From NCBI RefSeq assembly GCF_000772955.1, contig NZ_JPVO01000055.1, forward strand, positions 248,001 to 312,000: a stretch of 64,000 nucleotides of DNA, written 5' to 3'. Origin of the DNA: Ureibacillus sinduriensis BLB-1 = JCM 15800. GTDB lineage: Bacteria; Bacillota; Bacilli; Bacillales_A; Planococcaceae. The notes under the pieces were generated by a model. The model saw only the letters and a list, made by a program, of their open reading frames with translations, was not told where the DNA came from and did not search any database. A program made the position numbers and the translations under genes. Positions within the stretch are counted from its first letter, which is position 1, and every line of letters starts with the position of its first letter. Positions 1 through 64,000 of the stretch are shown piece by piece.

Positions 1-1183
1 TTCACCGAAAAATGGTCATCAAGTAATTTTAGCGGAAGTGGTAGGATTTAATAATGAATTTGTCGTTTTAATGCCCTACACTTCCATCCGGGAAATATCA
101 ATCGGCTGTCTTGTTGAAGGAACAGGTAAACCTCTTGAAGTCAAAGTAGGACCTGAACTGATTGGAAAAGTGTTGGATTCAATGGGAAATCCTTTTGATG
201 GTTCATCCCTTCCGAAAGGGTTGATGACCATTCAAACAGAGCAGGAACCTCCCAATCCTTTAAAACGGCCCCCTATCAAAGATCAACTCGAAGTGGGAGT
301 AAAAGCAATTGATGGAATGTTAACCGTGGGCAATGGCCAACGGGTAGGCATATTTGCGGGATCTGGAGTTGGGAAAAGTACCTTGCTCGGCATGATTGCT
401 CGAAATACAAAAGCCGACTTAAACGTAATTGCGTTAATCGGTGAGCGTGGACGCGAAGTGCTGGAATTCATCGAAAGGGATTTAGGTGAAGAAGGTTTAA
501 AACGTTCCATCGTTGTTGCAGCAACCGGCGATCAACCGGCATTAATGCGTATTAAAGGAGCTTTCACGGCTACTGCCATTGCCGAATACTTTAGAGATCG
601 TGGCTTGAATGTCATGTTAATGATGGATTCTGTCACCCGGGTCGCCATGGCACAAAGGGAAATTGGACTGGCAACTGGTGAACCACCGGCACAAAAAGGG
701 TATACCCCTTCAGTGTTCTCAATCTTGCCTAAATTGCTTGAAAGAACAGGTACAAATCAACATGGTTCCATTACAGCATTCTATACAGTGTTGGTCGATG
801 GAGATGATATGAATGAGCCAATTGCCGATACTGTTCGGGGAATACTCGATGGACATATCGTTTTGGACCGTACATTGGCAAATAAAGGTCAGTATCCTGC
901 AATCAATGTACTCAAGAGTGTTAGCCGTCTAATGAACCACATCTCTTTGCCGGAACATGTAAAAGCAGCTGAAAGACTTCGGGAGCTTTATTATACGTAT
1001 GCAAAATCGGAAGATCTAATTAATATCGGTGCATATAAAAGAGGGACATCAAATGAAATTGATGAAGCAATTCAATATGAGCCTCTTATCACGAACTTTT
1101 TAAAACAAGGGTACAAAGATAAGGTCTCACTGGAGAACACAGTGAACGAAATAATCGCGTTATCAAATGGTGGAGGAAGATAA
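1..1183 (+). CDS. fliI: Flagellar export ATPase FliI (5' end missing)
   Basis: ATPase of the flagellar type III export apparatus; it energises and orders export of rod, hook and filament subunits at the cytoplasmic membrane. The reading frame is open from base 2, so the N-terminus lies outside the window; the GTG at 38 is internal. A Walker A loop (GSGVGKS, near base 365) is followed by the ALIGERGREV stretch and by LMMDSVTRVAMAQREIGLA, both typical of FliI and F1-beta type ATPases. The stop overlaps the fliJ start by one base, so translation is probably coupled. It belongs to the fla/che operon; fliH and fliG would be expected upstream. Identification is secure. Confidence 0.96.
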   Translation, partial: SPKNGHQVILAEVVGFNNEFVVLMPYTSIREISIGCLVEGTGKPLEVKVGPELIGKVLDSMGNPFDGSSLPKGLMTIQTEQEPPNPLKRPPIKDQLEVGVKAIDGMLTVGNGQRVGIFAGSGVGKSTLLGMIARNTKADLNVIALIGERGREVLEFIERDLGEEGLKRSIVVAATGDQPALMRIKGAFTATAIAEYFRDRGLNVMLMMDSVTRVAMAQREIGLATGEPPAQKGYTPSVFSILPKLLERTGTNQHGSITAFYTVLVDGDDMNEPIADTVRGILDGHIVLDRTLANKGQYPAINVLKSVSRLMNHISLPEHVKAAERLRELYYTYAKSEDLINIGAYKRGTSNEIDEAIQYEPLITNFLKQGYKDKVSLENTVNEIIALSNGGGR

Positions 1184-1632
1184 TGGTTCAGTATACATAT
1201 CGATTTGAGAAGATATTGACGATTCGTGAGCAGGAAAAACAGCAGACAGAACAAGCTTATAAAGAATCGGTACGTTCATTTGAAGAAGTTGCGACAAAGC
1301 TATATGACCTTCTAAAGAAAAAAGAAGATTTGATTACTTATCAAAACGATCGATTGGCAATTGGTTCTTCCATCGATCAAATCCACCACTTTGCGACGTT
1401 TATTGATAGTCTGGAACGTTCAATCACGGAAGTGCAAAAAAAAGTTGTACAAGCCCGTGCAAAAATGAACTGGCACGAACAGAAACTATTAGAAAAAAAC
1501 TTGGAGATTCGTAAATTTGAAAAAATGCGAGAAAAAGATTTCGCGATCTTCAAGAGTGAGCAAGACAGAGAAGAAACGCTTTATTTAGATGAACTTTCTA
1601 CTCTTATGTATACAAAGAAGGAATTTAGGTGA
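1183..1632 (+). CDS. fliJ: Flagellar export chaperone/stalk FliJ
   Basis: Small, highly charged 149-residue protein made almost entirely of predicted alpha-helical coiled coil, as expected for FliJ, which sits in the pore of the FliI hexamer and links it to the FlhA gate. The sequence begins MVQYTYRFEKILTIREQEK, matching the usual FliJ start (YRFEKIL, then heptads). It starts inside the stop of fliI (TAATG) and is followed after four bases by the next gene. Sequence conservation in the family is low, so the call rests on length, coiled-coil character and position. Confidence 0.9.
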   Translation: MVQYTYRFEKILTIREQEKQQTEQAYKESVRSFEEVATKLYDLLKKKEDLITYQNDRLAIGSSIDQIHHFATFIDSLERSITEVQKKVVQARAKMNWHEQKLLEKNLEIRKFEKMREKDFAIFKSEQDREETLYLDELSTLMYTKKEFR

Positions 1633-1636
1633 TTTC

Positions 1637-2227
1637 ATGGCAAAAGGGAAACAAAAAAAAGAAAATATAGGCACACATGAAGTAAAGTCACCAGGAATTT
1701 TTCAAAAGCTATTTTTTTGGTTTATCATTCCATTGCTGTTTGGACTAGCTATCCTTCTTGTAATAGCTACCGTTTTCAACTTTAATGTTTTTGAAAAAGC
1801 AGCCGAGTTTACAAACCTAAAAAGCACTGAAGAAGTTTCCGTTAGTGATGTAACAGAGCAGTTTAATAAAAAAATTGTTGGTTTGGAAGCAGAAGTGAAA
1901 GAAAAAGAAGCGGAAATCGAAAAGTTGCAATCAGAATTGGAAAAGGCGCAAGCCGAAAACCAGGAAAATATAACTGAACAAGAGCAACTCCAGTACGAGA
2001 TAGAAAAATTGCAACGCGATCAAGCCGCCGCACAACAGGAATTCGAGAGTATATTGCAATCTTTTGAACAAATGTCGGCAAAGTCCGCAGCTCCGATCCT
2101 AGTAGCGATGAGTGACGAGGAGGCTGTAAAGATTCTGGCAAGCATGAAACCAGATATCCTATCAGCCATATTGGCGAAAATGAGTCCTGAAGATGCTGCC
2201 CGTTACACCGAATTATTATCGCAATAA
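1637..2227 (+). CDS. ylxF: YlxF/MotE-like membrane coiled-coil protein
   Basis: 196 residues from the ATG at 1637 (preceded by GGAATTTAGGTG); the frame is open further upstream, but that start would overlap fliJ with no better ribosome site. A single membrane helix lies at about residues 28-52, then a long coiled coil (about 80-140) and a C-terminal MgtE-N-like helical domain (SAAPILVAMSDEEAVKILAS onward). Proteins of this plan sit between fliJ and fliK in Bacillales (YlxF) and resemble MotE, a chaperone for motility proteins. The role in this organism is inferred from position; it is not essential for hook assembly as far as is known. Confidence 0.85.
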   Translation: MAKGKQKKENIGTHEVKSPGIFQKLFFWFIIPLLFGLAILLVIATVFNFNVFEKAAEFTNLKSTEEVSVSDVTEQFNKKIVGLEAEVKEKEAEIEKLQSELEKAQAENQENITEQEQLQYEIEKLQRDQAAAQQEFESILQSFEQMSAKSAAPILVAMSDEEAVKILASMKPDILSAILAKMSPEDAARYTELLSQ

Positions 2228-2257
2228 TGAAACGTTTTTGTCGAAGGAGGTGAAAAT

Positions 2258-3574
2258 GTGAATATAGGATTAATGCAAATTTCAAATTTGGGCATCAACA
2301 CAAAGCCGGTTGTTAAAAACCAATCACCATCAGCAGCTTCAACACAGACAACACAGAAACCAGATAGCTTTGGCGACGTATTGAATCAAGCAGTTGCTGC
2401 TGCAACTCAAAGTGAACCTCCCAACACGTCGGAAGTAGGGAAAGAGTCGATTAATCTCGAACAGTTGGTAGAATTACTATCGGCCAACACTATGGAAGAA
2501 GTTGTCGATCTACTGGAAATTCCACATGATGAAGGTTTGTTGGCAATACAGGTTGGAGAAGAAGGCCAATTGTTATCCTTCGATGAAATGATGAATTTGG
2601 ATAATTTGCTTTCGGTACTTGGCATCGAGCCTGCTCAGTTGGCGGATACATTGGAGCAATTGACGGGTGTCAAAGTTGAAGCGACAAATGACGTATGGCA
2701 ACTAATCAACTCGGCTTTAATTCAGGATACTGAGATTGTCCAGCAATTAGTTACTGCTCTGCAAGGCGAACATAAAGTAACACCGAAACAAGCAGAACAG
2801 CTAGTTCAATTCATGAAGTTAGCCCAAGTGTCGGGTAAAAATACAGATCTGTTATCAAATCAATTATCAGCTCTGGAACAAATCGACCAGATGTTAAGAA
2901 GTATTGCAAAGCTGGTTCCTTCACAAAGCATTGTTCCAACGAACCAGATAGCCGAAACGCCAACAGGGAAAGTTAATTTGCAAGGCTTTGAACAAATAGT
3001 TCAAAAAATAATGAAAACGACAGAAACAGTCGAAATCACAGATACAACCGAAACAAGCAAAACAACTCATAACTCGGTTGCAATAACATCCAGTATAACA
3101 AATACGCCCAAGACGATAACAATTACACTTCCAGCACAAAAGGGAGCACAATCCGAAGCACTTGCTAAAGAGATACAAAATTTGCTGAACCGCAGTCAAA
3201 TTTCCAGCTCACCTGGAACGACAAAGCTTCTACTAAAGCTTTATCCTGAGAATTTAGGTTCTATTCGAATAGAAATTATGCAACAGGATGGTGTACTATC
3301 TGCTCGAATGCTGACAACAACCGCTATTGGGAAAGAACTCTTGGATAGTCAGTTGCACCAATTGAAAAATGCCTTTGCGAATGCGAACATCCAAATGGAC
3401 CGAATCGATATTGCGCAAAGTCTGCAGGAAACTGACCGCAACTTAAAGGACCAAAGCCAGTTTGGACAGCAGTTCAAACAACAATCAGGCAAAAAAGAAA
3501 ATGAACAAGATGACACAGAGGATGAGTCAGAAAAAATGTCCTTTAATGACTATTTAATAAATGAGGAGGTGTAG
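2258..3574 (+). CDS. fliK: Flagellar hook-length control protein FliK
   Basis: 438 residues, starting at GTG 2258 with an excellent ribosome site (AAGGAGGTG). FliK is the exported molecular ruler that measures the hook and switches export specificity through FlhB. The middle is low-complexity, rich in Thr, Gln and Ser, as is normal for the ruler region. The conserved C-terminal domain is visible at about residues 320-385: the stretch LLLKLYPENLGSIRIEI is the family hallmark (L-x-P-x-x-LG-x-I-x-V/I). The acidic, glutamine-rich tail follows. Located between ylxF and flgD as in B. subtilis. Confidence 0.93.
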   Translation: MNIGLMQISNLGINTKPVVKNQSPSAASTQTTQKPDSFGDVLNQAVAAATQSEPPNTSEVGKESINLEQLVELLSANTMEEVVDLLEIPHDEGLLAIQVGEEGQLLSFDEMMNLDNLLSVLGIEPAQLADTLEQLTGVKVEATNDVWQLINSALIQDTEIVQQLVTALQGEHKVTPKQAEQLVQFMKLAQVSGKNTDLLSNQLSALEQIDQMLRSIAKLVPSQSIVPTNQIAETPTGKVNLQGFEQIVQKIMKTTETVEITDTTETSKTTHNSVAITSSITNTPKTITITLPAQKGAQSEALAKEIQNLLNRSQISSSPGTTKLLLKLYPENLGSIRIEIMQQDGVLSARMLTTTAIGKELLDSQLHQLKNAFANANIQMDRIDIAQSLQETDRNLKDQSQFGQQFKQQSGKKENEQDDTEDESEKMSFNDYLINEEV

Positions 3575-3577
3575 ACA

Positions 3578-4243
3578 ATGGCAACAACAGGGATTTCCAA
3601 TGATTATTTTCTAGCTTCAACAAAAGGGCCGAAAATCAGTAAAACTGGTGACAACTCCAGCCTTGGAAAAGATGCATTTTTAAATATCTTGATTACCCAA
3701 TTGCAAAACCAGGATCCGACACAACCAATGGATGATAAAGAATTCATCTCTCAAATGGCTCAATTCTCTTCTTTAGAACAAATGCAAAATATGACGACAG
3801 CCATGCAAGACTTGCTGGCTTCGCAAAATGAAACACAACTGATGTCATATACTTCATTCATCGGAAAAGAAGTTAAATGGCATGAGATAACTGAAGAAGT
3901 GGATGAAGCAGGGAAAAATATAATCAATGAAGGTTCTGGTGTCATTAATGAACTGAAGTTTAAAGATGGTGAACCTATCTTTGTTTTAGGAGATGGAAAA
4001 GAGATTTCTCCAGGTCATATTTCATCCATTTTAAATAATGGAACAGCTTCGGGTTCTGAAGCTGCCGAAAATCCACTCGTAACAGCAAGCAAAATAATTG
4101 GGCAAATGGTCCGTTATCAATTGGATGGCGAAGAACTATCGGCGAAAATTGAATCAGTCACAACAAATGGCAGTTTGATAGAATACATTCTAAATAATGG
4201 TACACGTTTGCAAAAGGATCAATTCGAATTGATAAGTGAATAG
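3578..4243 (+). CDS. flgD: Flagellar hook capping protein FlgD
   Basis: 221 residues. FlgD caps the growing hook and helps FlgE subunits polymerise. The N-terminal signature is clear: LGKDAFLNILITQLQNQDP, then MDDKEFISQMAQFSSLEQM, the export and assembly region of all FlgD proteins. The C-terminal part holds the FLN/tudor-like hook-cap domain. A strong ribosome site (GAGGAGGTG) overlaps the fliK stop, with only three bases between the genes. Confidence 0.95.
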   Translation: MATTGISNDYFLASTKGPKISKTGDNSSLGKDAFLNILITQLQNQDPTQPMDDKEFISQMAQFSSLEQMQNMTTAMQDLLASQNETQLMSYTSFIGKEVKWHEITEEVDEAGKNIINEGSGVINELKFKDGEPIFVLGDGKEISPGHISSILNNGTASGSEAAENPLVTASKIIGQMVRYQLDGEELSAKIESVTTNGSLIEYILNNGTRLQKDQFELISE

Positions 4244-4256
4244 GTTGGTGACCGAG

Positions 4257-4634
4257 ATGAATCGTATCTCAATTCAGCACTTGCCGCTGCAACTGACCAT
4301 ACAGACACAAAAGACGAAGATTGGCTCTGTTCAGTCCAAACAATCTTTCTTTGATCATTTACAAGAAGTTACCAGTAATCAACCGCTAAAGATTAGTAAA
4401 CATGCGAACGATAGAATAATGGAACGAAATATTTCTATCTCTGAACAAGAGTGGCAACGTGTGTCGGAAAAAGTAGTGGAAGCACGTTCAAAAGGCGTGA
4501 ATCAACCACTGGTGTTAATGGATCAAGCGGCATTAATCGTAAGTGCAAAAAACGAAACGGTTATTACAGCAATGGAACGCTCTGAAACAAAAAATCAATT
4601 GTTCACCAATATCGACGGAACAATCGTCCTATAA
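4257..4634 (+). CDS. Flagellar operon protein of the TIGR02530 type
   Basis: 125 residues from ATG 4257; a GTG at 4236 in the same frame overlaps flgD and has no ribosome site. The central part (KISKHANDRIMERNISIS, then VVEARSKGVNQPLVLMDQAA) matches my memory of the small conserved protein annotated as a flagellar operon protein, usually found between flgD and flgE in Bacillales. No catalytic motif is visible and the biochemical role is unknown; a regulatory or chaperone role in hook assembly is a guess from position. Confidence 0.85.
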   Translation: MNRISIQHLPLQLTIQTQKTKIGSVQSKQSFFDHLQEVTSNQPLKISKHANDRIMERNISISEQEWQRVSEKVVEARSKGVNQPLVLMDQAALIVSAKNETVITAMERSETKNQLFTNIDGTIVL

Positions 4635-4754
4635 AGGCAGGACCAATAACAAGTCTAACAACTGACTGTATATGGATGCCTATATGCTGCCGACTGACAG
4701 ACGCAGCACAGAAAACAAAAAATTAACGGATAAACGAGAGGAGAACGACTAACA

Positions 4755-5558
4755 ATGTTACGTTCAATGTATTCAGGTATTTCCGGGTTAAAAAACTTCC
4801 AAACGAAGCTTGATGTAATCGGGAACAACATTTCAAATGTAAATACATACGGATTCAAAAAAGGGCGAGTTGTATTTAAAGATCTAATTTCGCAAACGAC
4901 TGCTGGTTCAACCGCCCCTTCTGCTACACGTGGTGGGGTTAACGCAAAACAAGTAGGTTTGGGATCACAAATTGCTGCAATCGATACAATTTCGACAACA
5001 GGGGCATTGCAATCTACGGGTCGTGTATTGGACTTAGCAGTTTCTGGTGATGGTTATTTCCGAGTAGCGCCACAATCGGGATCAACTGATATTTCTTATA
5101 CGAGAGCCGGTAATTTTTACATGGATGCAATGGGAGATATCGTAACGGCAGATGGTATGTACTTGCTGGATGCAAGTGGGGCGAAAATTAATGTTCCTAC
5201 TACATCACAAAGTATGTCAATTGGTCAAGATGGTACAGTAAACATTGTTGCTGCTGATGGCACTTTATCTTCTGCTCAAAAAATAAGCTTAGCGAAATTC
5301 CCGAATAGCGAAGGGTTAGAAAAAGTAGGCTCTAACTATTTCAAACAATCTCCAGCATCAGGGGCTCCTAATGCTGACGTAACAGCCCAAACAGGCGGTA
5401 AGGGTGCCATCCAATCAGGTTTCCTTGAAATGTCGAACGTTGACCTTTCGGAAGAGTTCACGGACATGATTGTAGCACAACGTGGATTCCAAGCAAACTC
5501 CCGTATTATCACAACATCAGATGAGATTTTACAAGAGTTGGTAAACTTAAAACGATAA
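4755..5558 (+). CDS. flgE: Flagellar hook protein FlgE
   Basis: 267 residues, close to the short hook protein of B. subtilis (formerly called FlgG there). The N-terminus MLRSMYSGISGLKNFQTKLD and the NNISNVNTYGFKKGR box are the rod/hook family signature; the C-terminus (EFTDMIVAQRGFQANSRIIT, then EILQELVNLKR) is the matching D0 helix. It is exported by the type III system and polymerises as the universal joint. The gap before it (4635-4754) carries a small inverted repeat (TGCTGC/GCAGCA at 4685-4708) and a GAGGAG ribosome site. Confidence 0.93.
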   Translation: MLRSMYSGISGLKNFQTKLDVIGNNISNVNTYGFKKGRVVFKDLISQTTAGSTAPSATRGGVNAKQVGLGSQIAAIDTISTTGALQSTGRVLDLAVSGDGYFRVAPQSGSTDISYTRAGNFYMDAMGDIVTADGMYLLDASGAKINVPTTSQSMSIGQDGTVNIVAADGTLSSAQKISLAKFPNSEGLEKVGSNYFKQSPASGAPNADVTAQTGGKGAIQSGFLEMSNVDLSEEFTDMIVAQRGFQANSRIITTSDEILQELVNLKR

Positions 5559-5598
5559 TATTCTAGTTTGATAGTAAATTTCATTGCAAAGGAGGGTC

Positions 5599-5627
5599 GG
5601 GCCGGCTTTCCATACGTGACCCGGCCC
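5599..5627 (+). promoter_or_regulatory. GC-only stem-loop inside the swrD ribosome-binding region
   Basis: GGGCCGG (5599-5605) and CCGGCCC (5621-5627) form a seven-pair all-GC stem with a 15-base loop. A near-perfect Shine-Dalgarno sequence (AAAGGAGG, 5588-5595) lies just upstream and the swrD ATG at 5635 just downstream. The linear distance of about 39 bases is too long for initiation, but folding would shorten it to about 10. No other ribosome site precedes the ATG. An alternative pairing GGGTC/GACCC (5594-5598 with 5618-5622) would mask part of the ribosome site. Confidence 0.6.
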
Positions 5628-5634
5628 CATTTCA

Positions 5635-5859
5635 ATGATCGAATTAACACGATTGAATGGCAAATCTTTTTCATTAAATGCACTATACATAGAATTAGTT
5701 GAGTCATTTCCGGACACAACAATTACATTGACCAATGGCAAGAAATTTATTGTTACGGAAAGTGAAGAAGAAGTTCGAAAAAAAGTAGCGCAATTCTATA
5801 AAAGTATTCAAGTTTTATCCAACCCGCATTTAAGAGGTGATGACGATGAAAAACAATAA
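5635..5859 (+). CDS. swrD: SwrD/FlbD family flagellar motor power protein
   Basis: 74 residues. The sequence [20 protein letters not shown] and the [10 protein letters not shown] stretch are characteristic of the FlbD/SwrD family, known in B. subtilis to raise flagellar motor power and allow swarming. It lies between flgE and fliL as in B. subtilis. It overlaps fliL by 14 bases. The ribosome-binding sequence is unusual because a GC-rich stem-loop separates it from the start codon. Confidence 0.9.
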
Positions 5860-6280
5860 ATTATTAACGGTAATGCTCATCATTTTAGTGTCCATTACAT
5901 TAATTGGGGTTGTAATTTTTGTTTTATTAACACAATTTAATAAACAATCAACCGCTGAAACACATGAACCGTCAATAGATGAGATAATAGAGGCTTCAGT
6001 TGATGTGACTGAAATTACGACTAATTTGGCTGATAATCGAATTATCATGCTTTCATTAAAAATACAAACAGATAGTGTAGAAGCTGCCGAAGAATTAACG
6101 AAAAGAGATTTCCAAACAAAAAATCTTGTGATTACTCAGCTTTCCGAAATGGCGGAAGATGATTTAAAAGGGAAAGAAGGCAAAACAACCTTTGAATCAA
6201 CGGTAAAATCACAATTAAACGAACTGATGCAAGAGGGTAAAGTACAGCAAGTTTATATTACCTCCTACATCATCCAGTAA
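5846..6280 (+). CDS. fliL: Flagellar basal body protein FliL
   Basis: 144 residues from ATG 5846, six bases after an AAGAGGTG ribosome site that lies inside swrD; GTG 5837 and ATG 5840 are too close to that site. One N-terminal membrane helix (about residues 6-27) and an extracytoplasmic domain with the FliL pattern ([18 protein letters not shown] near residues 57-74, VKSQLNEL near the end). FliL is a stomatin-like ring protein around the stator that supports torque. The order swrD-fliL-fliM is as in other Bacillales. Confidence 0.93.
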
Positions 6281-6316
6281 TCTAAATGTCAAACATCTTG
6301 AAATGGAGGTGGGCAA

Positions 6317-7312
6317 ATGGCGGGAGATGTATTATCCCAATCCGAAATTGATGCGCTGCTCTCTGCAATATCAACCGGTGAAATGTCAGCGGATGACATG
6401 AAAAAAGAAGAGGAAACAAAGAAAGTCAAAATCTATGACTTCAAACGGGCTCTTCGTTTTTCAAAAGATCAAATCCGTAGTTTGACCCGTATACATGAAA
6501 ATTTTGCAAGGTTATTAACAACATTTTTCTCGGCCCAGCTACGAACATATGTCCAAATTACAGTAGCATCAGTCGATCAAATACCTTTTGAAGAGTTTGT
6601 CCGTTCGATTCCAAATATGACATTAATAAATGTGTTTGAAGTGCCGCCTTTAGATGGTAATATCTTAATGGAGATCAATCCGAATATCGCGTACTCCATG
6701 CTAGACCGTATGATGGGTGGCGCTGGTTCTAGCTATAGTAATGTGGCAAATTTAACTGAAATTGAACAAAAAATAATGACGAATTTATTCGAACGTTCTT
6801 TCGATAATCTACGTGAAGCTTGGGATACAATCGCAGAAATCGATCCCATCTTGGTGGAATTGGAAGTGAATCCGCAGTTTTTACAAATGATTTCACCGAA
6901 TGAAACGGTCATCGTTATTTCCTTGAATACAATTATAGGCGAGACAACCGGGATGATTAATATCTGTATACCTCATGTTGTTTTAGAGCCGATTATTCAG
7001 AATTTATCTGTTCAATATTGGATGCAATCCAACACAAAAGAAGCTTCGCCGGAACAAGCGCAAATGTTAGAAAGACGAGTGAAGCAAGCAGAATTACCTT
7101 TAGTTGCGGAACTCGGCACGACCAATATTTCTATCGAAGATTTCCTTTATATGAATATTGGCGATGTCATAGAATTGGAGCAAAATATTGAGGAACCGCT
7201 GCTCTTAAAAGTAGGTAGTATACCGAAATTCACTGCACAGCCAGGAAAACGAAATAAAAAAATGGCAATCCAGATTATTGCACCCATAGAAGGAGGAGAC
7301 GAAGATGAGTGA
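6317..7312 (+). CDS. fliM: Flagellar motor switch protein FliM
   Basis: 331 residues. The N-terminal peptide LSQSEIDALLSAI is the CheY-P binding motif; next come the GRE-less CheC-like middle domain (about residues 45-230; MLDRMMGGAG) and the C-terminal SpoA/FliN-like domain (about 245-325; ELGTTNISIEDFLYMNIGDV). FliM forms the C-ring that sets rotation direction. It overlaps fliY by eight bases. Confidence 0.96.
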   Translation: MAGDVLSQSEIDALLSAISTGEMSADDMKKEEETKKVKIYDFKRALRFSKDQIRSLTRIHENFARLLTTFFSAQLRTYVQITVASVDQIPFEEFVRSIPNMTLINVFEVPPLDGNILMEINPNIAYSMLDRMMGGAGSSYSNVANLTEIEQKIMTNLFERSFDNLREAWDTIAEIDPILVELEVNPQFLQMISPNETVIVISLNTIIGETTGMINICIPHVVLEPIIQNLSVQYWMQSNTKEASPEQAQMLERRVKQAELPLVAELGTTNISIEDFLYMNIGDVIELEQNIEEPLLLKVGSIPKFTAQPGKRNKKMAIQIIAPIEGGDEDE

Positions 7313-8543
7313 TGGTATGCTCTCCCAAGAAGAAATTGAAGCGCTATTAAGGGGCGAATCGTTGGACAACAAGCTTGACGATTTAGCATCTGAATCTTCT
7401 ACAGATAACGAACCACTGCGTGTCGAAGACTATTTAGACCCAATGGAACAAGATGCACTAGGTGAAGTAGGAAATATCTCATTTGGTAGTTCAGCAACCG
7501 CCCTTTCTACACTATTAGGTCAAAAAGTAGATATTACGACACCGATCGTTTCGATTCTGAACAGAAATTATTTAGAAGAAGAGTTTCCGCATCCTTATGT
7601 AGCAGTACAAGTGGAATACACTACAGGCTTATCCGGAGCAAATTTATTAGTTATTAAACAGGAAGATGCTGCAATTATTGCTGACTTAATGCTTGGTGGA
7701 GATGGTTTAAATCCAAGCATAGACCTAAGTGAAATCCAACTGAGCGCTGTACAGGAAGCGATGAACCAAATGATGGGGTCTGCTGCTACATCCATGTCCA
7801 CAGTATTCAATAAAAAGGTGGATATTTCACCACCATCGATTGATTTAATGAATATCTCGGCAAATGAAGGAACGGATCAAATTCCTGAAGACGATTTGTT
7901 GGTGAAAGTTTCATTCCGCTTAAAAATCGGAACGTTAATTGACTCTAATTTAATGCAACTTTTCCCACTTCAATTTGGGAAGAAATTAGTCAAGTCATTG
8001 CTCGGTGAAGAGGAAGTGTCTAAACCAGCTGAAGTGCAGCAGCCTGCAGCTAGTCAACAACCTTCTGCGCCTGCACAGGCCGTTCAACAACCTGTACAAC
8101 AACCGATGCAGCAACAACCTGTTTATCAGCAGCCGCCTGTTTATCAGCAACAAGCTGCTACGACTTATCAAGAGATGCCGCAAAGCTATGCGATGCCTAC
8201 CTATCAGCATCCACAGCAGCCTGTAAATGTACAGCAAGCTCAATTTGCATCCTTTGAAAGTGCACGAATAACACAGGATGAAGCACGCAATCTAAATATG
8301 TTGCTCGATATTCCGTTACAGGTGACGGTTGAATTAGGGCGAACTAAGCATTCGGTAAAAGAAATATTGCAATTGGCATCAGGATCCATTATTGAATTGG
8401 ACAAGTTGGCCGGTGAACCAGTCGATATTTTAGTGAATAGCCGTTTAATCGCAAAAGGTGAAGTAGTCGTTATCGATGAAAACTTTGGAGTACGAATTAC
8501 AGATATTATGAGTCAAGCAGAACGATTAAACAATTTGAAATAG
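7305..8543 (+). CDS. fliY: Flagellar switch phosphatase FliY
   Basis: 412 residues. FliY replaces FliN in Bacillales and dephosphorylates CheY-P at the switch. An N-terminal CheY-P binding peptide (MLSQEEIEALLRGES) is followed by two CheC-type phosphatase sites: EVGNISFGSSATAL near residues 48-61 and VQEAMNQMMGSAATSM near 148-163, each with the E-x-x-N pattern. A Pro/Gln/Tyr-rich linker (about 240-320) connects to the C-terminal SpoA domain (about 335-410). The linker is strikingly rich in QQP repeats. Confidence 0.96.
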   Translation: MSDGMLSQEEIEALLRGESLDNKLDDLASESSTDNEPLRVEDYLDPMEQDALGEVGNISFGSSATALSTLLGQKVDITTPIVSILNRNYLEEEFPHPYVAVQVEYTTGLSGANLLVIKQEDAAIIADLMLGGDGLNPSIDLSEIQLSAVQEAMNQMMGSAATSMSTVFNKKVDISPPSIDLMNISANEGTDQIPEDDLLVKVSFRLKIGTLIDSNLMQLFPLQFGKKLVKSLLGEEEVSKPAEVQQPAASQQPSAPAQAVQQPVQQPMQQQPVYQQPPVYQQQAATTYQEMPQSYAMPTYQHPQQPVNVQQAQFASFESARITQDEARNLNMLLDIPLQVTVELGRTKHSVKEILQLASGSIIELDKLAGEPVDILVNSRLIAKGEVVVIDENFGVRITDIMSQAERLNNLK

Positions 8544-8563
8544 AACTATTTGGAGGGAATTAC

Positions 8564-8926
8564 ATGTCTAAGAAGATTTTGATAGTAGACGATGCGGCAT
8601 TCATGCGCATGATGATAAAAGATATTTTAACAAAAAATGGTTACGATGTAGTTGGAGAAGCTGCAGATGGCCTACAAGCTGTTGAAAAATATAATGAATT
8701 AAATCCCGATCTAGTGACAATGGATATTACGATGCCGGAAATGGACGGAATCGCTGCATTGAAAGCAATTAAATCAACAGATCCAAGTGCTACAATCATC
8801 ATGTGTTCGGCAATGGGACAACAAGCCATGGTAATCGATGCAATCCAGGCTGGAGCCAAGGACTTTATTGTAAAACCATTCCAAGCTGATCGTGTAATTG
8901 AAGCAATTCAAAAAGCACTAGGTTGA
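8564..8926 (+). CDS. cheY: Chemotaxis response regulator CheY
   Basis: 120-residue single receiver domain. Acidic pocket D9-D10, phosphorylation site D54 (LVTMDITMPEMDG) and conserved K104 (FIVKPF) are present. CheY-P made by CheA binds FliM and FliY to bias rotation, counter-clockwise in Bacillus. Good ribosome site (TTTGGAGGGAA). Placed between fliY and fliO as in B. subtilis. Confidence 0.97.
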   Translation: MSKKILIVDDAAFMRMMIKDILTKNGYDVVGEAADGLQAVEKYNELNPDLVTMDITMPEMDGIAALKAIKSTDPSATIIMCSAMGQQAMVIDAIQAGAKDFIVKPFQADRVIEAIQKALG

Positions 8927-8930
8927 TAAA

Positions 8931-9611
8931 ATGAACGGAAAAGGTTCTGCAATAGTTCAACTTTGTTTGGCAATCGTGATCGCATTAACTTTTCTGGCAC
9001 CAATGAATTACGCTTATGCAGCACAAGGTAATCAATCTGTCTCAGATTGTTGGCAAAATCCTGAAGCTGAAGGCTGTGAAGATTCAGACACGTCTGTTGA
9101 AGAAGAAAAATCAACTTCGCCAGACGTGGGACTGGGTATTTGGGATTACATGAAAATGTTGATTTCCCTTGTATTCGTACTTGCACTTTTACTATTTGTT
9201 CTTAAGTTTTTAAATAAAAAGAGTGGGAACTATCAACAAAACAGTGTGGTCCGCAATATTGGCGGTATATCCGTAGGTGCTCAAAAATCTGTCCAGCTCC
9301 TTCATATAGGCGACAGATTATATATTGTCGGTGTCGGTGATGATGTCCAACTGATTAGAGAAATAAATGATCCGGAAGAAGTAGAGCGATTATTGGAGTT
9401 TTATAAAGAAAAACAAACGATCGCCAGCAGTACAACACCTTATATTTTGGATTTAGTTAGAAAGCTAAAAGGCACCAACTCACAGGAAGAAGCAGAAGTT
9501 AAACAGGCAAATCAAGACTTTGGCGTAATGTTCAATAAACGACTTACGGAACTTACGAAAACCCGTAAAAGTGAATTGGACAAATGGAAGGAAAAGGAGA
9601 AGGATAAGTAA
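8931..9611 (+). CDS. fliO: Flagellar export apparatus protein FliO (FliZ of Bacillus)
   Basis: 226 residues. A cleavable-type signal sequence (residues 1-31, ending near AYAA) is followed by a short extracytoplasmic stretch with two cysteines, a membrane helix at about 72-92 ([19 protein letters not shown]) and a cytoplasmic domain with the FliO pattern ([22 protein letters not shown]). FliO helps FliP-FliR assemble in the export gate. The stop overlaps the fliP start (TAATG). Confidence 0.92.
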
Positions 9612-10276
9612 TGGAAGATTTTATCTCACTCTTTTCTGAAAACGATCCGGCCAATGTTTCAACTTCTGTACAGTTACTTCTGTTATTAACGGTTTTATCT
9701 TTAGCACCCAGTATTTTAATTTTGATGACATCTTTTGCACGTATCATGATTGTGCTTTCTTTTACGAGAACAGCTTTGGCGACGAACACATCGCCGCCAA
9801 ACCAAGTATTGATCGGGTTGGCCCTATTCTTGACATTTTTCATAATGGCACCGACATTCCAGGAAGTGAATGAACAAGCACTACAGCCATTATTTAACGA
9901 AGAGATAAGCTTGGAAGAGGCGTATGATCGCGCTTCTCTGCCTTTTAAGGAATTTATGGCACAGCATACGAGACAAAAGGATTTAGAGTTGTTTTTGGAT
10001 TACAATCAAGCGGAAAGACCAGCCTCAGTGGAAGAGATTCCACTAACTATGCTCGTTCCAGCTTTTGCTTTAAGTGAAATAAAAACAGCGTTTCAAATTG
10101 GTTTTATGATTTTTATTCCATTCCTGGTAATTGATATGGTTGTGGCAAGTGTCCTTATGTCCATGGGGATGATGATGTTGCCGCCCGTGATGATATCATT
10201 ACCATTTAAAATCTTATTATTTATATTAGTAGACGGATGGTACTTAGTGATAAAATCTTTACTTCAGAGTTTTTAG
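9611..10276 (+). CDS. fliP: Flagellar export gate protein FliP
   Basis: 221 residues with four membrane helices. Family motifs include [34 protein letters not shown] and the C-terminal [20 protein letters not shown] and [17 protein letters not shown]. FliP forms the core of the export gate with FliQ and FliR. The predicted N-terminus lacks the long cleaved signal of enteric FliP. Confidence 0.96.
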
Positions 10277-10288
10277 GGGATGATATAG

Positions 10289-10558
10289 ATGACGCAAGAA
10301 ATGGTCATTGCAATTGCAGAGAGAGCGATATGGATTGTCCTCATTGTTTCGGGACCGTTGCTGCTAATTGCTCTTATAGTGGGTTTACTTGTCAGTATCT
10401 TTCAGGCGACTACATCAATTCAAGAGCAAACCTTAGCATTCGTACCGAAAATAGTTGCTGTATTAGTGGGAATTATTTTTTTTGGACCGTGGATGATTTC
10501 GCAACTGACTTCATATGTAGCTGACATTTTAGATAATCTAACGCGGTATATAGGGTGA
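10289..10558 (+). CDS. fliQ: Flagellar export gate protein FliQ
   Basis: 89 residues, two membrane helices (about 15-37 and 50-75). Typical family stretches are GLLVSIFQATTSIQEQTL and FVPKIVAVLVG. It packs around the FliP-FliR core of the export gate. Separated from fliP by 12 bases and from fliR by four. Confidence 0.96.
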   Translation: MTQEMVIAIAERAIWIVLIVSGPLLLIALIVGLLVSIFQATTSIQEQTLAFVPKIVAVLVGIIFFGPWMISQLTSYVADILDNLTRYIG

Positions 10559-10562
10559 TCAA

Positions 10563-11339
10563 ATGACAGAAATCATTCCTGAAATTTCCGTTTTATTGCT
10601 GATTATCGTCAGAGTCTCTGCTTTTTTTGTATCAGTCCCTTTTTTTTCATACAGTCGAATTCCTCCTCAATTGCGGATTGCTCTATCTGTCGTCTTTGCA
10701 TGGATGATGTATTATACGATAAATGTAGAAGCAATTCCCATTGATGGGAATTATCTATTACTCGTTTTAAAAGAAGCAATTATCGGTGTTCTGATTGGGC
10801 TTGTCGCCTATATGGTCATGACTGCTGTTCAAATAGCCGGCGGATTTATTGACTTTGAAATGGGTTTTGCCATGGCAAATGTGATAGACCCGCAAACAGG
10901 GACTCAGACCCCTTTGATGGGTCAGTTTTTTAATTTCTTAATCCTGTTTGTATTGTTGGCTATCAACGGCCATCACCTAATTTTGGATGGAATCTATTAT
11001 AGCTATCAATTTTTGCCAATCGATCAGGTTTTTCCTGATTTCGGTAATGATAATATAGCAGAGTTTGTTATTAGAACCTTTGGCTCCGTCTTTATTATTG
11101 CTTTTCAAATGTCGGCGCCGGTAGTAGCAACTTTATTTTTAGTAACAATGGCTTTGGGGATCACAGCCAAAACTGTACCCCAACTGAATATCTTTGTTGT
11201 GGGCTTCCCTATCAAGATAGCTGTCGGATTCCTCGTTTTGATTATATCGATGGGCGTCATGATTGAAGTAATGGAAAAAGTGATAGAAATGATGATACTT
11301 TCAATGAGAGATTTCATGCAAATGCTAGGTGGTGCTTAA
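10563..11339 (+). CDS. fliR: Flagellar export gate protein FliR
   Basis: 258 residues with about six membrane helices. Visible landmarks are the RVSAFFVSVPFFSYSRIP N-terminus, the GGFIDFEMGFAMANVIDPQT loop and the conserved GITAKTVPQLNIFVVGFPIK near the C-terminus. One FliR joins five FliP subunits in the gate. It ends three bases before flhB. Confidence 0.96.
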   Translation: MTEIIPEISVLLLIIVRVSAFFVSVPFFSYSRIPPQLRIALSVVFAWMMYYTINVEAIPIDGNYLLLVLKEAIIGVLIGLVAYMVMTAVQIAGGFIDFEMGFAMANVIDPQTGTQTPLMGQFFNFLILFVLLAINGHHLILDGIYYSYQFLPIDQVFPDFGNDNIAEFVIRTFGSVFIIAFQMSAPVVATLFLVTMALGITAKTVPQLNIFVVGFPIKIAVGFLVLIISMGVMIEVMEKVIEMMILSMRDFMQMLGGA

Positions 11340-11342
11340 AGC

Positions 11343-12431
11343 TTGAAACTATTAATTAGATTAGATCTACAGTTTTTTGCCGGTGAAAAAACCGAAAAAG
11401 CAACACCTAAAAAGAGACAAGATGCCAGAAAAAAAGGACAAGTTCTAAAAAGCCAGGATGTAACAGCTGCCATTGTCTTGTTGTTACTGTTTTTATTTTT
11501 GTACTTTACTGGTCCGATGATGGTTAAAGGGCTATTTGGCTTCTTGCATCAGGCATTCGAGAGGAATATATTGATTGAAACCGTCAACGAGGAAACCGTC
11601 ATGCAAATGTATACGGATTCCTTAAAAGAAATGGCCCTGATTATCTTACCTTTTATGGCAATCGCAGTTGTGGCAGGAGTTGCGGCAAACTTCCTGCAAT
11701 TTGGTTTTCTTTTCACAACGGAAACGATGAAATTAGATTTAAAGAAGATGGATCCCATCAAAGGCATCAAAAAAATTGTCTCAGTTCGAGCAATTGTCAA
11801 CTTGATTAAATCTATATTGAAAATATCATTTATAGGAACCGTGACAGTGGTTATTGTCTGGATGAACCTGGAGGAAGTTTTATCGTTATCATTCCAAAGC
11901 CCTTGGGATACATTAACTACTGTAGCAAAGCTTACGGGGTTAATGGGGATAGCTGCCTCGTTAACATTGGTCGTTATTGCATTGATCGATTACATATATG
12001 AAAAATATGAGTTTGAAAAACAATTGAAAATGTCGAAGCAAGACATAAAAGATGAATATAAAAATGCTGAAGGTGACCCGAAAATCAAGTCGAAAATCAA
12101 GCAGCGTCAAAGGGAAATGGCTATGCGCAGAATGATGCAGGAAATACCGAATGCGGATGTGGTCATCACCAATCCGACTCACTATGCCATTGCCCTGAAA
12201 TATGATGATCAAAATATGGAAGCACCAAAGGTTGTTGCAAAAGGAACAGACTATGTGGCTCAGAAAATTAAATTGATCGCAAAAGAAAATGACGTTGTAA
12301 TGGTGGAGAATCGGCCACTTGCCCGGGCGATGTACGACCAAGTGGAAATTGGTCAACAGGTACCTGAAGAATTTTTTAAAGCGATAGCAGAAATATTAGC
12401 TTATGTTTATCGTATAAAGCGCAAAATTTAG
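11343..12431 (+). CDS. flhB: Flagellar export switch protein FlhB
   Basis: 362 residues, starting at TTG 11343 (ribosome site AGGTGGTG in the end of fliR), giving MKLLIRLDLQFFAGEKTEKA. Four membrane helices are followed by a cytoplasmic domain with the self-cleavage motif NPTH (ITNPTHYAIALKYD, near residue 278) and the family stretch RPLARAMYDQVEIGQQVPEE. FlhB changes export specificity from hook to filament on a signal from FliK. Confidence 0.96.
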   Translation: MKLLIRLDLQFFAGEKTEKATPKKRQDARKKGQVLKSQDVTAAIVLLLLFLFLYFTGPMMVKGLFGFLHQAFERNILIETVNEETVMQMYTDSLKEMALIILPFMAIAVVAGVAANFLQFGFLFTTETMKLDLKKMDPIKGIKKIVSVRAIVNLIKSILKISFIGTVTVVIVWMNLEEVLSLSFQSPWDTLTTVAKLTGLMGIAASLTLVVIALIDYIYEKYEFEKQLKMSKQDIKDEYKNAEGDPKIKSKIKQRQREMAMRRMMQEIPNADVVITNPTHYAIALKYDDQNMEAPKVVAKGTDYVAQKIKLIAKENDVVMVENRPLARAMYDQVEIGQQVPEEFFKAIAEILAYVYRIKRKI

Positions 12432-12452
12432 ACCATAGTAGGAGGGAAAAAC

Positions 12453-14492
12453 ATGAAAATTCGTGACTTAGGTGTTTTGGCTGCAGTAATTATGATTGTA
12501 GCGATGCTCATTATCCCTCTACCGACATGGTTATTAAGCTTTTTAATTATTATCAATATTACATTGTCATTATTGGTTTTGTTAGTGGCGATGAATATGA
12601 GGGAAGCATTAGATTTCGCCATTTTCCCTTCAGTCATTTTGTTATTGACTTTATTCCGGCTGGGGTTAAGTATCTCTACAACTCGTGCTATTTTAGCTCA
12701 GGGTGATGCCGGTGATGTTGTTGAAACGTTTGGTGAATTCGTAACTGGTGGAAATATTTTAGTCGGTTTAGTAATTTTCATGTTATTAGTTATTATTAAC
12801 TTTATCGTTATCACAAAAGGTTCCGAACGTGTAGCAGAAGTTGCGGCACGTTTTACATTGGATGCAATGCCGGGGAAACAAATGAGTATTGATGCAGATT
12901 TGAATGCCGGGATGATATCGGAAAAGGAAGCAAGGGAAAGACGCGATAAAGTTTCGAAAGAGTCCGATTTCTATGGAGCCATGGATGGTGCTACAAAATT
13001 TGTTAAAGGTGACGCCATCGCCTCGATTATCATGGTGTTCATCAATTTGCTCTTTGGTATTATCATTGGCATGGTGCAGCTTGGCTATGAAATGGCTGAT
13101 GCTGCTACCCATTTCTCAACTTTAACGGTAGGGGATGGATTGGTAGCCCAAATTCCTGCACTTCTTATTTCTACAGCAACAGGGATTGTTGTGACACGAG
13201 CTGCATCCGATGGAAACTTGGGAGAAGATATTGCCAATCAACTGTTTGCGCAGTCGAAATTACTTTATATTGCTGGAGGGGCGATTCTTCTATTAGGTCT
13301 TTTCACTCCACTACCTGAATGGATCACAATGCCTATTGCTGCTGTACTGATTGGTGGAGCTTATTTCATCAATAATAAGCAAAAGAAATCGGATGATCCG
13401 GAGGAATTACTGGAAATTGAAGAAGAAGTGGCAGCCGATACAATGAAAAGTCCAGAAAATGTCGTCAATCTTCTGAATGTGGATCCAATTGAGTTTGAAT
13501 TTGGCTATGGTTTAATCCCTTTAGTCGATGCTACTCAAGGTGGGGACTTATTAGACCGCGTTGTGATGATTCGAAGACAATTGGCACTGGAACTCGGTAT
13601 TGTCATACCGGTGGTGCGTATCCGGGATAATATTCAATTACAACCGAATGAGTATCGAATTAAAGTTAAGGGTAATGAGATGGCGAGAGGGGAACTTCTT
13701 CTTGATCATTATTTATCCATGAGTCCAGGGGATGATGATTCAATTGAAGGAATCGATACAATTGAACCTTCCTTTGGTTTGCCTGCAAAATGGATTACGG
13801 AAAAAGTGAAAGAGGATGCCGAAATGCTCGGTTACACCGTCGTGGATCCACCTAGTGTCGTTTCTACTCACTTGACTGAAATTATCCGTGCCAATGCCCA
13901 TGATTTATTGGGACGCCAAGAAACAAAACAATTAATCGATCACTTAAGGGAAAATTACCCAATATTAGTGGAAGAACTAACACCTACACCTTTATCAATC
14001 GGTGAAATTCAGAAAGTTTTGGCTAGACTATTAAGAGAGAATGTTTCTATCCGTAACTTGCCAATTATTTTTGAAACTTTAGCGGATTATGCAAAGGTAA
14101 CTAGTGATACAGATGTTCTGACAGAATATGTACGCCAAGGATTAGCAAGACAAATAACGTCTCAGTATGTCTCTGGTGGAGATAGTTTAAAAGTAATAAC
14201 GATTCCCGGAAAAATAGAGAAGCTTATCGCTGATAGTGTCCAGCAAACAGATCATGGCAACTATCTTGCAATGAATCCTCAGGATTCCCAAAATGTATTG
14301 GAAGCAATTGCGAAGGAAGTAGAGAAAGTATCCTTTATGGAGCAATCTCCAATCATTCTATGTTCACCAGGAATACGAATGTATTTAAGACAATTAACCG
14401 AGCGATACTTCTCACAAATCCCGATTTTGTCCTATAACGAATTAGATGCAAATGTTGAAATTCAAAGTGTTGGAGTGGTGAATGTAGAATGA
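12453..14492 (+). CDS. flhA: Flagellar export gate protein FlhA
   Basis: 679 residues. The N-terminal half holds about eight membrane helices and the FHIPEP region (LDAMPGKQMSIDADLNAGMI, then DFYGAMDGATKFVKGDA). The C-terminal cytoplasmic half forms the substrate-docking ring (GYGLIPLVD, then LVEELTPTPLSIGEIQKVL). Good ribosome site (AGGAGGG). The stop overlaps flhF by four bases (ATGA). Confidence 0.97.
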   Translation: MKIRDLGVLAAVIMIVAMLIIPLPTWLLSFLIIINITLSLLVLLVAMNMREALDFAIFPSVILLLTLFRLGLSISTTRAILAQGDAGDVVETFGEFVTGGNILVGLVIFMLLVIINFIVITKGSERVAEVAARFTLDAMPGKQMSIDADLNAGMISEKEARERRDKVSKESDFYGAMDGATKFVKGDAIASIIMVFINLLFGIIIGMVQLGYEMADAATHFSTLTVGDGLVAQIPALLISTATGIVVTRAASDGNLGEDIANQLFAQSKLLYIAGGAILLLGLFTPLPEWITMPIAAVLIGGAYFINNKQKKSDDPEELLEIEEEVAADTMKSPENVVNLLNVDPIEFEFGYGLIPLVDATQGGDLLDRVVMIRRQLALELGIVIPVVRIRDNIQLQPNEYRIKVKGNEMARGELLLDHYLSMSPGDDDSIEGIDTIEPSFGLPAKWITEKVKEDAEMLGYTVVDPPSVVSTHLTEIIRANAHDLLGRQETKQLIDHLRENYPILVEELTPTPLSIGEIQKVLARLLRENVSIRNLPIIFETLADYAKVTSDTDVLTEYVRQGLARQITSQYVSGGDSLKVITIPGKIEKLIADSVQQTDHGNYLAMNPQDSQNVLEAIAKEVEKVSFMEQSPIILCSPGIRMYLRQLTERYFSQIPILSYNELDANVEIQSVGVVNVE

Positions 14493-15640
14493 AAATGAAA
14501 AAATATACAGCACCTTCAATCTCGGAAGCAATGAAATTAGTTCGAGCAGAATTAGGCGAAGATGCTGTTATTATAAATTCTAAAGTAATCGTTACGAAAA
14601 AGTTGTTCGGTCTTATAAAACAAAAGAATTTTGAAGTACTGGCTGGAGTAGATCAAGTGGAGACAAAAACAATGTCTCCACAGCTTCCAGATTTACAATC
14701 AAATACAAAGACGATTCAATACAAAGAACCCGAAGAACAGCCGAAATTACATATCGACGATACATTATCGAAAGAGTTGAAAAGTGAAATCGCTGACTTG
14801 AAGTTGATGATGAAATCGATGCAAAAGCATACAATTCAATCCGAATTGCCAGAGAATTTTCTGCCTTATATTGACTTCTTGAAACGTCAAGAACTTAGTG
14901 AAGAGCTCATCACGGCAATAAGTGATGAGCTTTTTGTGCATCAAAAACAAAAAAATGCGCCACTAACCGAAGTAGAGATGAAGGAAATTACGAAAGAAGT
15001 GCTTAGGGAGTTACTGAAAGAACTTCCGATGGGTGGTCTTTCCTATCAGAAAAAATATATTAATGTTTTTGGGCCGACGGGCGTTGGGAAAACAACAACC
15101 ATTGCAAAAATGGCCGCAAGATCTGTATTGGAGAAAAAGAAAAAGATTGGTTTTATTACAACCGATACGTATCGAATAGCAGCAATCGAACAATTAAAAA
15201 CGTACGCGAATCTATTACAGGCGCCTGTTGAAATTGTCTATAATGCGAATGATTACAAGAAAGCCATCGAAAATTTTGCGCATCTTGATTTAGTTTTCAT
15301 TGACACGGCCGGACGTAATTACAAGGAAGCTAAATATGTAGATGACCTGAAGAAAATGATTAATTTCGATGAAGAAGTTGAATCATACTTGGTATTGGCG
15401 TTGACTGCGAAAGAACAGGATATGGAGTCGATAATTCAGCAATTTGGTGAAATCCCTATAGGTAAATATATCTTTACGAAAATAGATGAAACAAATTCTA
15501 TTGGCACTATGTATAATTTAATGATTAAATATAATAAAGGACTTGCTTACTATACGAATGGACAAGAAGTACCAGAAGACATTGAAGTAGCCGATTTGGA
15601 TGCAGTTCTTGAACTGTTCTTTCAAGGAGAATATGAATGA
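14489..15640 (+). CDS. flhF: SRP-type GTPase FlhF
   Basis: 383 residues; the start at 14489 gives MKMKKYTAPS, matching the usual FlhF N-terminus. A basic N-terminal B domain is followed by the N and G domains: P-loop GPTGVGKT (about 195-202), TTDTYRIAAIEQL, DTAGRN and the TKID base-recognition motif. FlhF sets the place and number of flagella with FlhG. It overlaps flhA and flhG by four bases each. Confidence 0.96.
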   Translation: MKMKKYTAPSISEAMKLVRAELGEDAVIINSKVIVTKKLFGLIKQKNFEVLAGVDQVETKTMSPQLPDLQSNTKTIQYKEPEEQPKLHIDDTLSKELKSEIADLKLMMKSMQKHTIQSELPENFLPYIDFLKRQELSEELITAISDELFVHQKQKNAPLTEVEMKEITKEVLRELLKELPMGGLSYQKKYINVFGPTGVGKTTTIAKMAARSVLEKKKKIGFITTDTYRIAAIEQLKTYANLLQAPVEIVYNANDYKKAIENFAHLDLVFIDTAGRNYKEAKYVDDLKKMINFDEEVESYLVLALTAKEQDMESIIQQFGEIPIGKYIFTKIDETNSIGTMYNLMIKYNKGLAYYTNGQEVPEDIEVADLDAVLELFFQGEYE

Positions 15641-16509
15641 GAGACCAAGCTGAAAACTTAAGATTGAAAATGCTGCAAAGTCAAGGTGCTTTAGGGAGAT
15701 CAATTGCGATAGTCAGTGGGAAAGGCGGCGTAGGAAAGAGTAATTTTTCTACTAACTTTGCCATTAATCTTTTGAAATTAGGCAAGAAAGTTGTCGTATT
15801 AGATATGGATATCGGTATGGGAAATGTTAATATATTAATAGGTAAAACGGCTCAGTACAATTTGAAGCATTATCTATTAGGTGAAGTATCTTTGGATCAA
15901 GTGGTATATGAAGGTCCACATGACCTAAAATATATATCCGGTGGTTCAGGCATGTCTTCTGTGATGGAATGGTCGAGAGAAATGATCGATGCATTACTTA
16001 ACGCATTTGCTGAACTACAAAAGACCTATGATTATATTCTATTTGATATGGGTGCTGGTGCAACAAATTGGTCATTGGACTTAATTAGCGCTATCGAAGA
16101 AATAATTGTCGTAACTACGGAAGAACCAACCGCCATCACAGATGCTTATTCCATGATGAAATACATTCATGTGCGTGATGAAAATAAAACCATTTACTTA
16201 TTATGCAATCGTGCCTATTCAAAAGAGGATGGTCAAGAAACGCTGAATCGATTGGAAAGTACAATGAAACACTTCCTAAATAAAGAGGTGATTCTTCTCG
16301 GTTCTTTACCGGAAGACCCTGCTGTTAGAAAAGCCGTTCGTGAACAAGTACCATTTTCCATTGCTTATCCCGACAGTAATATTTCAAAGACATTGAAGGT
16401 AATGGTTCAGCAATTTGTGAATCGTAATTTGGTTGAAGTTCATGGCCGAAATAAGCAGAACACTTTTTTATCAAAATTAAGAAATATTTTCTCGAAAGGG
16501 CGTGATTAA
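15637..16509 (+). CDS. flhG: MinD-like ATPase FlhG (YlxH)
   Basis: 290 residues. A deviant Walker A motif GKGGVGKS lies at residues 28-35, with VVLDMDIGMGNVNILIG and the DYILFDMGAGATNWSLD Walker B region after it. The N-terminal DQAENLR segment is the FlhF-activating helix seen in B. subtilis FlhG. It stimulates the FlhF GTPase, limits flagellar number and helps C-ring assembly. It abuts cheB with no spacing. Confidence 0.96.
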   Translation: MRDQAENLRLKMLQSQGALGRSIAIVSGKGGVGKSNFSTNFAINLLKLGKKVVVLDMDIGMGNVNILIGKTAQYNLKHYLLGEVSLDQVVYEGPHDLKYISGGSGMSSVMEWSREMIDALLNAFAELQKTYDYILFDMGAGATNWSLDLISAIEEIIVVTTEEPTAITDAYSMMKYIHVRDENKTIYLLCNRAYSKEDGQETLNRLESTMKHFLNKEVILLGSLPEDPAVRKAVREQVPFSIAYPDSNISKTLKVMVQQFVNRNLVEVHGRNKQNTFLSKLRNIFSKGRD

Positions 16510-17637
16510 TTGGGATTCTCGAATAAAAGCAAACTTTTGGTAGTTGATGACTCCGCTTTTATGAGAAAGCTGATTAGCGACTTTTTTGTAGGCAACACGA
16601 AGGTTGAAGTTGTTGGCACTGCCCGGAATGGAAAAGATGCAATTAAAAAAATCCAAAGCTTAATGCCCGATGTTGTCACAATGGATGTTGAGATGCCGGA
16701 GTTAAACGGGTTGGATGCATTAAAGGAAATTATGCGGGAATCACCCGTACCTGTAATTATGCTGTCCAGTACAACTCTTCAAGGTGCGGAAAATGCCCTC
16801 AAGGCGATGGAATATGGTGCAGTTGATTTTGTTGCTAAACCAAGCGGGACCATTTCGCTTGATTTACACAAAATTAAAGCAGAATTAGTGCAAAAAGTTG
16901 AACATGCAGCACATGTCTCAGTAACCAAGCTTCAAAAAACTAATTTTACTCCTGCGCCAATCCCGAAAAATCAAGATATTCGATTCGTCAATAACCCTAT
17001 AACCCAAGTTGCACCTATTGTAAATAAAGATGTGCTTAAAAAGAATGGTTGGAATCAACTAGCAAAAAAGATTGTATTAATCGGTACCTCTACTGGGGGA
17101 CCCAGAGCTTTACAGGAAGTCATAACAAAGTTACCGAGTAACATCAAGGCACCTATACTGATTGTTCAACATATGCCTGCAGGTTTTACGAAATCTCTTT
17201 CAGATCGGTTGAATCAATTAAGTCAAGTAAAAGTGAAGGAAGCGGAAGATGGCGATCTACTACAAAACGGGGTTGCCTATGTAGCACCAGGTGGCAAACA
17301 TCTGAAGCTGGTGAAACGAGCATCTTCCTACCAAGTCGTTTTAGATCAAACAGAGCCTCCTAGATCTGGGCATCGGCCAAGTGTTGACGTTATGTTTGAG
17401 AGTGTTAGTAAAATCACTGACATGGATAAAGTAGCAGTCATCATGACGGGAATGGGGTCAGATGGATCAAAAGGTCTAATGCAATTAAAACAAAATGGCA
17501 ATGTAATGGCGATTGCAGAGTCTGAAAAAACGTGTATTGTTTATGGGATGCCTAAAGCAGCCGTAGAAACACAGCTTGTCAATGAGATTGTAGATGTTGA
17601 CAATATTGCCGAAGCGATTATGAAATATTTGCCCTAA
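16510..17637 (+). CDS. cheB: Chemotaxis methylesterase/deamidase CheB
   Basis: 375 residues from TTG 16510, directly after the flhG stop. The receiver domain carries D13/D14, phosphorylation site D59 (VVTMDVEMPELNG) and VAKPSG. The catalytic domain shows the Ser of GTSTGGPRAL, the His of IVQHMPAGFT and the Asp of MTGMGSDGSKG. It removes methyl groups from receptors and adapts chemotaxis. Ribosome site AAAGGGCG lies in the flhG end. Confidence 0.95.
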   Translation: MGFSNKSKLLVVDDSAFMRKLISDFFVGNTKVEVVGTARNGKDAIKKIQSLMPDVVTMDVEMPELNGLDALKEIMRESPVPVIMLSSTTLQGAENALKAMEYGAVDFVAKPSGTISLDLHKIKAELVQKVEHAAHVSVTKLQKTNFTPAPIPKNQDIRFVNNPITQVAPIVNKDVLKKNGWNQLAKKIVLIGTSTGGPRALQEVITKLPSNIKAPILIVQHMPAGFTKSLSDRLNQLSQVKVKEAEDGDLLQNGVAYVAPGGKHLKLVKRASSYQVVLDQTEPPRSGHRPSVDVMFESVSKITDMDKVAVIMTGMGSDGSKGLMQLKQNGNVMAIAESEKTCIVYGMPKAAVETQLVNEIVDVDNIAEAIMKYLP

Positions 17638-17652
17638 GAGGAGTGTTTTCTA

Positions 17653-19725
17653 GTGGAACTTAATCAATATTTAGAAATGTTCATTGAAGAAAGTAAAGAA
17701 CATTTACAGTCATGTAGCGACAATTTGTTGGAACTTGAAAAGAACCCGACAGACTTGGCGATTGTAAATGAAATATTCCGTTCGGCACATACATTAAAAG
17801 GTATGTCTGCAACAATGGGATATGAAGATTTAGCAGATTTGACTCATAAAATGGAAAATGTACTGGATGCCATCCGTAATGAAAAAATTAAAGTAACTGC
17901 GGATATTTTGGATGTGGTATTTGAATCCGTCGATCACTTGGAAGCAATGGTAATGGATATTGCTAATGGCGGCGATGGAAAAAAGGACGTCTCTCAGACT
18001 GTTGAAAAGTTAAAACGCATCGAATTAGGTGAATCACCTTTACAAAACAGCACTGTTTCAAATCCACCTGAGGGCTCTGCTGCTGCAGAATTTGCAGCTA
18101 CAACTGCCATTTTAGATAACGCCCCTCAATTAGAGTATGATGATTTTGAAAAGACGGTCTTGCTGCAATCGACAGAGCAAGGGTACAATGCTTTTGAAAT
18201 TGTTGTCACGTTGAATGATAGCTGTCTTTTAAAGGCGGCACGTGTTTATATGGTATTTGACATCCTAGAGAAAAATGGAGATGTAGTAAAATCATCTCCT
18301 ACAGTGGATAGACTTGAAGAAGAACAATTTGACCAAGAGTTCAAAGTGGCTCTGATTTCCCAAACCGATGCCGAGGAATTGCGCAGTAAAATCCTGAAAG
18401 TTTCAGAGGTTGATAAAGTTTCGATCACACAATTATCGGAAGATTTATTTGTTCAATCGGTAGTCAATCAGTCAGAAGTAGTTGCCCAGCCTACAACTGA
18501 GGAATTGACGGTTGTTTCGCCAGTTGAAGTTAAAAAAGATGAAGTTGCCCAAAAAAACGGGCCAAAGCATGCTGCCAGCAAAACAATCCGCGTAAGCATC
18601 GAGCGTCTGGACATATTAATGAATCTATTCGAAGAATTGGTTATTGATAGAGGGCGACTTCAATCAATCGCCACGGAAGTGAACCATTCGGAATTAAATG
18701 AAACAGTCGAACGCATGAGCAGAACGATGGGAGATTTGCAAAATATCGTATTAACAATGCGTATGATTCCGATTGAAACAGTATTTAACCGATTCCCTAA
18801 AATGGTGCGTACGCTATCCCGTGACTTAAAGAAAAAAATCAACCTTGAAGTTATAGGGGCTGAAACTGAATTAGATCGTACTGTCATCGATGAAATCGGA
18901 GATCCACTAGTTCACTTAATCCGCAATTCAGTCGATCATGGTATTGAAAGTCCGGAAATTCGTCGTGCCAACGGAAAACCTGAAGAAGGTAATGTTACGT
19001 TACGTGCTTATCACAGTGGTAATTATGTATTTATAGAAATTGAGGACGATGGTGCCGGAATAAACCGCGAGAGAGTATTGAAAAAAGCAATTTCGAAAGG
19101 AATTGTAACGAAAGAATCTGCACTATCCATGTCCGATAAACAAATAAATGAATTAATCTTGGCGTCTGGCTTCTCAACTGCCGAGGTGATTTCGGATATT
19201 TCGGGACGTGGAGTAGGTCTTGATGTTGTAAAAACAACAATTGAATCATTGGGTGGTAATATCTCAATCGAATCGACAGAAGGTGTTGGCTCTATCTTCT
19301 CGATCCAACTTCCATTGACACTATCCATTATCTCCGTAATGCTGGTTGAAATCGAACAAGAAATTTATGCTATACCTTTATCATCAATCATTGAAACATC
19401 AATTATTAAAAATAGCGATATTCTCAATGCGCATAATCAAAAAGTGATTGATTTCCGCGGTAAAGTTGTTCCATTGATCTTCCTGGATGAGATATTTGAT
19501 GTTCCAAGAACGGAACAAGCAGAGGATGGCTATCACTCGGTTGTCATTGTCCGAAAAGGGGACAAGCTTGCCGGCCTTGTAGTGGACACATTTATCGGCC
19601 AACAAGAGATTGTGTTGAAATCACTAGGTAACTACCTATCAAATATCTTTGCAATTTCAGGTGCCACGATCTTAGGAAACGGAAAAGTTGCTTTGATAGT
19701 AGATTGCAATGCTTTGATGAAGTAA
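17653..19725 (+). CDS. cheA: Chemotaxis histidine kinase CheA
   Basis: 690 residues from GTG 17653 (ribosome site AGAGGAGTG). Domains in order: HPt with the phosphorylated H46 (IFRSAHTLKGM), CheY/CheB-binding P2 (about 170-270), dimerisation P3 (about 310-370), ATPase with IRNSVDHGIE and DDGAGI plus SGRGVGLDVV (about 380-560), and a C-terminal CheW-like domain. It phosphorylates CheY and CheB in response to receptors. Confidence 0.97.
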   Translation: MELNQYLEMFIEESKEHLQSCSDNLLELEKNPTDLAIVNEIFRSAHTLKGMSATMGYEDLADLTHKMENVLDAIRNEKIKVTADILDVVFESVDHLEAMVMDIANGGDGKKDVSQTVEKLKRIELGESPLQNSTVSNPPEGSAAAEFAATTAILDNAPQLEYDDFEKTVLLQSTEQGYNAFEIVVTLNDSCLLKAARVYMVFDILEKNGDVVKSSPTVDRLEEEQFDQEFKVALISQTDAEELRSKILKVSEVDKVSITQLSEDLFVQSVVNQSEVVAQPTTEELTVVSPVEVKKDEVAQKNGPKHAASKTIRVSIERLDILMNLFEELVIDRGRLQSIATEVNHSELNETVERMSRTMGDLQNIVLTMRMIPIETVFNRFPKMVRTLSRDLKKKINLEVIGAETELDRTVIDEIGDPLVHLIRNSVDHGIESPEIRRANGKPEEGNVTLRAYHSGNYVFIEIEDDGAGINRERVLKKAISKGIVTKESALSMSDKQINELILASGFSTAEVISDISGRGVGLDVVKTTIESLGGNISIESTEGVGSIFSIQLPLTLSIISVMLVEIEQEIYAIPLSSIIETSIIKNSDILNAHNQKVIDFRGKVVPLIFLDEIFDVPRTEQAEDGYHSVVIVRKGDKLAGLVVDTFIGQQEIVLKSLGNYLSNIFAISGATILGNGKVALIVDCNALMK

Positions 19726-19751
19726 CGAATGGAATGAGAGAGGTGTAGGTT

Positions 19752-20189
19752 ATGACCGCTGTAGAACAAGAATATTTAAAAGTAATTGTTTTTCAACTTG
19801 CTGATAAAGAATATGCAATTCCGGTATCAAATGTACAAGGTATCGAAAAACTAATGCATATTACACGTGTACCTAAAACGAGCAGCTTCGTAAAAGGTGT
19901 CATTAATTTGCGCGGAGTTGTCACGCCGCTGATTGATTTGCGGGAACGTTTCGGTCTCCCGGTATCAAATAATGAAGAGACGACAAGAATTATTATTATC
20001 ACACTCGAAGAAATGGAAGTCGGCTTTATTGTCGACTCAGCAAACGATGTGCTGGATATTCCTTTAAACGCGATTGAAGCCCAACCGGAGGTAGTTGGAT
20101 CCAATGAAGAAGATTTCATATCCGGTGTGGCAAAATTAGAAAATCGCTTATTAATTTTATTGCATCTGGACAAAGTGCTAAACCCATAG
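19752..20189 (+). CDS. cheW: Chemotaxis coupling protein CheW
   Basis: 145-residue single CheW domain: VFQLADKEYAIPVSNVQGIE at the start, VPKTSSFVKGVINLRGVVTP and GFIVDSANDVLDIP after it, LDKVLNP at the end. It couples receptors to CheA in signalling arrays. It lies directly after cheA; ribosome site GAGAGGTG. Confidence 0.97.
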   Translation: MTAVEQEYLKVIVFQLADKEYAIPVSNVQGIEKLMHITRVPKTSSFVKGVINLRGVVTPLIDLRERFGLPVSNNEETTRIIIITLEEMEVGFIVDSANDVLDIPLNAIEAQPEVVGSNEEDFISGVAKLENRLLILLHLDKVLNP

Positions 20190-20231
20190 ATAAACGTGGT
20201 GAATCTGTCATAAAGTAGGGATCTTTGAGCT

Positions 20232-20864
20232 ATGAGCGAAATTCAAAAAATAACATCGTTGCATTTGGATGTTTTAAAAGAAATTGGAAATATAGGTGCT
20301 GCGCATGCCGCGACGGCACTTTCCAGTTTGCTTTCCAGAAAAATTGATATGCGTGTTCCAAAGGTTGAGATGGTCTCTTTCAATGATATGATGGAACTTG
20401 CCGGTGGAGCGGAAACTGTTGTTGTGGGTATCTATCTTCGCATCGAAGGGGACTCGGAAGGAAGCATGTTCTTTATATTGCCAATCGAACAGGCAGACCG
20501 TTTCATACGGCGGTTAATAGGAGATGACCTATTTAGCTTCAGTAATACCAAGCTATCGGAGCTGGGTGTTTCAGCAATGCAGGAATTAGGAAATATTCTT
20601 TCGGGTTCGTACTTATCGGCTTTGTCGGACTTTACAGGTATGAAGATATTTCCAACTGTACCTGGATTAAGCGTGGATATGTTTGGTGCGATTATTAGTA
20701 CCGGACTAATCGAAATATCGGAGGTTAGTGACCAAGTCATTGTCATTAATACATCCATTTTTGAAGAAGGTTTTGATAATCGTAATGAAGTTCATGGGCA
20801 TTTCTTCTTACTACCAGATCCTGATTCATTCACTAATATCTTTAAGGCGTTGGGTGTTGGATAA
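20232..20864 (+). CDS. cheC: CheY-P phosphatase CheC
   Basis: 210 residues with two CheC active-site helices of E-x-x-N type: LKEIGNIGAAHAATALSSL (about 16-34) and AMQELGNILSGSYLSALSD (about 115-133). CheC dephosphorylates CheY-P and regulates the deamidase CheD by binding it. It sits directly upstream of cheD, one base apart (TAAAATG). Confidence 0.95.
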   Translation: MSEIQKITSLHLDVLKEIGNIGAAHAATALSSLLSRKIDMRVPKVEMVSFNDMMELAGGAETVVVGIYLRIEGDSEGSMFFILPIEQADRFIRRLIGDDLFSFSNTKLSELGVSAMQELGNILSGSYLSALSDFTGMKIFPTVPGLSVDMFGAIISTGLIEISEVSDQVIVINTSIFEEGFDNRNEVHGHFFLLPDPDSFTNIFKALGVG

Positions 20865-20865
20865 A

Positions 20866-21369
20866 ATGATCACGTCACATACTAGTCAAGTCATAAAGGT
20901 TGGTATCGCACAATTGGATGTTGTCAAAATGCCGGATACAATACGTACTTCAGGTTTAGGCTCCTGCGTAGGTGTTGTATTATATGATGAAACAAAAAAC
21001 ATAGCTGGACTAGTTCATATAATGTTGCCCGATTCAAGTTTAGCGAGAACGGAAACGATAAACGCTGCAAAATTTGCAAACACTGGTATTAAAGCACTTA
21101 TAGATATGCTGAAATTAGCCGGGGTTCAACCGTTCCGCCTGAAGGCAAAAATTGCTGGTGGTGCACAAATGTTTAAATTTTCATCCGACAATGATTCAAT
21201 GCGGATTGGCCCCCGAAATGTAGAAGCGGTGAAAAGAGAGCTCGTCAAAAATAGCATACCACTGATCGCTGAAGATACGGGTGGCAATAGTGGAAGAACG
21301 ATTGAGTTCAACCCTGGGACTTGTCTATTGAGTATACGAACAGTAAATCAGGGAGTGAATGAAATATAA
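20866..21369 (+). CDS. cheD: Chemoreceptor glutamine deamidase CheD
   Basis: 167 residues from ATG 20866, immediately after the cheC stop; a longer frame inside cheC is not a credible start. The catalytic Cys is C34 (SGLGSCVGVVLYD), the His is H51 (GLVHIMLPDS), and the GGAQMF motif follows. CheD deamidates receptor glutamines and, with CheC, forms an adaptation loop. The stop overlaps the next gene by one base. Confidence 0.96.
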   Translation: MITSHTSQVIKVGIAQLDVVKMPDTIRTSGLGSCVGVVLYDETKNIAGLVHIMLPDSSLARTETINAAKFANTGIKALIDMLKLAGVQPFRLKAKIAGGAQMFKFSSDNDSMRIGPRNVEAVKRELVKNSIPLIAEDTGGNSGRTIEFNPGTCLLSIRTVNQGVNEI

Positions 21370-21746
21370 TGTTTGGATCGATATTTTATAACTTTTGGGC
21401 GGCTATATTAGGCTTTTCAATTTATTTCTTTAGCACACTCACGGACTCCACGATTCCACTGAATAGTCTTGTTGGCTCCTTTATAGCTGCTGTTTGTTCA
21501 TTTTTAGTTATGTATGCTATTCGTTTATTATTGGGGTATATATTCTATACACCGAAAGATGAATTGTTCAAGGGCTTGAATAAAGAAAATGAGCAAATAC
21601 GGCAGCAAATGGAAGCTCGCATGAACGCTGAGGCGTCCGCTTCTGGAGGCAGCAATTCTACCTTGGAATTTAAAGACCAAAGTTCAGAAGAAATAGCAAA
21701 AGTTGTTCAAACGATGATGCTTCAAGATGAGTCAATAAAAAAGTAA
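21369..21746 (+). CDS. Unrecognised two-helix membrane protein at the end of the fla/che operon
   Basis: 125 residues, not recognised. Two membrane helices (about residues 4-24 and 33-58) precede a charged cytoplasmic tail with coiled-coil propensity (NKENEQIRQQMEARMN), a Ser/Gly-rich stretch and a C-terminal helix (SSEEIAKVVQTMMLQDESIKK). It starts inside the cheD stop (TAATG), so it is almost certainly co-translated with cheD, yet B. subtilis has sigD directly after cheD. A terminator follows. A role in chemotaxis or motility is inferred from position only. Confidence 0.8.
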   Translation: MFGSIFYNFWAAILGFSIYFFSTLTDSTIPLNSLVGSFIAAVCSFLVMYAIRLLLGYIFYTPKDELFKGLNKENEQIRQQMEARMNAEASASGGSNSTLEFKDQSSEEIAKVVQTMMLQDESIKK

Positions 21747-21792
21747 TTACTTATCAATTTTAGTATATTGTTATGAGCAAAATTCAATCTTT

Positions 21793-21821
21793 AAAGAGTC
21801 GAGAATACGGCTCTTTTTTTT
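21793..21821 (+). terminator. Terminator closing the fla/che operon before sigD
   Basis: AAAGAGTC (21793-21800) pairs with GGCTCTTT (21809-21816) around an eight-base loop and runs into a tract of T. It lies 47 bases after the last fla/che gene. Its presence implies that much of the operon message stops before sigD unless it is read through. Confidence 0.85.
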
Positions 21822-21909
21822 GTTCCAATGACTTCGGCAACTTACCATTTTTCTTTCCTCTATATTAAATCTTGGATTGGGAGGGAATAAATTAAGTTTT
21901 ATAGAAATG

Positions 21910-21938
21910 TGTGTTTTTTTTCTATCATTTGATATAAT
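21910..21938 (+). promoter_or_regulatory. Candidate extended -10 promoter for sigD
   Basis: TGATATAAT (21930-21938) is an extended -10 (TGn plus perfect TATAAT). The -35 region 17 bases upstream (TGTGTT) is a poor match, which is tolerated with an extended -10. Transcription would start near 21945 and give a leader of about 210 bases before sigD. Together with the terminator upstream, this suggests that sigD has its own vegetative promoter here. Confidence 0.6.
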
Positions 21939-21944
21939 ATTGAA

Positions 21945-22155
21945 TAGTAAGGAAATTACAATGAAGGATCAAATTATAGGTTAAAAATACCTATTCAATA
22001 ATAGGGTTATACAATTCGAATGAATTGATTTTTGTGTAGGCTAAAAGTATTGGTCGTCTAATTATCATGGAGAAGTTTGCCTTGAAATGGGTTGATAGGG
22101 CGCTACTCTCAGAATTGTGTATTCTAGTAAATGATTTTAGTGTGAGGTGGATTAT
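21945..22155 (+). promoter_or_regulatory. Leader region of sigD with competing short hairpins
   Basis: No open frame with a ribosome site is visible. ATAGGT (21976-21981) can pair with ACCTAT (21989-21994), and CCTATT (21990-21995) can instead pair with AATAGG (22000-22005); the two stems share bases and exclude each other. The stems are short and AT-rich, so they may be chance. No match to the sigma-D promoter pattern was found in this leader. Confidence 0.3.
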
Positions 22156-22923
22156 ATGGTACAACTTCAAGCAGACAATGAACAATCTCTTTGGAATTGC
22201 TGGATCAATGATCGAGATCCAGATGCAGGTAATATGCTTATAAAAAAATATCAATCCTTAGTATCCTATCATGTCCAGCGAATTGGTGCGAGTGTTCCCA
22301 AAAATGTATCACGTGATGATTTAATGAGTTTGGGCATGATGGGGCTATTTGATGCTTTAAATAAGTTTGATATAAATAGGGATCTAAAATTCGATACATA
22401 TGCTTCCTTCCGTGTTCGGGGAGCCATTATAGATGGACTAAGAAAAGAAGATTGGCTACCGCGTTCAGCGCGTGAAAAGGCAAAAAAAATGGAAGCTCAA
22501 ATTGAGAAGTTGGAGCAGCAGTTAATGCGCAGCGTGTCGCCTGATGAGCTGGCGCAGCATATGGAACTGTCGGTCGAAGAGGTATACCAAACAGTACAAG
22601 AGCATTTCTTCTCAAGTGTGTTATCCATTAATGAACAACAAGATCAGGAAGAATCAGAAGGTATGGCTTTTGTCATCAAAGATGAGCGAACAAAAACTCC
22701 TGAACAAGAAGCAGTGCACATGGAACTAATCAAGGATCTTTCCGAAAATATTAAAAACCTTAGTGAAAAAGAACAACTTGTTTTAAGTTTGTTTTACACA
22801 GAGGAATTGACATTGACTGAAATTGGTGAAATGCTCAGTTTATCGACATCCCGAATATCACAAATCCATTCTAAAGCATTATTTAAATTAAGAAAGCTTC
22901 TTTCTGATGAAGTAATAAGCTAA
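22156..22923 (+). CDS. sigD: Motility sigma factor SigD
   Basis: 255 residues from ATG 22156 (ribosome site GTGAGGTGG). An FliA/SigD-type sigma-70 factor: region 2 with KFDTYASFRVRGAIIDGLRK (about 76-95), the SigD/FliA-typical WLPRSAREKAKK region 3, and region 4 (LVLSLFYTEELTLTEIGEML, then STSRISQIHSKAL). It directs late flagellar, chemoreceptor and autolysin genes. Two bends from the B. subtilis pattern: an upstream terminator and a candidate own promoter. Confidence 0.96.
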   Translation: MVQLQADNEQSLWNCWINDRDPDAGNMLIKKYQSLVSYHVQRIGASVPKNVSRDDLMSLGMMGLFDALNKFDINRDLKFDTYASFRVRGAIIDGLRKEDWLPRSAREKAKKMEAQIEKLEQQLMRSVSPDELAQHMELSVEEVYQTVQEHFFSSVLSINEQQDQEESEGMAFVIKDERTKTPEQEAVHMELIKDLSENIKNLSEKEQLVLSLFYTEELTLTEIGEMLSLSTSRISQIHSKALFKLRKLLSDEVIS

Positions 22924-22949
22924 ATGGATGAAAATTGAGGTGAGGAGTA

Positions 22950-23249
22950 GTGAGTCTAAAAGCGCTTGAACTTCAAATTGCCCTACCGAAGACCTTTGAT
23001 GCAGGAAAAATGGCTGATCAGCATCAGCAAAATGTGGTTGGCCAACAAATAGATGCGAACGAAGCGTTAAAAAGGGAAATTAAGAAAAAACAACTACAGG
23101 TTAATGACACTGAAAAGTCAGATAAAATCACTGAAAATAAACAACGACAAAATCATGAAGAACATTTACCTGAAGAAAAAGAGCATGAAAAAGAAGAAAA
23201 AGAGGCACAACATCCTTTTAAAGGTAATTTTATTGATTTTAGTGGATAG
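22950..23249 (+). CDS. Small unknown protein between sigD and swrB
   Basis: 99 residues from GTG 22950 (ribosome site GAGGTGAGGAG). No membrane segment and no known domain that I recognise. The N-terminus (LELQIALPKTFDAGKMADQH) and the C-terminus (HPFKGNFIDFSG) look conserved-type, while the middle is a very charged, Lys/Glu-rich low-complexity stretch. I recall similar short proteins beginning with an LQ-x-x-LP-x-T motif near flagellar genes in other Firmicutes, but cannot verify it. In B. subtilis swrB directly follows sigD. Confidence 0.75.
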   Translation: MSLKALELQIALPKTFDAGKMADQHQQNVVGQQIDANEALKREIKKKQLQVNDTEKSDKITENKQRQNHEEHLPEEKEHEKEEKEAQHPFKGNFIDFSG

Positions 23250-23258
23250 GAGAGCGGT

Positions 23259-23840
23259 ATGGTCGCAAGTCTTGTTATCATTTTGATTATTTCGCAGCTC
23301 ATTTGTTATTATTTCATCGTTATTTTAAATACAAAAATAGCTAAATTTAAGGATTTGGAAAAACGGCAAGATCAGCTGATCCGTGAAATGGACGACGCAA
23401 TAAGTATATATCTAGTGGAAATGAAGGAAGAAAATGATCGGCTCATTGAAGAACTTTCACTAATCAAACAAAATGAGCGCAATCATGAAAGAAAAGATCA
23501 AAACATGGCAATGATGAATTCGGAAGAAAGGAAGACGATTTCCGAAGTTACCCGAAATGATATGGAGGGTAAAGTAGGTGTATTACAGTCCAATGCACCA
23601 AAAGCAACCATTTCAAAAAAAATGGCGACAAATGCTTATAAACAACAAAGATTAAGCGAGGTTCCTTCTGAAGCTAGACAGGAACATAATGAGGAAGTGG
23701 AAAAAGATAATTCCTCCCTGCCTTCTTTCGAACAAAAGGTACTTAACCTTCATAAGCAAGGAAAGTCAATTGACGAAATTGCAAAATTAACGCAAAAAGG
23801 TAAAACAGAAATAGAACTGTTAATTAAGTTCCATGCATAA
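23259..23840 (+). CDS. swrB: SwrB-like flagellar maturation protein
   Basis: 193 residues. One N-terminal membrane helix (residues 1-22), a coiled coil (about 25-75), a charged linker and a C-terminal helix-turn-helix-like module (EQKVLNLHKQGKSIDEIAKL, then KGKTEIELLIKFHA). This plan and the place between sigD and rpsB match SwrB (YlxL) of B. subtilis, which promotes flagellar basal-body maturation and swarming. Overall identity to SwrB is probably low outside the C-terminus. Confidence 0.82.
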   Translation: MVASLVIILIISQLICYYFIVILNTKIAKFKDLEKRQDQLIREMDDAISIYLVEMKEENDRLIEELSLIKQNERNHERKDQNMAMMNSEERKTISEVTRNDMEGKVGVLQSNAPKATISKKMATNAYKQQRLSEVPSEARQEHNEEVEKDNSSLPSFEQKVLNLHKQGKSIDEIAKLTQKGKTEIELLIKFHA

Positions 23841-23853
23841 AATTGTTGCATGA
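23833..23853. promoter_or_regulatory. Inverted repeat overlapping the rpsB -35 box
   Basis: CATGCA (23833-23838) and TGCATG (23848-23853) form a perfect six-base inverted repeat with a nine-base spacer. The right arm contains most of the -35 hexamer of the rpsB promoter and the left arm covers the swrB stop. It could be an operator or could be chance. Confidence 0.3.
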
Positions 23854-23875
23854 AAAAAGTTAGTGTGATATATTA
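23847..23875 (+). promoter_or_regulatory. Sigma-A promoter of rpsB
   Basis: TTGCAT (23847-23852), a 17-base spacer and TATATT (23870-23875) with TGA directly upstream of the -10, making an extended -10. Transcription should begin near 23882. It separates the ribosomal genes from the motility genes, although no terminator follows swrB. Confidence 0.75.
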
Positions 23876-23896
23876 TCAATTGGTGTTAATTACACA

Positions 23897-23961
23897 CGCA
23901 TTTTGATGTAGTAAGTGGTGCTTTTTGAATAAAAAGTTGCTTGTTATAGATGAAAAATGCG
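23897..23961 (+). promoter_or_regulatory. Structured rpsB leader
   Basis: CGCATTTT (23897-23904) pairs with AAAATGCG (23954-23961); inside this arm CTTTTT/AAAAAG and GTAAG/CTTGT segments allow further pairing. The helix ends next to a first GGAGG (23961-23965) that is followed by the true ribosome site TAGGAGG (23982-23988). Ribosomal protein S2 represses its own leader in other bacteria, so this is a candidate for such control; no match to a known motif can be claimed. Confidence 0.4.
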
Positions 23962-23996
23962 GAGGAAAAAAACCAAAACATTAGGAGGAAACACAC

Positions 23997-24719
23997 ATGT
24001 CAGTAATTTCAATGAAACAATTACTTGAAGCTGGTGTACATTTCGGTCACCAAACTCGCCGTTGGAATCCAAAAATGAAAAAATACATTTTTGTTGAACG
24101 TAACGGTATCTACATTATCGATTTACAAAAAACGGTTAAAAAATTAGAAGAAGCTTACGACTTCATGCGCCAAGTTGGCCAAGATGGCGGTAAAGTACTT
24201 TTCGTAGGTACTAAAAAACAAGCTCAAGAAGCTATCAAAGACGAAGCTGAACGTTCTGGTAACTACTACATCAACCAACGTTGGTTGGGTGGTACATTAA
24301 CTAACTTCGGTACGATCCAAAAACGTGTTGCTCGTATGAAAGCAATCGAAAAAATGGAAGAAGACGGTACTTTCGAAGTCCTTCCTAAAAAAGAAGTTAT
24401 TCAACTTAAAAAAGAACACGAACGTCTTGTTAAATTCTTAGGCGGTATCCGTGATATGGCTGGTATTCCAGACGTTATGTTCGTGGTTGACCCACGTAAA
24501 GAGCGTATCGCTGTTGCTGAAGCTCGTAAATTAAATATTCCTATCGTAGGAATTGTTGATACAAACTGTGATCCAGATGAAATCGACTATGTAATTCCTG
24601 CAAACGATGATGCTATCCGCGCTGTTAAATTATTAACTGCTAAAATGGCTGACGCTCTAATCGAGTCTAAACAAGGTGAAACAGAAGCTCCAGCTGAAGA
24701 AGTAGTAGCTGCTGAGTAA
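23997..24719 (+). CDS. rpsB: 30S ribosomal protein S2
   Basis: 240 residues. Begins [20 protein letters not shown] and contains [18 protein letters not shown] and the [19 protein letters not shown] signature of S2. The acidic Ala/Glu-rich tail is normal. Codon use is strongly biased as in a highly expressed gene. Followed by three consecutive RNA hairpins before tsf. Confidence 0.98.
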
Positions 24720-24741
24720 TTCACTACAAGAAAACTTGGCG

Positions 24742-24817
24742 AGTAGCTAAGCTTTTCTTGATGACAAGCCTTAGTTGCTCTTTTGCGGCTAGGGAAGTGA
24801 TAAACTTTCTTAGCTGC
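24742..24817 (+). other. Two strong RNA hairpins after rpsB
   Basis: First hairpin: 24742-24754 pairs with 24766-24779 over 13 pairs with one bulged C and a loop of 11. Second hairpin: GCGGCTAGGGAAG (24785-24797) pairs with CTTTCTTAGCTGC (24805-24817) over 13 pairs, three of them GU, around TGATAAA. The right arms share CTTAGYTGC, so arms can also swap partners. A terminator follows at once. The function is unknown; attenuation or 3' end protection are options. Confidence 0.55.
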
Positions 24818-24821
24818 CTAC

Positions 24822-24862
24822 AAAAGGTGATAAGTGGATGAACCCTCTTATCACCTTTTTTT
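24822..24862 (+). terminator. Terminator between rpsB and tsf
   Basis: AAAAGGTGATAAG (24822-24834) pairs perfectly with CTTATCACCTTTT (24847-24859) around a 12-base loop and ends in T. Thirteen perfect pairs plus a T tract make an efficient intrinsic terminator. Downstream, 24863-25030 contains TTGACA (24912-24917), but no -10 at a normal distance, so how tsf is transcribed is unclear: read-through or an undetected promoter. Confidence 0.88.
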
Positions 24863-25030
24863 AGAAAGAAAAGCCGGAGGTGCTGTTCAGCTTCAATGAC
24901 AACTCGGATTATTGACAAAAGGACTCTGTCTTATAGAGCAATATAGTTGGACGAGGGGCTGGCACCTTAAGCTGGACAATTTACCCGATTAAAAAAATTA
25001 AATAACTGAAACCCAAGGAGGAAACTTCAA

Positions 25031-25915
25031 ATGGCAATTACTGCACAATTAGTAAAAGAACTTCGCGAAAAAACTGGCGCAGGTATGATGGATTGTAAAA
25101 AAGCTTTAGTACAAACAGATGGTGATATCGACGCTGCCGTTGATTTCTTACGTGAAAAAGGTCTATCTTCAGCTGCTAAAAAAGCTGACCGTATCGCTGC
25201 AGAAGGGACAACTTATATCCTTGCTGAAGGAAATGAGGCTGTAATCTTAGAAGTTAACGCTGAAACTGACTTCGTAGCAAAAAATGAAAAATTCCAAGTA
25301 CTTGTTTCTGAATTGGCAAAACAAATCTTGGCTGCAAAACCGGAATCAGTAGAAGCTGCATTAGAACTTACAAACGCTGAAGGTGTTAAAATTGAAGATC
25401 AAATTTCAACAGCTGTAGCAACAATCGGAGAAAAAATCACTCTTCGCCGTTTCGAAGTGAAAACTAAAACTGATGCAGATGCTTACGGTTCTTACCTGCA
25501 CATGGGTGGACGCATTGGTGTATTAGTAGTTCTAGAAGGTTCTACGGATGAGTCAGCTGCTAAAGATGTAGCTATGCACATCGCTGCTATCAATCCTCAA
25601 TATGTATCACGTGACGAAGTTTCAGAAGAAGTAGTTGACCGTGAGCGTAAAGTGTTAACAGAACAAGCTCTAAATGAAGGTAAACCAGAAAATATCGTTG
25701 CTAAAATGGTAGAAGGCCGTCTTGGTAAATTCTTCGAAGACATTTGCTTGCTTGATCAAACTTTCGTTAAAAACTCAGATCAAAAAGTGCGTGATTTCGT
25801 GAAATCAACTGGTGGTAACATTACTTCATTCGTACGCTTTGCTGTTGGTGAAGGTATCGAAAAACGCGAAGACAACTTTGCTGAAGAAGTTATGAACCAA
25901 GTTAAAGGTAACTAA
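25031..25915 (+). CDS. tsf: Elongation factor Ts
   Basis: 294 residues. The N-terminal [18 protein letters not shown] and the [10 protein letters not shown] motif define EF-Ts, the nucleotide exchange factor of EF-Tu. C-terminal core domains are complete. Preceded by a good ribosome site (AAGGAGGAA) and by a long leader after the rpsB terminator. Confidence 0.98.
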
Positions 25916-25935
25916 TATAAATAATAAGTATAATT

Positions 25936-25963
25936 AGGGGACACACCAGTGTTCCCTATTTTT
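25936..25963 (+). terminator. Terminator after tsf
   Basis: AGGGGACAC (25936-25944) pairs with GTGTTCCCT (25949-25957), nine pairs with one GU and a four-base loop, followed by ATTTTTC. It lies 20 bases after the tsf stop. Confidence 0.75.
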
Positions 25964-26021
25964 CAAGGGATTGAAAAAACGCATATATTTTGAAGAATAA
26001 ATTGAATTACGGAGGTTTACT

Positions 26022-26747
26022 ATGAGTGTGCCACAATATGAACGTGTAGTTATAAAAATTAGCGGTGAGGCATTAGCAGGAGAAGCAGGCTACGGTTTAT
26101 CACCAAAAATTATTAAGTCAGTTGCAGAAGATATAAAAGAGGTCGTGGAACTAGGGGTAGAAGTTGCAGTAGTAGTTGGTGGAGGAAATATCTGGCGCGG
26201 AAAAATCGGCAGCGAAATGGGTATGGACCGCGCATCTGCCGATTACATGGGAATGCTAGCCACGGTTATGAATTCATTAGCTCTTCAAGATGCTCTTGAA
26301 AAACTTGAAATTGAAACACGTGTTCAATCTTCCATTGTTATGACACAAGTAGCAGAGCCTTACATACGCAGAAAGGCAGTTCGTCATCTTGAAAAGAAAC
26401 GTGTTGTGATTTTTGCTGCTGGTACAGGTAACCCATTCTTCTCTACAGACACGACAGCAGCTTTGCGTGCTGCGGAAATTGATGCAGATGCAATTCTGAT
26501 GGCAAAAAATAATGTAGATGGTGTTTACTCTGCTGATCCAAAAACTGATTCAACTGCTGTTAAATATGACACACTCACATATTTAGACGTAATTCAACAA
26601 GGATTACAGGTAATGGATTCAACTGCTTCCACTTTATGTATGGACAACGATATCCCATTAATAGTATTCTCTATTATGAATAAAGGAAATATTAAACGAG
26701 CAGTACTCGGTGATAAAATCGGTACAGTTGTTAGGAGGAACTTTTAA
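26022..26747 (+). CDS. pyrH: UMP kinase
   Basis: 241 residues of the amino acid kinase family. [31 protein letters not shown] and [20 protein letters not shown] are visible. It phosphorylates UMP to UDP, with UTP and GTP as effectors. It shares its last base with the frr start (TAATG), so the two genes are coupled. Confidence 0.98.
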
Positions 26748-27304
26748 TGCCTAAACAAGTATTAGCACAAGCAAAAGAAAGAATGGAAAAATCAATCTCT
26801 GCATTTTCTCGTGAATTAGCTTCAATTCGTGCAGGCCGTGCAAATGCGTCACTTTTAGACAGAATTTCAGTTGATTACTACGGCGCTCCGACACCTGTAA
26901 ATCAATTAGCAGGTATTTCTGTACCTGAAGCACGACTTTTAGTGATTCAACCTTACGACAAGTCAATCCTAGGTGAAATTGAAAAAGCGATTATGAAATC
27001 GGATATCGGAATCACTCCGACAAATGATGGAAATGTTATTCGCTTAACAATCCCGGCTTTAACGGAAGAACGTCGTAAAGAGCTAGTAAAAGTTGTGAAT
27101 AAAGAAGCAGAAAATGCAAAAGTAGCCATCCGTAACGTTCGCCGTGATGGTAATGATGATTTGAAAAAATTAGAGAAAAACGGCGAAATTACAGAAGATG
27201 ATTTACGCGGTTTTGGTGATGATATTCAAAAATTAACGGATGATTATATCGTTAAAGTGGACCAATTAGCAAAAGATAAAGAAAAAGAAATCTTATCTGT
27301 ATAA
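26747..27304 (+). CDS. frr: Ribosome recycling factor
   Basis: 185 residues. The N-terminal helix holds [17 protein letters not shown]-like residues ([20 protein letters not shown]) and the [12 protein letters not shown] and IPALTEERR segments follow. It splits post-termination ribosomes together with EF-G. Ends with a terminator 82 bases downstream. Confidence 0.98.
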
Positions 27305-27386
27305 GAAACGTGCTTGAGTTGTGTTTATATTTATCATTTGCAAAACTTTTGTAAATCTAAATGAATGATGAACTAATTCAAGAGTA

Positions 27387-27416
27387 GGGCGTCCTATTAG
27401 TTGGGACGTCTTTTTT
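27387..27416 (+). terminator. Terminator after frr
   Basis: GGCGTCC (27388-27394) pairs with GGACGTC (27404-27410), seven pairs with one GU, followed by six T. It closes the pyrH-frr unit. Bases 27417-27534 hold no open frame or motif that I can name. Confidence 0.8.
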
Positions 27417-27534
27417 CAATGCAGGACACTTATTTTGCCTAAGATTTAATTCATCAGTCAAGATAACCGATGTGTTTTAGATGGACCAATACATAATCAA
27501 GTTGAAAATATTGGGGAATTATACGAGAGAACGT

Positions 27535-27563
27535 AAGACACAATCATTAGTTTTTGTTATGAT
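27535..27563 (+). promoter_or_regulatory. Candidate extended -10 promoter for uppS
   Basis: AAGACA (27535-27540), a 17-base spacer and TATGAT (27558-27563) preceded by TGT, an extended -10. It follows the frr terminator and would give a leader of about 115 bases for the uppS-cdsA-dxr-rasP unit. Confidence 0.55.
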
Positions 27564-27684
27564 TAGAAAAATACAGTTTTCGCTAATTTACACGAAAAAG
27601 GATATTGAAGATAACCTTGGAATACTGGGATCGCAGTTTTGAAAAGAAAAACGTCCAAAAAGTTGTCAGGTGGGGGAATTGCTG

Positions 27685-28467
27685 ATGTTAAAAAAGCTAT
27701 TTAGTAAGTCAAAAAAAGGAAAGCACTCTTTGGAGGTTGAGGAATCTCTTGTAAATAATGAATGTTTACCTTCCCATATCGCAATCATAATGGATGGCAA
27801 CGGACGTTGGGCAAAAAAAAGAGCCATGCCAAGAATTGCTGGACATCATGAAGGCATGCAAACTGTTCGTAGAATTGCTCGCATCGCGGACGATGTAGGC
27901 ATAAAAGTGTTAACGTTGTATGCATTTTCGACTGAAAACTGGAAAAGGCCGAAATCGGAAGTCGAGTATTTAATGAGCCTTCCCCAAATGTTCTTAAATT
28001 CGTTCATGCCGGAGTTAATGGAACGAAACATTCGGGTTGAGATGATTGGCGACAAGGATGGTCTGCCAACGAATACAAAAACCGCTTTAAATGAAGCGAT
28101 TGAAAAAACAAAAAATAATACCGGACTTATATTAAATTTTGCCATGAATTATGGAAGCCGTGCTGAAATAGTTAAAGCAATGAAGGATATAATGGTAGAA
28201 GTGAATAATGGAAATTTGACTTTGGATCATGTTGACGAAAAAACAATCAATCAATTTTTGTTGACTTCATCTCTACCAGAGCCTGATTTACTGATTCGTA
28301 CAAGTGGGGAAGTCCGTCTTAGCAACTTTATGCTATGGCAGCTTGCGTATACGGAGTTCTGGTTTACGGACATCCTATGGCCGGACTTTAATAAAGATAC
28401 CTTCATGGAAGCGATACAAGCCTATCAACAGCGCAACAGGCGTTATGGTGGACTGAAAGGAGAATAA
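27685..28467 (+). CDS. uppS: Undecaprenyl pyrophosphate synthase
   Basis: 260 residues from ATG 27685, nine bases after AGGTGGGGG; the GTG at 27670 lies inside that ribosome site. The active-site loop HIAIIMDGNGRWAKKR has catalytic D37. RTSGEVRLSNFMLWQLAYTE is the C-terminal family motif. It makes C55-PP, the lipid carrier for peptidoglycan and teichoic acids. The product pathway continues with dxr in the same operon. Confidence 0.97.
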   Translation: MLKKLFSKSKKGKHSLEVEESLVNNECLPSHIAIIMDGNGRWAKKRAMPRIAGHHEGMQTVRRIARIADDVGIKVLTLYAFSTENWKRPKSEVEYLMSLPQMFLNSFMPELMERNIRVEMIGDKDGLPTNTKTALNEAIEKTKNNTGLILNFAMNYGSRAEIVKAMKDIMVEVNNGNLTLDHVDEKTINQFLLTSSLPEPDLLIRTSGEVRLSNFMLWQLAYTEFWFTDILWPDFNKDTFMEAIQAYQQRNRRYGGLKGE

Positions 28468-28472
28468 TTACA

Positions 28473-29258
28473 TTGAAGCAAAGAATTATAACGGGGGTAG
28501 TGGCCGGAGCACTATTTATTCTATTTGTGCTTCTAGGGAATCTACCCTTTACGTTATTAGTATATGCCCTAGCAGCTGTGGGAATTTACGAACTACTAAA
28601 AATGAAAAATATTCAAATCTTTTCTATCCCGGGTATTCTTGGATTGCTCGTTACATTTAGCTTATTATTGCCTCCTTCGGTTAACCTCGAAGAAATTGCA
28701 GTAACGAAGCTGGAGTTATTAATAATTGGTGCAATTCTTCTACTCATTTATTCCGTTCTTGTTAAAAATCATTTTAATTTTGATGATGTAGGATTTACCT
28801 TACTTAGCACCATTTATGTCGGGATGGGCTTTTATTATTTGATTGAAACGCGTAATGGTGGTTTAGAATTTATTATATTTGCTCTATTAATTGTTTGGTC
28901 AACTGATTCGGGTGCGTATTTTATTGGCCGAAAAATTGGAAAGAAGAAATTATGGCCTGAAATCTCCCCCAATAAAACGGTGGAAGGCTTTGTTGGAGGA
29001 ATTATTGCCGCTGTAGTATTCGCTTGCATCATGCAAATGATCTATCCGATTTCTTCCTCATATATAGCGATTATCATTATAGCGATTATTGCTTCCATTT
29101 TCGGTCAGATGGGCGACCTGGTTGAATCTGCAATTAAACGCCACTATGGAGTAAAAGACTCGGGAAACCTGTTGCCAGGACATGGAGGCATATTAGACCG
29201 TTTTGATAGTCTCTTATTTGTTTTACCTCTATTGCATTTCCTGCACTTTGTTAATTGA
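28473..29258 (+). CDS. cdsA: Phosphatidate cytidylyltransferase
   Basis: 261 residues from TTG 28473 (ribosome site GAAAGGAGA). Seven or eight membrane helices, with the C-terminal CdsA signature GDLVESAIKRHYGVKDSGNL and PGHGGILDRFDSL. It makes CDP-diacylglycerol for phospholipid synthesis. Five bases after uppS. Confidence 0.96.
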   Translation: MKQRIITGVVAGALFILFVLLGNLPFTLLVYALAAVGIYELLKMKNIQIFSIPGILGLLVTFSLLLPPSVNLEEIAVTKLELLIIGAILLLIYSVLVKNHFNFDDVGFTLLSTIYVGMGFYYLIETRNGGLEFIIFALLIVWSTDSGAYFIGRKIGKKKLWPEISPNKTVEGFVGGIIAAVVFACIMQMIYPISSSYIAIIIIAIIASIFGQMGDLVESAIKRHYGVKDSGNLLPGHGGILDRFDSLLFVLPLLHFLHFVN

Positions 29259-29355
29259 TAAATAATCTGCATCCATAAGCTGCAATAGCTTTATCAATAG
29301 TTATAACAATGTGCTGGCAGGGGAGCAATAATAGTATTAGAAGGGAAGATAAAAC

Positions 29356-30501
29356 ATGAAGAAAATTAGCTTACTAGGAGCAACAGGTTCAATTGGGATA
29401 CAAACTGTCGATATCTTGTTGAACAATCAAGATAATTTCCAACTTGTCGCGTTATCTTCAGGAAAGAATATTGAAAAAACCCGGGAAATTATCTCGCAAT
29501 TGAATCCAGAGCTAGTTTCTGTACAAGAGGAACAAGATGCAATTGAGCTTTCCAAAGAATTTCCGCGTACATCTTTTACTTTTGGTGCAAAGGGACTAGT
29601 AGAAGTTGCGACACATCCAGGCTCGACAGTACTTGTGAATGCAGTTTTAGGAAGTGTCGGCCTAGAATCAACTTTGGCTGCGATTAGAATGGGGAAAACG
29701 ATTGCGATTGCCAATAAAGAAACGTTGGTAACAGCGGGCCACCTAGTGATGGCGGAGGCCAAGAAGTACAATGTAACCATTCTACCTGTTGATAGTGAAC
29801 ATTCCGCGATTTTCCAGTCGATGAATGGTGAAAACCCTAAACAAATTGAAAGATTAATCCTGACAGCTTCAGGTGGTTCTTTCCGCGATAAAACGCGTGA
29901 AGAACTAAAAAATGTAACGGTAAAAGATGCATTGAATCATCCGAATTGGTCAATGGGGGCCAAGATAACCATCGATTCGGCGACGATGATGAATAAAGGG
30001 CTGGAAGTAATAGAAGCCCATGTTTTGTTCGGTATGCCATTCGAAAAAATTGACGTTTTATTACATAAAGAAAGTATTATCCACTCGTTAGTTGAGTATC
30101 ATGATACGAGTGTCATCGCCCAATTGGGTACCCCTGATATGCGCGTACCGATACAATATGCCTTAAGCTATCCCGACCGTTTCCCATTGAAAAGCGGCAC
30201 GCGATTGGATCTAGCGAAAATTGGACAACTAAGGTTCCAAGAAGTTGACTTTGAGCGCTTCCGTGCCTTGAAATTAGCATACGATGCAGGACGAGCGGGC
30301 GGGACCTTGCTAACCGCGATGAATGCGGCAAATGAAGCAGCAGTAGGGTTATTCCTGCAAGGAAAAATAACTTTCCTGCAAATCGAAGAAATGATAGAAC
30401 AAATTATGATCAATCATCATAATACTCTACTTCCAGATTTAGAAACTATTTTATATGTAGATAACGAAACAAGAAAATCGGTAGAGAGCATGGTAAAATA
30501 G
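29356..30501 (+). CDS. dxr: 1-deoxy-D-xylulose 5-phosphate reductoisomerase
   Basis: 381 residues. NADPH-binding [10 protein letters not shown] near residue 8, [22 protein letters not shown] and the SGGSFRD loop, all hallmarks of Dxr (IspC). It commits the MEP pathway of isoprenoid synthesis, feeding UppS. The 97-base gap before it shows no terminator. Confidence 0.98.
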
Positions 30502-30551
30502 AGAGAACTAGCATAGTATAAGTAAACATGCACTTTTGAAGGTGGGATGAT

Positions 30552-31811
30552 ATGCAAACAGTTATAGCATTTATCGTTGTTTTTGGATCCCTGGTATTCT
30601 TCCATGAGCTTGGACATTTTATTTTTGCAAAACGGGCTGGCATTTTAGTACGTGAATTTGCAATCGGAATGGGACCGAAAATTTTTGGGATGATGAAAGG
30701 TGAGACGTTATATACACTACGATTATTGCCTATAGGCGGCTATGTCCGAATGGCGGGGGAAGATACTGATTCCGTGGAACTTCAACCTGGATTCCGGGTA
30801 GGATTGATACTCAATCAGGATAACGTAGCTGAAAAAATTTATTTGAACCAAAATGTACAAAATCCGAATGTTTTATTTCTGGAAGTGGAAAGGGCAGACC
30901 TTGAAAAGGGACTTTGGATTGAAGGTTATGATGAAGACGATCAATTTACTAAAATAAATGTATCAAGAACAGCAACAATCGTTGAGAATGGTACTGAAAC
31001 AATGATTGCGCCATTTGATCGTCAGTTTAACTCTAAAACTGTAGGACAGCGAGCAATGGCTATCTTTGCTGGTCCGCTTTTTAATTTCATTTTGGCGTTC
31101 GTTGTTTTTTCGATTATTGCCATCATGGCAGGAGTTCCAACCTATGAACCAATAATTTATGATGTCGTGGAGGACGGGCCTGCAGCAGCAGCTGGTATGG
31201 AAGCTGGAGACTATGTAAAGGCGATTGATGGACAACCCATTGATGATTGGAAAGATCTATCAGGAACTGTCCAGGATAAACCTGGTGAAGAACTAACCAT
31301 TATAGTGGAACGTGACGGCCAGAATATAGAACTGAAAATGACGCCGGATACATTTGAGGAAAGTGGCAAGGAGTATGGGCAAATTGGGGTTATGTATCAA
31401 AGTCCTGTAGAGAAAAACCCTTTGAAAGCGATAGTTTTCGGTGTCACACAAACTTATGATTATACAATACTGATACTAGGCCTCTTAGGAGACTTAATCA
31501 CTGGCCAATTTACGATCGATGCTTTATCTGGTCCAGTCGGTATTTATAAAGCAACTGAAACCGTTGCAAAAGATGGTATCTATAATCTAATGAACTGGGC
31601 CGCGGTCCTGAGCATTAACCTCGGTATCATGAACCTGCTGCCGCTTCCTGCTTTGGACGGTGGAAGATTGTTATTCTTCGGTATTGAAGCATTGCGCGGT
31701 AAACCAGTCGACCGCCAAAAAGAAGGAATGGTTCACTTTGTAGGAATCGTCTTGCTTATGATCCTGATGGTGGTCGTAACATGGAACGATATACAAAGGT
31801 TCTTCTTCTAA
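30552..31811 (+). CDS. rasP: Site-2 intramembrane metalloprotease RasP/RseP
   Basis: 419 residues. Zinc motif HELGH at 18-22 in the first membrane helix, a PDZ domain (about 190-275) and the second catalytic motif NLLPLPALDGGRLLFF near the C-terminus. In B. subtilis RasP cleaves the anti-sigma factor RsiW, FtsL and signal peptide remnants. Followed by a strong terminator. Confidence 0.96.
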   Translation: MQTVIAFIVVFGSLVFFHELGHFIFAKRAGILVREFAIGMGPKIFGMMKGETLYTLRLLPIGGYVRMAGEDTDSVELQPGFRVGLILNQDNVAEKIYLNQNVQNPNVLFLEVERADLEKGLWIEGYDEDDQFTKINVSRTATIVENGTETMIAPFDRQFNSKTVGQRAMAIFAGPLFNFILAFVVFSIIAIMAGVPTYEPIIYDVVEDGPAAAAGMEAGDYVKAIDGQPIDDWKDLSGTVQDKPGEELTIIVERDGQNIELKMTPDTFEESGKEYGQIGVMYQSPVEKNPLKAIVFGVTQTYDYTILILGLLGDLITGQFTIDALSGPVGIYKATETVAKDGIYNLMNWAAVLSINLGIMNLLPLPALDGGRLLFFGIEALRGKPVDRQKEGMVHFVGIVLLMILMVVVTWNDIQRFFF

Positions 31812-32043
31812 GTTTCCAACAACAACTGCTCGACAAAAATTGATTAATGTGTAATCGATCATTGGCATATCTGTAAAGATGGATTAGTTGGACAATGATT
31901 CCTCACAACATTAGACAGGGTCAAATGTCTTTTCTAAAAGCTAAAGTGTGTCGAGTGACAGGCGCTAAAGTGCAAATTCTCGTACTTTGAGCCAAAGAAA
32001 AACCTGAATCTTTATAAAATCAAAACACAATCAACAAACTACT
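31812..32043 (+). other. Gene-free stretch after rasP
   Basis: No supported frame. It contains a nine-base direct repeat GCTAAAGTG (near 31938 and 31961) that flanks GTGTCGAGTGACAGG, and the second copy can pair with ACTTTGAGC 18 bases later with one mismatch. I see no T-box or other riboswitch pattern ahead of proS. Confidence 0.3.
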
Positions 32044-32095
32044 TAACCTTATTCATTTATGGTAAAATCCATAGTGAATAAGGTTATACTTTTTT
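32044..32095 (+). terminator. Terminator between rasP and proS
   Basis: TAACCTTATTCA (32044-32055) pairs perfectly with TGAATAAGGTTA (32075-32086); inside, TATGG and CCATA extend the stem. Six T follow. This is one of the strongest hairpins of the window. Confidence 0.88.
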
Positions 32096-32181
32096 AAATC
32101 CCCTTTTAGTACAATCTTGAAGACATGGGTATTCCAGGATTTAAAATCTTTAGAAAGTTGAACTTTCAACGAAGTACGTAA

Positions 32182-32212
32182 TTGTACATACGAAGTGACT
32201 TCGGTGTATGAT
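32182..32212 (+). promoter_or_regulatory. Weak candidate promoter for proS
   Basis: TTGTAC (32182-32187) and TATGAT (32207-32212) are separated by 19 bases, longer than optimal. CATAC/GTATG and GAAG/CTTC repeats fall in the spacer. An alternative is TTGAAG (32117-32122), 17 bases, TTTAAA (32140-32145). Which is used cannot be decided by eye. Confidence 0.35.
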
Positions 32213-32253
32213 ATGCTAAATAAGTGACTGATGAAGAGAAAAGGTGGAGCGAA

Positions 32254-33960
32254 ATGAAACAAAGTTCTACGTTAATTCCTACACTGCGGGATGTACCTTC
32301 AGAAATTGAAGCAAAATCTCATGAAATGCTGCTTCGCGCTGGATTCATAAGGGAAAGTACAAGTGGCGTCTTTTCCTATTTACCCTTAGCGAAACGTATA
32401 TTAAATAAAATAGAGAAAATGATTCATCTAGAAATGGAGTCTTTTGGGGCAGTAGAAATAAGTTTGCCGACCTTGCAAGCCCAAGAAGTCATGGAGCAAT
32501 CTTCAAACTACGTGGTTCTTCGAGATGAACTGCTTCATATTAAAAAGGGGAGCAAGCAAAAATTAATCCTTGCACCCACCCATGAGGAAGCAATGAAGGC
32601 GTTGATTCGCGAAGAAATCCAATCCTTTAAAAGTTTTCCAATTACTTTATATCAAATTCAAACAAATTACCGCAATGAAACCCAGCCAAATTATGGTTTG
32701 TTGAGAAGTAAGGAATTTATGATGAAAGATGCTTATTCTTTTCATGCAAGCAAGGAAAGCCAAGATTTAGCTTTTAATGAGATGCTACAAGTTTATTCCA
32801 ACATATTTAGCAAACTTGGATTGCATTACGAAATCATTGAAGCAAACCCGGGATTGGGCAAGGACGCAAAAGCGAAAGAATTTGTAGTTTCATCTGAATT
32901 GGGGGAGTCTACTGTTGTCTATTCAGATGAATCCAAGTATCTTGGAAACATTAAAGTTGCGCCGGTAATCGGTGAATTTGTTCCCTCAACATCTGATACA
33001 AAGGCTTTAGAAAAAGTGGCAACACCAAATTTGAACACGCTAGATGAAGTGTGTACATTTTTCAATATAGAAGAAAAAGATTGCATAAAGTCGGAATTGT
33101 TTAAGGTGGATGGTGAATATGTCGTCGTATTAGTGCGGGGCGATCATAACATTAATCCTTATAAGTTAAAAAATGTGCTGCAAGCGACATCGATTCATGT
33201 GGCGAAAGATCAAGATGTGCAAGAGCTATTGGGTGCACACGTTGGGTTGATCGGTCCAATCAAGTTGCCGATTGATGTAAAAGTAGTTGCTGACAATGCT
33301 ATTCAATCGATTGGCAGCGGAGTAACTGGCGCTAACGAAGCGGGCTATCACTACATCAATGTGTGCCCTGGCCGGGATTTCGCCATTAGCATATATGATG
33401 ATATCAGATATATACAGGAAGGGGATCCTTCGCCTGATGGTCAAGGTACCATTCTTTTTAAAAAAGCGATTGAGGTAGGCAAGATAAGCAAGTTAGATGA
33501 GTCTGTTGCCGATTTTGCAAATGAAAACTTAATAGCTGACAATGAACAAGCCCAAGCTCTTCTTATGAACAGTTACCATTTAGGGATTTCAAGGCTCCTA
33601 GCCATAATTGCTGAAAACTTTCAGGATGAAAAAGGGTTTGTTTGGCCAAAGCAATTTTCTCCTTATGAACTGCACTTGATTCCGGTTGATGAAGAGGATG
33701 AAATACAGTTTAATTTAGCAACGGAGTTATATAACATTTTGACCTTCTACCAATTTGAAGTATTGTTCGATGATCGGCACACAGAGCCAGAAGTCAAATT
33801 TACGGACGCAGATTTAATCGGGCTCCCGGTACGTATCACCGTAGGTAGAAGAGCAAGTGAAGGCATTGTTGAAGTGAAAATCAGAAAGACCGGTGAAACT
33901 TTCGAGTGGGCCAAGGAAGAACTTATCGACCACTTAAATGAAATTTTCCGTTCACATTAA
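32254..33960 (+). CDS. proS: Prolyl-tRNA synthetase (bacterial type)
   Basis: 568 residues from ATG 32254 (ribosome site AAAGGTGGAG); the frame is open upstream from 32224 without a ribosome site. Class II motifs: motif 2 QTNYRNETQPNYGLLRSKEF, motif 3 in YHLGISRLLAII, and the INS editing domain between them (about 225-400). C-terminal anticodon-binding domain present. Bacterial-type ProS is usual in Bacillales. Confidence 0.96.
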   Translation: MKQSSTLIPTLRDVPSEIEAKSHEMLLRAGFIRESTSGVFSYLPLAKRILNKIEKMIHLEMESFGAVEISLPTLQAQEVMEQSSNYVVLRDELLHIKKGSKQKLILAPTHEEAMKALIREEIQSFKSFPITLYQIQTNYRNETQPNYGLLRSKEFMMKDAYSFHASKESQDLAFNEMLQVYSNIFSKLGLHYEIIEANPGLGKDAKAKEFVVSSELGESTVVYSDESKYLGNIKVAPVIGEFVPSTSDTKALEKVATPNLNTLDEVCTFFNIEEKDCIKSELFKVDGEYVVVLVRGDHNINPYKLKNVLQATSIHVAKDQDVQELLGAHVGLIGPIKLPIDVKVVADNAIQSIGSGVTGANEAGYHYINVCPGRDFAISIYDDIRYIQEGDPSPDGQGTILFKKAIEVGKISKLDESVADFANENLIADNEQAQALLMNSYHLGISRLLAIIAENFQDEKGFVWPKQFSPYELHLIPVDEEDEIQFNLATELYNILTFYQFEVLFDDRHTEPEVKFTDADLIGLPVRITVGRRASEGIVEVKIRKTGETFEWAKEELIDHLNEIFRSH

Positions 33961-33985
33961 CTTCATAGTCCCATAAGTAAAGCAT

Positions 33986-34020
33986 CGATTTTCGCCAATT
34001 TGTGAAAATCGTTTCTTTCT
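33986..34020 (+). terminator. Terminator after proS
   Basis: CGATTTTC (33986-33993) pairs with GAAAATCG (34004-34011) around a ten-base loop, followed by TTTCTTTCT. It implies a separate promoter for polC; TACAAT (34055-34060) is a possible -10 with no good -35. Confidence 0.7.
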
Positions 34021-34079
34021 GTTATCAGTCGAATTCAAATAATTAATACATTAATACAATAATAACAGGTGGTGAGTAA

Positions 34080-37000
34080 ATGGTAGACAACCAAGAAGCA
34101 AGACAACGATTTTTGACACTACTACAACAATTGCAGCTAACCGAAGATGTCTACATGTCTTTTTTTGAGAAAGGTGAGCTCACTCGACTAACCGTGCATA
34201 AAAAAGATCGAATATGGTGTTTTGCCATTCAGTTAGAAAATATATTGCCCTTCCAGTTGTATCAATTGTTTCGAACAAGAATGGCAGAGCAATTTTCGCA
34301 TATTGCCCAGGCCATGATTACGATAGAAGCAAGAAATCCAGTAGTAAGCGAACAGTTAATAAGTGATTATTGGTTATCGGCTGTTGAACAGTTGGATGCC
34401 TCCCCTCCTGTTAAAAATCGTTTGTTGACACAAATGCCGACTTGGACAGGAAATAAATTGGTTGTTTCTTGTATGGCGGAAATGGAACAGCTGACATTAA
34501 AGTCCAAATACGGACAAAAAATTGTCGAAGCGTATGAAAGCTTGGGATTCCCGCAGTTTTCGGTAGATTTTCAATTAGTTGAAGCGACCGATGAGATGAA
34601 AGAAGCACAGCAGCAATATATCGAAAAACGCCAATTAGAGGAAGCGGAACTTGCCCGCAAGGCAATGGAAGACTTCCAAAGTCGTGAAAAAGCAAAATCG
34701 GACAATCCTGATGCGGTTGCATCCAGCGGGCCATTCCAGCTCGGAAATCTGATCAAAGATACAGAAATCATGGAAATCCGTCGTGTTGTAGAAGAAGAAC
34801 GTCGGGTTGTTTTAGAAGGATTTGTATTTGCTGTAGAAATCAAGGAATTGAGAAGTGGACGTTCCCTTTTAGAACTAAAAATGACCGATTATACGGACTC
34901 CATCCTTGTGAAAATGTTTTCACGCGATAAGGAAGATGCAGAACGTATGACGCAATTGAAAAAAGGCATGTGGGTGAAAGTGCGTGGTGCCGTTCAAAAT
35001 GATACATTCGTTCGAGATTTAGTTGTGATGGCGCAAGATATCAATGAGGTATTTAAAGAATCACGCAAGGATACCGCACCTGAAGGACAAAAACGAGTAG
35101 AGCTACATTTACATACGCCAATGAGTCAAATGGATGCTGTCACGCCCATTGATCAGTTAGTGGGGCAAGCGGCCAAATGGGGGCATCCTGCCATAGCCAT
35201 AACAGATCATGCTGTAGCGCAAGGCTTTCCAGATGCATATGCTGCAGGAAAAAAACATGGCATTAAAATTATCTATGGAATCGAAGCCAATCTAGTAGAT
35301 GATGGTTCTCCAATTGCATATGCGGAACAACACATAGAGCTAGACGATGCAACTTTTGTTGTATTCGACGTCGAAACAACGGGACTGTCGACTGCATACG
35401 ATACAATTATAGAGCTGGCGGCAGTGAAAATTAAAGAAGGAAAAGTAATCGATAAATTCGAACGCTTTGCAAATCCCCATAAACCATTAACTGCAAAAAT
35501 TATTGAACTAACGCATATCACGGATGATATGCTGCAAGATGCACCAGAAGTCGATCAAGTCGTAACAGAATTCAGGGAATTTATCGGCGATTCAATCGTT
35601 GTTGCCCATAACGCATCGTTCGATATGGGATTCCTCTATACGGCCTATGAAAAAGCAGGGATCAATGATATCACGCATCCAGTAATTGATACATTGGAGT
35701 TATCAAGATTCCTGAATCCGACTTTAAAAAGCCATCGTTTAAATACTCTATGTAAACGATATGGCATTGAATTAACACAACATCACCGTGCCATCTATGA
35801 TACAGAGGCGACCGGCGAATTAATGCTTCATCTACTTAAAGATGCTAAAGAGGAGCATGGCATCTACTTCCATGATGACTTTAACAACCAAATCAATAGA
35901 GATGAGAGCTATAAACAATCCAGACCGTATCATTGTACAATCCTGGCTGTTGATAATGATGGTTTAAAGAATCTTTTTAAGTTGATTTCTATTGCCCATA
36001 CGAAAACATATTACCGTGTTCCACGTATACGCAGGTCGGATTTAATAAAGCACCGGCAAGGGCTGATAATTGGTTCTGGATGTAATAACGGTGAATTATT
36101 CGAAACGATGATGAACAAATCGAGTGATGAAGCAGAAAAAGTAGCAAAATTCTATGATTATATCGAGGTTCAACCAAAACCTGTATATGCACCTTTAATT
36201 GAAGGAGGTGTCATTCACGACGAGTGGAACCTGGAGGATATCATCCGGAAATTGGTGAAGCTTGGGAAGCGTTTGGACAAACCGGTTGTGGCAACAGGGA
36301 ATGTTCACTATCTAAATGAAAATGATGCGGTGTTCCGCCAAATTTTAGTTGGCTCCCAAGGAGGGGCAAACCCATTAAATCGCTATAAATTACCGGCAGT
36401 TCATTTCCGGACAACGAATGAGATGCTGGCTGAATTCGATTTCCTCGGACCCGATCTTGCTAAAGAGATAGTAGTGACGAACTCACAAAAAATTGCGGAT
36501 ATGATTGGCGATGTTAAACCTATCAAGGATGACCTTTATACACCGAAAATTGAGGGTTCCGATGAGGAAGTTACAAATTTAACTTACGAAATGGCACATC
36601 AAATTTACGGAGACGAGCTTCCTGAAATTGTGAAGGCCCGCATCGAAAAAGAACTTACATCGATTCTAGGTAATGGTTTCGGGGTAATTTACTTAATCTC
36701 CGCAAAGCTTGTAAAAAAATCACTTGCAGATGGATATTTAGTTGGATCGCGTGGATCGGTAGGTTCTTCGCTTGTAGCCACCTTCATGGAAATTACAGAG
36801 GTAAATCCACTGCCTCCACACTACATATGTCCAAACTGTAAAAATGTAGAGTTTTTTGATGATGGTTCTGTCGGCAGCGGCTTTGACTTGCCAAATAAGG
36901 AATGTCCTCAATGTGGAACACAATACAAAAAAGATGGTCAAGATATTCCCTTTGAAACTTTCTTGGGATTCAAAGGAGATAAAGTTCCGGATATCGACTT

Positions 37001-38408
37001 GAACTTCTCGGGTGAATACCAGCCTCAAGCGCATAACTATACAAAAGTTCTTTTCGGAGAGGATTATGTATTTCGTGCTGGAACGATTGGCACAGTTGCC
37101 GAAAAAACTGCCTACGGCTATGTGAAGGGCTATTCGAATGATCATAACCTTTCATTCCGAGGAGCAGAGGTGGATCGCCTTGTGCAAGGATGTACCGGGG
37201 TTAAACGTACTACTGGTCAACATCCAGGGGGGATTATTGTAGTACCGGATTATATGGAGATTTACGACTTTACACCGGTTCAATTCCCGGCAGATGCCCA
37301 AGATGCAGAATGGAAAACAACCCATTTCGACTTCCACTCGATCCACGATAACGTGTTGAAGCTTGATATACTGGGTCACGATGATCCGACTGTTATTCGG
37401 ATGTTGCAGGATTTGTCCGGAATAGATCCGAAAACAGTCCCTACTGATGACCCCGAAGTAATGAAAATCTTCTCTACACCGGAATCCCTTGGTGTAACAG
37501 TAGAGCAAATAGGCACGAAAACTGGTACTCTAGGTATCCCTGAATTTGGTACAAGATTTGTCCGGCAAATGCTGGAAGACACGAAGCCTTCAACGTTTAG
37601 CGAGCTTGTACAGATTTCGGGTTTATCCCACGGTACAGATGTTTGGTTGGGAAATGCCCAGGAATTGATTCATAACGGTACTTGTGTACTTTCCGAAGTA
37701 ATCGGATGTCGTGACGATATAATGGTTTACTTAATTTATCAAGGGTTGGAACCGAGCTTTGCCTTCAAGATTATGGAGTCCGTGCGTAAAGGGAAAGGCT
37801 TGACGGAAGAAATGGAAGCAGAAATGCGGGCTCAAAGTGTGCCGGAATGGTATATCGATTCTTGCAAAAAAATAAAGTACATGTTCCCGAAAGCCCATGC
37901 CGCAGCATATGTTTTAATGGCAGTGCGTATAGCTTGGTTCAAAGTGCATCATCCTATTTTATATTACGCGGCCTATTTTACCGTCCGTGCAAGTGACTTC
38001 GACTTAATTGCGATGACTCAAGGATCCGCGATGATCCGCTCACGGATCGATGATATAAATGCAAAAGGTTTGGATGCTTCGAAAAAGGAAAAGGATTTAA
38101 TGACGGTATTGGAACTTGCATTAGAAATGTGCGAACGCGGAATGAGTTTCCAAAAAGTAGACTTATACCGTTCCCAAGCAAGTGAATTTGTCATCGAAGG
38201 CAACACGTTAATCCCTCCATTCGATGCAATTCCAGGTCTCGGTACAAATGTTGCCAAAGCAATCGTTGCGGCAAGGCAAGACGGAGAGTTTTTATCAAAA
38301 GAAGACTTACAACAACGCGGAAGAGTATCCAAATCCCTGATCGAGTATATGGATACCTTAGGGTGCTTGGAAGGGTTGCCTGACGCAAACCAACTGTCAT
38401 TGTTCTAG
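34080..38408 (+). CDS. polC: DNA polymerase III PolC (Gram-positive type)
   Basis: 1442 residues, the usual PolC length. Domain order: N-terminal domain, OB fold (about 235-335), PHP domain ([14 protein letters not shown], near 340) split by the DEDDh proofreading exonuclease ([12 protein letters not shown] near 425, [13 protein letters not shown] near 515), then the polymerase with GSRGSVGSS, the Cys4 zinc site (CPNC and CPQC near 918-945), [12 protein letters not shown] carrying catalytic aspartates, and a C-terminal HhH region. It is the essential leading-strand replicase. Good ribosome site AGGTGGTGAG. Confidence 0.98.
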
Positions 38409-38516
38409 AACAACCCCTTATTGCAACTGCCATTTTGGTAACAGATTTCCGTAAATTTGCATTTAGTTATAAATTGTGCTATTGTTATGGTAATAATTTG
38501 TTGATAGTTTTGCAGC

Positions 38517-38546
38517 AAAAGAGTGGGGCTTTTCCCGCTCTTTTCT
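38517..38546 (+). terminator. Terminator after polC
   Basis: AAAAGAGTGGG pairs with CCCGCTCTTTT across a short loop (stem 38517-38527 with 38534-38544), with one GU pair. A T-rich end follows. It lies about 110 bases after polC. Confidence 0.8.
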
Positions 38547-38594
38547 GTTGTTACGCTTATCCAAATTTTCTTACAGCATCATTCGGTCCGTCTT

Positions 38595-38627
38595 AAATTT
38601 CACCAAAATGGTGGAATTTCTGTTTTT
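38595..38627 (+). terminator. Second hairpin with T tract before rimP
   Basis: AAATTTCACCA (38595-38605) pairs with TGGTGGAATTT (38609-38619), eleven pairs with a three-base loop, followed by CTGTTTTTA. A tandem terminator or the 3' end of a short transcript. The rest of the gap to 38754 is AT-rich; ACCGATAA (38704-38711) resembles a sigma-D -10, but its -35 is weak. Confidence 0.6.
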
Positions 38628-38754
38628 ATACTGATTGCAAGTTAATTAATAGTATAAAAAAAGCATAAAATCTCGCGTTTTAGTGAAATTTTAGTTTATA
38701 TAAACCGATAATTTGTGAAAAAAAGGCAAGAGACAATTACGTTGGGAGGATACT

Positions 38755-39231
38755 ATGAGCAAAGTAACGTCAGTAATTGAAGAACTTGTTACGCCAATTG
38801 TTGAAGAGTTGAACCTTGAACTTGTCGAAATTGAGTTTTTAAAAGAAGGACGCAATTGGTTCCTTCGTGTATATATTGATACACCAGAAGGCGGCATTGA
38901 TATTGAACAATGTGCGCTCGTCAGCGAGCGTCTAAGTGAGATTCTGGATGAAAAGGATCCAATCGAGCAAAACTACTATTTAGAAGTTTCTTCTCCAGGT
39001 GCTGAACGACCGTTGAAAAAGGAATCTGATTTTGAAAAATCAGTAGGCAAATTTATCTATGTAAAATCATATGAGCCAATAAAAGATATGAAAGAATTTC
39101 AAGGTTACTTAAGATCATATACTGAAGAAGGCTTAGAACTTGAAGTTCGGATTAAAACTCGTAAATTAACTGTTTTTATCGAAAAAGAAAAAATCGCAAA
39201 AGCACGACTTGCTATCGATTTTTCATCATAA
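38755..39231 (+). CDS. rimP: Ribosome maturation factor RimP
   Basis: 158 residues (YlxS family). ELVEIEFLKEGRNWFLRVYI and YYLEVSSPGAERPLKKESDF are the family signature. It helps assemble the 30S subunit. It heads the nusA-infB operon, as in most bacteria; ribosome site TTGGGAGGA. Confidence 0.97.
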   Translation: MSKVTSVIEELVTPIVEELNLELVEIEFLKEGRNWFLRVYIDTPEGGIDIEQCALVSERLSEILDEKDPIEQNYYLEVSSPGAERPLKKESDFEKSVGKFIYVKSYEPIKDMKEFQGYLRSYTEEGLELEVRIKTRKLTVFIEKEKIAKARLAIDFSS

Positions 39232-39253
39232 CTGAATATTAGGAGTGAACAAA

Positions 39254-40405
39254 ATGAGTAGTGATTTACTGGATGCTTTAACTGCTCTGGAGCAACAAAA
39301 AGGTATTTCGAGAGAAGTAATAGTTGAAGCAATTGAAGCGGCATTAGTAACGGCCTATAAAAGAAACTTTAATCAAGCACAGAATGTGCGTGTTGATTTG
39401 AATTTGGAAAATGGTTCAATGCTGGTTTATTCGCGTAAAGATGTAGTAGAAGAAGTGGAAGATGATCGCCTTCAAATAGCGCTTGAGGATGCTAAAGACA
39501 TCAACCCGGCCTACGAGATCGGAGACGTTTTGGAACAAGAGGTAACACCTCGCAATTTTGGACGCATCGCTGCTCAAACAGCAAAGCAAGTTGTAACCCA
39601 AAGAGTTCGTGAAGCAGAACGTGGTATTATATACGAAGAATACGTAGATCGTACAGATGATATTGTGAACGGTACAATCGAACGTCAAGATGCCCGCAAC
39701 ATTTATGTAAGCTTAGGTAAAGTGGAAGCAGCATTGCCTGTAAACGAGCAAATCCAGGGTGAAGTATATAAACCACAAAGCCGCATTCGCGTGTATATTA
39801 CTAAAGTTGAGCGTACTACAAGAGGACCTCAAGTCATCGTTTCCCGTACACACCCAGGATTACTTCGTAGACTGTTCGAAATGGAAGTTCCGGAGATTTT
39901 TGAAGGTATCGTGGAAATTAAATCAATCGCTCGCGAAGCGGGAGATCGTTCTAAAATTTCCGTACATGCCCATAATCCAGAGATTGATGCAGTAGGTGCA
40001 TGTGTAGGTGCGAAAGGTGCCCGTGTACAAAACATTGTAAACGAGCTAAATGGAGAAAAAATCGATATTGTCGAATGGTCAGAAGATCCAGTCATTTTTG
40101 TTGCAAATGCTCTAAGCCCTTCAAAAGTGCTGGATGTCATCGTCAACGAAGAAGAAAAATCAACAACTGTAGTCGTACCTGATTATCAGTTATCACTAGC
40201 TATCGGGAAACGTGGACAAAATGCACGTCTTGCAGCAAAATTAACGGGCTGGAAAATCGATATCAAGAGTGAAACGGATGCACGGGAAGCGGGAATTTAT
40301 CCAAATGAATCAAGCCGTTTTGTTCCAGCCGATGACGCAAATCATGATAGTGATTTCTATGATGAAGAAGTGGCTTACGATCTTTATCAAGATGACGAAG
40401 AATAA
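39254..40405 (+). CDS. nusA: Transcription termination/antitermination factor NusA
   Basis: 383 residues from ATG 39254; GTG 39245 lies in the ribosome site (TAGGAGTG). N-terminal RNA-polymerase binding domain, S1 domain (about 130-200), KH1 and KH2 (about 200-345; [20 protein letters not shown] and [20 protein letters not shown]). The short acidic tail is normal for Firmicutes, which lack the AR repeats of enteric NusA. Confidence 0.97.
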
Positions 40406-40475
40406 GCATATATTTGTGCAAAGCGGTAAGTATGATTAAGAATAAGTGCTTACTCATAAGGGAAGGTGAGTTCTT

Positions 40476-40754
40476 ATGGCAACACAAAGAAAGGTTCCTC
40501 TACGTAAATGTGTCGTAACAGGCGAAAGCTTGCCTAAAAAATCGATGATACGTGTTGTCCGTTCGAAAGAAGGCGAAGTATCGGTTGATGTTACGGGAAA
40601 GAAATCTGGACGTGGGGCTTATATCTCTAAATCTGAAGAGGCAGTTGAAACTGCAAGAAAGAAAAATATTCTGGAACGCCATCTAGAAGCGAAAATCCCC
40701 GAAGAGGTTTATGATGAATTGATTAAGCTGATTCGCAGGGAGTCCATATTATGA
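40476..40754 (+). CDS. ylxR: YlxR family RNA-binding protein (RNase P modulator)
   Basis: 92 residues. The motif RKCVVTGESLPKKSMIRVVR followed by GKKSGRGAYISKS defines the YlxR family (DUF448), reported to bind RNase P RNA (renamed RnpM). Located between nusA and ylxQ as in B. subtilis. Overlaps ylxQ by four bases. Confidence 0.95.
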   Translation: MATQRKVPLRKCVVTGESLPKKSMIRVVRSKEGEVSVDVTGKKSGRGAYISKSEEAVETARKKNILERHLEAKIPEEVYDELIKLIRRESIL

Positions 40755-41056
40755 GTGAAAGATTACTCCAATTACTAGGTTTGGCAGCTAGAGCTAGGAA
40801 GATCGTTACTGGGGAAGAGTTAGTAGTAAATCAAATACGTACAAATAAAGCAAAGCTGGTACTACTAGCATCGGACGCCTCAAAGAATTCTAGCAAGAAG
40901 ATTCAAGATAAATGTACGTATTATAACGTTGAGTATCATGTGTTTGGTGATCGCTACCAGCTAGGGACTGCAATTGGTAAAGAAGCACGTGTGGCAATAG
41001 CTATTGTAGATAGTGGATTTGCGAAAAAGATGTCTAGTCTACTCAACGAAAATTAA
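40751..41056 (+). CDS. ylxQ: L7Ae-like ribosomal protein YlxQ
   Basis: 101 residues of the L7Ae/L30e/Gadd45 fold: [19 protein letters not shown] and [20 protein letters not shown] are typical. It is expected to bind kink-turn RNA. Position between ylxR and infB is conserved. The exact function is not settled. Confidence 0.95.
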
Positions 41057-41070
41057 TCGGGGGTGAGCAG

Positions 41071-43500
41071 ATGACCAAATTAAGAGTTCATGAATATGCG
41101 AAAAAAGTAAATAAATCAAGTAAAGAAGTAATCGAAGAGCTTAAAAAGCTAAACGTTACTGTGTCTAATCATATGTCGACGCTTGAAAGTGATGCTGTTA
41201 CAAAATTGGATTCTGTTTTTAAAGGATCTTCTAATTCTGCACCAAGAAACACAGAAGCACGACAAGAGAAGAACCAGGCTTCTTCAAGTGGTCAAAGGGC
41301 ACAATCCAACGAGCAATCGAATCGCCCGAATCGTCCGGCGAATGGTTCGTCGAATAGACCGTCTAATGGGCAAAATCGTCCGGCCAATGGTTCAACAAAC
41401 CGACCATCAAATAATTCATCAAACAGAACGTCAAATGGCTCAGCAAATAGACCATCAAACGGCCCATCAAACAGACCGGCCAATAACAATTCAACGAATC
41501 GTCCATCGAACAATTCGTCTAATGAACAAAGATCAACGGCACAAAACAGTGGCGAAAAATTTAAGAATGCAAAAGGTAACCAAAATCGAAATATGTCCCA
41601 AAATAATAATAATAACAACTCAAACAACAACAAAAATAAAGGCGGCTTTAACAATCAACAACGCAAAAAGCCGGGTATTCACGGAGGCAAACGCCGCCAT
41701 CCAAAGACACATCAACCAACTATTCCACAAGCTCCAAAAGAGCTGCCGGAAAAAATTACGTTTTATGAGTCTCTATCCGTTGCAGAATTAGCGAAAAAGC
41801 TTCACAGAGAACCATCTGAAATCATCAAAAAATTGTTCATGTTAGGCGTTATGGCAACGATTAACCAGGAATTGGACAAAGATGCAATCGAGCTGATCTG
41901 TGCTGAGTACGGCGTAGAAGTAGAAGAAGAAGTGCGTATTGATAAAACAGACTTGGATGTTTACTTCGACCAAACAGAGGTAGTTGATGAACAACAAGTA
42001 ATACGTCCTCCGGTTGTAACAATCATGGGTCACGTGGACCATGGTAAAACAACATTACTTGACTCAATCCGTAATTCAAAAGTAACTGCTGGTGAAGCAG
42101 GCGGAATTACGCAACATATTGGTGCATACCAAGTAAAAATCGATGACAAAAAAATTACGTTCCTTGATACTCCAGGACATGCTGCATTTACAACGATGCG
42201 TGCACGTGGTGCGAGCATTACCGATCTAGCAATTATCGTTGTTGCCGCTGATGATGGTGTGATGCCACAAACAGTCGAAGCAATCAACCATGCGAAAGCT
42301 GCCGAAGTGCCAATTATTGTTGCAGTTAATAAAATGGATAAGCCATCTGCGAATCCAGATCGCGTAATGCAAGAATTGACTGAACACGGCTTGGTGCCAG
42401 AAGATTGGGGCGGCGATACAATTTTCGTGCCAATATCTGCCTTGAAAGGCGAGGGTATTGATACGCTTTTAGAGATGATACTATTAGTGTCTGAAGTCGC
42501 TGAATTAAAAGCAAATCCAAGTCGTTCAGCTATCGGTACAGTTATTGAAGCACAACTGGATAAAGGCCGTGGCTCTGTTGCAACATTACTAGTTCAAGAT
42601 GGAACTTTACGTGTTGGTGACCCAATTGTAGTAGGTCATGCTTATGGACGTGTACGTGCGATGGTAAATGATATTGGACGCCGAGTAAAAGAAGCGGGTC
42701 CTTCAACTCCAGTTGAAATCACTGGTATCAACGAAGTGCCGCAAGCAGGTGACCGTTTCGTAGTCTTCGAAGATGAGAAAACTGCCCGCCAAGTGGGTGA
42801 ATCTCGTGCAATGACGGCAATCCAGGCAAACCGTTCTGAGAAACAACGCGTAACATTAGATAACCTATTTGAACAAATGTCCCATGGCGAAGTTAAGGAA
42901 TTAAACTTAATCGTAAAAGCCGATGTTCAAGGTACTGTTGAAGCAATGGCTGCATCATTGATGAAAATCGAGGTAGCAGGCGTTAACGTAAAAATCATCC
43001 ACACTGGTGCAGGTGCAATTACAGAATCTGATATTTCGTTAGCTGCAGCATCAAACGCTATCGTAATTGGATTCAACGTTCGTCCTGACGTAAATGCAAA
43101 ACGTGCTGCCGATGAAGAAGGCGTTGATATTCGATTACATCGCATTATTTACAAAGTAATCGAAGAAATCGAAGCAGCGATGAAAGGAATGCTGGATCCA
43201 GAATTTGAGGAAAAAATTATTGGCCAAGCAGAAGTCCGTCAAACGATTAAAGTATCAAAAGTTGGTACAATCGCTGGTTCTTATGTAACTGAAGGTAAAG
43301 TAACGCGTGATTCAGGCGTTCGTATCATTCGCGAAGGAATCGTTGTATTTGAAGGTGAATTAGATTCGCTAAAACGTTTCAAAGACGATGCAAAAGAAGT
43401 TGCAAAAGGTTACGAATGTGGTATTACAATTAAAAACTTCAATGACATCAAAGAAGGCGATATTATCGAAGCCTTCGTTATGGAAGAAATTAAACGATAA
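41071..43500 (+). CDS. infB: Translation initiation factor IF-2
   Basis: 809 residues. N-terminal IF2N domain ([20 protein letters not shown]), then a low-complexity linker (about 80-210) made of repeated NRPSN/NRPAN units and a basic, Asn-rich tract, a second IF2N domain (about 230-285), and the GTPase with [20 protein letters not shown] and NKMD. It places initiator tRNA on the 30S subunit. The NRPxN repeats are far more regular than the usual charged linker. Confidence 0.97.
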
Positions 43501-43778
43501 TGATCGTTTATGCGGAAGTTGAGTTCATCATTTCTGATTCACATTCGTTAAAAGAAAAGCGAGCAGTACTCCAGCGAATGATTACACGAACAAAACAGAA
43601 ATTTAATGTTTCTGTTGCAGAAATAGATCATCAAAATGTGTGGCAACGGACAAGAATCGCTCTTGTCTGTGTGTCCTCATCCAAGATGAGTGCAGAGAGA
43701 GAAATCAATCATGCCCTTCACTTCCTAAAGTCAAATCCATCCTGGGAACAACTAGAGGTTTGGACAGACTACTTATGA
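43500..43778 (+). CDS. ylxP: YlxP family protein (DUF503)
   Basis: 92 residues, starting inside the infB stop (TAATG). VEFIISDSHSLKEKRAVLQR and VAEIDHQNVWQRTRIALVCV are typical of DUF503. Conserved between infB and rbfA in Firmicutes; a link with ribosome assembly is inferred from context. Confidence 0.94.
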   Translation: MIVYAEVEFIISDSHSLKEKRAVLQRMITRTKQKFNVSVAEIDHQNVWQRTRIALVCVSSSKMSAEREINHALHFLKSNPSWEQLEVWTDYL

Positions 43779-43807
43779 AACATTTTTAAATCTTAAATTG
43801 TACTCTT

Positions 43808-43902
43808 ACAACACAAACGGATCGCTTTTTTCGAGCAATTGGGTTGTGACATTAGAGGCAATTTTTAGCGGATAAGAGAAAGTATTTTACTTTTTTATCC
43901 GT
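43808..43902 (+). other. Two RNA hairpins between ylxP and rbfA
   Basis: First: ACAAC-A-CAA (43808-43816) pairs with TTG-G-GTTGT (43839-43847), enclosing TCG/CGA. Second: CGGAT (43870-43874) pairs with ATCCG (43897-43901), with AAGTA/TACTT inside. Together with the terminator at 43914 this makes three consecutive stem-loops. No known element recognised. Confidence 0.4.
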
Positions 43903-43913
43903 ATAAATGCAAC

Positions 43914-43953
43914 TAAGGCTAATTGCCAAAGAGTCGGCAATTAGCCTAGTTTT
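43914..43953 (+). terminator. Terminator upstream of rbfA
   Basis: GGCTAATTGCC (43917-43927) pairs perfectly with GGCAATTAGCC (43936-43946), extended by CTA/TAG, followed by TTTTC. Only 27 bases separate it from rbfA, so it may act as an attenuator for rbfA rather than a plain end of the infB operon. Confidence 0.75.
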
Positions 43954-43980
43954 CTAATCTTTATAAAGAGGTGTCACTAT

Positions 43981-44322
43981 ATGTCATTACGTTCAAATCG
44001 AATAGCAGAACAGATGAAAAAAGAGCTTGGTGATATCATCACCCGTAAATTAAAGGACCCACGTGTCGGGTTTGTCACAATAACAGATGTAGCTGTTACC
44101 GGGGACTTACAACAAGCAACAGTCTATATTTCATCTCTGGGCAATGACCGAGAACGCGAAGAAACGCTTAAAGCTTTAGTTAAAGCGGCAGGTTTCATCC
44201 GCACTGAAATTGGTCATCGCATTCGCTTGCGTCGTACACCGGAAATTACATTTGAATTCGATTCATCTATAGAATATGGCAATAAAATCGATGCACTATT
44301 ACGTTCACTAAATGATGAATAA
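43981..44322 (+). CDS. rbfA: Ribosome-binding factor A
   Basis: 113 residues, KH-like fold: [25 protein letters not shown] at its N-terminus and [15 protein letters not shown] near the end. Needed for 30S maturation, especially in the cold. Strong ribosome site (AAGAGGTG) just after the terminator. Confidence 0.97.
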
Positions 44323-44338
44323 TTGATCGATTCGAAGT

Positions 44339-44380
44339 AAAGTCTACATCTGCATAAACTTGTGCGATGTAGGCTTTTTC
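44339..44380 (+). terminator. Terminator after rbfA
   Basis: AGTCTACATC (44341-44350) pairs with GATGTAGGCT (44366-44375), ten pairs with one GU, followed by T5C. It separates rbfA from truB. Confidence 0.8.
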
Positions 44381-44386
44381 TTGTGA

Positions 44387-44444
44387 TTTTTTCGAAAAAA
44401 CTCCATCGATACCGACAAAAGCACTGGATTATATCCATATAATC
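44387..44444. promoter_or_regulatory. Palindromes and candidate -10 upstream of truB
   Basis: TTTTTTCGAAAAAA (44387-44400) is a perfect 14-base palindrome. GATTATAT-CC-ATATAATC (44427-44444) is a perfect inverted repeat of eight-base arms that contains TATAAT (44438-44443). No good -35 hexamer is found 15-19 bases upstream. The second palindrome could be an operator over a promoter for truB-ribF. Confidence 0.4.
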
Positions 44445-44485
44445 AACCATTAAATAAAATAAACATTTTCTAAAGGAGAACACAT

Positions 44486-45391
44486 ATGAACGGCATCCTA
44501 CCTCTCTGGAAAGAACGGGGCATGACTAGTCATGATTGCGTCTTTAAATTGCGTAAAATTTTAAAAACGAAGAAGGTTGGCCATACAGGGACACTCGACC
44601 CAGCGGTTGAAGGCGTGCTCCCCATCTGTATCGGACAAGCCACAAGAATTGCCGAATACTTAACTGATGCAGGGAAAACATACGAAGCAGTAGTATCTAT
44701 CGGCAGAACAACGACAACAGAAGATGCAGAAGGAGAAACGGTTGAGGAGAACTTATCGCCTAAGTCATTCTCCAGACGACAACTGCTCGACGTTCTTGAA
44801 CAATTAACCGGAGAAATTGAACAAACTCCACCAATGTACTCAGCTGTTAAGGTGAACGGAAAAAGGCTATACGAGTATGCACGTAAAGGGGAAACTGTCG
44901 AACGTCCAACGAGAAAAGTCACAATATATGATTTGGAATTACTGGACGATGAACAAGTATATGATGGACAAGAAGTTTCTTTTCGTATCCGTGTCGTATG
45001 CAGTAAAGGGACGTATATCCGCACACTCGCTGTTCAAATTGGCGAAAAACTTGGTTACCCGGCCCATATGGCTTCCCTCGTACGGAAAGCATCAGGGACA
45101 TTTACTGAAAAGGAATGCGTAACATTGCAACAGGTGCAAGAAATCATGGATGAAGGAAAGATAGATGATGCGCTTCTACCTGTAGAATATGCACTATCGG
45201 CCTATCCATTTATTGAGATGGAGGAAGCCAATAAGAAGCAAATTTTAAATGGACAAGTGCTTCCGATACATGCATTATTGAAAGAACATGATAAAATTGT
45301 ATTTAGCATTCAACAGAAAGCCAATGCAGTCTATATACAACATCCGACAAAAGAAGGGTTCATGAAGCCGGAGAAGATGTTCCCAAATTGA
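44486..45391 (+). CDS. truB: tRNA pseudouridine-55 synthase
   Basis: 301 residues. Catalytic Asp is D38 in KVGHTGTLDPAVEGVLPICI. RTTTTEDAEGE, TPPMYSAVKVNGKRLYEYAR and RVVCSKGTYIRTLAVQIGEK follow. It makes psi-55 in the T loop of tRNAs. Ribosome site AAAGGAG. Confidence 0.97.
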   Translation: MNGILPLWKERGMTSHDCVFKLRKILKTKKVGHTGTLDPAVEGVLPICIGQATRIAEYLTDAGKTYEAVVSIGRTTTTEDAEGETVEENLSPKSFSRRQLLDVLEQLTGEIEQTPPMYSAVKVNGKRLYEYARKGETVERPTRKVTIYDLELLDDEQVYDGQEVSFRIRVVCSKGTYIRTLAVQIGEKLGYPAHMASLVRKASGTFTEKECVTLQQVQEIMDEGKIDDALLPVEYALSAYPFIEMEEANKKQILNGQVLPIHALLKEHDKIVFSIQQKANAVYIQHPTKEGFMKPEKMFPN

Positions 45392-45410
45392 TTAGGAGGC
45401 GAGTTCCATT

Positions 45411-46364
45411 ATGAAGGTAGTTCATTTAAAATATCCGCATCAACTAAACGTGACACAAGAATTTACTACTGCCTATTCTCTAGCAGTAGGTTTCTTTGAT
45501 GGGGTACATAAAGGGCATCAAGCAGTAATACAAAGTGCAAAAGAGATGGCGAAGCGACTCAATATCGAAAGTGCAGTCATGACGTTTGACCCTCATCCAT
45601 CAATCGTTTTAGGCGGACGCAGAGAAAAGGTTTTTTACATAACTCCCCTGCAGCAGAAACTGGATGTCTTGGAAAACTTCGGTGTAGAAAATGTCTTTGT
45701 AGTTCATTTTACATCGGATTTTGCTAAACTTTCACCTGAAGACTTCATCCAATACTTTATAAAAGATCTAAATGTAAAGCACATCTCCGCGGGTTTTGAT
45801 TTCTCTTTCGGCCAATTTGGAAAAGGCAATATGGAAACGATGCAAACGCTCAGCAATGGGGAATACGGTGTCACTGTCATTGACAAGCAAAGTGACCAAG
45901 AAGAGAAAATCAGCTCTACAAGAATCCGAAGATACTTGCAAGATGGCGACATGGAAAGTGCTGCAAAACTATTAGGACGCGCATTTGAAGTGCCGGGAAT
46001 CGTCATTCATGGAGATAAGCGCGGGCGTACAATCGGTTTCCCAACTGCAAATATACAATCGATGGAAGGTAGCTTCATTCCAGCAACAGGTGTGTATGCC
46101 GTCAAGATTCTTGTGCAAAATAAATGGCATGATGGTGTTTGTAATGTTGGATATAAACCGACCTTTAAAAATCCCGAGGATAAACAACTGTCCATCGAAG
46201 TGCATATTTTGGACTTCAATAAAAACATCTACGGCGAAGAAGTTAAAGTAGGATGGTACAAACGAATCCGTAGCGAGAAAAAATTTGATGGGATTGAATC
46301 TTTAAAAGTCCAAATAGAAAAAGATAAAAACGAAGCCATCGAATATTTTACAGCATATTCGTAA
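45411..46364 (+). CDS. ribF: Bifunctional riboflavin kinase/FAD synthetase
   Basis: 317 residues (ribC in B. subtilis). N-terminal FAD synthetase (AVGFFDGVHKGHQAVI, then SSTRIRRYLQDGDM) and C-terminal flavokinase (GDKRGRTIGFPTANI, then YNVGYKPTF-like CNVGYKPTF). It makes FMN and FAD from riboflavin. Order truB-ribF-rpsO-pnp is conserved. Confidence 0.96.
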   Translation: MKVVHLKYPHQLNVTQEFTTAYSLAVGFFDGVHKGHQAVIQSAKEMAKRLNIESAVMTFDPHPSIVLGGRREKVFYITPLQQKLDVLENFGVENVFVVHFTSDFAKLSPEDFIQYFIKDLNVKHISAGFDFSFGQFGKGNMETMQTLSNGEYGVTVIDKQSDQEEKISSTRIRRYLQDGDMESAAKLLGRAFEVPGIVIHGDKRGRTIGFPTANIQSMEGSFIPATGVYAVKILVQNKWHDGVCNVGYKPTFKNPEDKQLSIEVHILDFNKNIYGEEVKVGWYKRIRSEKKFDGIESLKVQIEKDKNEAIEYFTAYS

Positions 46365-46367
46365 TAG

Positions 46368-46396
46368 TTGATTGTCAAACGGAAGTATGGTACTAT
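46368..46396 (+). promoter_or_regulatory. Promoter of rpsO
   Basis: TTGATT (46368-46373), a 17-base spacer and TACTAT (46391-46396) with TGG just upstream of the -10 (extended -10). The start site would lie near 46403, next to the leader structure. Confidence 0.7.
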
Positions 46397-46403
46397 TCAT
46401 TAA

Positions 46404-46462
46404 GTGCAAAAGCACAAACCTTAGCTCGGCTTTCCGATTCTCCAACGACTGCTGTGCTATAG
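46404..46462 (+). promoter_or_regulatory. Structured rpsO leader, candidate S15 autoregulation site
   Basis: AGCACA (46411-46416) pairs with TGTGCT (46453-46458); within it TCGG (46426-46429) pairs with CCGA (46434-46437) around CTTT. A competing small hairpin GTGC-AAAA-GCAC uses 46404-46414. S15 is known to regulate its own leader in Bacillales by binding a junction of this general size; the match here is by shape only. Confidence 0.5.
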
Positions 46463-46495
46463 GGGTAAATTAAATTTATGGGAGGTCCATTCAAC

Positions 46496-46765
46496 ATGGC
46501 AATTACAAAAGAACGTAAAAACGAAATTATCGCTGAGTTCCAAACTCACGAAGGAGATACTGGTTCTCCGGAAGTACAAATCGCAGTATTAACTGCTGAT
46601 ATCAACGCTTTAAACGCGCACTTAAGTACGCACAAAAAAGATTACCACTCTCAACGTGGTCTTCTTAAAAAAATCGGTCGTCGTCGTCACTTATTGAAAT
46701 ATCTTCGTGAAAATGACGTTCAACGCTACCGTGAATTAATCAAACGTTTAGGCTTACGTCGATAA
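46496..46765 (+). CDS. rpsO: 30S ribosomal protein S15
   Basis: 89 residues from ATG 46496 (ribosome site GGGAGGTC); the in-frame ATG at 46478 lies upstream of that site. [16 protein letters not shown] and [25 protein letters not shown] identify S15, a primary 16S rRNA-binding protein. Expression-type codon bias. Confidence 0.98.
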
Positions 46766-46775
46766 TAAATGTGCC

Positions 46776-46874
46776 AAGCAGCTTTTCTTTTGCTACTTAG
46801 TAGCATCTCCTCAGGGAAGCAAACAGTCAAGAGCCAAGCTGCTTAGCTAGACATAGGGAAGCGGGCAACTGCCC
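46776..46874 (+). other. Structured 3' region of rpsO
   Basis: AAGCAGCTT (46776-46784) pairs with AAGCTGCTT (46836-46844) over nine bases and encloses a perfect hairpin TGCTAC/GTAGCA (46791-46805). GGGC/GCCC follows (46863-46874), then the terminator. The region shares the words AGCTTTTCTT, AGGGAAG and CTTAG with the hairpins after rpsB. Confidence 0.45.
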
Positions 46875-46885
46875 CTTAGTTTTGG

Positions 46886-46910
46886 AAAAGCGGGAACATT
46901 CCCGCTTTTT
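46886..46910 (+). terminator. Terminator after rpsO
   Basis: AAAAGCGGGAA (46886-46896) pairs perfectly with TTCCCGCTTTT (46899-46909) and runs into T. A strong terminator 120 bases after rpsO. Confidence 0.88.
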
Positions 46911-47210
46911 ATTTATGTAAAAAGTATATGGTCAAATATAACAATTTCGCCGATATCAAGTATTTAAATGAAAAATTTGGACAAGTTAAAAATAAGACTT
47001 TTTCACAAAATAAATTAAACATATTCAATCATTCATTATAAATGAACTGATTTTTAGATAATGGATAAATATCTCCTAAAGTAATTGTAAAAATTATACG
47101 AATTAGACATAATTAGATTGAAAATATTTAGCATATAAATTGGTTTTTTGATACACTTACTATGATTATAGTCGTGAAGTAGTGTGTTTCAAGAGAAAGG
47201 GGTTCATTAA
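46911..47210 (+). other. AT-rich leader region of pnp
   Basis: No gene. TATGAT (47161-47166) is a possible -10 with only TTGGTT (47140-47145, spacer 15) upstream. ACAC(T)TACT near 47153 can pair with AGTAGTGT near 47180 with one bulged T, a hairpin just ahead of the pnp ribosome site; pnp leaders are often RNase III targets. GCCGATAT (46949-46956) is a perfect sigma-D -10 but lacks a -35. Confidence 0.35.
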
Positions 47211-49331
47211 ATGACCGAAAAGAAAGTCTATTCATATGAATGGGCTGGCCGACAACTAGTAGTAGAAGTAGGACAGCTAGCAAAACAAGCAAATGGTGCT
47301 GCATTAATCCGTTACGGTGAATCAGCGGTACTATCAACAGCAACAATGTCAAAATCACCTAAACCATTAGATTTCTTCCCATTAACAGTAAATTATGAAG
47401 AACGTCTTTACGCAGCAGGTAAAATCCCTGGTGGTTTCATTAAGCGTGAAGGACGTCCATCCGAGCATGCGATTCTAGTTTCACGCTTAATTGACCGTCC
47501 AATTCGCCCAATGTTCCCTGATGGCTTCCGTAATGAAGTACAAGTTATTTCAATGGTCATGTCATCCGATCCAAATTGCCCGACAGATGTAGCTGCAATG
47601 TTCGGTTCTTCTCTAGCTTTGGCTGTTTCGGATGTTCCATTTGATGGCCCTATTGCCGGAGTCCATGTCGGTTATATCGATGGGGAATTCGTCCTCAATC
47701 CAACTACTGAACAATCAGAAAAAAGCACGATTCACTTAACAGTGGCAGGAAACAAAGATGCCATCAACATGGTTGAAGCTGGTGCACTAGAAGTGCCGGA
47801 AGAAATCATGCTTGAAGCAATCATGTTCGGTCATGAAGAAATTAAAAAGTTAATCGCATTCCAAGAACAAATTGTGGCCGAAGTGGGCAAAGAAAAAATC
47901 GCTGTGGAATTATATGAAATCAATGAAGAACTTCAAACACAAGTAAAAGCAATGTGTGAAGAGGAAATGATTGCTGCTATTCAAACAGTGGAAAAGCATG
48001 CGCGTGAAGAAGCAATCGGTGTTGTAAAAGAACGCGTCATGGCAAGTTATGAAGAGCAAGAAGCAGACGATGAGACATTAAAACAAGTTAAAACAATTTT
48101 AGATAAAATGGTAAAAGAAGAAGTCCGTCGTCTAATTACACAAGACAAAGTGCGTCCGGATGGCCGTAAACCGGATGAAATTCGTCCTTTATCTTCTGAA
48201 GTCGGTCTATTAGAGCGTACTCACGGTTCAGGGCTGTTCACACGTGGGCAAACTCAAGCACTATCAATATGTACATTAGGGCCTCTTGGCGATGTTCAAA
48301 TCATTGATGGCTTAGGTCTTGAAGAGTCTAAACGTTTTATGCACCATTATAATTTCCCACAATTCTCTGTTGGGGAAACTGGACCAATCCGTGGACCAGG
48401 CCGTCGTGAAATCGGTCACGGTGCTTTAGGTGAACGTGCATTATTAGCAGTCATTCCTGATGAAGCGGACTTCCCATACGCGATTCGTTGTGTATCAGAA
48501 GTTCTTGAATCTAACGGATCAACTTCCCAAGCATCGATTTGTGCGTCGACACTTGCAATGATGGATGCCGGTGTTCCAATTAAAGCTCCTGTAGCAGGTA
48601 TTGCGATGGGCCTTGTAAAAAAAGGTGAACACTATACAATCTTGACGGATATTCAAGGTATGGAAGACCACCTTGGCGATATGGACTTCAAAGTAGCAGG
48701 TACTGCCAAAGGGGTAACAGCACTTCAAATGGACATCAAAATCGATGGCCTTTCACGCAACATTCTTGAAGAAGCGTTACAACAGGCTAAAGCGGGCCGT
48801 ATGATCATCCTTGAATCTATGTTGGCAACACTTGCTGAGTCACGTACAAATCTGTCTAAATATGCACCGAAAATTGAAGTAATTCGCATCAATCCAGATA
48901 AAATCCGTGATGTAATCGGATCTGGCGGTAAAACAATCAATAAAATCATCGATGAAACTGGTGTGAAAATCGATACAGAACAAGATGGTACAATCTACAT
49001 TTCTTCTGCAAATGAAGAAATGAACAAACGTGCGAAAGAAATCATCGAATCAATCGTTCGTGAAGCAAAAGTAGGCGAGTACTACATGGCGACGGTAAGA
49101 CGAATTGAAAAATTCGGTGCATTCTGTGAAATCTTCCCAGGAAAAGATGGCTTGTTGCATATTTCTGAAATCCAGGAAGAACGTACGAACAAAGTGGAAG
49201 ATGTATTAAAACTTGGCGACGAGTTACTAGTAAAAGTCATCGAAATTGATAACCAAGGCCGCGTTAACTTATCACGTAAAGTGGTCATCAAAGAAGAAAA
49301 AGAACGCGCGGAACAAGCTGAACAACAGTAG
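47211..49331 (+). CDS. pnp: Polynucleotide phosphorylase
   Basis: 706 residues. Two RNase PH domains ([20 protein letters not shown] in the first; [20 protein letters not shown] in the second), then KH ([20 protein letters not shown], about 560-615) and S1 (about 620-690). It degrades RNA 3' to 5' by phosphorolysis. Ribosome site AAAGGGG. Confidence 0.98.
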
Positions 49332-49340
49332 ACAAGTTCG

Positions 49341-49371
49341 AGCAGGGGAAATATTTCCTCTGCTTTTTTTC
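49341..49371 (+). terminator. Terminator after pnp
   Basis: AGCAGGGGAAA (49341-49351) pairs with TTTCCTCTGCT (49354-49364), one GU pair, followed by seven T. It lies nine bases after the pnp stop. Confidence 0.85.
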
Positions 49372-49407
49372 TTGTTCGGTAAGTTTAATATTAAAATTGA
49401 GTGTAAG

Positions 49408-49757
49408 GTCTAATAGCATAGGAAGCGATTACCGCTAGAACCGTGCCTAATTAGCCAATAAACGTACTTTCCATCAATAATAAGCGTTGAATTAGGAGGG
49501 AGAGGCACCAATACCAATCGCCTTTAAAACCCCTATTTCGCCTGTTCTTTCCGTAAGCGCCAGGGTCATCGTATTGAATATCCCGATAGAAGCGATTAGA
49601 ATCGCAATGGTTCCTATAAATACCAAGCCGAAATCAAGAAGAATAAATCAAGTTCTTCCAATTGTCCTACTTGTGAATAGACTTGATAGTTTTGTTCCTT
49701 TAACAACTCACGCACAGGCATAACATTTTCAATGGAATCAACATAAATGTTATCATA
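49408..49757 (-). pseudogene. Decayed C-terminal fragment of a MacB/FtsX-type ABC permease
   Basis: Reading the - strand from 49757, one frame gives YDNIYVDSIENVMPVRELL and continues to a stop. Near 49634 the similarity shifts frame and continues as IGIFNTMTLALTERTGEIG and VLKAIGIGASPS up to a TAA at 49492-49494. A further degraded piece reads LLLMESTFIG, a stop, then LGTVLAVIASYAIR. This order (NTM, ERT-x-EIG, KAIGA, ES-x-x-IG) is that of MacB-type permeases. At least one frameshift and two stops show a pseudogene. No start, ATPase partner or promoter remains. It occupies the place of ylxY in the B. subtilis order. Confidence 0.8.
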
Positions 49758-49883
49758 TTAAATCATTCCTTCATTTTATGTAATAACATCATTGCAGCTA
49801 GCAATAATGAAAAAAATGAAAGGAAAAATCTGAAGAAATTTTTAAGATTCAATATTTATGAGCTGAAAATGAAAGTTTCTAAG

Positions 49884-49912
49884 TTGAAGGTTCGAACAGT
49901 TTGGCATATGAT
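49884..49912 (+). promoter_or_regulatory. Promoter of mlpA
   Basis: TTGAAG (49884-49889), a 17-base spacer and TATGAT (49907-49912). Start expected near 49919, giving a leader of about 75 bases. The stretch 49758-49883 holds nothing else that I can name. Confidence 0.6.
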
Positions 49913-49994
49913 TAATCAAATGGGCATTTAAAGATGTTCAGAGGACGTGAAATCTCGTCGATGTTAAAGAAATCTAGATAGGTGAGGGAAAAAT

Positions 49995-51221
49995 TTGGTT
50001 ACAGTTTATACTTGTCAAAATGGTGTTCGAATTGTTTCGGAGGAAATCCCCCATGTACGTTCCATCTCGGTTGGTATTTGGGTGGGGGCGGGCTCCCGAT
50101 TTGAGCTCCCGGAAGAAAACGGGATTACACATTTTATTGAACATATGTTATTTAAAGGAACGACAACAAGGACAGCACGGCAAATTGCAGAAGAATTTGA
50201 TCGCATTGGAGGGGAAATCAACGCCTTCACGTCAAAGGAAAACACGTGCTATTATGCAAAAGTTTTGGATCATCATGGTGAACTGGCCGTTTCGATTCTG
50301 GCGGATATGTTCTTCAATTCAACTTTTGATGCCAACGAATTAGACAAAGAACGTCAAGTTGTATTGGAAGAAATACTCATGAGTGAGGATGCACCTGATG
50401 ATGATGTACACGAACAATTGTGGCATGTCATGTATCCGAAAGATGCTTTAGGATTGCCCATCTTAGGGACGAATAGGACTTTATCCACTTTCACTGAAGA
50501 AACGATCCGTAATTATATGGACAAATATTATTACCCAGAAAATATTGTGATATCGATTGCCGGTAATGTAACAAAGGAATTACTCTTACATATCGAGAAG
50601 CTTTTTGGCCAGTATGAACGTTCGTCTAAAGCTGTTGATACAACACTGACACATCCGGAATTCCATTCAGGTAAATTCGTGAAAGAACGGGATGTGGAGC
50701 AATCTCATCTTGCTATTTCTTATCCAGCTATAGGAGTGAAAGATCCGAATCTAAATAGTTTTATTGCATTAAACAACATTGTTGGAGGGAATATGTCCTC
50801 CCGATTATTCCAGGAGGTTAGGGAAGAAAGAGGACTGGCCTATACAATTTACTCCTATCAATCCTGCTATGCCGATGTCGGAGCGTTCACCATTTATGGG
50901 AGCACGAACAATCAACAATTGTCGGTTATGCGCGATACTATAAATACAACTTTAAAAAAAGTGCAGGCTGATGGGATAACGGATACAGAGCTGGCTAATG
51001 CCAAGGAACAGCTTAAAGGAAGTTTTGTTCTCGGATTGGAAGGCACCAATTCGCGGATGAGCCGAAATGGCCGAAATGAACTAATCCATGGACGACATAA
51101 ATCAATTGACGAAATTATCTCGGAGATTGATGAAGTTTCCATGGATAAAGTAGATCAGCTCATACGATCTATTTTCTCAGCAGACCCTGCCACTTCCATT
51201 ATTGGGCAAGGGGTAAAATAA
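49995..51221 (+). CDS. mlpA: M16 family zinc peptidase MlpA
   Basis: 408 residues from TTG 49995 (ribosome site GGTGAGGG). The inverted zinc motif HFIEH is at 46-50 (NGITHFIEHMLFKGT) with the distal glutamate in KERQVVLEEILMSED; the C-terminal half has the RSLE-like ERGLAYTIYSYQ segment. MlpA (YmxG) resembles mitochondrial processing peptidase and has been linked to regulation of protease genes in B. subtilis. Confidence 0.94.
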   Translation: MVTVYTCQNGVRIVSEEIPHVRSISVGIWVGAGSRFELPEENGITHFIEHMLFKGTTTRTARQIAEEFDRIGGEINAFTSKENTCYYAKVLDHHGELAVSILADMFFNSTFDANELDKERQVVLEEILMSEDAPDDDVHEQLWHVMYPKDALGLPILGTNRTLSTFTEETIRNYMDKYYYPENIVISIAGNVTKELLLHIEKLFGQYERSSKAVDTTLTHPEFHSGKFVKERDVEQSHLAISYPAIGVKDPNLNSFIALNNIVGGNMSSRLFQEVREERGLAYTIYSYQSCYADVGAFTIYGSTNNQQLSVMRDTINTTLKKVQADGITDTELANAKEQLKGSFVLGLEGTNSRMSRNGRNELIHGRHKSIDEIISEIDEVSMDKVDQLIRSIFSADPATSIIGQGVK

Positions 51222-51226
51222 TTTAG

Positions 51227-51270
51227 AATGGCTGTCTTCTATAGCAATAGGAGATAGCCATTTTATTATG
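51227..51270 (+). terminator. Terminator after mlpA
   Basis: AATGGCT (51227-51233) pairs with AGCCATT (51256-51262), with GTCT/GGAGAT partly extending the stem, followed by TTTATTA. The region 51271-51560 contains no supported gene; GTGC/GCAC (51457-51470) is a tiny hairpin and TATAAT (51501-51506) has no usable -35. Confidence 0.65.
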
Positions 51271-51560
51271 GATTGCCTTCGATATGATAATTGGAAGCAA
51301 TTAAGATTTCTTGTGGATTCAGTAATAATATGTGGGTCTGATCCAGTAAATTAAACTAACTAATATACCGTTTGCAATAATTTAAAAGGTTATGCATCAA
51401 CCAAATCTGCACTCTTACCGTAATTTGAAATCTGTTCAAAATGGGACTATAAGAGGGTGCCAGCTTGCACGGAATTTCCATATCGTCAAATATCCCTTTC
51501 TATAATGGAACCTGCAAAGAGTGGGACATTCAGTGAAGGAAGGAGATTCGAAAAAAGGGG

Positions 51561-51589
51561 CACCAACAATTCTTGCATTGCATATAGTA
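51561..51589 (+). promoter_or_regulatory. Sigma-K-type promoter for the dipicolinate operon
   Basis: CACC (51561-51564), a 16-base spacer and CATATAGTA (51581-51589) match the sigma-K pattern mACm - 16 - CATAnnnTA at every defined position. The start would lie about 20 bases ahead of ymxH. Sigma-K control of spoVF in the mother cell is established for B. subtilis. Confidence 0.75.
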
Positions 51590-51616
51590 ACAATAAGCTC
51601 ATGGGGGAGGGAAAAC

Positions 51617-51883
51617 ATGCTGCTATCGGAGCTTGCGGAGAAGGAATTGATTGAGATGGAAAATGGTGTGAGATACGGCTATTTGTCAGAAACGGAATGT
51701 CTATTTGATCCCAAAACGGGAAAGATTTTCGGTTTTGAGCTTCATGAACAATCTTCCAAAATGCCATTCCAAAAGAAAAAAGCAACCACACCGCTATTTA
51801 TTCCTTGGGAAGAAATTCATCTTATTGGAGAAGACAGGATTTTATTCCACCGAACATCATCAAAAAGAAGGCAGTTTGAGTAG
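51617..51883 (+). CDS. ymxH: YlmC/YmxH family PRC-barrel sporulation protein
   Basis: 88 residues from ATG 51617 (ribosome site GGGGGAGGGA); the longer upstream frame overlaps the promoter. MLLSELAEKELIEMENGVRYG and CLFDPKTGKIFGFEL are typical of the YlmC/YmxH family. It abuts dpaA, so it is the first gene of a ymxH-dpaA-dpaB unit. The precise role is unknown. Confidence 0.88.
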   Translation: MLLSELAEKELIEMENGVRYGYLSETECLFDPKTGKIFGFELHEQSSKMPFQKKKATTPLFIPWEEIHLIGEDRILFHRTSSKRRQFE

Positions 51884-52666
51884 ATGACTGAAGAGAAATG
51901 GCTCGTTATAGGTACGGATATGCGAATGAAAGTATTAGCAAAAAATTTAAGCAATGAACATCGAACAGTATATTATAAAAATTTGGCAGTATGGGATGAA
52001 GAGCTTAACAGAACAGTTCTGGAATTTCATCCTGATTTTGTTGTGCTGCCTATTCATCCCTTGCTTGTAGAAGTGCCGCTTGTTTTAGGACTTTCTAAAG
52101 CTGTTGTTTTTGCTGGGAAGCTAAATGATGAGTGGCGGGAAATATTAAAAGAAAATGAAATTCATTTTTATTTAGAAGATGAAGGCTTTATATGGCACAA
52201 TGCGGTTTTAACAGCGGAAGCATTTTTATCCAGCTTCTATAATACAAAAAGAGCAATTTTGGGAAAGAAGTTTGTGATTACCGGTTTTGGGCGAGTGGCC
52301 AAAATGGTGGCACATACATTAAGAAGTATGGGTGCCGAGATTTGCATTGCGGTACGCTCCAATGTGCAGCTGAATGAAGCCAAGGCATTTCGGTATGAAG
52401 CTGTTGATTTAAATGAAGTTGGAGAAATTGATGGAGATTTCTTTATTAATACAATCCCTGCAAAATGGCTTGATGAGCAATTTAATACGAAAATCTCGAT
52501 GCCAATTTTTGATTTAGCCTCCTATCCAGGGTGTTTACAAGAAGGTATCAACAGAAAGCAGTATGAACTGTTGCCTGCATTGCCAGGAAAGTTTTTCCCT
52601 GAAGATGCTGGAAATGTACTATATGAATCAATTGTTGAACAATTAAGGAGGAGACACACTTGTTAG
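51884..52666 (+). CDS. dpaA: Dipicolinate synthase subunit A (divergent)
   Basis: 260 residues, clearly shorter than the roughly 297 of B. subtilis DpaA (SpoVFA). The Rossmann core KFVITGFGRVAKMVAHTLRSMGAEI lies at about 129-153 (shown here in part: ITGFGRVAKMVAHTL), followed by DFFINTIPAKWLD and DLASYPGC, which match the DpaA pattern. With DpaB it oxidises dihydrodipicolinate to spore dipicolinic acid in the mother cell. The N-terminal domain is poorly conserved and probably shortened. Overlaps dpaB by seven bases. Confidence 0.88.
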   Translation: MTEEKWLVIGTDMRMKVLAKNLSNEHRTVYYKNLAVWDEELNRTVLEFHPDFVVLPIHPLLVEVPLVLGLSKAVVFAGKLNDEWREILKENEIHFYLEDEGFIWHNAVLTAEAFLSSFYNTKRAILGKKFVITGFGRVAKMVAHTLRSMGAEICIAVRSNVQLNEAKAFRYEAVDLNEVGEIDGDFFINTIPAKWLDEQFNTKISMPIFDLASYPGCLQEGINRKQYELLPALPGKFFPEDAGNVLYESIVEQLRRRHTC

Positions 52667-53250
52667 AAGGTAAAAGAATCGGGCTTGGTATAACAGCATC
52701 GCATTGCACGTATGAAGATGTGATTCCAAAAATTGAAAACTTCACGAAAGTTGGGGCAACTGTTGTTCCTATTATTACTCACTCCGTGTTAACGGCTGCA
52801 ACACGATTTGGAACAGGGGAAGAATGGATTCAAAAAATCGAAGCGCTGACAGGGGAAAAAGTTGTTTCTTCCATTGTAGAGGCTGAACCATTCGGCCCGA
52901 AAAATCCATTGGATTGCATGGTTATCGCGCCGATGACAGGCAATTCCATCAGCAAATTTGCCAATGCTTCAACGGATAGCCCCGTTTTGATGGCGGCCAA
53001 GGCTACGCTTCGAAATGGATCGCCGGTGGTACTTGGGATTTCCACAAATGATGCACTTGGCTTGAACGGCGTCAACATCATGAAGCTAATGAACTCCAAA
53101 AATATTTATTTTATCCCGTTTGGCCAAGATGATCCAATAAACAAACCGAATTCATTAATCTCCGACTTCACAAAAATGGTCGAAACCGTTGAACATGCCA
53201 TCCATTATAAAAAACAGCTTCAGCCTCTCCTTATCCAATATTCGAAATAA
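52660..53250 (+). CDS. dpaB: Dipicolinate synthase subunit B
   Basis: 196 residues from TTG 52660 (ribosome site AAGGAGGAG inside dpaA). A flavoprotein-like fold: RIGLGITASHCTYEDVIPKI at the start, VIAPMTGNSISKFANASTDS and LMAAKATLRNGSPVVLGIST after it, all typical of SpoVFB. Needed with DpaA for dipicolinate synthesis. Confidence 0.96.
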   Translation: MLEGKRIGLGITASHCTYEDVIPKIENFTKVGATVVPIITHSVLTAATRFGTGEEWIQKIEALTGEKVVSSIVEAEPFGPKNPLDCMVIAPMTGNSISKFANASTDSPVLMAAKATLRNGSPVVLGISTNDALGLNGVNIMKLMNSKNIYFIPFGQDDPINKPNSLISDFTKMVETVEHAIHYKKQLQPLLIQYSK

Positions 53251-53261
53251 CTAAAAATTCT

Positions 53262-53290
53262 AACACAAACAGTTTTTTTTATGATACAAT
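53262..53290 (+). promoter_or_regulatory. Candidate promoter of asd
   Basis: AACACA (53262-53267), 17 bases, TACAAT (53285-53290) preceded by TGA (extended -10). It would let asd-dapA be transcribed in growing cells apart from the sporulation operon upstream. Confidence 0.55.
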
Positions 53291-53330
53291 TTTCAACATT
53301 ATGTTATTTGTAATTGAGGAGAGATGAGTT

Positions 53331-54368
53331 ATGGCAAAAGAATTGACAGTTGCAATTGTAGGCGCTACAGGTGCAGTAGGAACAAAAATGAAAGAACAAT
53401 TATTAAAACGTAATTTTCCGATTAAACATATAAAATTTTTAGCTTCAGCTCGTTCTGCTGGAACAGAAATTGAATTCGGCGGCAATATATATCAAATTGA
53501 AGAGGCAACTCCCGAGGCATTTGAAGGGGTAGACGTCGCACTTTTCTCCGCGGGTGGTTCGGTTTCGGCAAAATTAGCCCCCGAAGCTGCAAAACGTGGA
53601 GCAGTGGTAATTGATAATACTAGTCATTTCCGTATGCACCCCGACGTACCTTTAGTGGTGCCTGAGGTCAACAGAGAAGACCTTGCCAAGCATAATGGCA
53701 TTATCGCAAATCCAAACTGTTCAACAATTCAAATGGTGGCTGCATTGCAACCAATCCGTGAACAATTTGGCTTAACGAAGGTTATTGTTTCAACGTACCA
53801 AGCTGTATCGGGTTCCGGTGTTTCAGCAATTGAAGAACTTCGTACACAAAGTGCCGAGTGGGACGCTGGGAAAAATATAGAAGCGAAAATTTTACCAGCG
53901 AAATCAGATAAAAAACATTATCCGATCGCACGTAATGTCATTCCGCAAATTGACGTATTTACGGACAATGGCTTTACATACGAAGAAATGAAAATGATCA
54001 ACGAAACGAAAAAGATTATGCACATGCCAGACTTGGCTGTAGCGGCAACTTGCGTTCGCGTTCCAGTTGTTTCTGGACATTCGGAATCCGTTTATATTGA
54101 AGTGGAGAAAGAGATCGGCGTTCAAGAGATGTTCGATGTTTTAAGAAATGCTCCAGGCATTGTTCTACAAGATGATATTTCAGCACAAGACTATCCAATG
54201 CCTTTATTTGTTGAAGGGGAAGATCCAGTGTACGTTGGGCGCATACGCCAAGACCTATCAAACAAAAAAGGGTTCCATCTATGGATCGTATCAGATAACC
54301 TACTAAAAGGTGCCGCTTTAAACTCAATTCAAATTGCCGAAAGCATGTTAGAGGATAATTTACTCTAA
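53331..54368 (+). CDS. asd: Aspartate-semialdehyde dehydrogenase
   Basis: 345 residues. NADP-binding GATGAVGTKM near residue 11, catalytic C130 (IANPNCSTIQMV), and HFRMHPDVPLVVPEVN. It makes aspartate semialdehyde for lysine, dipicolinate, threonine and methionine. In B. subtilis dapG (aspartokinase I) follows; here dapA follows after 13 bases. Confidence 0.97.
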   Translation: MAKELTVAIVGATGAVGTKMKEQLLKRNFPIKHIKFLASARSAGTEIEFGGNIYQIEEATPEAFEGVDVALFSAGGSVSAKLAPEAAKRGAVVIDNTSHFRMHPDVPLVVPEVNREDLAKHNGIIANPNCSTIQMVAALQPIREQFGLTKVIVSTYQAVSGSGVSAIEELRTQSAEWDAGKNIEAKILPAKSDKKHYPIARNVIPQIDVFTDNGFTYEEMKMINETKKIMHMPDLAVAATCVRVPVVSGHSESVYIEVEKEIGVQEMFDVLRNAPGIVLQDDISAQDYPMPLFVEGEDPVYVGRIRQDLSNKKGFHLWIVSDNLLKGAALNSIQIAESMLEDNLL

Positions 54369-54381
54369 GGGGTGTTTTTTA

Positions 54382-55284
54382 GTGGACTTAGGTCGAGTTG
54401 CTACTGCCATGATTACCCCATTCCACGATAATGGAGCAATTAATTATGAAGTAGCAGAACGAATAATTGAGCACTTAATATCAAATGGTACTGACTCAAT
54501 TGTGGTATGCGGGACGACAGGAGAGACCCCAACATTATCAATTTCGGAAAAGCGAGCTTTTATTAACTTTACAATAAAGAAAGTCAATAAGCGTATTCCG
54601 GTTATTGCGGGTGTCGGTTACAATGACACCGCATACACAATCGAAGCAACGAAAGTGGTTGAAGCTTTTGGTGCTGACGGCATCATGGTCGTGGCACCTT
54701 TCTATAACAAGCCAAACCAAAGAGGGATTTACGCCCATTTTGAGGCTGTTGCAAATACAACGGATTTACCGATTGTCGTGTACAATGTCCCAGGACGCAC
54801 GGGGGTCAATATCACAGCTGACACAACCATTGCATTGAGTAAAATTCCGAATATACGAATTGTGAAGGAAGCAAGTGGCAGTTTGGAACAGATGACGGAA
54901 ATTTTAAGAGGCGTTCCCGATGATACGTTTGTTTATAGTGGGGATGACGCCCTAACTTTGCCCCTCGTTTCGATAGGGGGCAGAGGGGTGATTTCCGTTG
55001 CTTCCCATGTAATCGGAAACGAAATGCAAGAAATGATCCGCGCCTATGAAGAAGGCCGACACAAAGTCGCACAAAGCTACCATCAAGCGATACTGCCACT
55101 GGCCAAACAATTATTCGTAGATCCAAACCCAGTCCCGGTTAAATACGCACTAAGTAAACTAGGTTTCCCTGTCCAGCATGTCCGCCTACCATTAGTAGGC
55201 TTGTTGGAAGAAGACAAAAAGAACTACGATAAAATCTGGGAAGAATTTGAAGAAAAAGTGCAAGAAATAAAGAGCCACTCGTGA
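54382..55284 (+). CDS. dapA: 4-hydroxy-tetrahydrodipicolinate synthase
   Basis: 300 residues from GTG 54382 (ribosome site AAGGGGTG). Schiff-base lysine K162 (IRIVKEASGSLEQM), YNVPGRTGVN and VVCGTTGETPTLS. It condenses pyruvate with aspartate semialdehyde, the branch point to lysine, peptidoglycan and dipicolinate. Confidence 0.97.
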   Translation: MDLGRVATAMITPFHDNGAINYEVAERIIEHLISNGTDSIVVCGTTGETPTLSISEKRAFINFTIKKVNKRIPVIAGVGYNDTAYTIEATKVVEAFGADGIMVVAPFYNKPNQRGIYAHFEAVANTTDLPIVVYNVPGRTGVNITADTTIALSKIPNIRIVKEASGSLEQMTEILRGVPDDTFVYSGDDALTLPLVSIGGRGVISVASHVIGNEMQEMIRAYEEGRHKVAQSYHQAILPLAKQLFVDPNPVPVKYALSKLGFPVQHVRLPLVGLLEEDKKNYDKIWEEFEEKVQEIKSHS

Positions 55285-55301
55285 AGAGGCGTCGATGAAG
55301 G

Positions 55302-55335
55302 AGCAAACACTTTTAGTAGGTGTTTGCTTTTTTGT
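55302..55335 (+). terminator. Terminator after dapA
   Basis: AGCAAACAC (55302-55310) pairs with GTGTTTGCT (55320-55328), followed by a T-rich tract. It stands between convergent genes; in the other direction the hairpin is followed by TCCTTC, so it may also stop the - strand message weakly. Confidence 0.82.
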
Positions 55336-55359
55336 TTTTTGCAATATTGAATGAGGCAC

Positions 55360-56265
55360 TTATTCAAAGTGCATTCTTCGGAGAATGTCAGTTGATTTAA
55401 AATTCTTTTTAAGAATCCTTAAAATCCTTCTCCTCGAGTCGATGATCTGACACCATTCATATATCTTACTTGTCGTCACTTTTTCATTCGGAAAGAGGAG
55501 TTTAAATTCCTTTACATTTCGCACTACTGCTGATTCAACTGATTCTTTATTCCCACAGGAGGTACAAGTGCACTTCTTGCCTTGGACGGAAATGGCAAAG
55601 GACTGGCAGCACGCACAATACATTCCTTTACGTAACTGATGATAATGGTAAGGGGGGAGCTGTTGGTATGGATTTTCATCAATATGTAAAGTCAGTAACC
55701 GTTCAGCTGTTTTTATATGATCTTCAGGCACTTCGGATTCACTGGAGTGAAGTTTTTTTATAAAACCATTTAATTGAGATGGAAAAATAAAAGGTACACC
55801 GTGAGGAGCTTGATATAAAGTAAACTCGGGATTTATAAAGATTACCAAGGGGTGAATGGAAGTCTTGAACTGAAATTTTAAGAACAATTGACGGAGTAAG
55901 GATTCGGTTCTGTATAACTGAATTAAGGGGTTGGTTATTTCTGCTTGATCTTTTAGAAATATTTTATCTGTTTTGTAGCTGTAATTTCCAGAGTAATTTT
56001 TAATTTCTAGAAGGTAAACGGCATCTTTCAACATAATCAAAGAATCAATTTGAAAGGTTTGGTTATTTACTTTGAGTAACAAGTCATTTAATACGAGACA
56101 CTCACACTCTATGTTTTCCAGAAGTAAGTCAAATAAAAGTTCACCTTCAAAACCCTTTTTAAGGCTAATGTAGTTTTGCTGGTAGGCCATGGACAAATCC
56201 ATACGATTTCTAAGTGTCTTTAAAATTATTAATTCTTTAGGTTCGGTTCTAGGTTTGAATATCAT
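55360..56265 (-). CDS. NERD-domain nuclease-like protein with zinc ribbon
   Basis: 301 residues, the only confident - strand gene. The NERD domain spans about residues 36-150 (GFEGELLFDLL, QIDSLIML, YLLEIKNYSGNY), with the PD-(D/E)xK-type residues E42, D74, E87 and K89 in place. A zinc-ribbon-like Cys cluster follows (C217-x-C219-C220 and C232-x-C234-x-x-C237), then a basic helical C-terminus. Such proteins are common and scattered in Bacillaceae; the function is unknown, with nuclease or DNA-binding activity expected. Its place between dapA and rnjB suggests insertion. Confidence 0.85.
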   Translation of the reverse strand: MIFKPRTEPKELIILKTLRNRMDLSMAYQQNYISLKKGFEGELLFDLLLENIECECLVLNDLLLKVNNQTFQIDSLIMLKDAVYLLEIKNYSGNYSYKTDKIFLKDQAEITNPLIQLYRTESLLRQLFLKFQFKTSIHPLVIFINPEFTLYQAPHGVPFIFPSQLNGFIKKLHSSESEVPEDHIKTAERLLTLHIDENPYQQLPPYHYHQLRKGMYCACCQSFAISVQGKKCTCTSCGNKESVESAVVRNVKEFKLLFPNEKVTTSKIYEWCQIIDSRRRILRILKKNFKSTDILRRMHFE

Positions 56266-56280
56266 GCCATGTATTGCTCC
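56262..56280 (-). promoter_or_regulatory. Ribosome site with a two-codon upstream frame before the NERD gene
   Basis: On the - strand GGAG (56280-56277) is six bases from ATG 56270, which begins ATG-GCA-TGA; the TGA overlaps the ATG of the NERD gene at 56265 (ATGA). The real start is 11 bases from the ribosome site, the two-codon frame is at the better distance. Coupled re-initiation is possible. Confidence 0.4.
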
Positions 56281-56296
56281 TTTCTTTTTTTATTAT

Positions 56297-56326
56297 TTTA
56301 TAAGGAATAATTAAAAATTGTAACAA
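56297..56326 (-). promoter_or_regulatory. Promoter of the NERD gene
   Basis: On the - strand TTGTTA (56326-56321), an 18-base spacer and TATAAA (56302-56297). It lies 32 bases upstream of the start codon. Confidence 0.55.
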
Positions 56327-56532
56327 AGGTTTCCAAAAAACAACTTTGGCATTTCGAACAAAGGAATAGGGTACATGTAAACAGGCTATTTAAATCGGAG
56401 AATTTGGAGCTAGAACGCCCCTCGAGATGGGGGAAGAGTAAACGTAGGGAAGAATGCTTGGGAGGGCACAAAAACAGGCGGCTTTAGCTAACGAAAAGGC
56501 TATGGCAAGTAAGTGCCGCTAAATAGAACGGT
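56327..56532. other. Gene-free flank of the repeat array
   Basis: No supported gene. The last 50 bases (56483-56532) show faint similarity to the array unit (AAGT...CCGCTAAATAGAAC against AAGTGACACCAAACAGGC), so decayed outer units may be present. AAACAGGC also occurs near 56378 and 56472. Confidence 0.4.
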
Positions 56533-57312
56533 AATAAGACAAATCGGAGGAGCATGGGCCGAGAGATGTCACCAAACAGGCGGGAATTAGACAAATCGAT
56601 GTAGGAGGAGCCAAGAAGTGTCACCTAAGAAGCTGCAATAAGACATATCGAAGAAGCAGGGGCCGGGAAGTGACACCAAACAGGCATCAATAAGACAAAT
56701 CGGAGGAGCACGAGCCGGGAAGTGACACCAAACAGGCATCAATAAGACAAATCGGAGGAACACGAGCCGAGAAGTGACACCAAACAAGCATCAATAAGAC
56801 AAATCGGAGGAGCGCGTGCCGAGAAGTGTCACAAAACAAACGGCAATAAGACAAACCGGAGGAGCACGAGCCGAGAAGTGACACCAAACAAGCATCAATA
56901 AGACAAACCGGAGGAGCACGAGCCGAGAAGTGACACCAAACAAACGGCAATAAGACAAATCGGAGGAGCACGAGCCGGGAAGTGACACCAAACAAGCATC
57001 AATAAGACAAACCGAAGAAGCATGAGCCAAGAATTGTCACCAAACAAGCAGCAACAAGACAAATCGGAGGAGCATGGACCGAGAGATGTCACCAAACAGG
57101 CATCAATAAGACAAACCGAAGAAGCATGAGCCAAGAATTGTCACCAAACAAGCAGCAACAAGACAAATCGGAGGAGCACGAGCCAAGAATTGACACCAAA
57201 CAGGCAGCAATAAGACAAACCGAAGAAGCATGAACCAAGAAGTGACACCAAACAGGCATCAATAAGACAAACCGAGGAAGCATGAACCAAGAAGTGTCAC
57301 CAAACAACCATT
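56533..57312. repeat. Tandem array of fifteen 52-bp units
   Basis: Fifteen head-to-tail units of exactly 52 bases with no insertion or deletion, starting at 56533, 56585, 56637 and so on to 57261, plus AATAAGAC of a sixteenth. A typical unit begins AATAAGACAAATCGGAGGAG and continues with CACGAGCC, a GAAGTGACACC box, AAACA and a variable last five bases (GCATC, ACGGC, GCAGC). The core TGWCAC occurs in all fifteen units (TGACAC in eight, TGTCAC in seven). Units 10 and 12 are identical. Outer units 1-3 are the most diverged. Frames on the - strand are open only because the unit is poor in stops; 52 is not a multiple of three and no start or ribosome site fits. Not a CRISPR: no unique spacers. 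Confidence 0.95.
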
Positions 57313-57393
57313 AATAAGACCATTCTGGATAACAAGCCCCCTATTCTATCACTAGTAAGTTACCAAAACATGCTCCACCAAACTGTACACCTA

Positions 57394-57431
57394 CCCCCAT
57401 CCCAAAAACACCAGACCCTCCCCAAACCCCC
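57394..57431 (-). other. G-run cluster, potential G-quadruplex
   Basis: On the + strand five C runs (57394-57398, 57401-57403, 57416-57418, 57420-57423, 57427-57431) lie within 38 bases; the - strand therefore has five G runs of three to five with loops of 3, 1, 12 and 2. The whole stretch 57380-57435 is nearly free of G on the + strand, a strong local skew. It lies between the array and the rnjB promoter. Confidence 0.6.
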
Positions 57432-57458
57432 ATACTTGTAAAAAATTCGCTTTTTTAT

Positions 57459-57487
57459 TTGTGCTTCATCCGTGGACACCGTATAAT
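57459..57487 (+). promoter_or_regulatory. Promoter of rnjB
   Basis: TTGTGC (57459-57464), a 17-base spacer and a perfect TATAAT (57482-57487). A second TATAAT (57511-57516) is too close to the ribosome site and has no -35. Leader of about 38 bases. Confidence 0.65.
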
Positions 57488-57531
57488 GGGGTATAAGTGG
57501 TTGCGTTCGGTATAATATAGGAGGAAATCAA

Positions 57532-59199
57532 GTGACAAAGACTAAAAACGAAGTAATCCGAGTAATCCCTCTTGGTGGAGTTGGAGAAATCGGGAAATCG
57601 ATGTATGTAATTGAAATCGATGACGAACTTTTCATTGTTGACAGTGGATTAATGTTCCCGGAAGATGAAATGCTTGGAATAGATATCGTCATCCCTGATA
57701 TTACATACTTAGAAGAAAATAAAGAGCGTGTAAAAGGGATCTTCCTAACACATGGACATGAAGATGCAATTGGTTCAATTGCTTATGTACTACAAAAAAT
57801 TAAAGCGCCTGTATATGGTTCCAAATTGACGGTAGCCTTGGCAAAAGAGCATTTAAAAGATTTACAAGTTTCACAGCCTGTGAAGTTTTTTGAAGTAACA
57901 AATAGAAGCCGTATGAATTTTAATTCGACGTATGTAACATTCTTCCATACGACGCATAGTATTCCAGATTCGTTGGGAATTGTTTTCCATACTTCGGAAG
58001 GGGCGATCGTTCATACTGGGGAATTTAAATTTGACCAGTCGGCAAAAGGCAAATTTAAACCGGATATTGCGAAGATGGCACAGTTAGGTGAAGAAGGCGT
58101 ATTTATGTTGCTTTCTGAATCCACTGAAGCAGAACGTCCAGGCCATACAACGAGCGAAGTCGAGATTGAAGAGAAACTAGCAAAATACTTCCATGCTGCA
58201 CCTGCCCGTATACTTGTGGCTGTGTATGCATCGAATTTCATTCGCATTCAGCAGGTTTTCAACCATGCTCAGGAATCAGGTCGAAAAGTGGCCGTTGTTG
58301 GAAAGAGCCTAGAAAAAGTAATCGATATCGGTTTAAATCTTGGCTATCTAACAGTGGACGAAACAACACTTATTCCTGTCAACACAATTCAGAAATATCC
58401 GGATGAGGAGTTAATCATTCTGGTGACAAGCAATCAGGGCGAGCCCTTGGAAGCAATCGATAAAATTGTCCGTAAGCAACACCGTGATATCCGCATAAAA
58501 GATACGGACACAGTGTTAATTACATTTACACCATCACCAGGCATGGAAGTGCAAATGGGAACAGCAATGAACAACCTTGCAAAAGCAGGGGCGAACGTCT
58601 TGGCAGCTGACAAGAAAATTCATGTTTCAGGTCATGGCAGCCAGGAAGATTTAAAAATGATGCTGAACTTGATGAAACCAAAATACTTTATCCCAATCCA
58701 GGGCGAATACAGAATGCTGATTGCCCATTCCAAACTTGCTCAGCAAGTGGGGATGAAAAAGTCACAAATCTTTATCGCCGACAAAGGGGATATCGTGGAA
58801 TACAAAAATGGTAAAATGAGAATGAGCGGCCGTGTTCAAGCAGGCAATGTCTTAATTGACGGAATTGGTGTAGGTGACGTAGGGAACATCGTCTTAAGAG
58901 ATCGTAAATTATTATCACAGGACGGAATTTTCATCGTTGTTGTTACATTAAATCGTGCTCAAAAAAGAATTGCTTCCGGCCCGGAAATTTTATCGCGCGG
59001 ATTTGTTTATGTGCGTGAGTCAGAGGAGTTAATCCTTGAAGCTACTGAACTTGCACGAACAGTTATTGAAAAATATGTCAATAAAGATACTTTTGAATGG
59101 ACAAACATTAAACAAGAAATCCGTGATACACTAAATGCTTATTTATTCCAAAAAACAAAGCGCCGCCCAATGATTATCCCAATAATAATGGAATACTAA
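57532..59199 (+). CDS. rnjB: Ribonuclease J2
   Basis: 555 residues from GTG 57532 (ribosome site TAGGAGGAA). Metallo-beta-lactamase/beta-CASP RNase J. The metal motif reads HGHEDA (74-79): the last His of HxHxDH is Ala, as expected for the weakly active J2 partner of J1. VHTGEFKFDQS, the beta-CASP stretch VTSNQGEPLEA and HVSGHGSQEDLKMML are visible. Position corresponds to ymfA of B. subtilis. Confidence 0.93.
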   Translation: MTKTKNEVIRVIPLGGVGEIGKSMYVIEIDDELFIVDSGLMFPEDEMLGIDIVIPDITYLEENKERVKGIFLTHGHEDAIGSIAYVLQKIKAPVYGSKLTVALAKEHLKDLQVSQPVKFFEVTNRSRMNFNSTYVTFFHTTHSIPDSLGIVFHTSEGAIVHTGEFKFDQSAKGKFKPDIAKMAQLGEEGVFMLLSESTEAERPGHTTSEVEIEEKLAKYFHAAPARILVAVYASNFIRIQQVFNHAQESGRKVAVVGKSLEKVIDIGLNLGYLTVDETTLIPVNTIQKYPDEELIILVTSNQGEPLEAIDKIVRKQHRDIRIKDTDTVLITFTPSPGMEVQMGTAMNNLAKAGANVLAADKKIHVSGHGSQEDLKMMLNLMKPKYFIPIQGEYRMLIAHSKLAQQVGMKKSQIFIADKGDIVEYKNGKMRMSGRVQAGNVLIDGIGVGDVGNIVLRDRKLLSQDGIFIVVVTLNRAQKRIASGPEILSRGFVYVRESEELILEATELARTVIEKYVNKDTFEWTNIKQEIRDTLNAYLFQKTKRRPMIIPIIMEY

Positions 59200-59265
59200 G
59201 CGAGAGTTTAGGTGCGTTGTAGACAATAAAATAAGTTCTTCCTTTGCAATGTGAGGAACCGTCGC

Positions 59266-59315
59266 AACAAAAGGATTTTCTTAACCGTTTCTGGTCGAGG
59301 AAATCCTTTTTGTCT
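59266..59315 (+). terminator. Terminator between rnjB and spoIIIE
   Basis: AAAAGGATTT (59269-59278) pairs with AAATCCTTTT (59301-59310), extended by ACA/TGT, with a 22-base loop. It occupies the site where tepA lies in B. subtilis. Confidence 0.65.
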
Positions 59316-59348
59316 TCAACAAAATTTTTAGAAGAAGGGGTGAAATGA

Positions 59349-61697
59349 ATGGCGGAAAAAAAGACGAAAGCCAAAAAGGGACTACATCCATTAGCATATG
59401 AAATCATCGGGTTATTACTAATTGGTGTGGCCATAATCATCTTCTTTGAATTTGGGGTAGTTGGAAGAACAACCCAAACCATATCGATGTTTTTATTTGG
59501 CAATCTACATATCGTAGTACCGTTCTTTCTGGTGCTGATTGCCGCTTTATTAATGATTAATAGGGAAGGAATAACGTTTACGGATCGCATTGTCCAAGGT
59601 TCGATTTTGATTGTGTGTAGTCTGGCGATTTTCAGCCATAGCGTGCTATTTGAGGAATTGCATAATAGTGACAAATTATTATCTAACTCTGTTATCCGTG
59701 AAACATGGCGTTTATTGATCGATATGGAAGGGATCGAGAAACGCAGTAATGCGATCGGTGGCGGTATTATAGGTGCGTTACTGTTCAGTATGTTCCATGT
59801 TTTATTTGACTCGACCGGTGCAAAAATAGCTGCATGGCTCCTGTTCTTTATCGGTATGATTTTAATTACCGGTAAAGCGCTAGTACCGGTATTGGTTGAT
59901 AATGCGCCAAAATGGAAAAAGAAATTCCCGCGGAGAAAGAAAAGAGCAAAGCCGGTCGTAAAAGATGAGAAAAAAACAAGACGCTCCAGAGCCAAAGATG
60001 AAGGAGTGTCAGATGAGATTGCGGCAACCTCATCAGAGCCAGCACGTGAAAAAAAACAAAAAAGAAAACGGAAGACCGAACCAATATTTGAAGAAGTGAT
60101 TGATGAAGAAGATGACTTTGACGAAGAACCAATCATCTCTGCTTTCACACAACATATCCAGCATAAACAGCCGGAGCCAGCGCAAATTACTATAAAAGAA
60201 GAAGAGCCGGCAATGGTTGATAAGACGAATATCGACGAAGTCATTCAAAAAGCAGTGGAGACAAATGTTGAAAATGTCGATTATCTATTGCCTTCCATGG
60301 ATTTGTTATTACTGCCACCTGCTTATGATCAAAGTGGGGAATACTCCGTTATACAAGCAAATGCGAAAAAGTTGGAGCAAACCTTCCTAAGTTTCGGTGT
60401 GAAAGCTAAAGTGACCCAAGTCCATCTTGGCCCAGCCGTAACAAAATATGAAGTAATGCCCGACGTTGGGGTCAAAGTAAGCAAAATTGTAAGTTTAACA
60501 GATGACTTGGCGTTAGCACTTGCAGCGAAAGATATACGTATGGAAGCACCGATTCCAGGGAAATCGGCAATTGGAATTGAAGTGCCGAATAGCGAAATTG
60601 CAATGGTTACATTGCGGGAGGTTCTTGAGGCGAAAGAAAATAATAAACCAGATTCAAAGTTATTGATCGGCTTCGGTCGCGATATTACAGGCCAAGCCAT
60701 ATTAGCGGAGCTGAATAAGATGCCCCACTTACTTGTGGCGGGTTCAACCGGTAGTGGTAAGTCTGTATGTATCAATGGAATTATCATTTCCATTTTAATG
60801 CGGGCAGCACCGCATGAAGTGAAAATGATGCTGATCGACCCGAAAATGGTAGAGCTGAATGTTTATAACGGAATTCCGCATTTGCTTGCACCCGTTGTAA
60901 CAGATGCACGTAAAGCATCGCAAGCACTGCAAAAAGTGGTTTCGGAAATGGAACGGAGATATGATTTATTTTCCCACACCGGCACAAGAAATATTAAAGG
61001 GTATAACGATCATATTGATAAACACAACCTGCAAACGGAAGAAAAACAACCGAAACTTCCATATATTGTCGTTATCATCGACGAGTTGGCCGATCTTATG
61101 ATGGTGGCTTCCCACGATGTGGAGGATTCTATTACACGATTGGCACAAATGGCGCGTGCTGCTGGAATCCACTTGATTATTGCGACACAACGTCCATCAG
61201 TGGATGTAATTACAGGAGTCATTAAAGCAAATATCCCTTCCCGAATCGCTTTTGCTGTATCATCTGCTATCGATTCGCGCACAATACTAGATATGGGTGG
61301 TGCTGAAAGATTACTTGGAAGAGGTGATATGTTATTCTTGCCGGCTGGCTCATCTAAACCAATACGCGTTCAAGGTTCATTCCTATCTGATGAAGAAGTT
61401 GAAGAAGTTGTGGACTTTGTTATAGAACAACAGAAAGCCCAATATGACGAAGCGATGATACCCACTGATGAACCGGAAAAATCTTTTGAAGACGAAACAG
61501 ACGATTTATATGATGAGGCTGTACAACTTGTCGTCGAGATGCAAACAGCATCCGTTTCCATGCTTCAAAGGCGCTTTAGAATTGGCTACTCCAGAGCGGC
61601 ACGAATAGTAGACCAAATGGAAATCAGGGGAGTGGTTGGTCCTCCGGATGGAAGTCGTCCGAGACAAGTTCTGTTGGATAAAGCAAATGTAGAGTAA
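59349..61697 (+). CDS. spoIIIE: DNA translocase SpoIIIE/FtsK
   Basis: 782 residues. Four or five N-terminal membrane helices (about 15-180), a charged linker (about 195-300), the RecA-like motor with Walker A GSTGSGKS (about 464-471), [19 protein letters not shown] and [16 protein letters not shown], and a C-terminal gamma winged helix ([20 protein letters not shown]). It pumps the chromosome into the forespore. No terminator follows. Confidence 0.97.
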
Positions 61698-61782
61698 TGG
61701 GTAAAGTTGTTAAATTATTGGGTGATGTGATAATTTTTCTAATTATTGTAGGCTATTACACAACAGTTTTTTGTTTTTACTA

Positions 61783-61811
61783 TTTTCATTATTCAAGAAA
61801 AATGGTATATT
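61783..61811 (+). promoter_or_regulatory. Candidate promoter of the GntR gene
   Basis: TTTTCA (61783-61788), 17 bases, TATATT (61806-61811) preceded by TGG (extended -10). A second option is TTGTTA (61707-61712) with GATAAT (61729-61734, spacer 16). A short frame beginning in the spoIIIE stop covers this area and is not supported as a gene. Confidence 0.55.
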
Positions 61812-61871
61812 ATGAATCGATTAGTAGGAATGTTCAACATCAGATGTCTGATCTTGCGTTGTATGGTGGTG

Positions 61872-62606
61872 ATGGAATTGTCGATAAAAACAGATCATCG
61901 TCATTTATATCTTCAAGTGATTGATCGATTAAAGGCGGATATTGAAAGCGGTATCTATCGTGAAAACGAAAAATTACCTTCAGAATTCGAACTATCGAAA
62001 AAGCTTGGAATAAGTCGAGCAACTCTACGTGAAGCGCTTCGGCTATTGGAAGAGGAAAACATCATCATTAGGCGTCATGGTGTTGGGACATTTGTAAATC
62101 CAAAACCTGTATTTACATCAGGAATTGAAAATTTATCAAGTATCTCCTCCATGATTGAAAATGCTGGAATGACACCAGGGACTCTTCTTTTTGACGCAAC
62201 TGAATGTACTCTAACAGATGATGATCTTGATCGCTTTCAATGTGACAAGGATGACCGAGTATTAACAATTGAACGTGTCAAAACTGCTGATGGGGAGCCG
62301 GTTGTTTATTGTCTAGATAAAGTACTGGCCAAGCATCTTCCAGCTGATTATGTTCAAAACAGAGAAGTATCCATTTTCTCGTCACTTGAACAATCTGGTG
62401 ATATTCATGTTGCTTATGCAGTCACGTACATAGATCCAGTAGGCTATCATGAACAAGTATCACCAATTTTGAATTGTGGTCGAGAAACAGCATTGCTCGT
62501 ATTAAAGCAACTTCATTATGATGATAGTGATCGCGTTGTTCTTTATTCAAAGAACTACTTCAGGGCTGATAAATTCAGCTTCCATGTAATTCGAAAACGG
62601 GTGTAG
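61872..62606 (+). CDS. ymfC: GntR/HutC-family regulator (YmfC type)
   Basis: 244 residues from ATG 61872 (ribosome site TGGTGGTG); upstream in-frame starts fall between promoter and ribosome site. N-terminal winged helix (LYLQVIDRLKADIESGIYRE, LPSEFELSKKLGISRATLRE, about 10-70) and a C-terminal UTRA effector domain (about 95-240). Position after spoIIIE matches ymfC of B. subtilis. It probably controls the next gene, a nucleoside-type binding lipoprotein; this is inferred from adjacency. Confidence 0.88.
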   Translation: MELSIKTDHRHLYLQVIDRLKADIESGIYRENEKLPSEFELSKKLGISRATLREALRLLEEENIIIRRHGVGTFVNPKPVFTSGIENLSSISSMIENAGMTPGTLLFDATECTLTDDDLDRFQCDKDDRVLTIERVKTADGEPVVYCLDKVLAKHLPADYVQNREVSIFSSLEQSGDIHVAYAVTYIDPVGYHEQVSPILNCGRETALLVLKQLHYDDSDRVVLYSKNYFRADKFSFHVIRKRV

Positions 62607-62659
62607 AACATTTCTGAAACAATTTCCTGCTAATTACAAATCTTTGGGGGGTAACACAA

Positions 62660-63742
62660 ATGAAAAAACGTAAATTTGGTTTAGCTCTTGCTTCAATCTT
62701 TGCGGCTGGTTCAATCCTTGCTGCATGTGGCGGAGGCGAAGAAAAAGAAGAAAAAACAACTTCAGATTCTGGCACTACTGAACAAACTTCAGACTTCTCG
62801 GTAGCAATGGTAACTGATACAGGTGGGGTTGATGACAGATCTTTCAACCAATCTACTTGGGAAGGTATCGAAGCTTTTGGTAAAGAAAACGGCCTTGAAA
62901 AAGGCGACGGTGGTTACGACTACCTTCAATCAGCTGCAGAATCTGATTATGTAACTAACTTAAATAGCTTAATTCGTCGTGATTTCGACTTAGTATTTGC
63001 AGTAGGTTTTGCTTTACACAATGCTGTAGCAGAAGTTGCTGATCAACAACAAGATGCGAAAATCGCTATTATCGATGAAGTAGTAGCTGACAAAGAAAAC
63101 GTAGCTTCAATTATGTTCCGTGCAAACGAAGCATCTTACCTTGCTGGTGTAGCAGCAGCTAAAGAAAGCAAGTCTGGTAAAATCGGATTCATCGGTGGTA
63201 TGACTGGTGAAATTATCGGTGGATTCCAAGCTGGTTTCGAAGCTGGTGTAGCAGCAGTTAACCCTGATATCGTAGTTGACGTTGAATATGCAGAAAGCTT
63301 TACTGATGCTGCAAAAGGTCAACAAATTGCTAAAAGAATGTATGATTCTGGTGTAGATATTATCTTCCACGCAGCTGGTGGTGTTGGTAACGGTTTATTC
63401 ACAGAAGCAAAAGAACGTAAAGCGAAAGATCCTAACGCTAATGTATGGGCAATCGGTGTTGACCGTGACCAATATGACGAAGGAAAAGTCGATGATTCAA
63501 CAAACATCATGTTAACATCTGTATTGAAACGTGTTGACGTTGCAGCTCAAGAAGTTGCTAAATTAGCTCAAGAAGGTAAATTCCCTGGCGGAGAGTTAAT
63601 TACTTACGGTTTAAGTGACGGTGGAGTAGACCTAGCTGATTCTCGTGGTGCAATTTCTGAAGAAACAATGACGACAGTTGAAGAATACAAGCAAAAAATC
63701 ATTGATGGTGAAATCACGGTTCCAGAACAACCAGAAAAATAA
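62660..63742 (+). CDS. BMP-family substrate-binding lipoprotein
   Basis: 360 residues. Lipoprotein signal with lipobox LAAC (Cys23), then a short Glu/Thr-rich linker. Mature domain of the BMP/Med/NupN family: AMVTDTGGVDDRSFNQSTWE, then VGFALHNAV, GFIGGMTGEIIGGFQAGFEA, and VWAIGVDRDQYDEG. These bind purine nucleosides for an ABC importer; the ATPase and permease genes would lie beyond the window. Ribosome site TTGGGGGG. Confidence 0.93.
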   Translation: MKKRKFGLALASIFAAGSILAACGGGEEKEEKTTSDSGTTEQTSDFSVAMVTDTGGVDDRSFNQSTWEGIEAFGKENGLEKGDGGYDYLQSAAESDYVTNLNSLIRRDFDLVFAVGFALHNAVAEVADQQQDAKIAIIDEVVADKENVASIMFRANEASYLAGVAAAKESKSGKIGFIGGMTGEIIGGFQAGFEAGVAAVNPDIVVDVEYAESFTDAAKGQQIAKRMYDSGVDIIFHAAGGVGNGLFTEAKERKAKDPNANVWAIGVDRDQYDEGKVDDSTNIMLTSVLKRVDVAAQEVAKLAQEGKFPGGELITYGLSDGGVDLADSRGAISEETMTTVEEYKQKIIDGEITVPEQPEK

Positions 63743-63756
63743 TTACTTAATTTGAT

Positions 63757-63791
63757 CATGAAGGCTAGCTTTGCTAGTCTTCATGTTTTGT
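63757..63791 (+). terminator. Terminator after the BMP lipoprotein
   Basis: CATGAAGGCTAGC (63757-63769) pairs with GCTAGTCTTCATG (63773-63785), 13 pairs with one GU and a three-base loop, followed by TTTTG. In binding-protein operons such a hairpin often lets the first gene be made in excess over the transporter genes. Confidence 0.85.
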
Positions 63792-63952
63792 AAACAAATA
63801 ATCGTGTAAATCTTCAGTAAAGTTTGAATTATGTACATAATAAACATTTCCGTGGCGCAGTACTCAATGGAAATCTCGAAATCAAGTGAAAGTTGTTGCA
63901 TATAAATAAACGCACGTAACGATCTAATTAGTTTTCAGAATAAAGAAATTTG

Positions 63953-63966
63953 TGAAAGCGCTTTTT
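63953..63966. promoter_or_regulatory. cre-like site at the window end
   Basis: TGAAAGCGCTTTTT (63953-63966) matches the CcpA consensus TGWNANCGNTNWCA at all defined positions except the last two. It lies in the gene-free right end (63792-64000), ahead of whatever follows, perhaps the transporter genes. Confidence 0.5.
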
Positions 63967-64000
63967 GTCAAAAGCCTTTCATAGCTTGAATTGATAGATG

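Follow-up and report, generated by a model that had tools for sequence, protein, structure and literature searches.

A tandem array of 52-bp units in Ureibacillus sinduriensis and the NERD-domain gene beside it almost certainly form a single module. The array lies in the 64,000-nucleotide stretch of DNA that was analysed here (the window). We refer to the gene as NZH, for its NERD domain, zinc ribbon and winged-helix-like C-terminus. Across the genomes that we searched, 62 of 69 distinct NZH genes have an array of period 51 or 52 bp within 0.56 kb, and four of the other seven are cut by a contig end. The gene-array pair is apparently widespread in bacteria and undescribed: the portions of the open-access literature available to us describe neither NERD genes with arrays nor a 52-bp array from Bacillus. 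An earlier note on this DNA, made from the letters of the sequence, had described the array and missed both the genome-wide family of such arrays and the partner gene.

A family of phased palindromic arrays

Tandem Repeats Finder, the check that the earlier note had suggested, reported one strong array in the window, at 56533-57320, with a period of 52, 15.2 copies, 84% matches, 0% indels and a score of 944. This confirmed the fifteen indel-free units that had been read from the sequence. The earlier note was also right that units differ by up to about a third of their positions, as the fifteen 52-mers have 35 to 52 of their 52 bases in common pairwise (mean identity 82.9%). The array strand is strongly A-rich (A 339, T 69, C 176, G 196). 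The array is intergenic, located between a divergent 301-aa open reading frame (55360-56265, minus strand), which is the NZH gene, and the RNase J gene rnjB (57532-59199, plus strand); a DapA-like gene (54382-55284) and an FtsK/SpoIIIE gene are also found nearby (all assigned with Pfam). One listed reading frame of at least 100 aa lies inside the array, a 102-aa TTG-start frame on the minus strand. We did not take it for a gene, in keeping with the earlier claim that the array has no coding potential. That the array does not match CRISPR also held. Its invariant and variable columns are interleaved, without a long invariant stretch, which differs from a conserved repeat separated by unique spacers of constant length. 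By eye, a decayed unit-like stretch is visible to the left of the array, near 56465. Elsewhere in the window, a 12/24-bp repeat (CAAACAGACCAT) is located at 41396-41477, within an 809-aa open reading frame (41071-43500).

Table 1. Features of the NZH gene and its array, in window coordinates
Feature	Position	Strand	Basis
NZH gene: 301-aa NERD protein with Cys4 zinc ribbon and winged-helix-like domain	55360..56265	-	Pfam NERD PF08378, E 2.2e-17; divergent from rnjB, array between
NERD domain, residues 37-144, with PD-(D/E)XK-like residues D74, E87-x-K89, Q116	55834..56157	-	Pfam; conservation in 39 rows
Cys4 zinc ribbon, C217, C220, C234, C237	55555..55617	-	Conserved in 38-39 of 39 rows
C-terminal winged-helix-like domain, residues 239-301	55363..55551	-	AlphaFold; VIA-align Z 5-6 to winged helix proteins
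Tandem array of fifteen 52-bp units, skeleton GACA-N25-TGTC-N19	56533..57312	+	Tandem Repeats Finder; right half TGAC in 8/15 units
Start of truncated 16th unit (AATAAGAC)	57313..57320	+	Tandem Repeats Finder and unit cutting
First 27-bp TGTC-N19-GACA element (palindrome position; arms degenerate in the window array)	56567..56593	+	TGTC-19-GACA positions

A search of the same genome with two units of the window array, another check that had been suggested, revealed more arrays. Their units are unlike, and they share the skeleton GACA-N25-TGTC-N19 at a period of 52 bp even where the rest of the unit is little alike. The skeleton equals its reverse complement, which places two dyads in every 52 bp. 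A 16-base pattern of four skeleton motifs matched 115 times in this genome, while the same pattern read backwards matched neither here nor anywhere in the 261 genomes surveyed. The earlier note had said that identical arrays scattered at many loci with variable period would speak against its reading; the arrays that we found are many, non-identical and nearly constant in period.

A 20-base version of the pattern, scanned over species genomes, identified at least 118 stretches. Among the matches listed, most titles belong to Bacillaceae and related Bacilli; Trichococcus (2), Sedimentibacter (2), one Paenibacillus record and one genome titled Chryseobacterium are also represented. The last of these, Chryseobacterium sp. 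ISL-80 (loci L036, L048, L121, L145 and L147), has arrays like those of Bacillus ISL strains and may be a mislabelled genome of Bacillus type. An apparent enrichment of arrays near the replication terminus was dropped, as the two genomes concerned do not start at dnaA.

We collected 117 arrays of at least three units from 112 of 124 loci. Of 649 single steps within these arrays, 603 measure 52 bp and 42 measure 51 or 53 bp, a regularity that is partly by construction since the 118 stretches were selected with a 52-bp pattern spanning 2.5 units. The arrays beside NZH genes of the order were not selected by this pattern, and their period is nevertheless 51 or 52 bp (104 in one case) despite widely differing module sequences. 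Furthermore, the GACA-29-TGTC-23 spacing is retained where the remainder of the unit has diverged. Both results support the earlier suggestion that the spacing itself is selected.

Outside the tetramers, the 117 arrays have no strongly conserved column. Six inner-arm positions, adjoining TGTC on one side and GACA on the other, are nonetheless complementary in a fraction of 0.51-0.81 of arrays, compared to 0.27-0.43 expected (z 5.8-9.8, treating arrays as independent though several share one genome), and this excess is gone when the partner is slid by one position. The 25-bp spacer shows complementarity weakly, at its first pair only (z 4.1). A typical unit thus holds a 27-bp palindrome with 10-bp arms and a 7-bp middle (10-7-10). 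The outer bases vary around the same geometry (among them TGTC, GGTC, GCGT, GTGC and GGGC), with the best mean scores at gaps of 5, 7 and 9. Palindromes are strong at L155 and L162, for example. In the window array the palindrome is poor (5 of 10 pairs, not above shuffles) and TGAC replaces TGTC as the right half-site in 8 of 15 units; the window array is thus a decayed or divergent member of the family. Among 70 arrays, similarity is higher within than between genomes for both inner arms (0.553 versus 0.370) and linkers (0.434 versus 0.354), and both excesses are above all 2000 of 2000 permutations. The L034 array alternates unit types TGTCC...GGGACA and TGTCAC...CGTGACA, giving a 104-bp super-period, and in L045, L075, L098 and L118 the 25-bp linker starts with GCTTT and ends with AAAGC or AAACC, a second short inverted repeat.

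Palindromes of this shape could also act as RNA, as tandem hairpins in a transcript. The 10-bp arms and 7-nt middle look like hairpins and arm complementarity is conserved. On the strand of codirectional genes, G.T mismatches outnumber A.C mismatches (44 versus 29, p 0.10), and 32 of 49 arrays have a purine-rich linker (p 0.04). Overall, however, the two mismatch types are about equally frequent (91 versus 78) and are not polarised per array (chi-square 92 on 92 arrays). An exact 52-bp period also has no obvious reason in RNA, and Rfam gave no match to the arrays in 12 loci at gathering scores, or in window positions 55500-58500 at E values up to 1. The RNA reading is thus supported by neither mismatch types nor Rfam, and we regard it as very improbable. 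Two Rfam matches were found elsewhere in the 12 loci, a tRNA and BsrG.

NZH genes accompany the arrays

To identify partners of the arrays, we compared 813 open reading frames from 111 array loci and the window. By eye, some recurrent clusters were large common families, such as sensor proteins, ABC transporters and short-chain dehydrogenases, and others were reading frames that lie within arrays. A cluster of NERD proteins lay directly beside GACA arrays in six loci, with the window gene among them, and these proteins share the NERD domain, the four cysteines and the C-terminal domain. A profile (A1) built from five of them was searched against 261 genomes of the order and separated NZH (E value 5e-79 or better) from other full-length NERD matches (1e-34 or worse).

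NZH was detected in 22 of the 261 genomes. It is present in all 12 genomes with GACA/TGTC arrays compared to 10 of the 249 without, the remaining 239 having neither (Fisher p 4e-15, relatedness ignored). In nine of the 10 carriers that lack GACA arrays, NZH adjoins a 52-bp array with a different sequence, and in the tenth the gene is at a contig edge. At 20 of the 22 NZH loci, Tandem Repeats Finder identified an adjoining array with a period of 52 (or 104), the other two having the gene at a contig edge. When second copies are included (and the fragment G143:C5 is left out), an array lies 7-553 bp from 35 of the order's 40 NZH genes, with periods of 52 (30 arrays), 51 (4) or 104 (1). For this count and that of the 30 loci below, rows near period 52 or its multiples were kept. 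The array is on the 3' side of the gene in 24 cases and on the 5' side in 11. Four of the five genes without an array have their 3' side cut by a contig end. The fifth, L196, has ample flanks and is a true exception.

Beyond this first survey, 30 named pattern-positive genomes from other groups were chosen from the 118 stretches, with one locus each, four of which (L051, L084, L093 and L111) fall below the three-unit rule. All 30 contain NZH (E value 7e-83 or better), with up to nine profile matches at 1e-20 in one genome. Bacillus methanolicus is among the species whose genomes have both arrays and NZH. At 28 of the 30 best NZH loci a 51/52-bp array is present, on the 3' side in 25. L319 and L324 have no array, and as L324 is the best Sedimentibacter copy, the pairing is not shown in Sedimentibacter. 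The combined count given above is of distinct genes: L310, which repeats the gene of L165, is counted once. The genes of L296 and L297 had already appeared in the comparison of reading frames. In 20 control regions of 5 kb, taken from the genomes used to test other NERD genes (see below), there was one repeat with a period of 49-55 bp, a 54-bp one.

This pairing bears on whether the arrays are neutral minisatellites or assembly artefacts, a reading to which we give next to no credence. Slippage does create tandem arrays and some of the arrays are at contig ends. Against this, one period occurs in unlike sequences beside one gene family across genera, arrays are also found in single-contig genomes such as G106, G125 and G131, and the backwards-read pattern had no match in the survey.

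The window NZH scores 64 bits against the NERD profile PF08378 (gathering score 22.1), its only Pfam match at E 0.001. In 39 aligned NZH rows, D74 and K89 are present in all 39 and position 87 is E in 36 and D in 3; these residues, Q116 and the cysteines are near invariant. An AlphaFold model (five sequences) has a pLDDT of 67 overall and of 75-92 per block from residue 211. Residues 55-176 (approximately) of the model align with PD-(D/E)XK nucleases with Z scores of 5-7 (up to 7.1), and residues 239-301 with winged helix proteins with Z scores of up to 6.0. Foldseek with the same model gave no hit under 0.001, and a sequence comparison to solved structures gave two weak hits, in the zinc-ribbon region. 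The Z scores are no more than suggestive of PD-(D/E)XK-like and winged-helix-like folds. NZH looks able to bind and cut DNA. Weak matches to the defence proteins PglW and MkoA were also noted, and to MADS6. Close NZH pairs are under purifying selection (dN/dS about 0.1-0.17), and positive selection was not seen in the five scorable pairs of six. Several NZH genes are broken.

Turnover, site sequences and a proposed mechanism

The region upstream of rnjB was compared in 24 genomes, two of which (G258 and G259) could not be judged there. Six, including that of the window, have NZH and a 52-bp array. The rnjB products of the other five are 95-99% identical to that of the window, but their NZH proteins are only 50-56% identical and their arrays are different. 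The NZH copy of G119 at this site looks frameshifted near its end. In the G000/G113 pair, synonymous sites are saturated in NZH compared to 0.61 in rnjB, which suggests that the two NZH genes are probably replaced alleles rather than simple orthologs. Twelve of the 24 regions have DapA and no 51/52-bp array (among them G264, with a 120-bp repeat), G149 has a 41-bp repeat, and G260, G106 and G261 have arrays with no NZH within 1.5 kb. In G261 (L225), a 52-bp TGTC-type array and a 51-bp GTGCCC-type array lie back to back in one intergenic region.

Arrays occur at many other loci of the same genomes, and close relatives differ by their gain and loss. G000 and G113 both have the L029 array; in G119 two decayed units of it are left, and eight other genomes lack it, although the sequence of one of the eight, G264, stops short of the downstream flank. 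The C32 array (L030) matches the window consensus at 46 of 52 bases. It was not found at the downstream flank in five relatives, in which the upstream flank could not be aligned, so the site is not cleanly empty. Nor did we find a clean insertion flanked by a duplicated target. NZH itself is missing from 8 of 25 genomes of the window's genus.

The divergent NZH genes and arrays beside a conserved rnjB resemble swapped specificity alleles, as would be expected if NZH were a hypervariable sequence-specific nuclease directed at foreign DNA, with the array storing, regulating or decoying it. NERD domains do occur in defence proteins, including those weakly matched above. We nevertheless consider a role in defence or competition distinctly unlikely. 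No methylase was recognised by eye in the protein clusters present at three or more array loci, and no match came near the cut-off of a curated defence family. Arrays dispersed in large numbers at a distance from the gene are not known from defence systems.

To examine how sites relate to proteins, we compared 30 of the 39 modules in the NZH tree, which leaves out gene pieces scoring below 330. The nine others, including the window module, have no array or a palindrome score below 7. Arm similarity averages 0.65 for the 18 module pairs at 60% or higher protein identity, 0.48 for the 417 pairs below 60%, and 0.50 for 15 pairs from the same genome. Four of the 18 have an arm similarity of only 0.25-0.40. 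Protein identity and arm similarity are correlated (Mantel r 0.34, with 1 of 5000 permutations as high), with r values of 0.45 for the C-terminal region and 0.28 for the NERD domain. Sisters in the tree that come from different genomes and have like sites include L155/L156, L162/L199, L164/L166 and L190/L192. Site sequence therefore differs between modules and follows protein relatedness, most closely that of the C-terminal domain.

The covariation of palindromic sites with the C-terminal domain points to dimeric, sequence-specific binding. NZH very probably recognises its sites by sequence, most likely as a dimer. The DNA helix has 10.4 bp per turn, so a period of 51 or 52 bp is about five turns, which suggests helical phasing. 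Under the mechanism that we propose, an NZH dimer would bind each 27-bp palindrome through its winged helix, and the 52-bp period would place successive dimers on one face of the DNA, allowing cooperative binding. The nuclease would then nick or cut within or beside the arrays, and repair would multiply the units and occasionally seed an array elsewhere. Maintenance and spread by the nuclease are suggested by the dispersed arrays, by the lack of GACA arrays in the 239 genomes without NZH, and by array turnover. Taken as a whole, the explanation that we favour is that the arrays are satellites kept and spread by their own enzyme, NZH, and we consider this somewhat probable. For a selfish role in that spread, we judge the chances to be even. 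Tentatively, and with slightly more doubt, these modules may be a new class of chromosomal selfish element in Bacillota, in which a NERD nuclease recognises, builds and spreads its own phased satellite, with a private site for each lineage. An arms race is opposed by the purifying rather than positive selection on close NZH pairs. NZH was absent from the plasmids, phages and viral contigs that were searched, so these offer no route for its spread between cells.

The same pairing would be expected if the host had a function for which the arrays are needed. In such a case NZH would organise the chromosome or regulate genes locally, and the phased arrays would be tethering platforms that help the host, with little or no use of the nuclease fold. 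The regular 52-bp phasing across hundreds of base pairs, the many arrays per genome and the purifying selection on NZH are all consistent with this. So are the gene neighbourhoods: among 80 arrays with two callable neighbours, 24 lie between convergent genes, 49 between codirectional genes and 7, including the window array, between divergent genes (the other 37 of 117 comprise 27 at locus ends and 10 under a naive reading frame), making convergent pairs commoner than divergent ones. The near-invariant catalytic residues, the gain and loss of arrays between close relatives, the genomes of the genus that lack NZH, and the different site sequences of modules within one genome all argue against a host role, which we consider rather unlikely.

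The pairing gives a class of bacterial intergenic tandem repeats a partner and a mechanism that can be tested, and an orphan nuclease family a likely DNA target. Why some bacteria carry such regular minisatellites becomes a directly testable question. If NZH builds its arrays, bacteria own a satellite system that is driven by an enzyme and whose specificity changes. The many natural pairs of protein and site would also reveal how winged helices alter their specificity, and could be a source of new sequence-specific DNA-binding proteins.

Other NERD genes and known repeat systems

NZH has its NERD domain in common with SmdA of Staphylococcus and with PglW. A NERD gene near upp in B. methanolicus is mentioned in the available part of one article, without repeats (PMC12802215). 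In our data (loci L176, L178, L181-L183 and L234-L253), tandem repeats lie no more than 300 bp from 18 of 28 other NERD genes; for 16 of these 18, the periods are 20-22, 40-42, 82-83 or 103 bp, near multiples of two helical turns. Tandem repeats of any kind were found at 19 of the 28 loci compared to 8 of 20 control regions, several of the repeats being of 21 bp. The G239 control region (L272) contains the same word, ACGCATAA, as the array near the G239 NERD gene (L252). What is proposed for NZH may extend to other NERD subfamilies.

Plasmid partition sites and iterons, such as parC-ParR, also place the gene of a DNA-binding protein beside helically phased repeats, as NZH modules do. In contrast, NZH modules are chromosomal and multi-copy and their protein has a nuclease-type domain; no partition ATPase was seen by eye among the recurrent neighbours of array loci.

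CGTC-tagged REPs, as described in the consulted part of their source, are palindromes beside a short tag, which in some cases reads TGTC. This tag takes no part in pairing, the stems measure 8-9 bp and the loops 4-5 nt, and clusters are rare; no dedicated transposase is known there, and the five phyla listed exclude Firmicutes (PMC3733652). In the NZH arrays, TGTC and GACA are paired, the middle is 7 bp and the palindromes are in tandem.

A further likeness is to REP/BIME elements and RAYT (TnpA_REP) tyrosine transposases. According to the accessible parts of two reports, the gene of a DNA-cleaving enzyme is flanked there by short palindromic repeats, which also occur at scattered sites between genes, and the repeat sequences are particular to each enzyme lineage (PMC2817692, PMC3733652). 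NZH genes likewise adjoin palindromes (62 of 69) that are also dispersed, with many arrays per genome. NZH modules fail the defining features of the RAYT-REP family: the protein combines a NERD/PD-(D/E)XK-like domain with a zinc ribbon and a winged helix and is not an IS200/IS605-type tyrosine (Y1) transposase, the sites have no GTAG or CGTC tag and their outer bases belong to the paired arms, and the arrays are head-to-tail, of fixed 51/52-bp period, and in Bacillota. The logic of the NZH module nevertheless appears to resemble that of RAYT-REP, with an unrelated enzyme.
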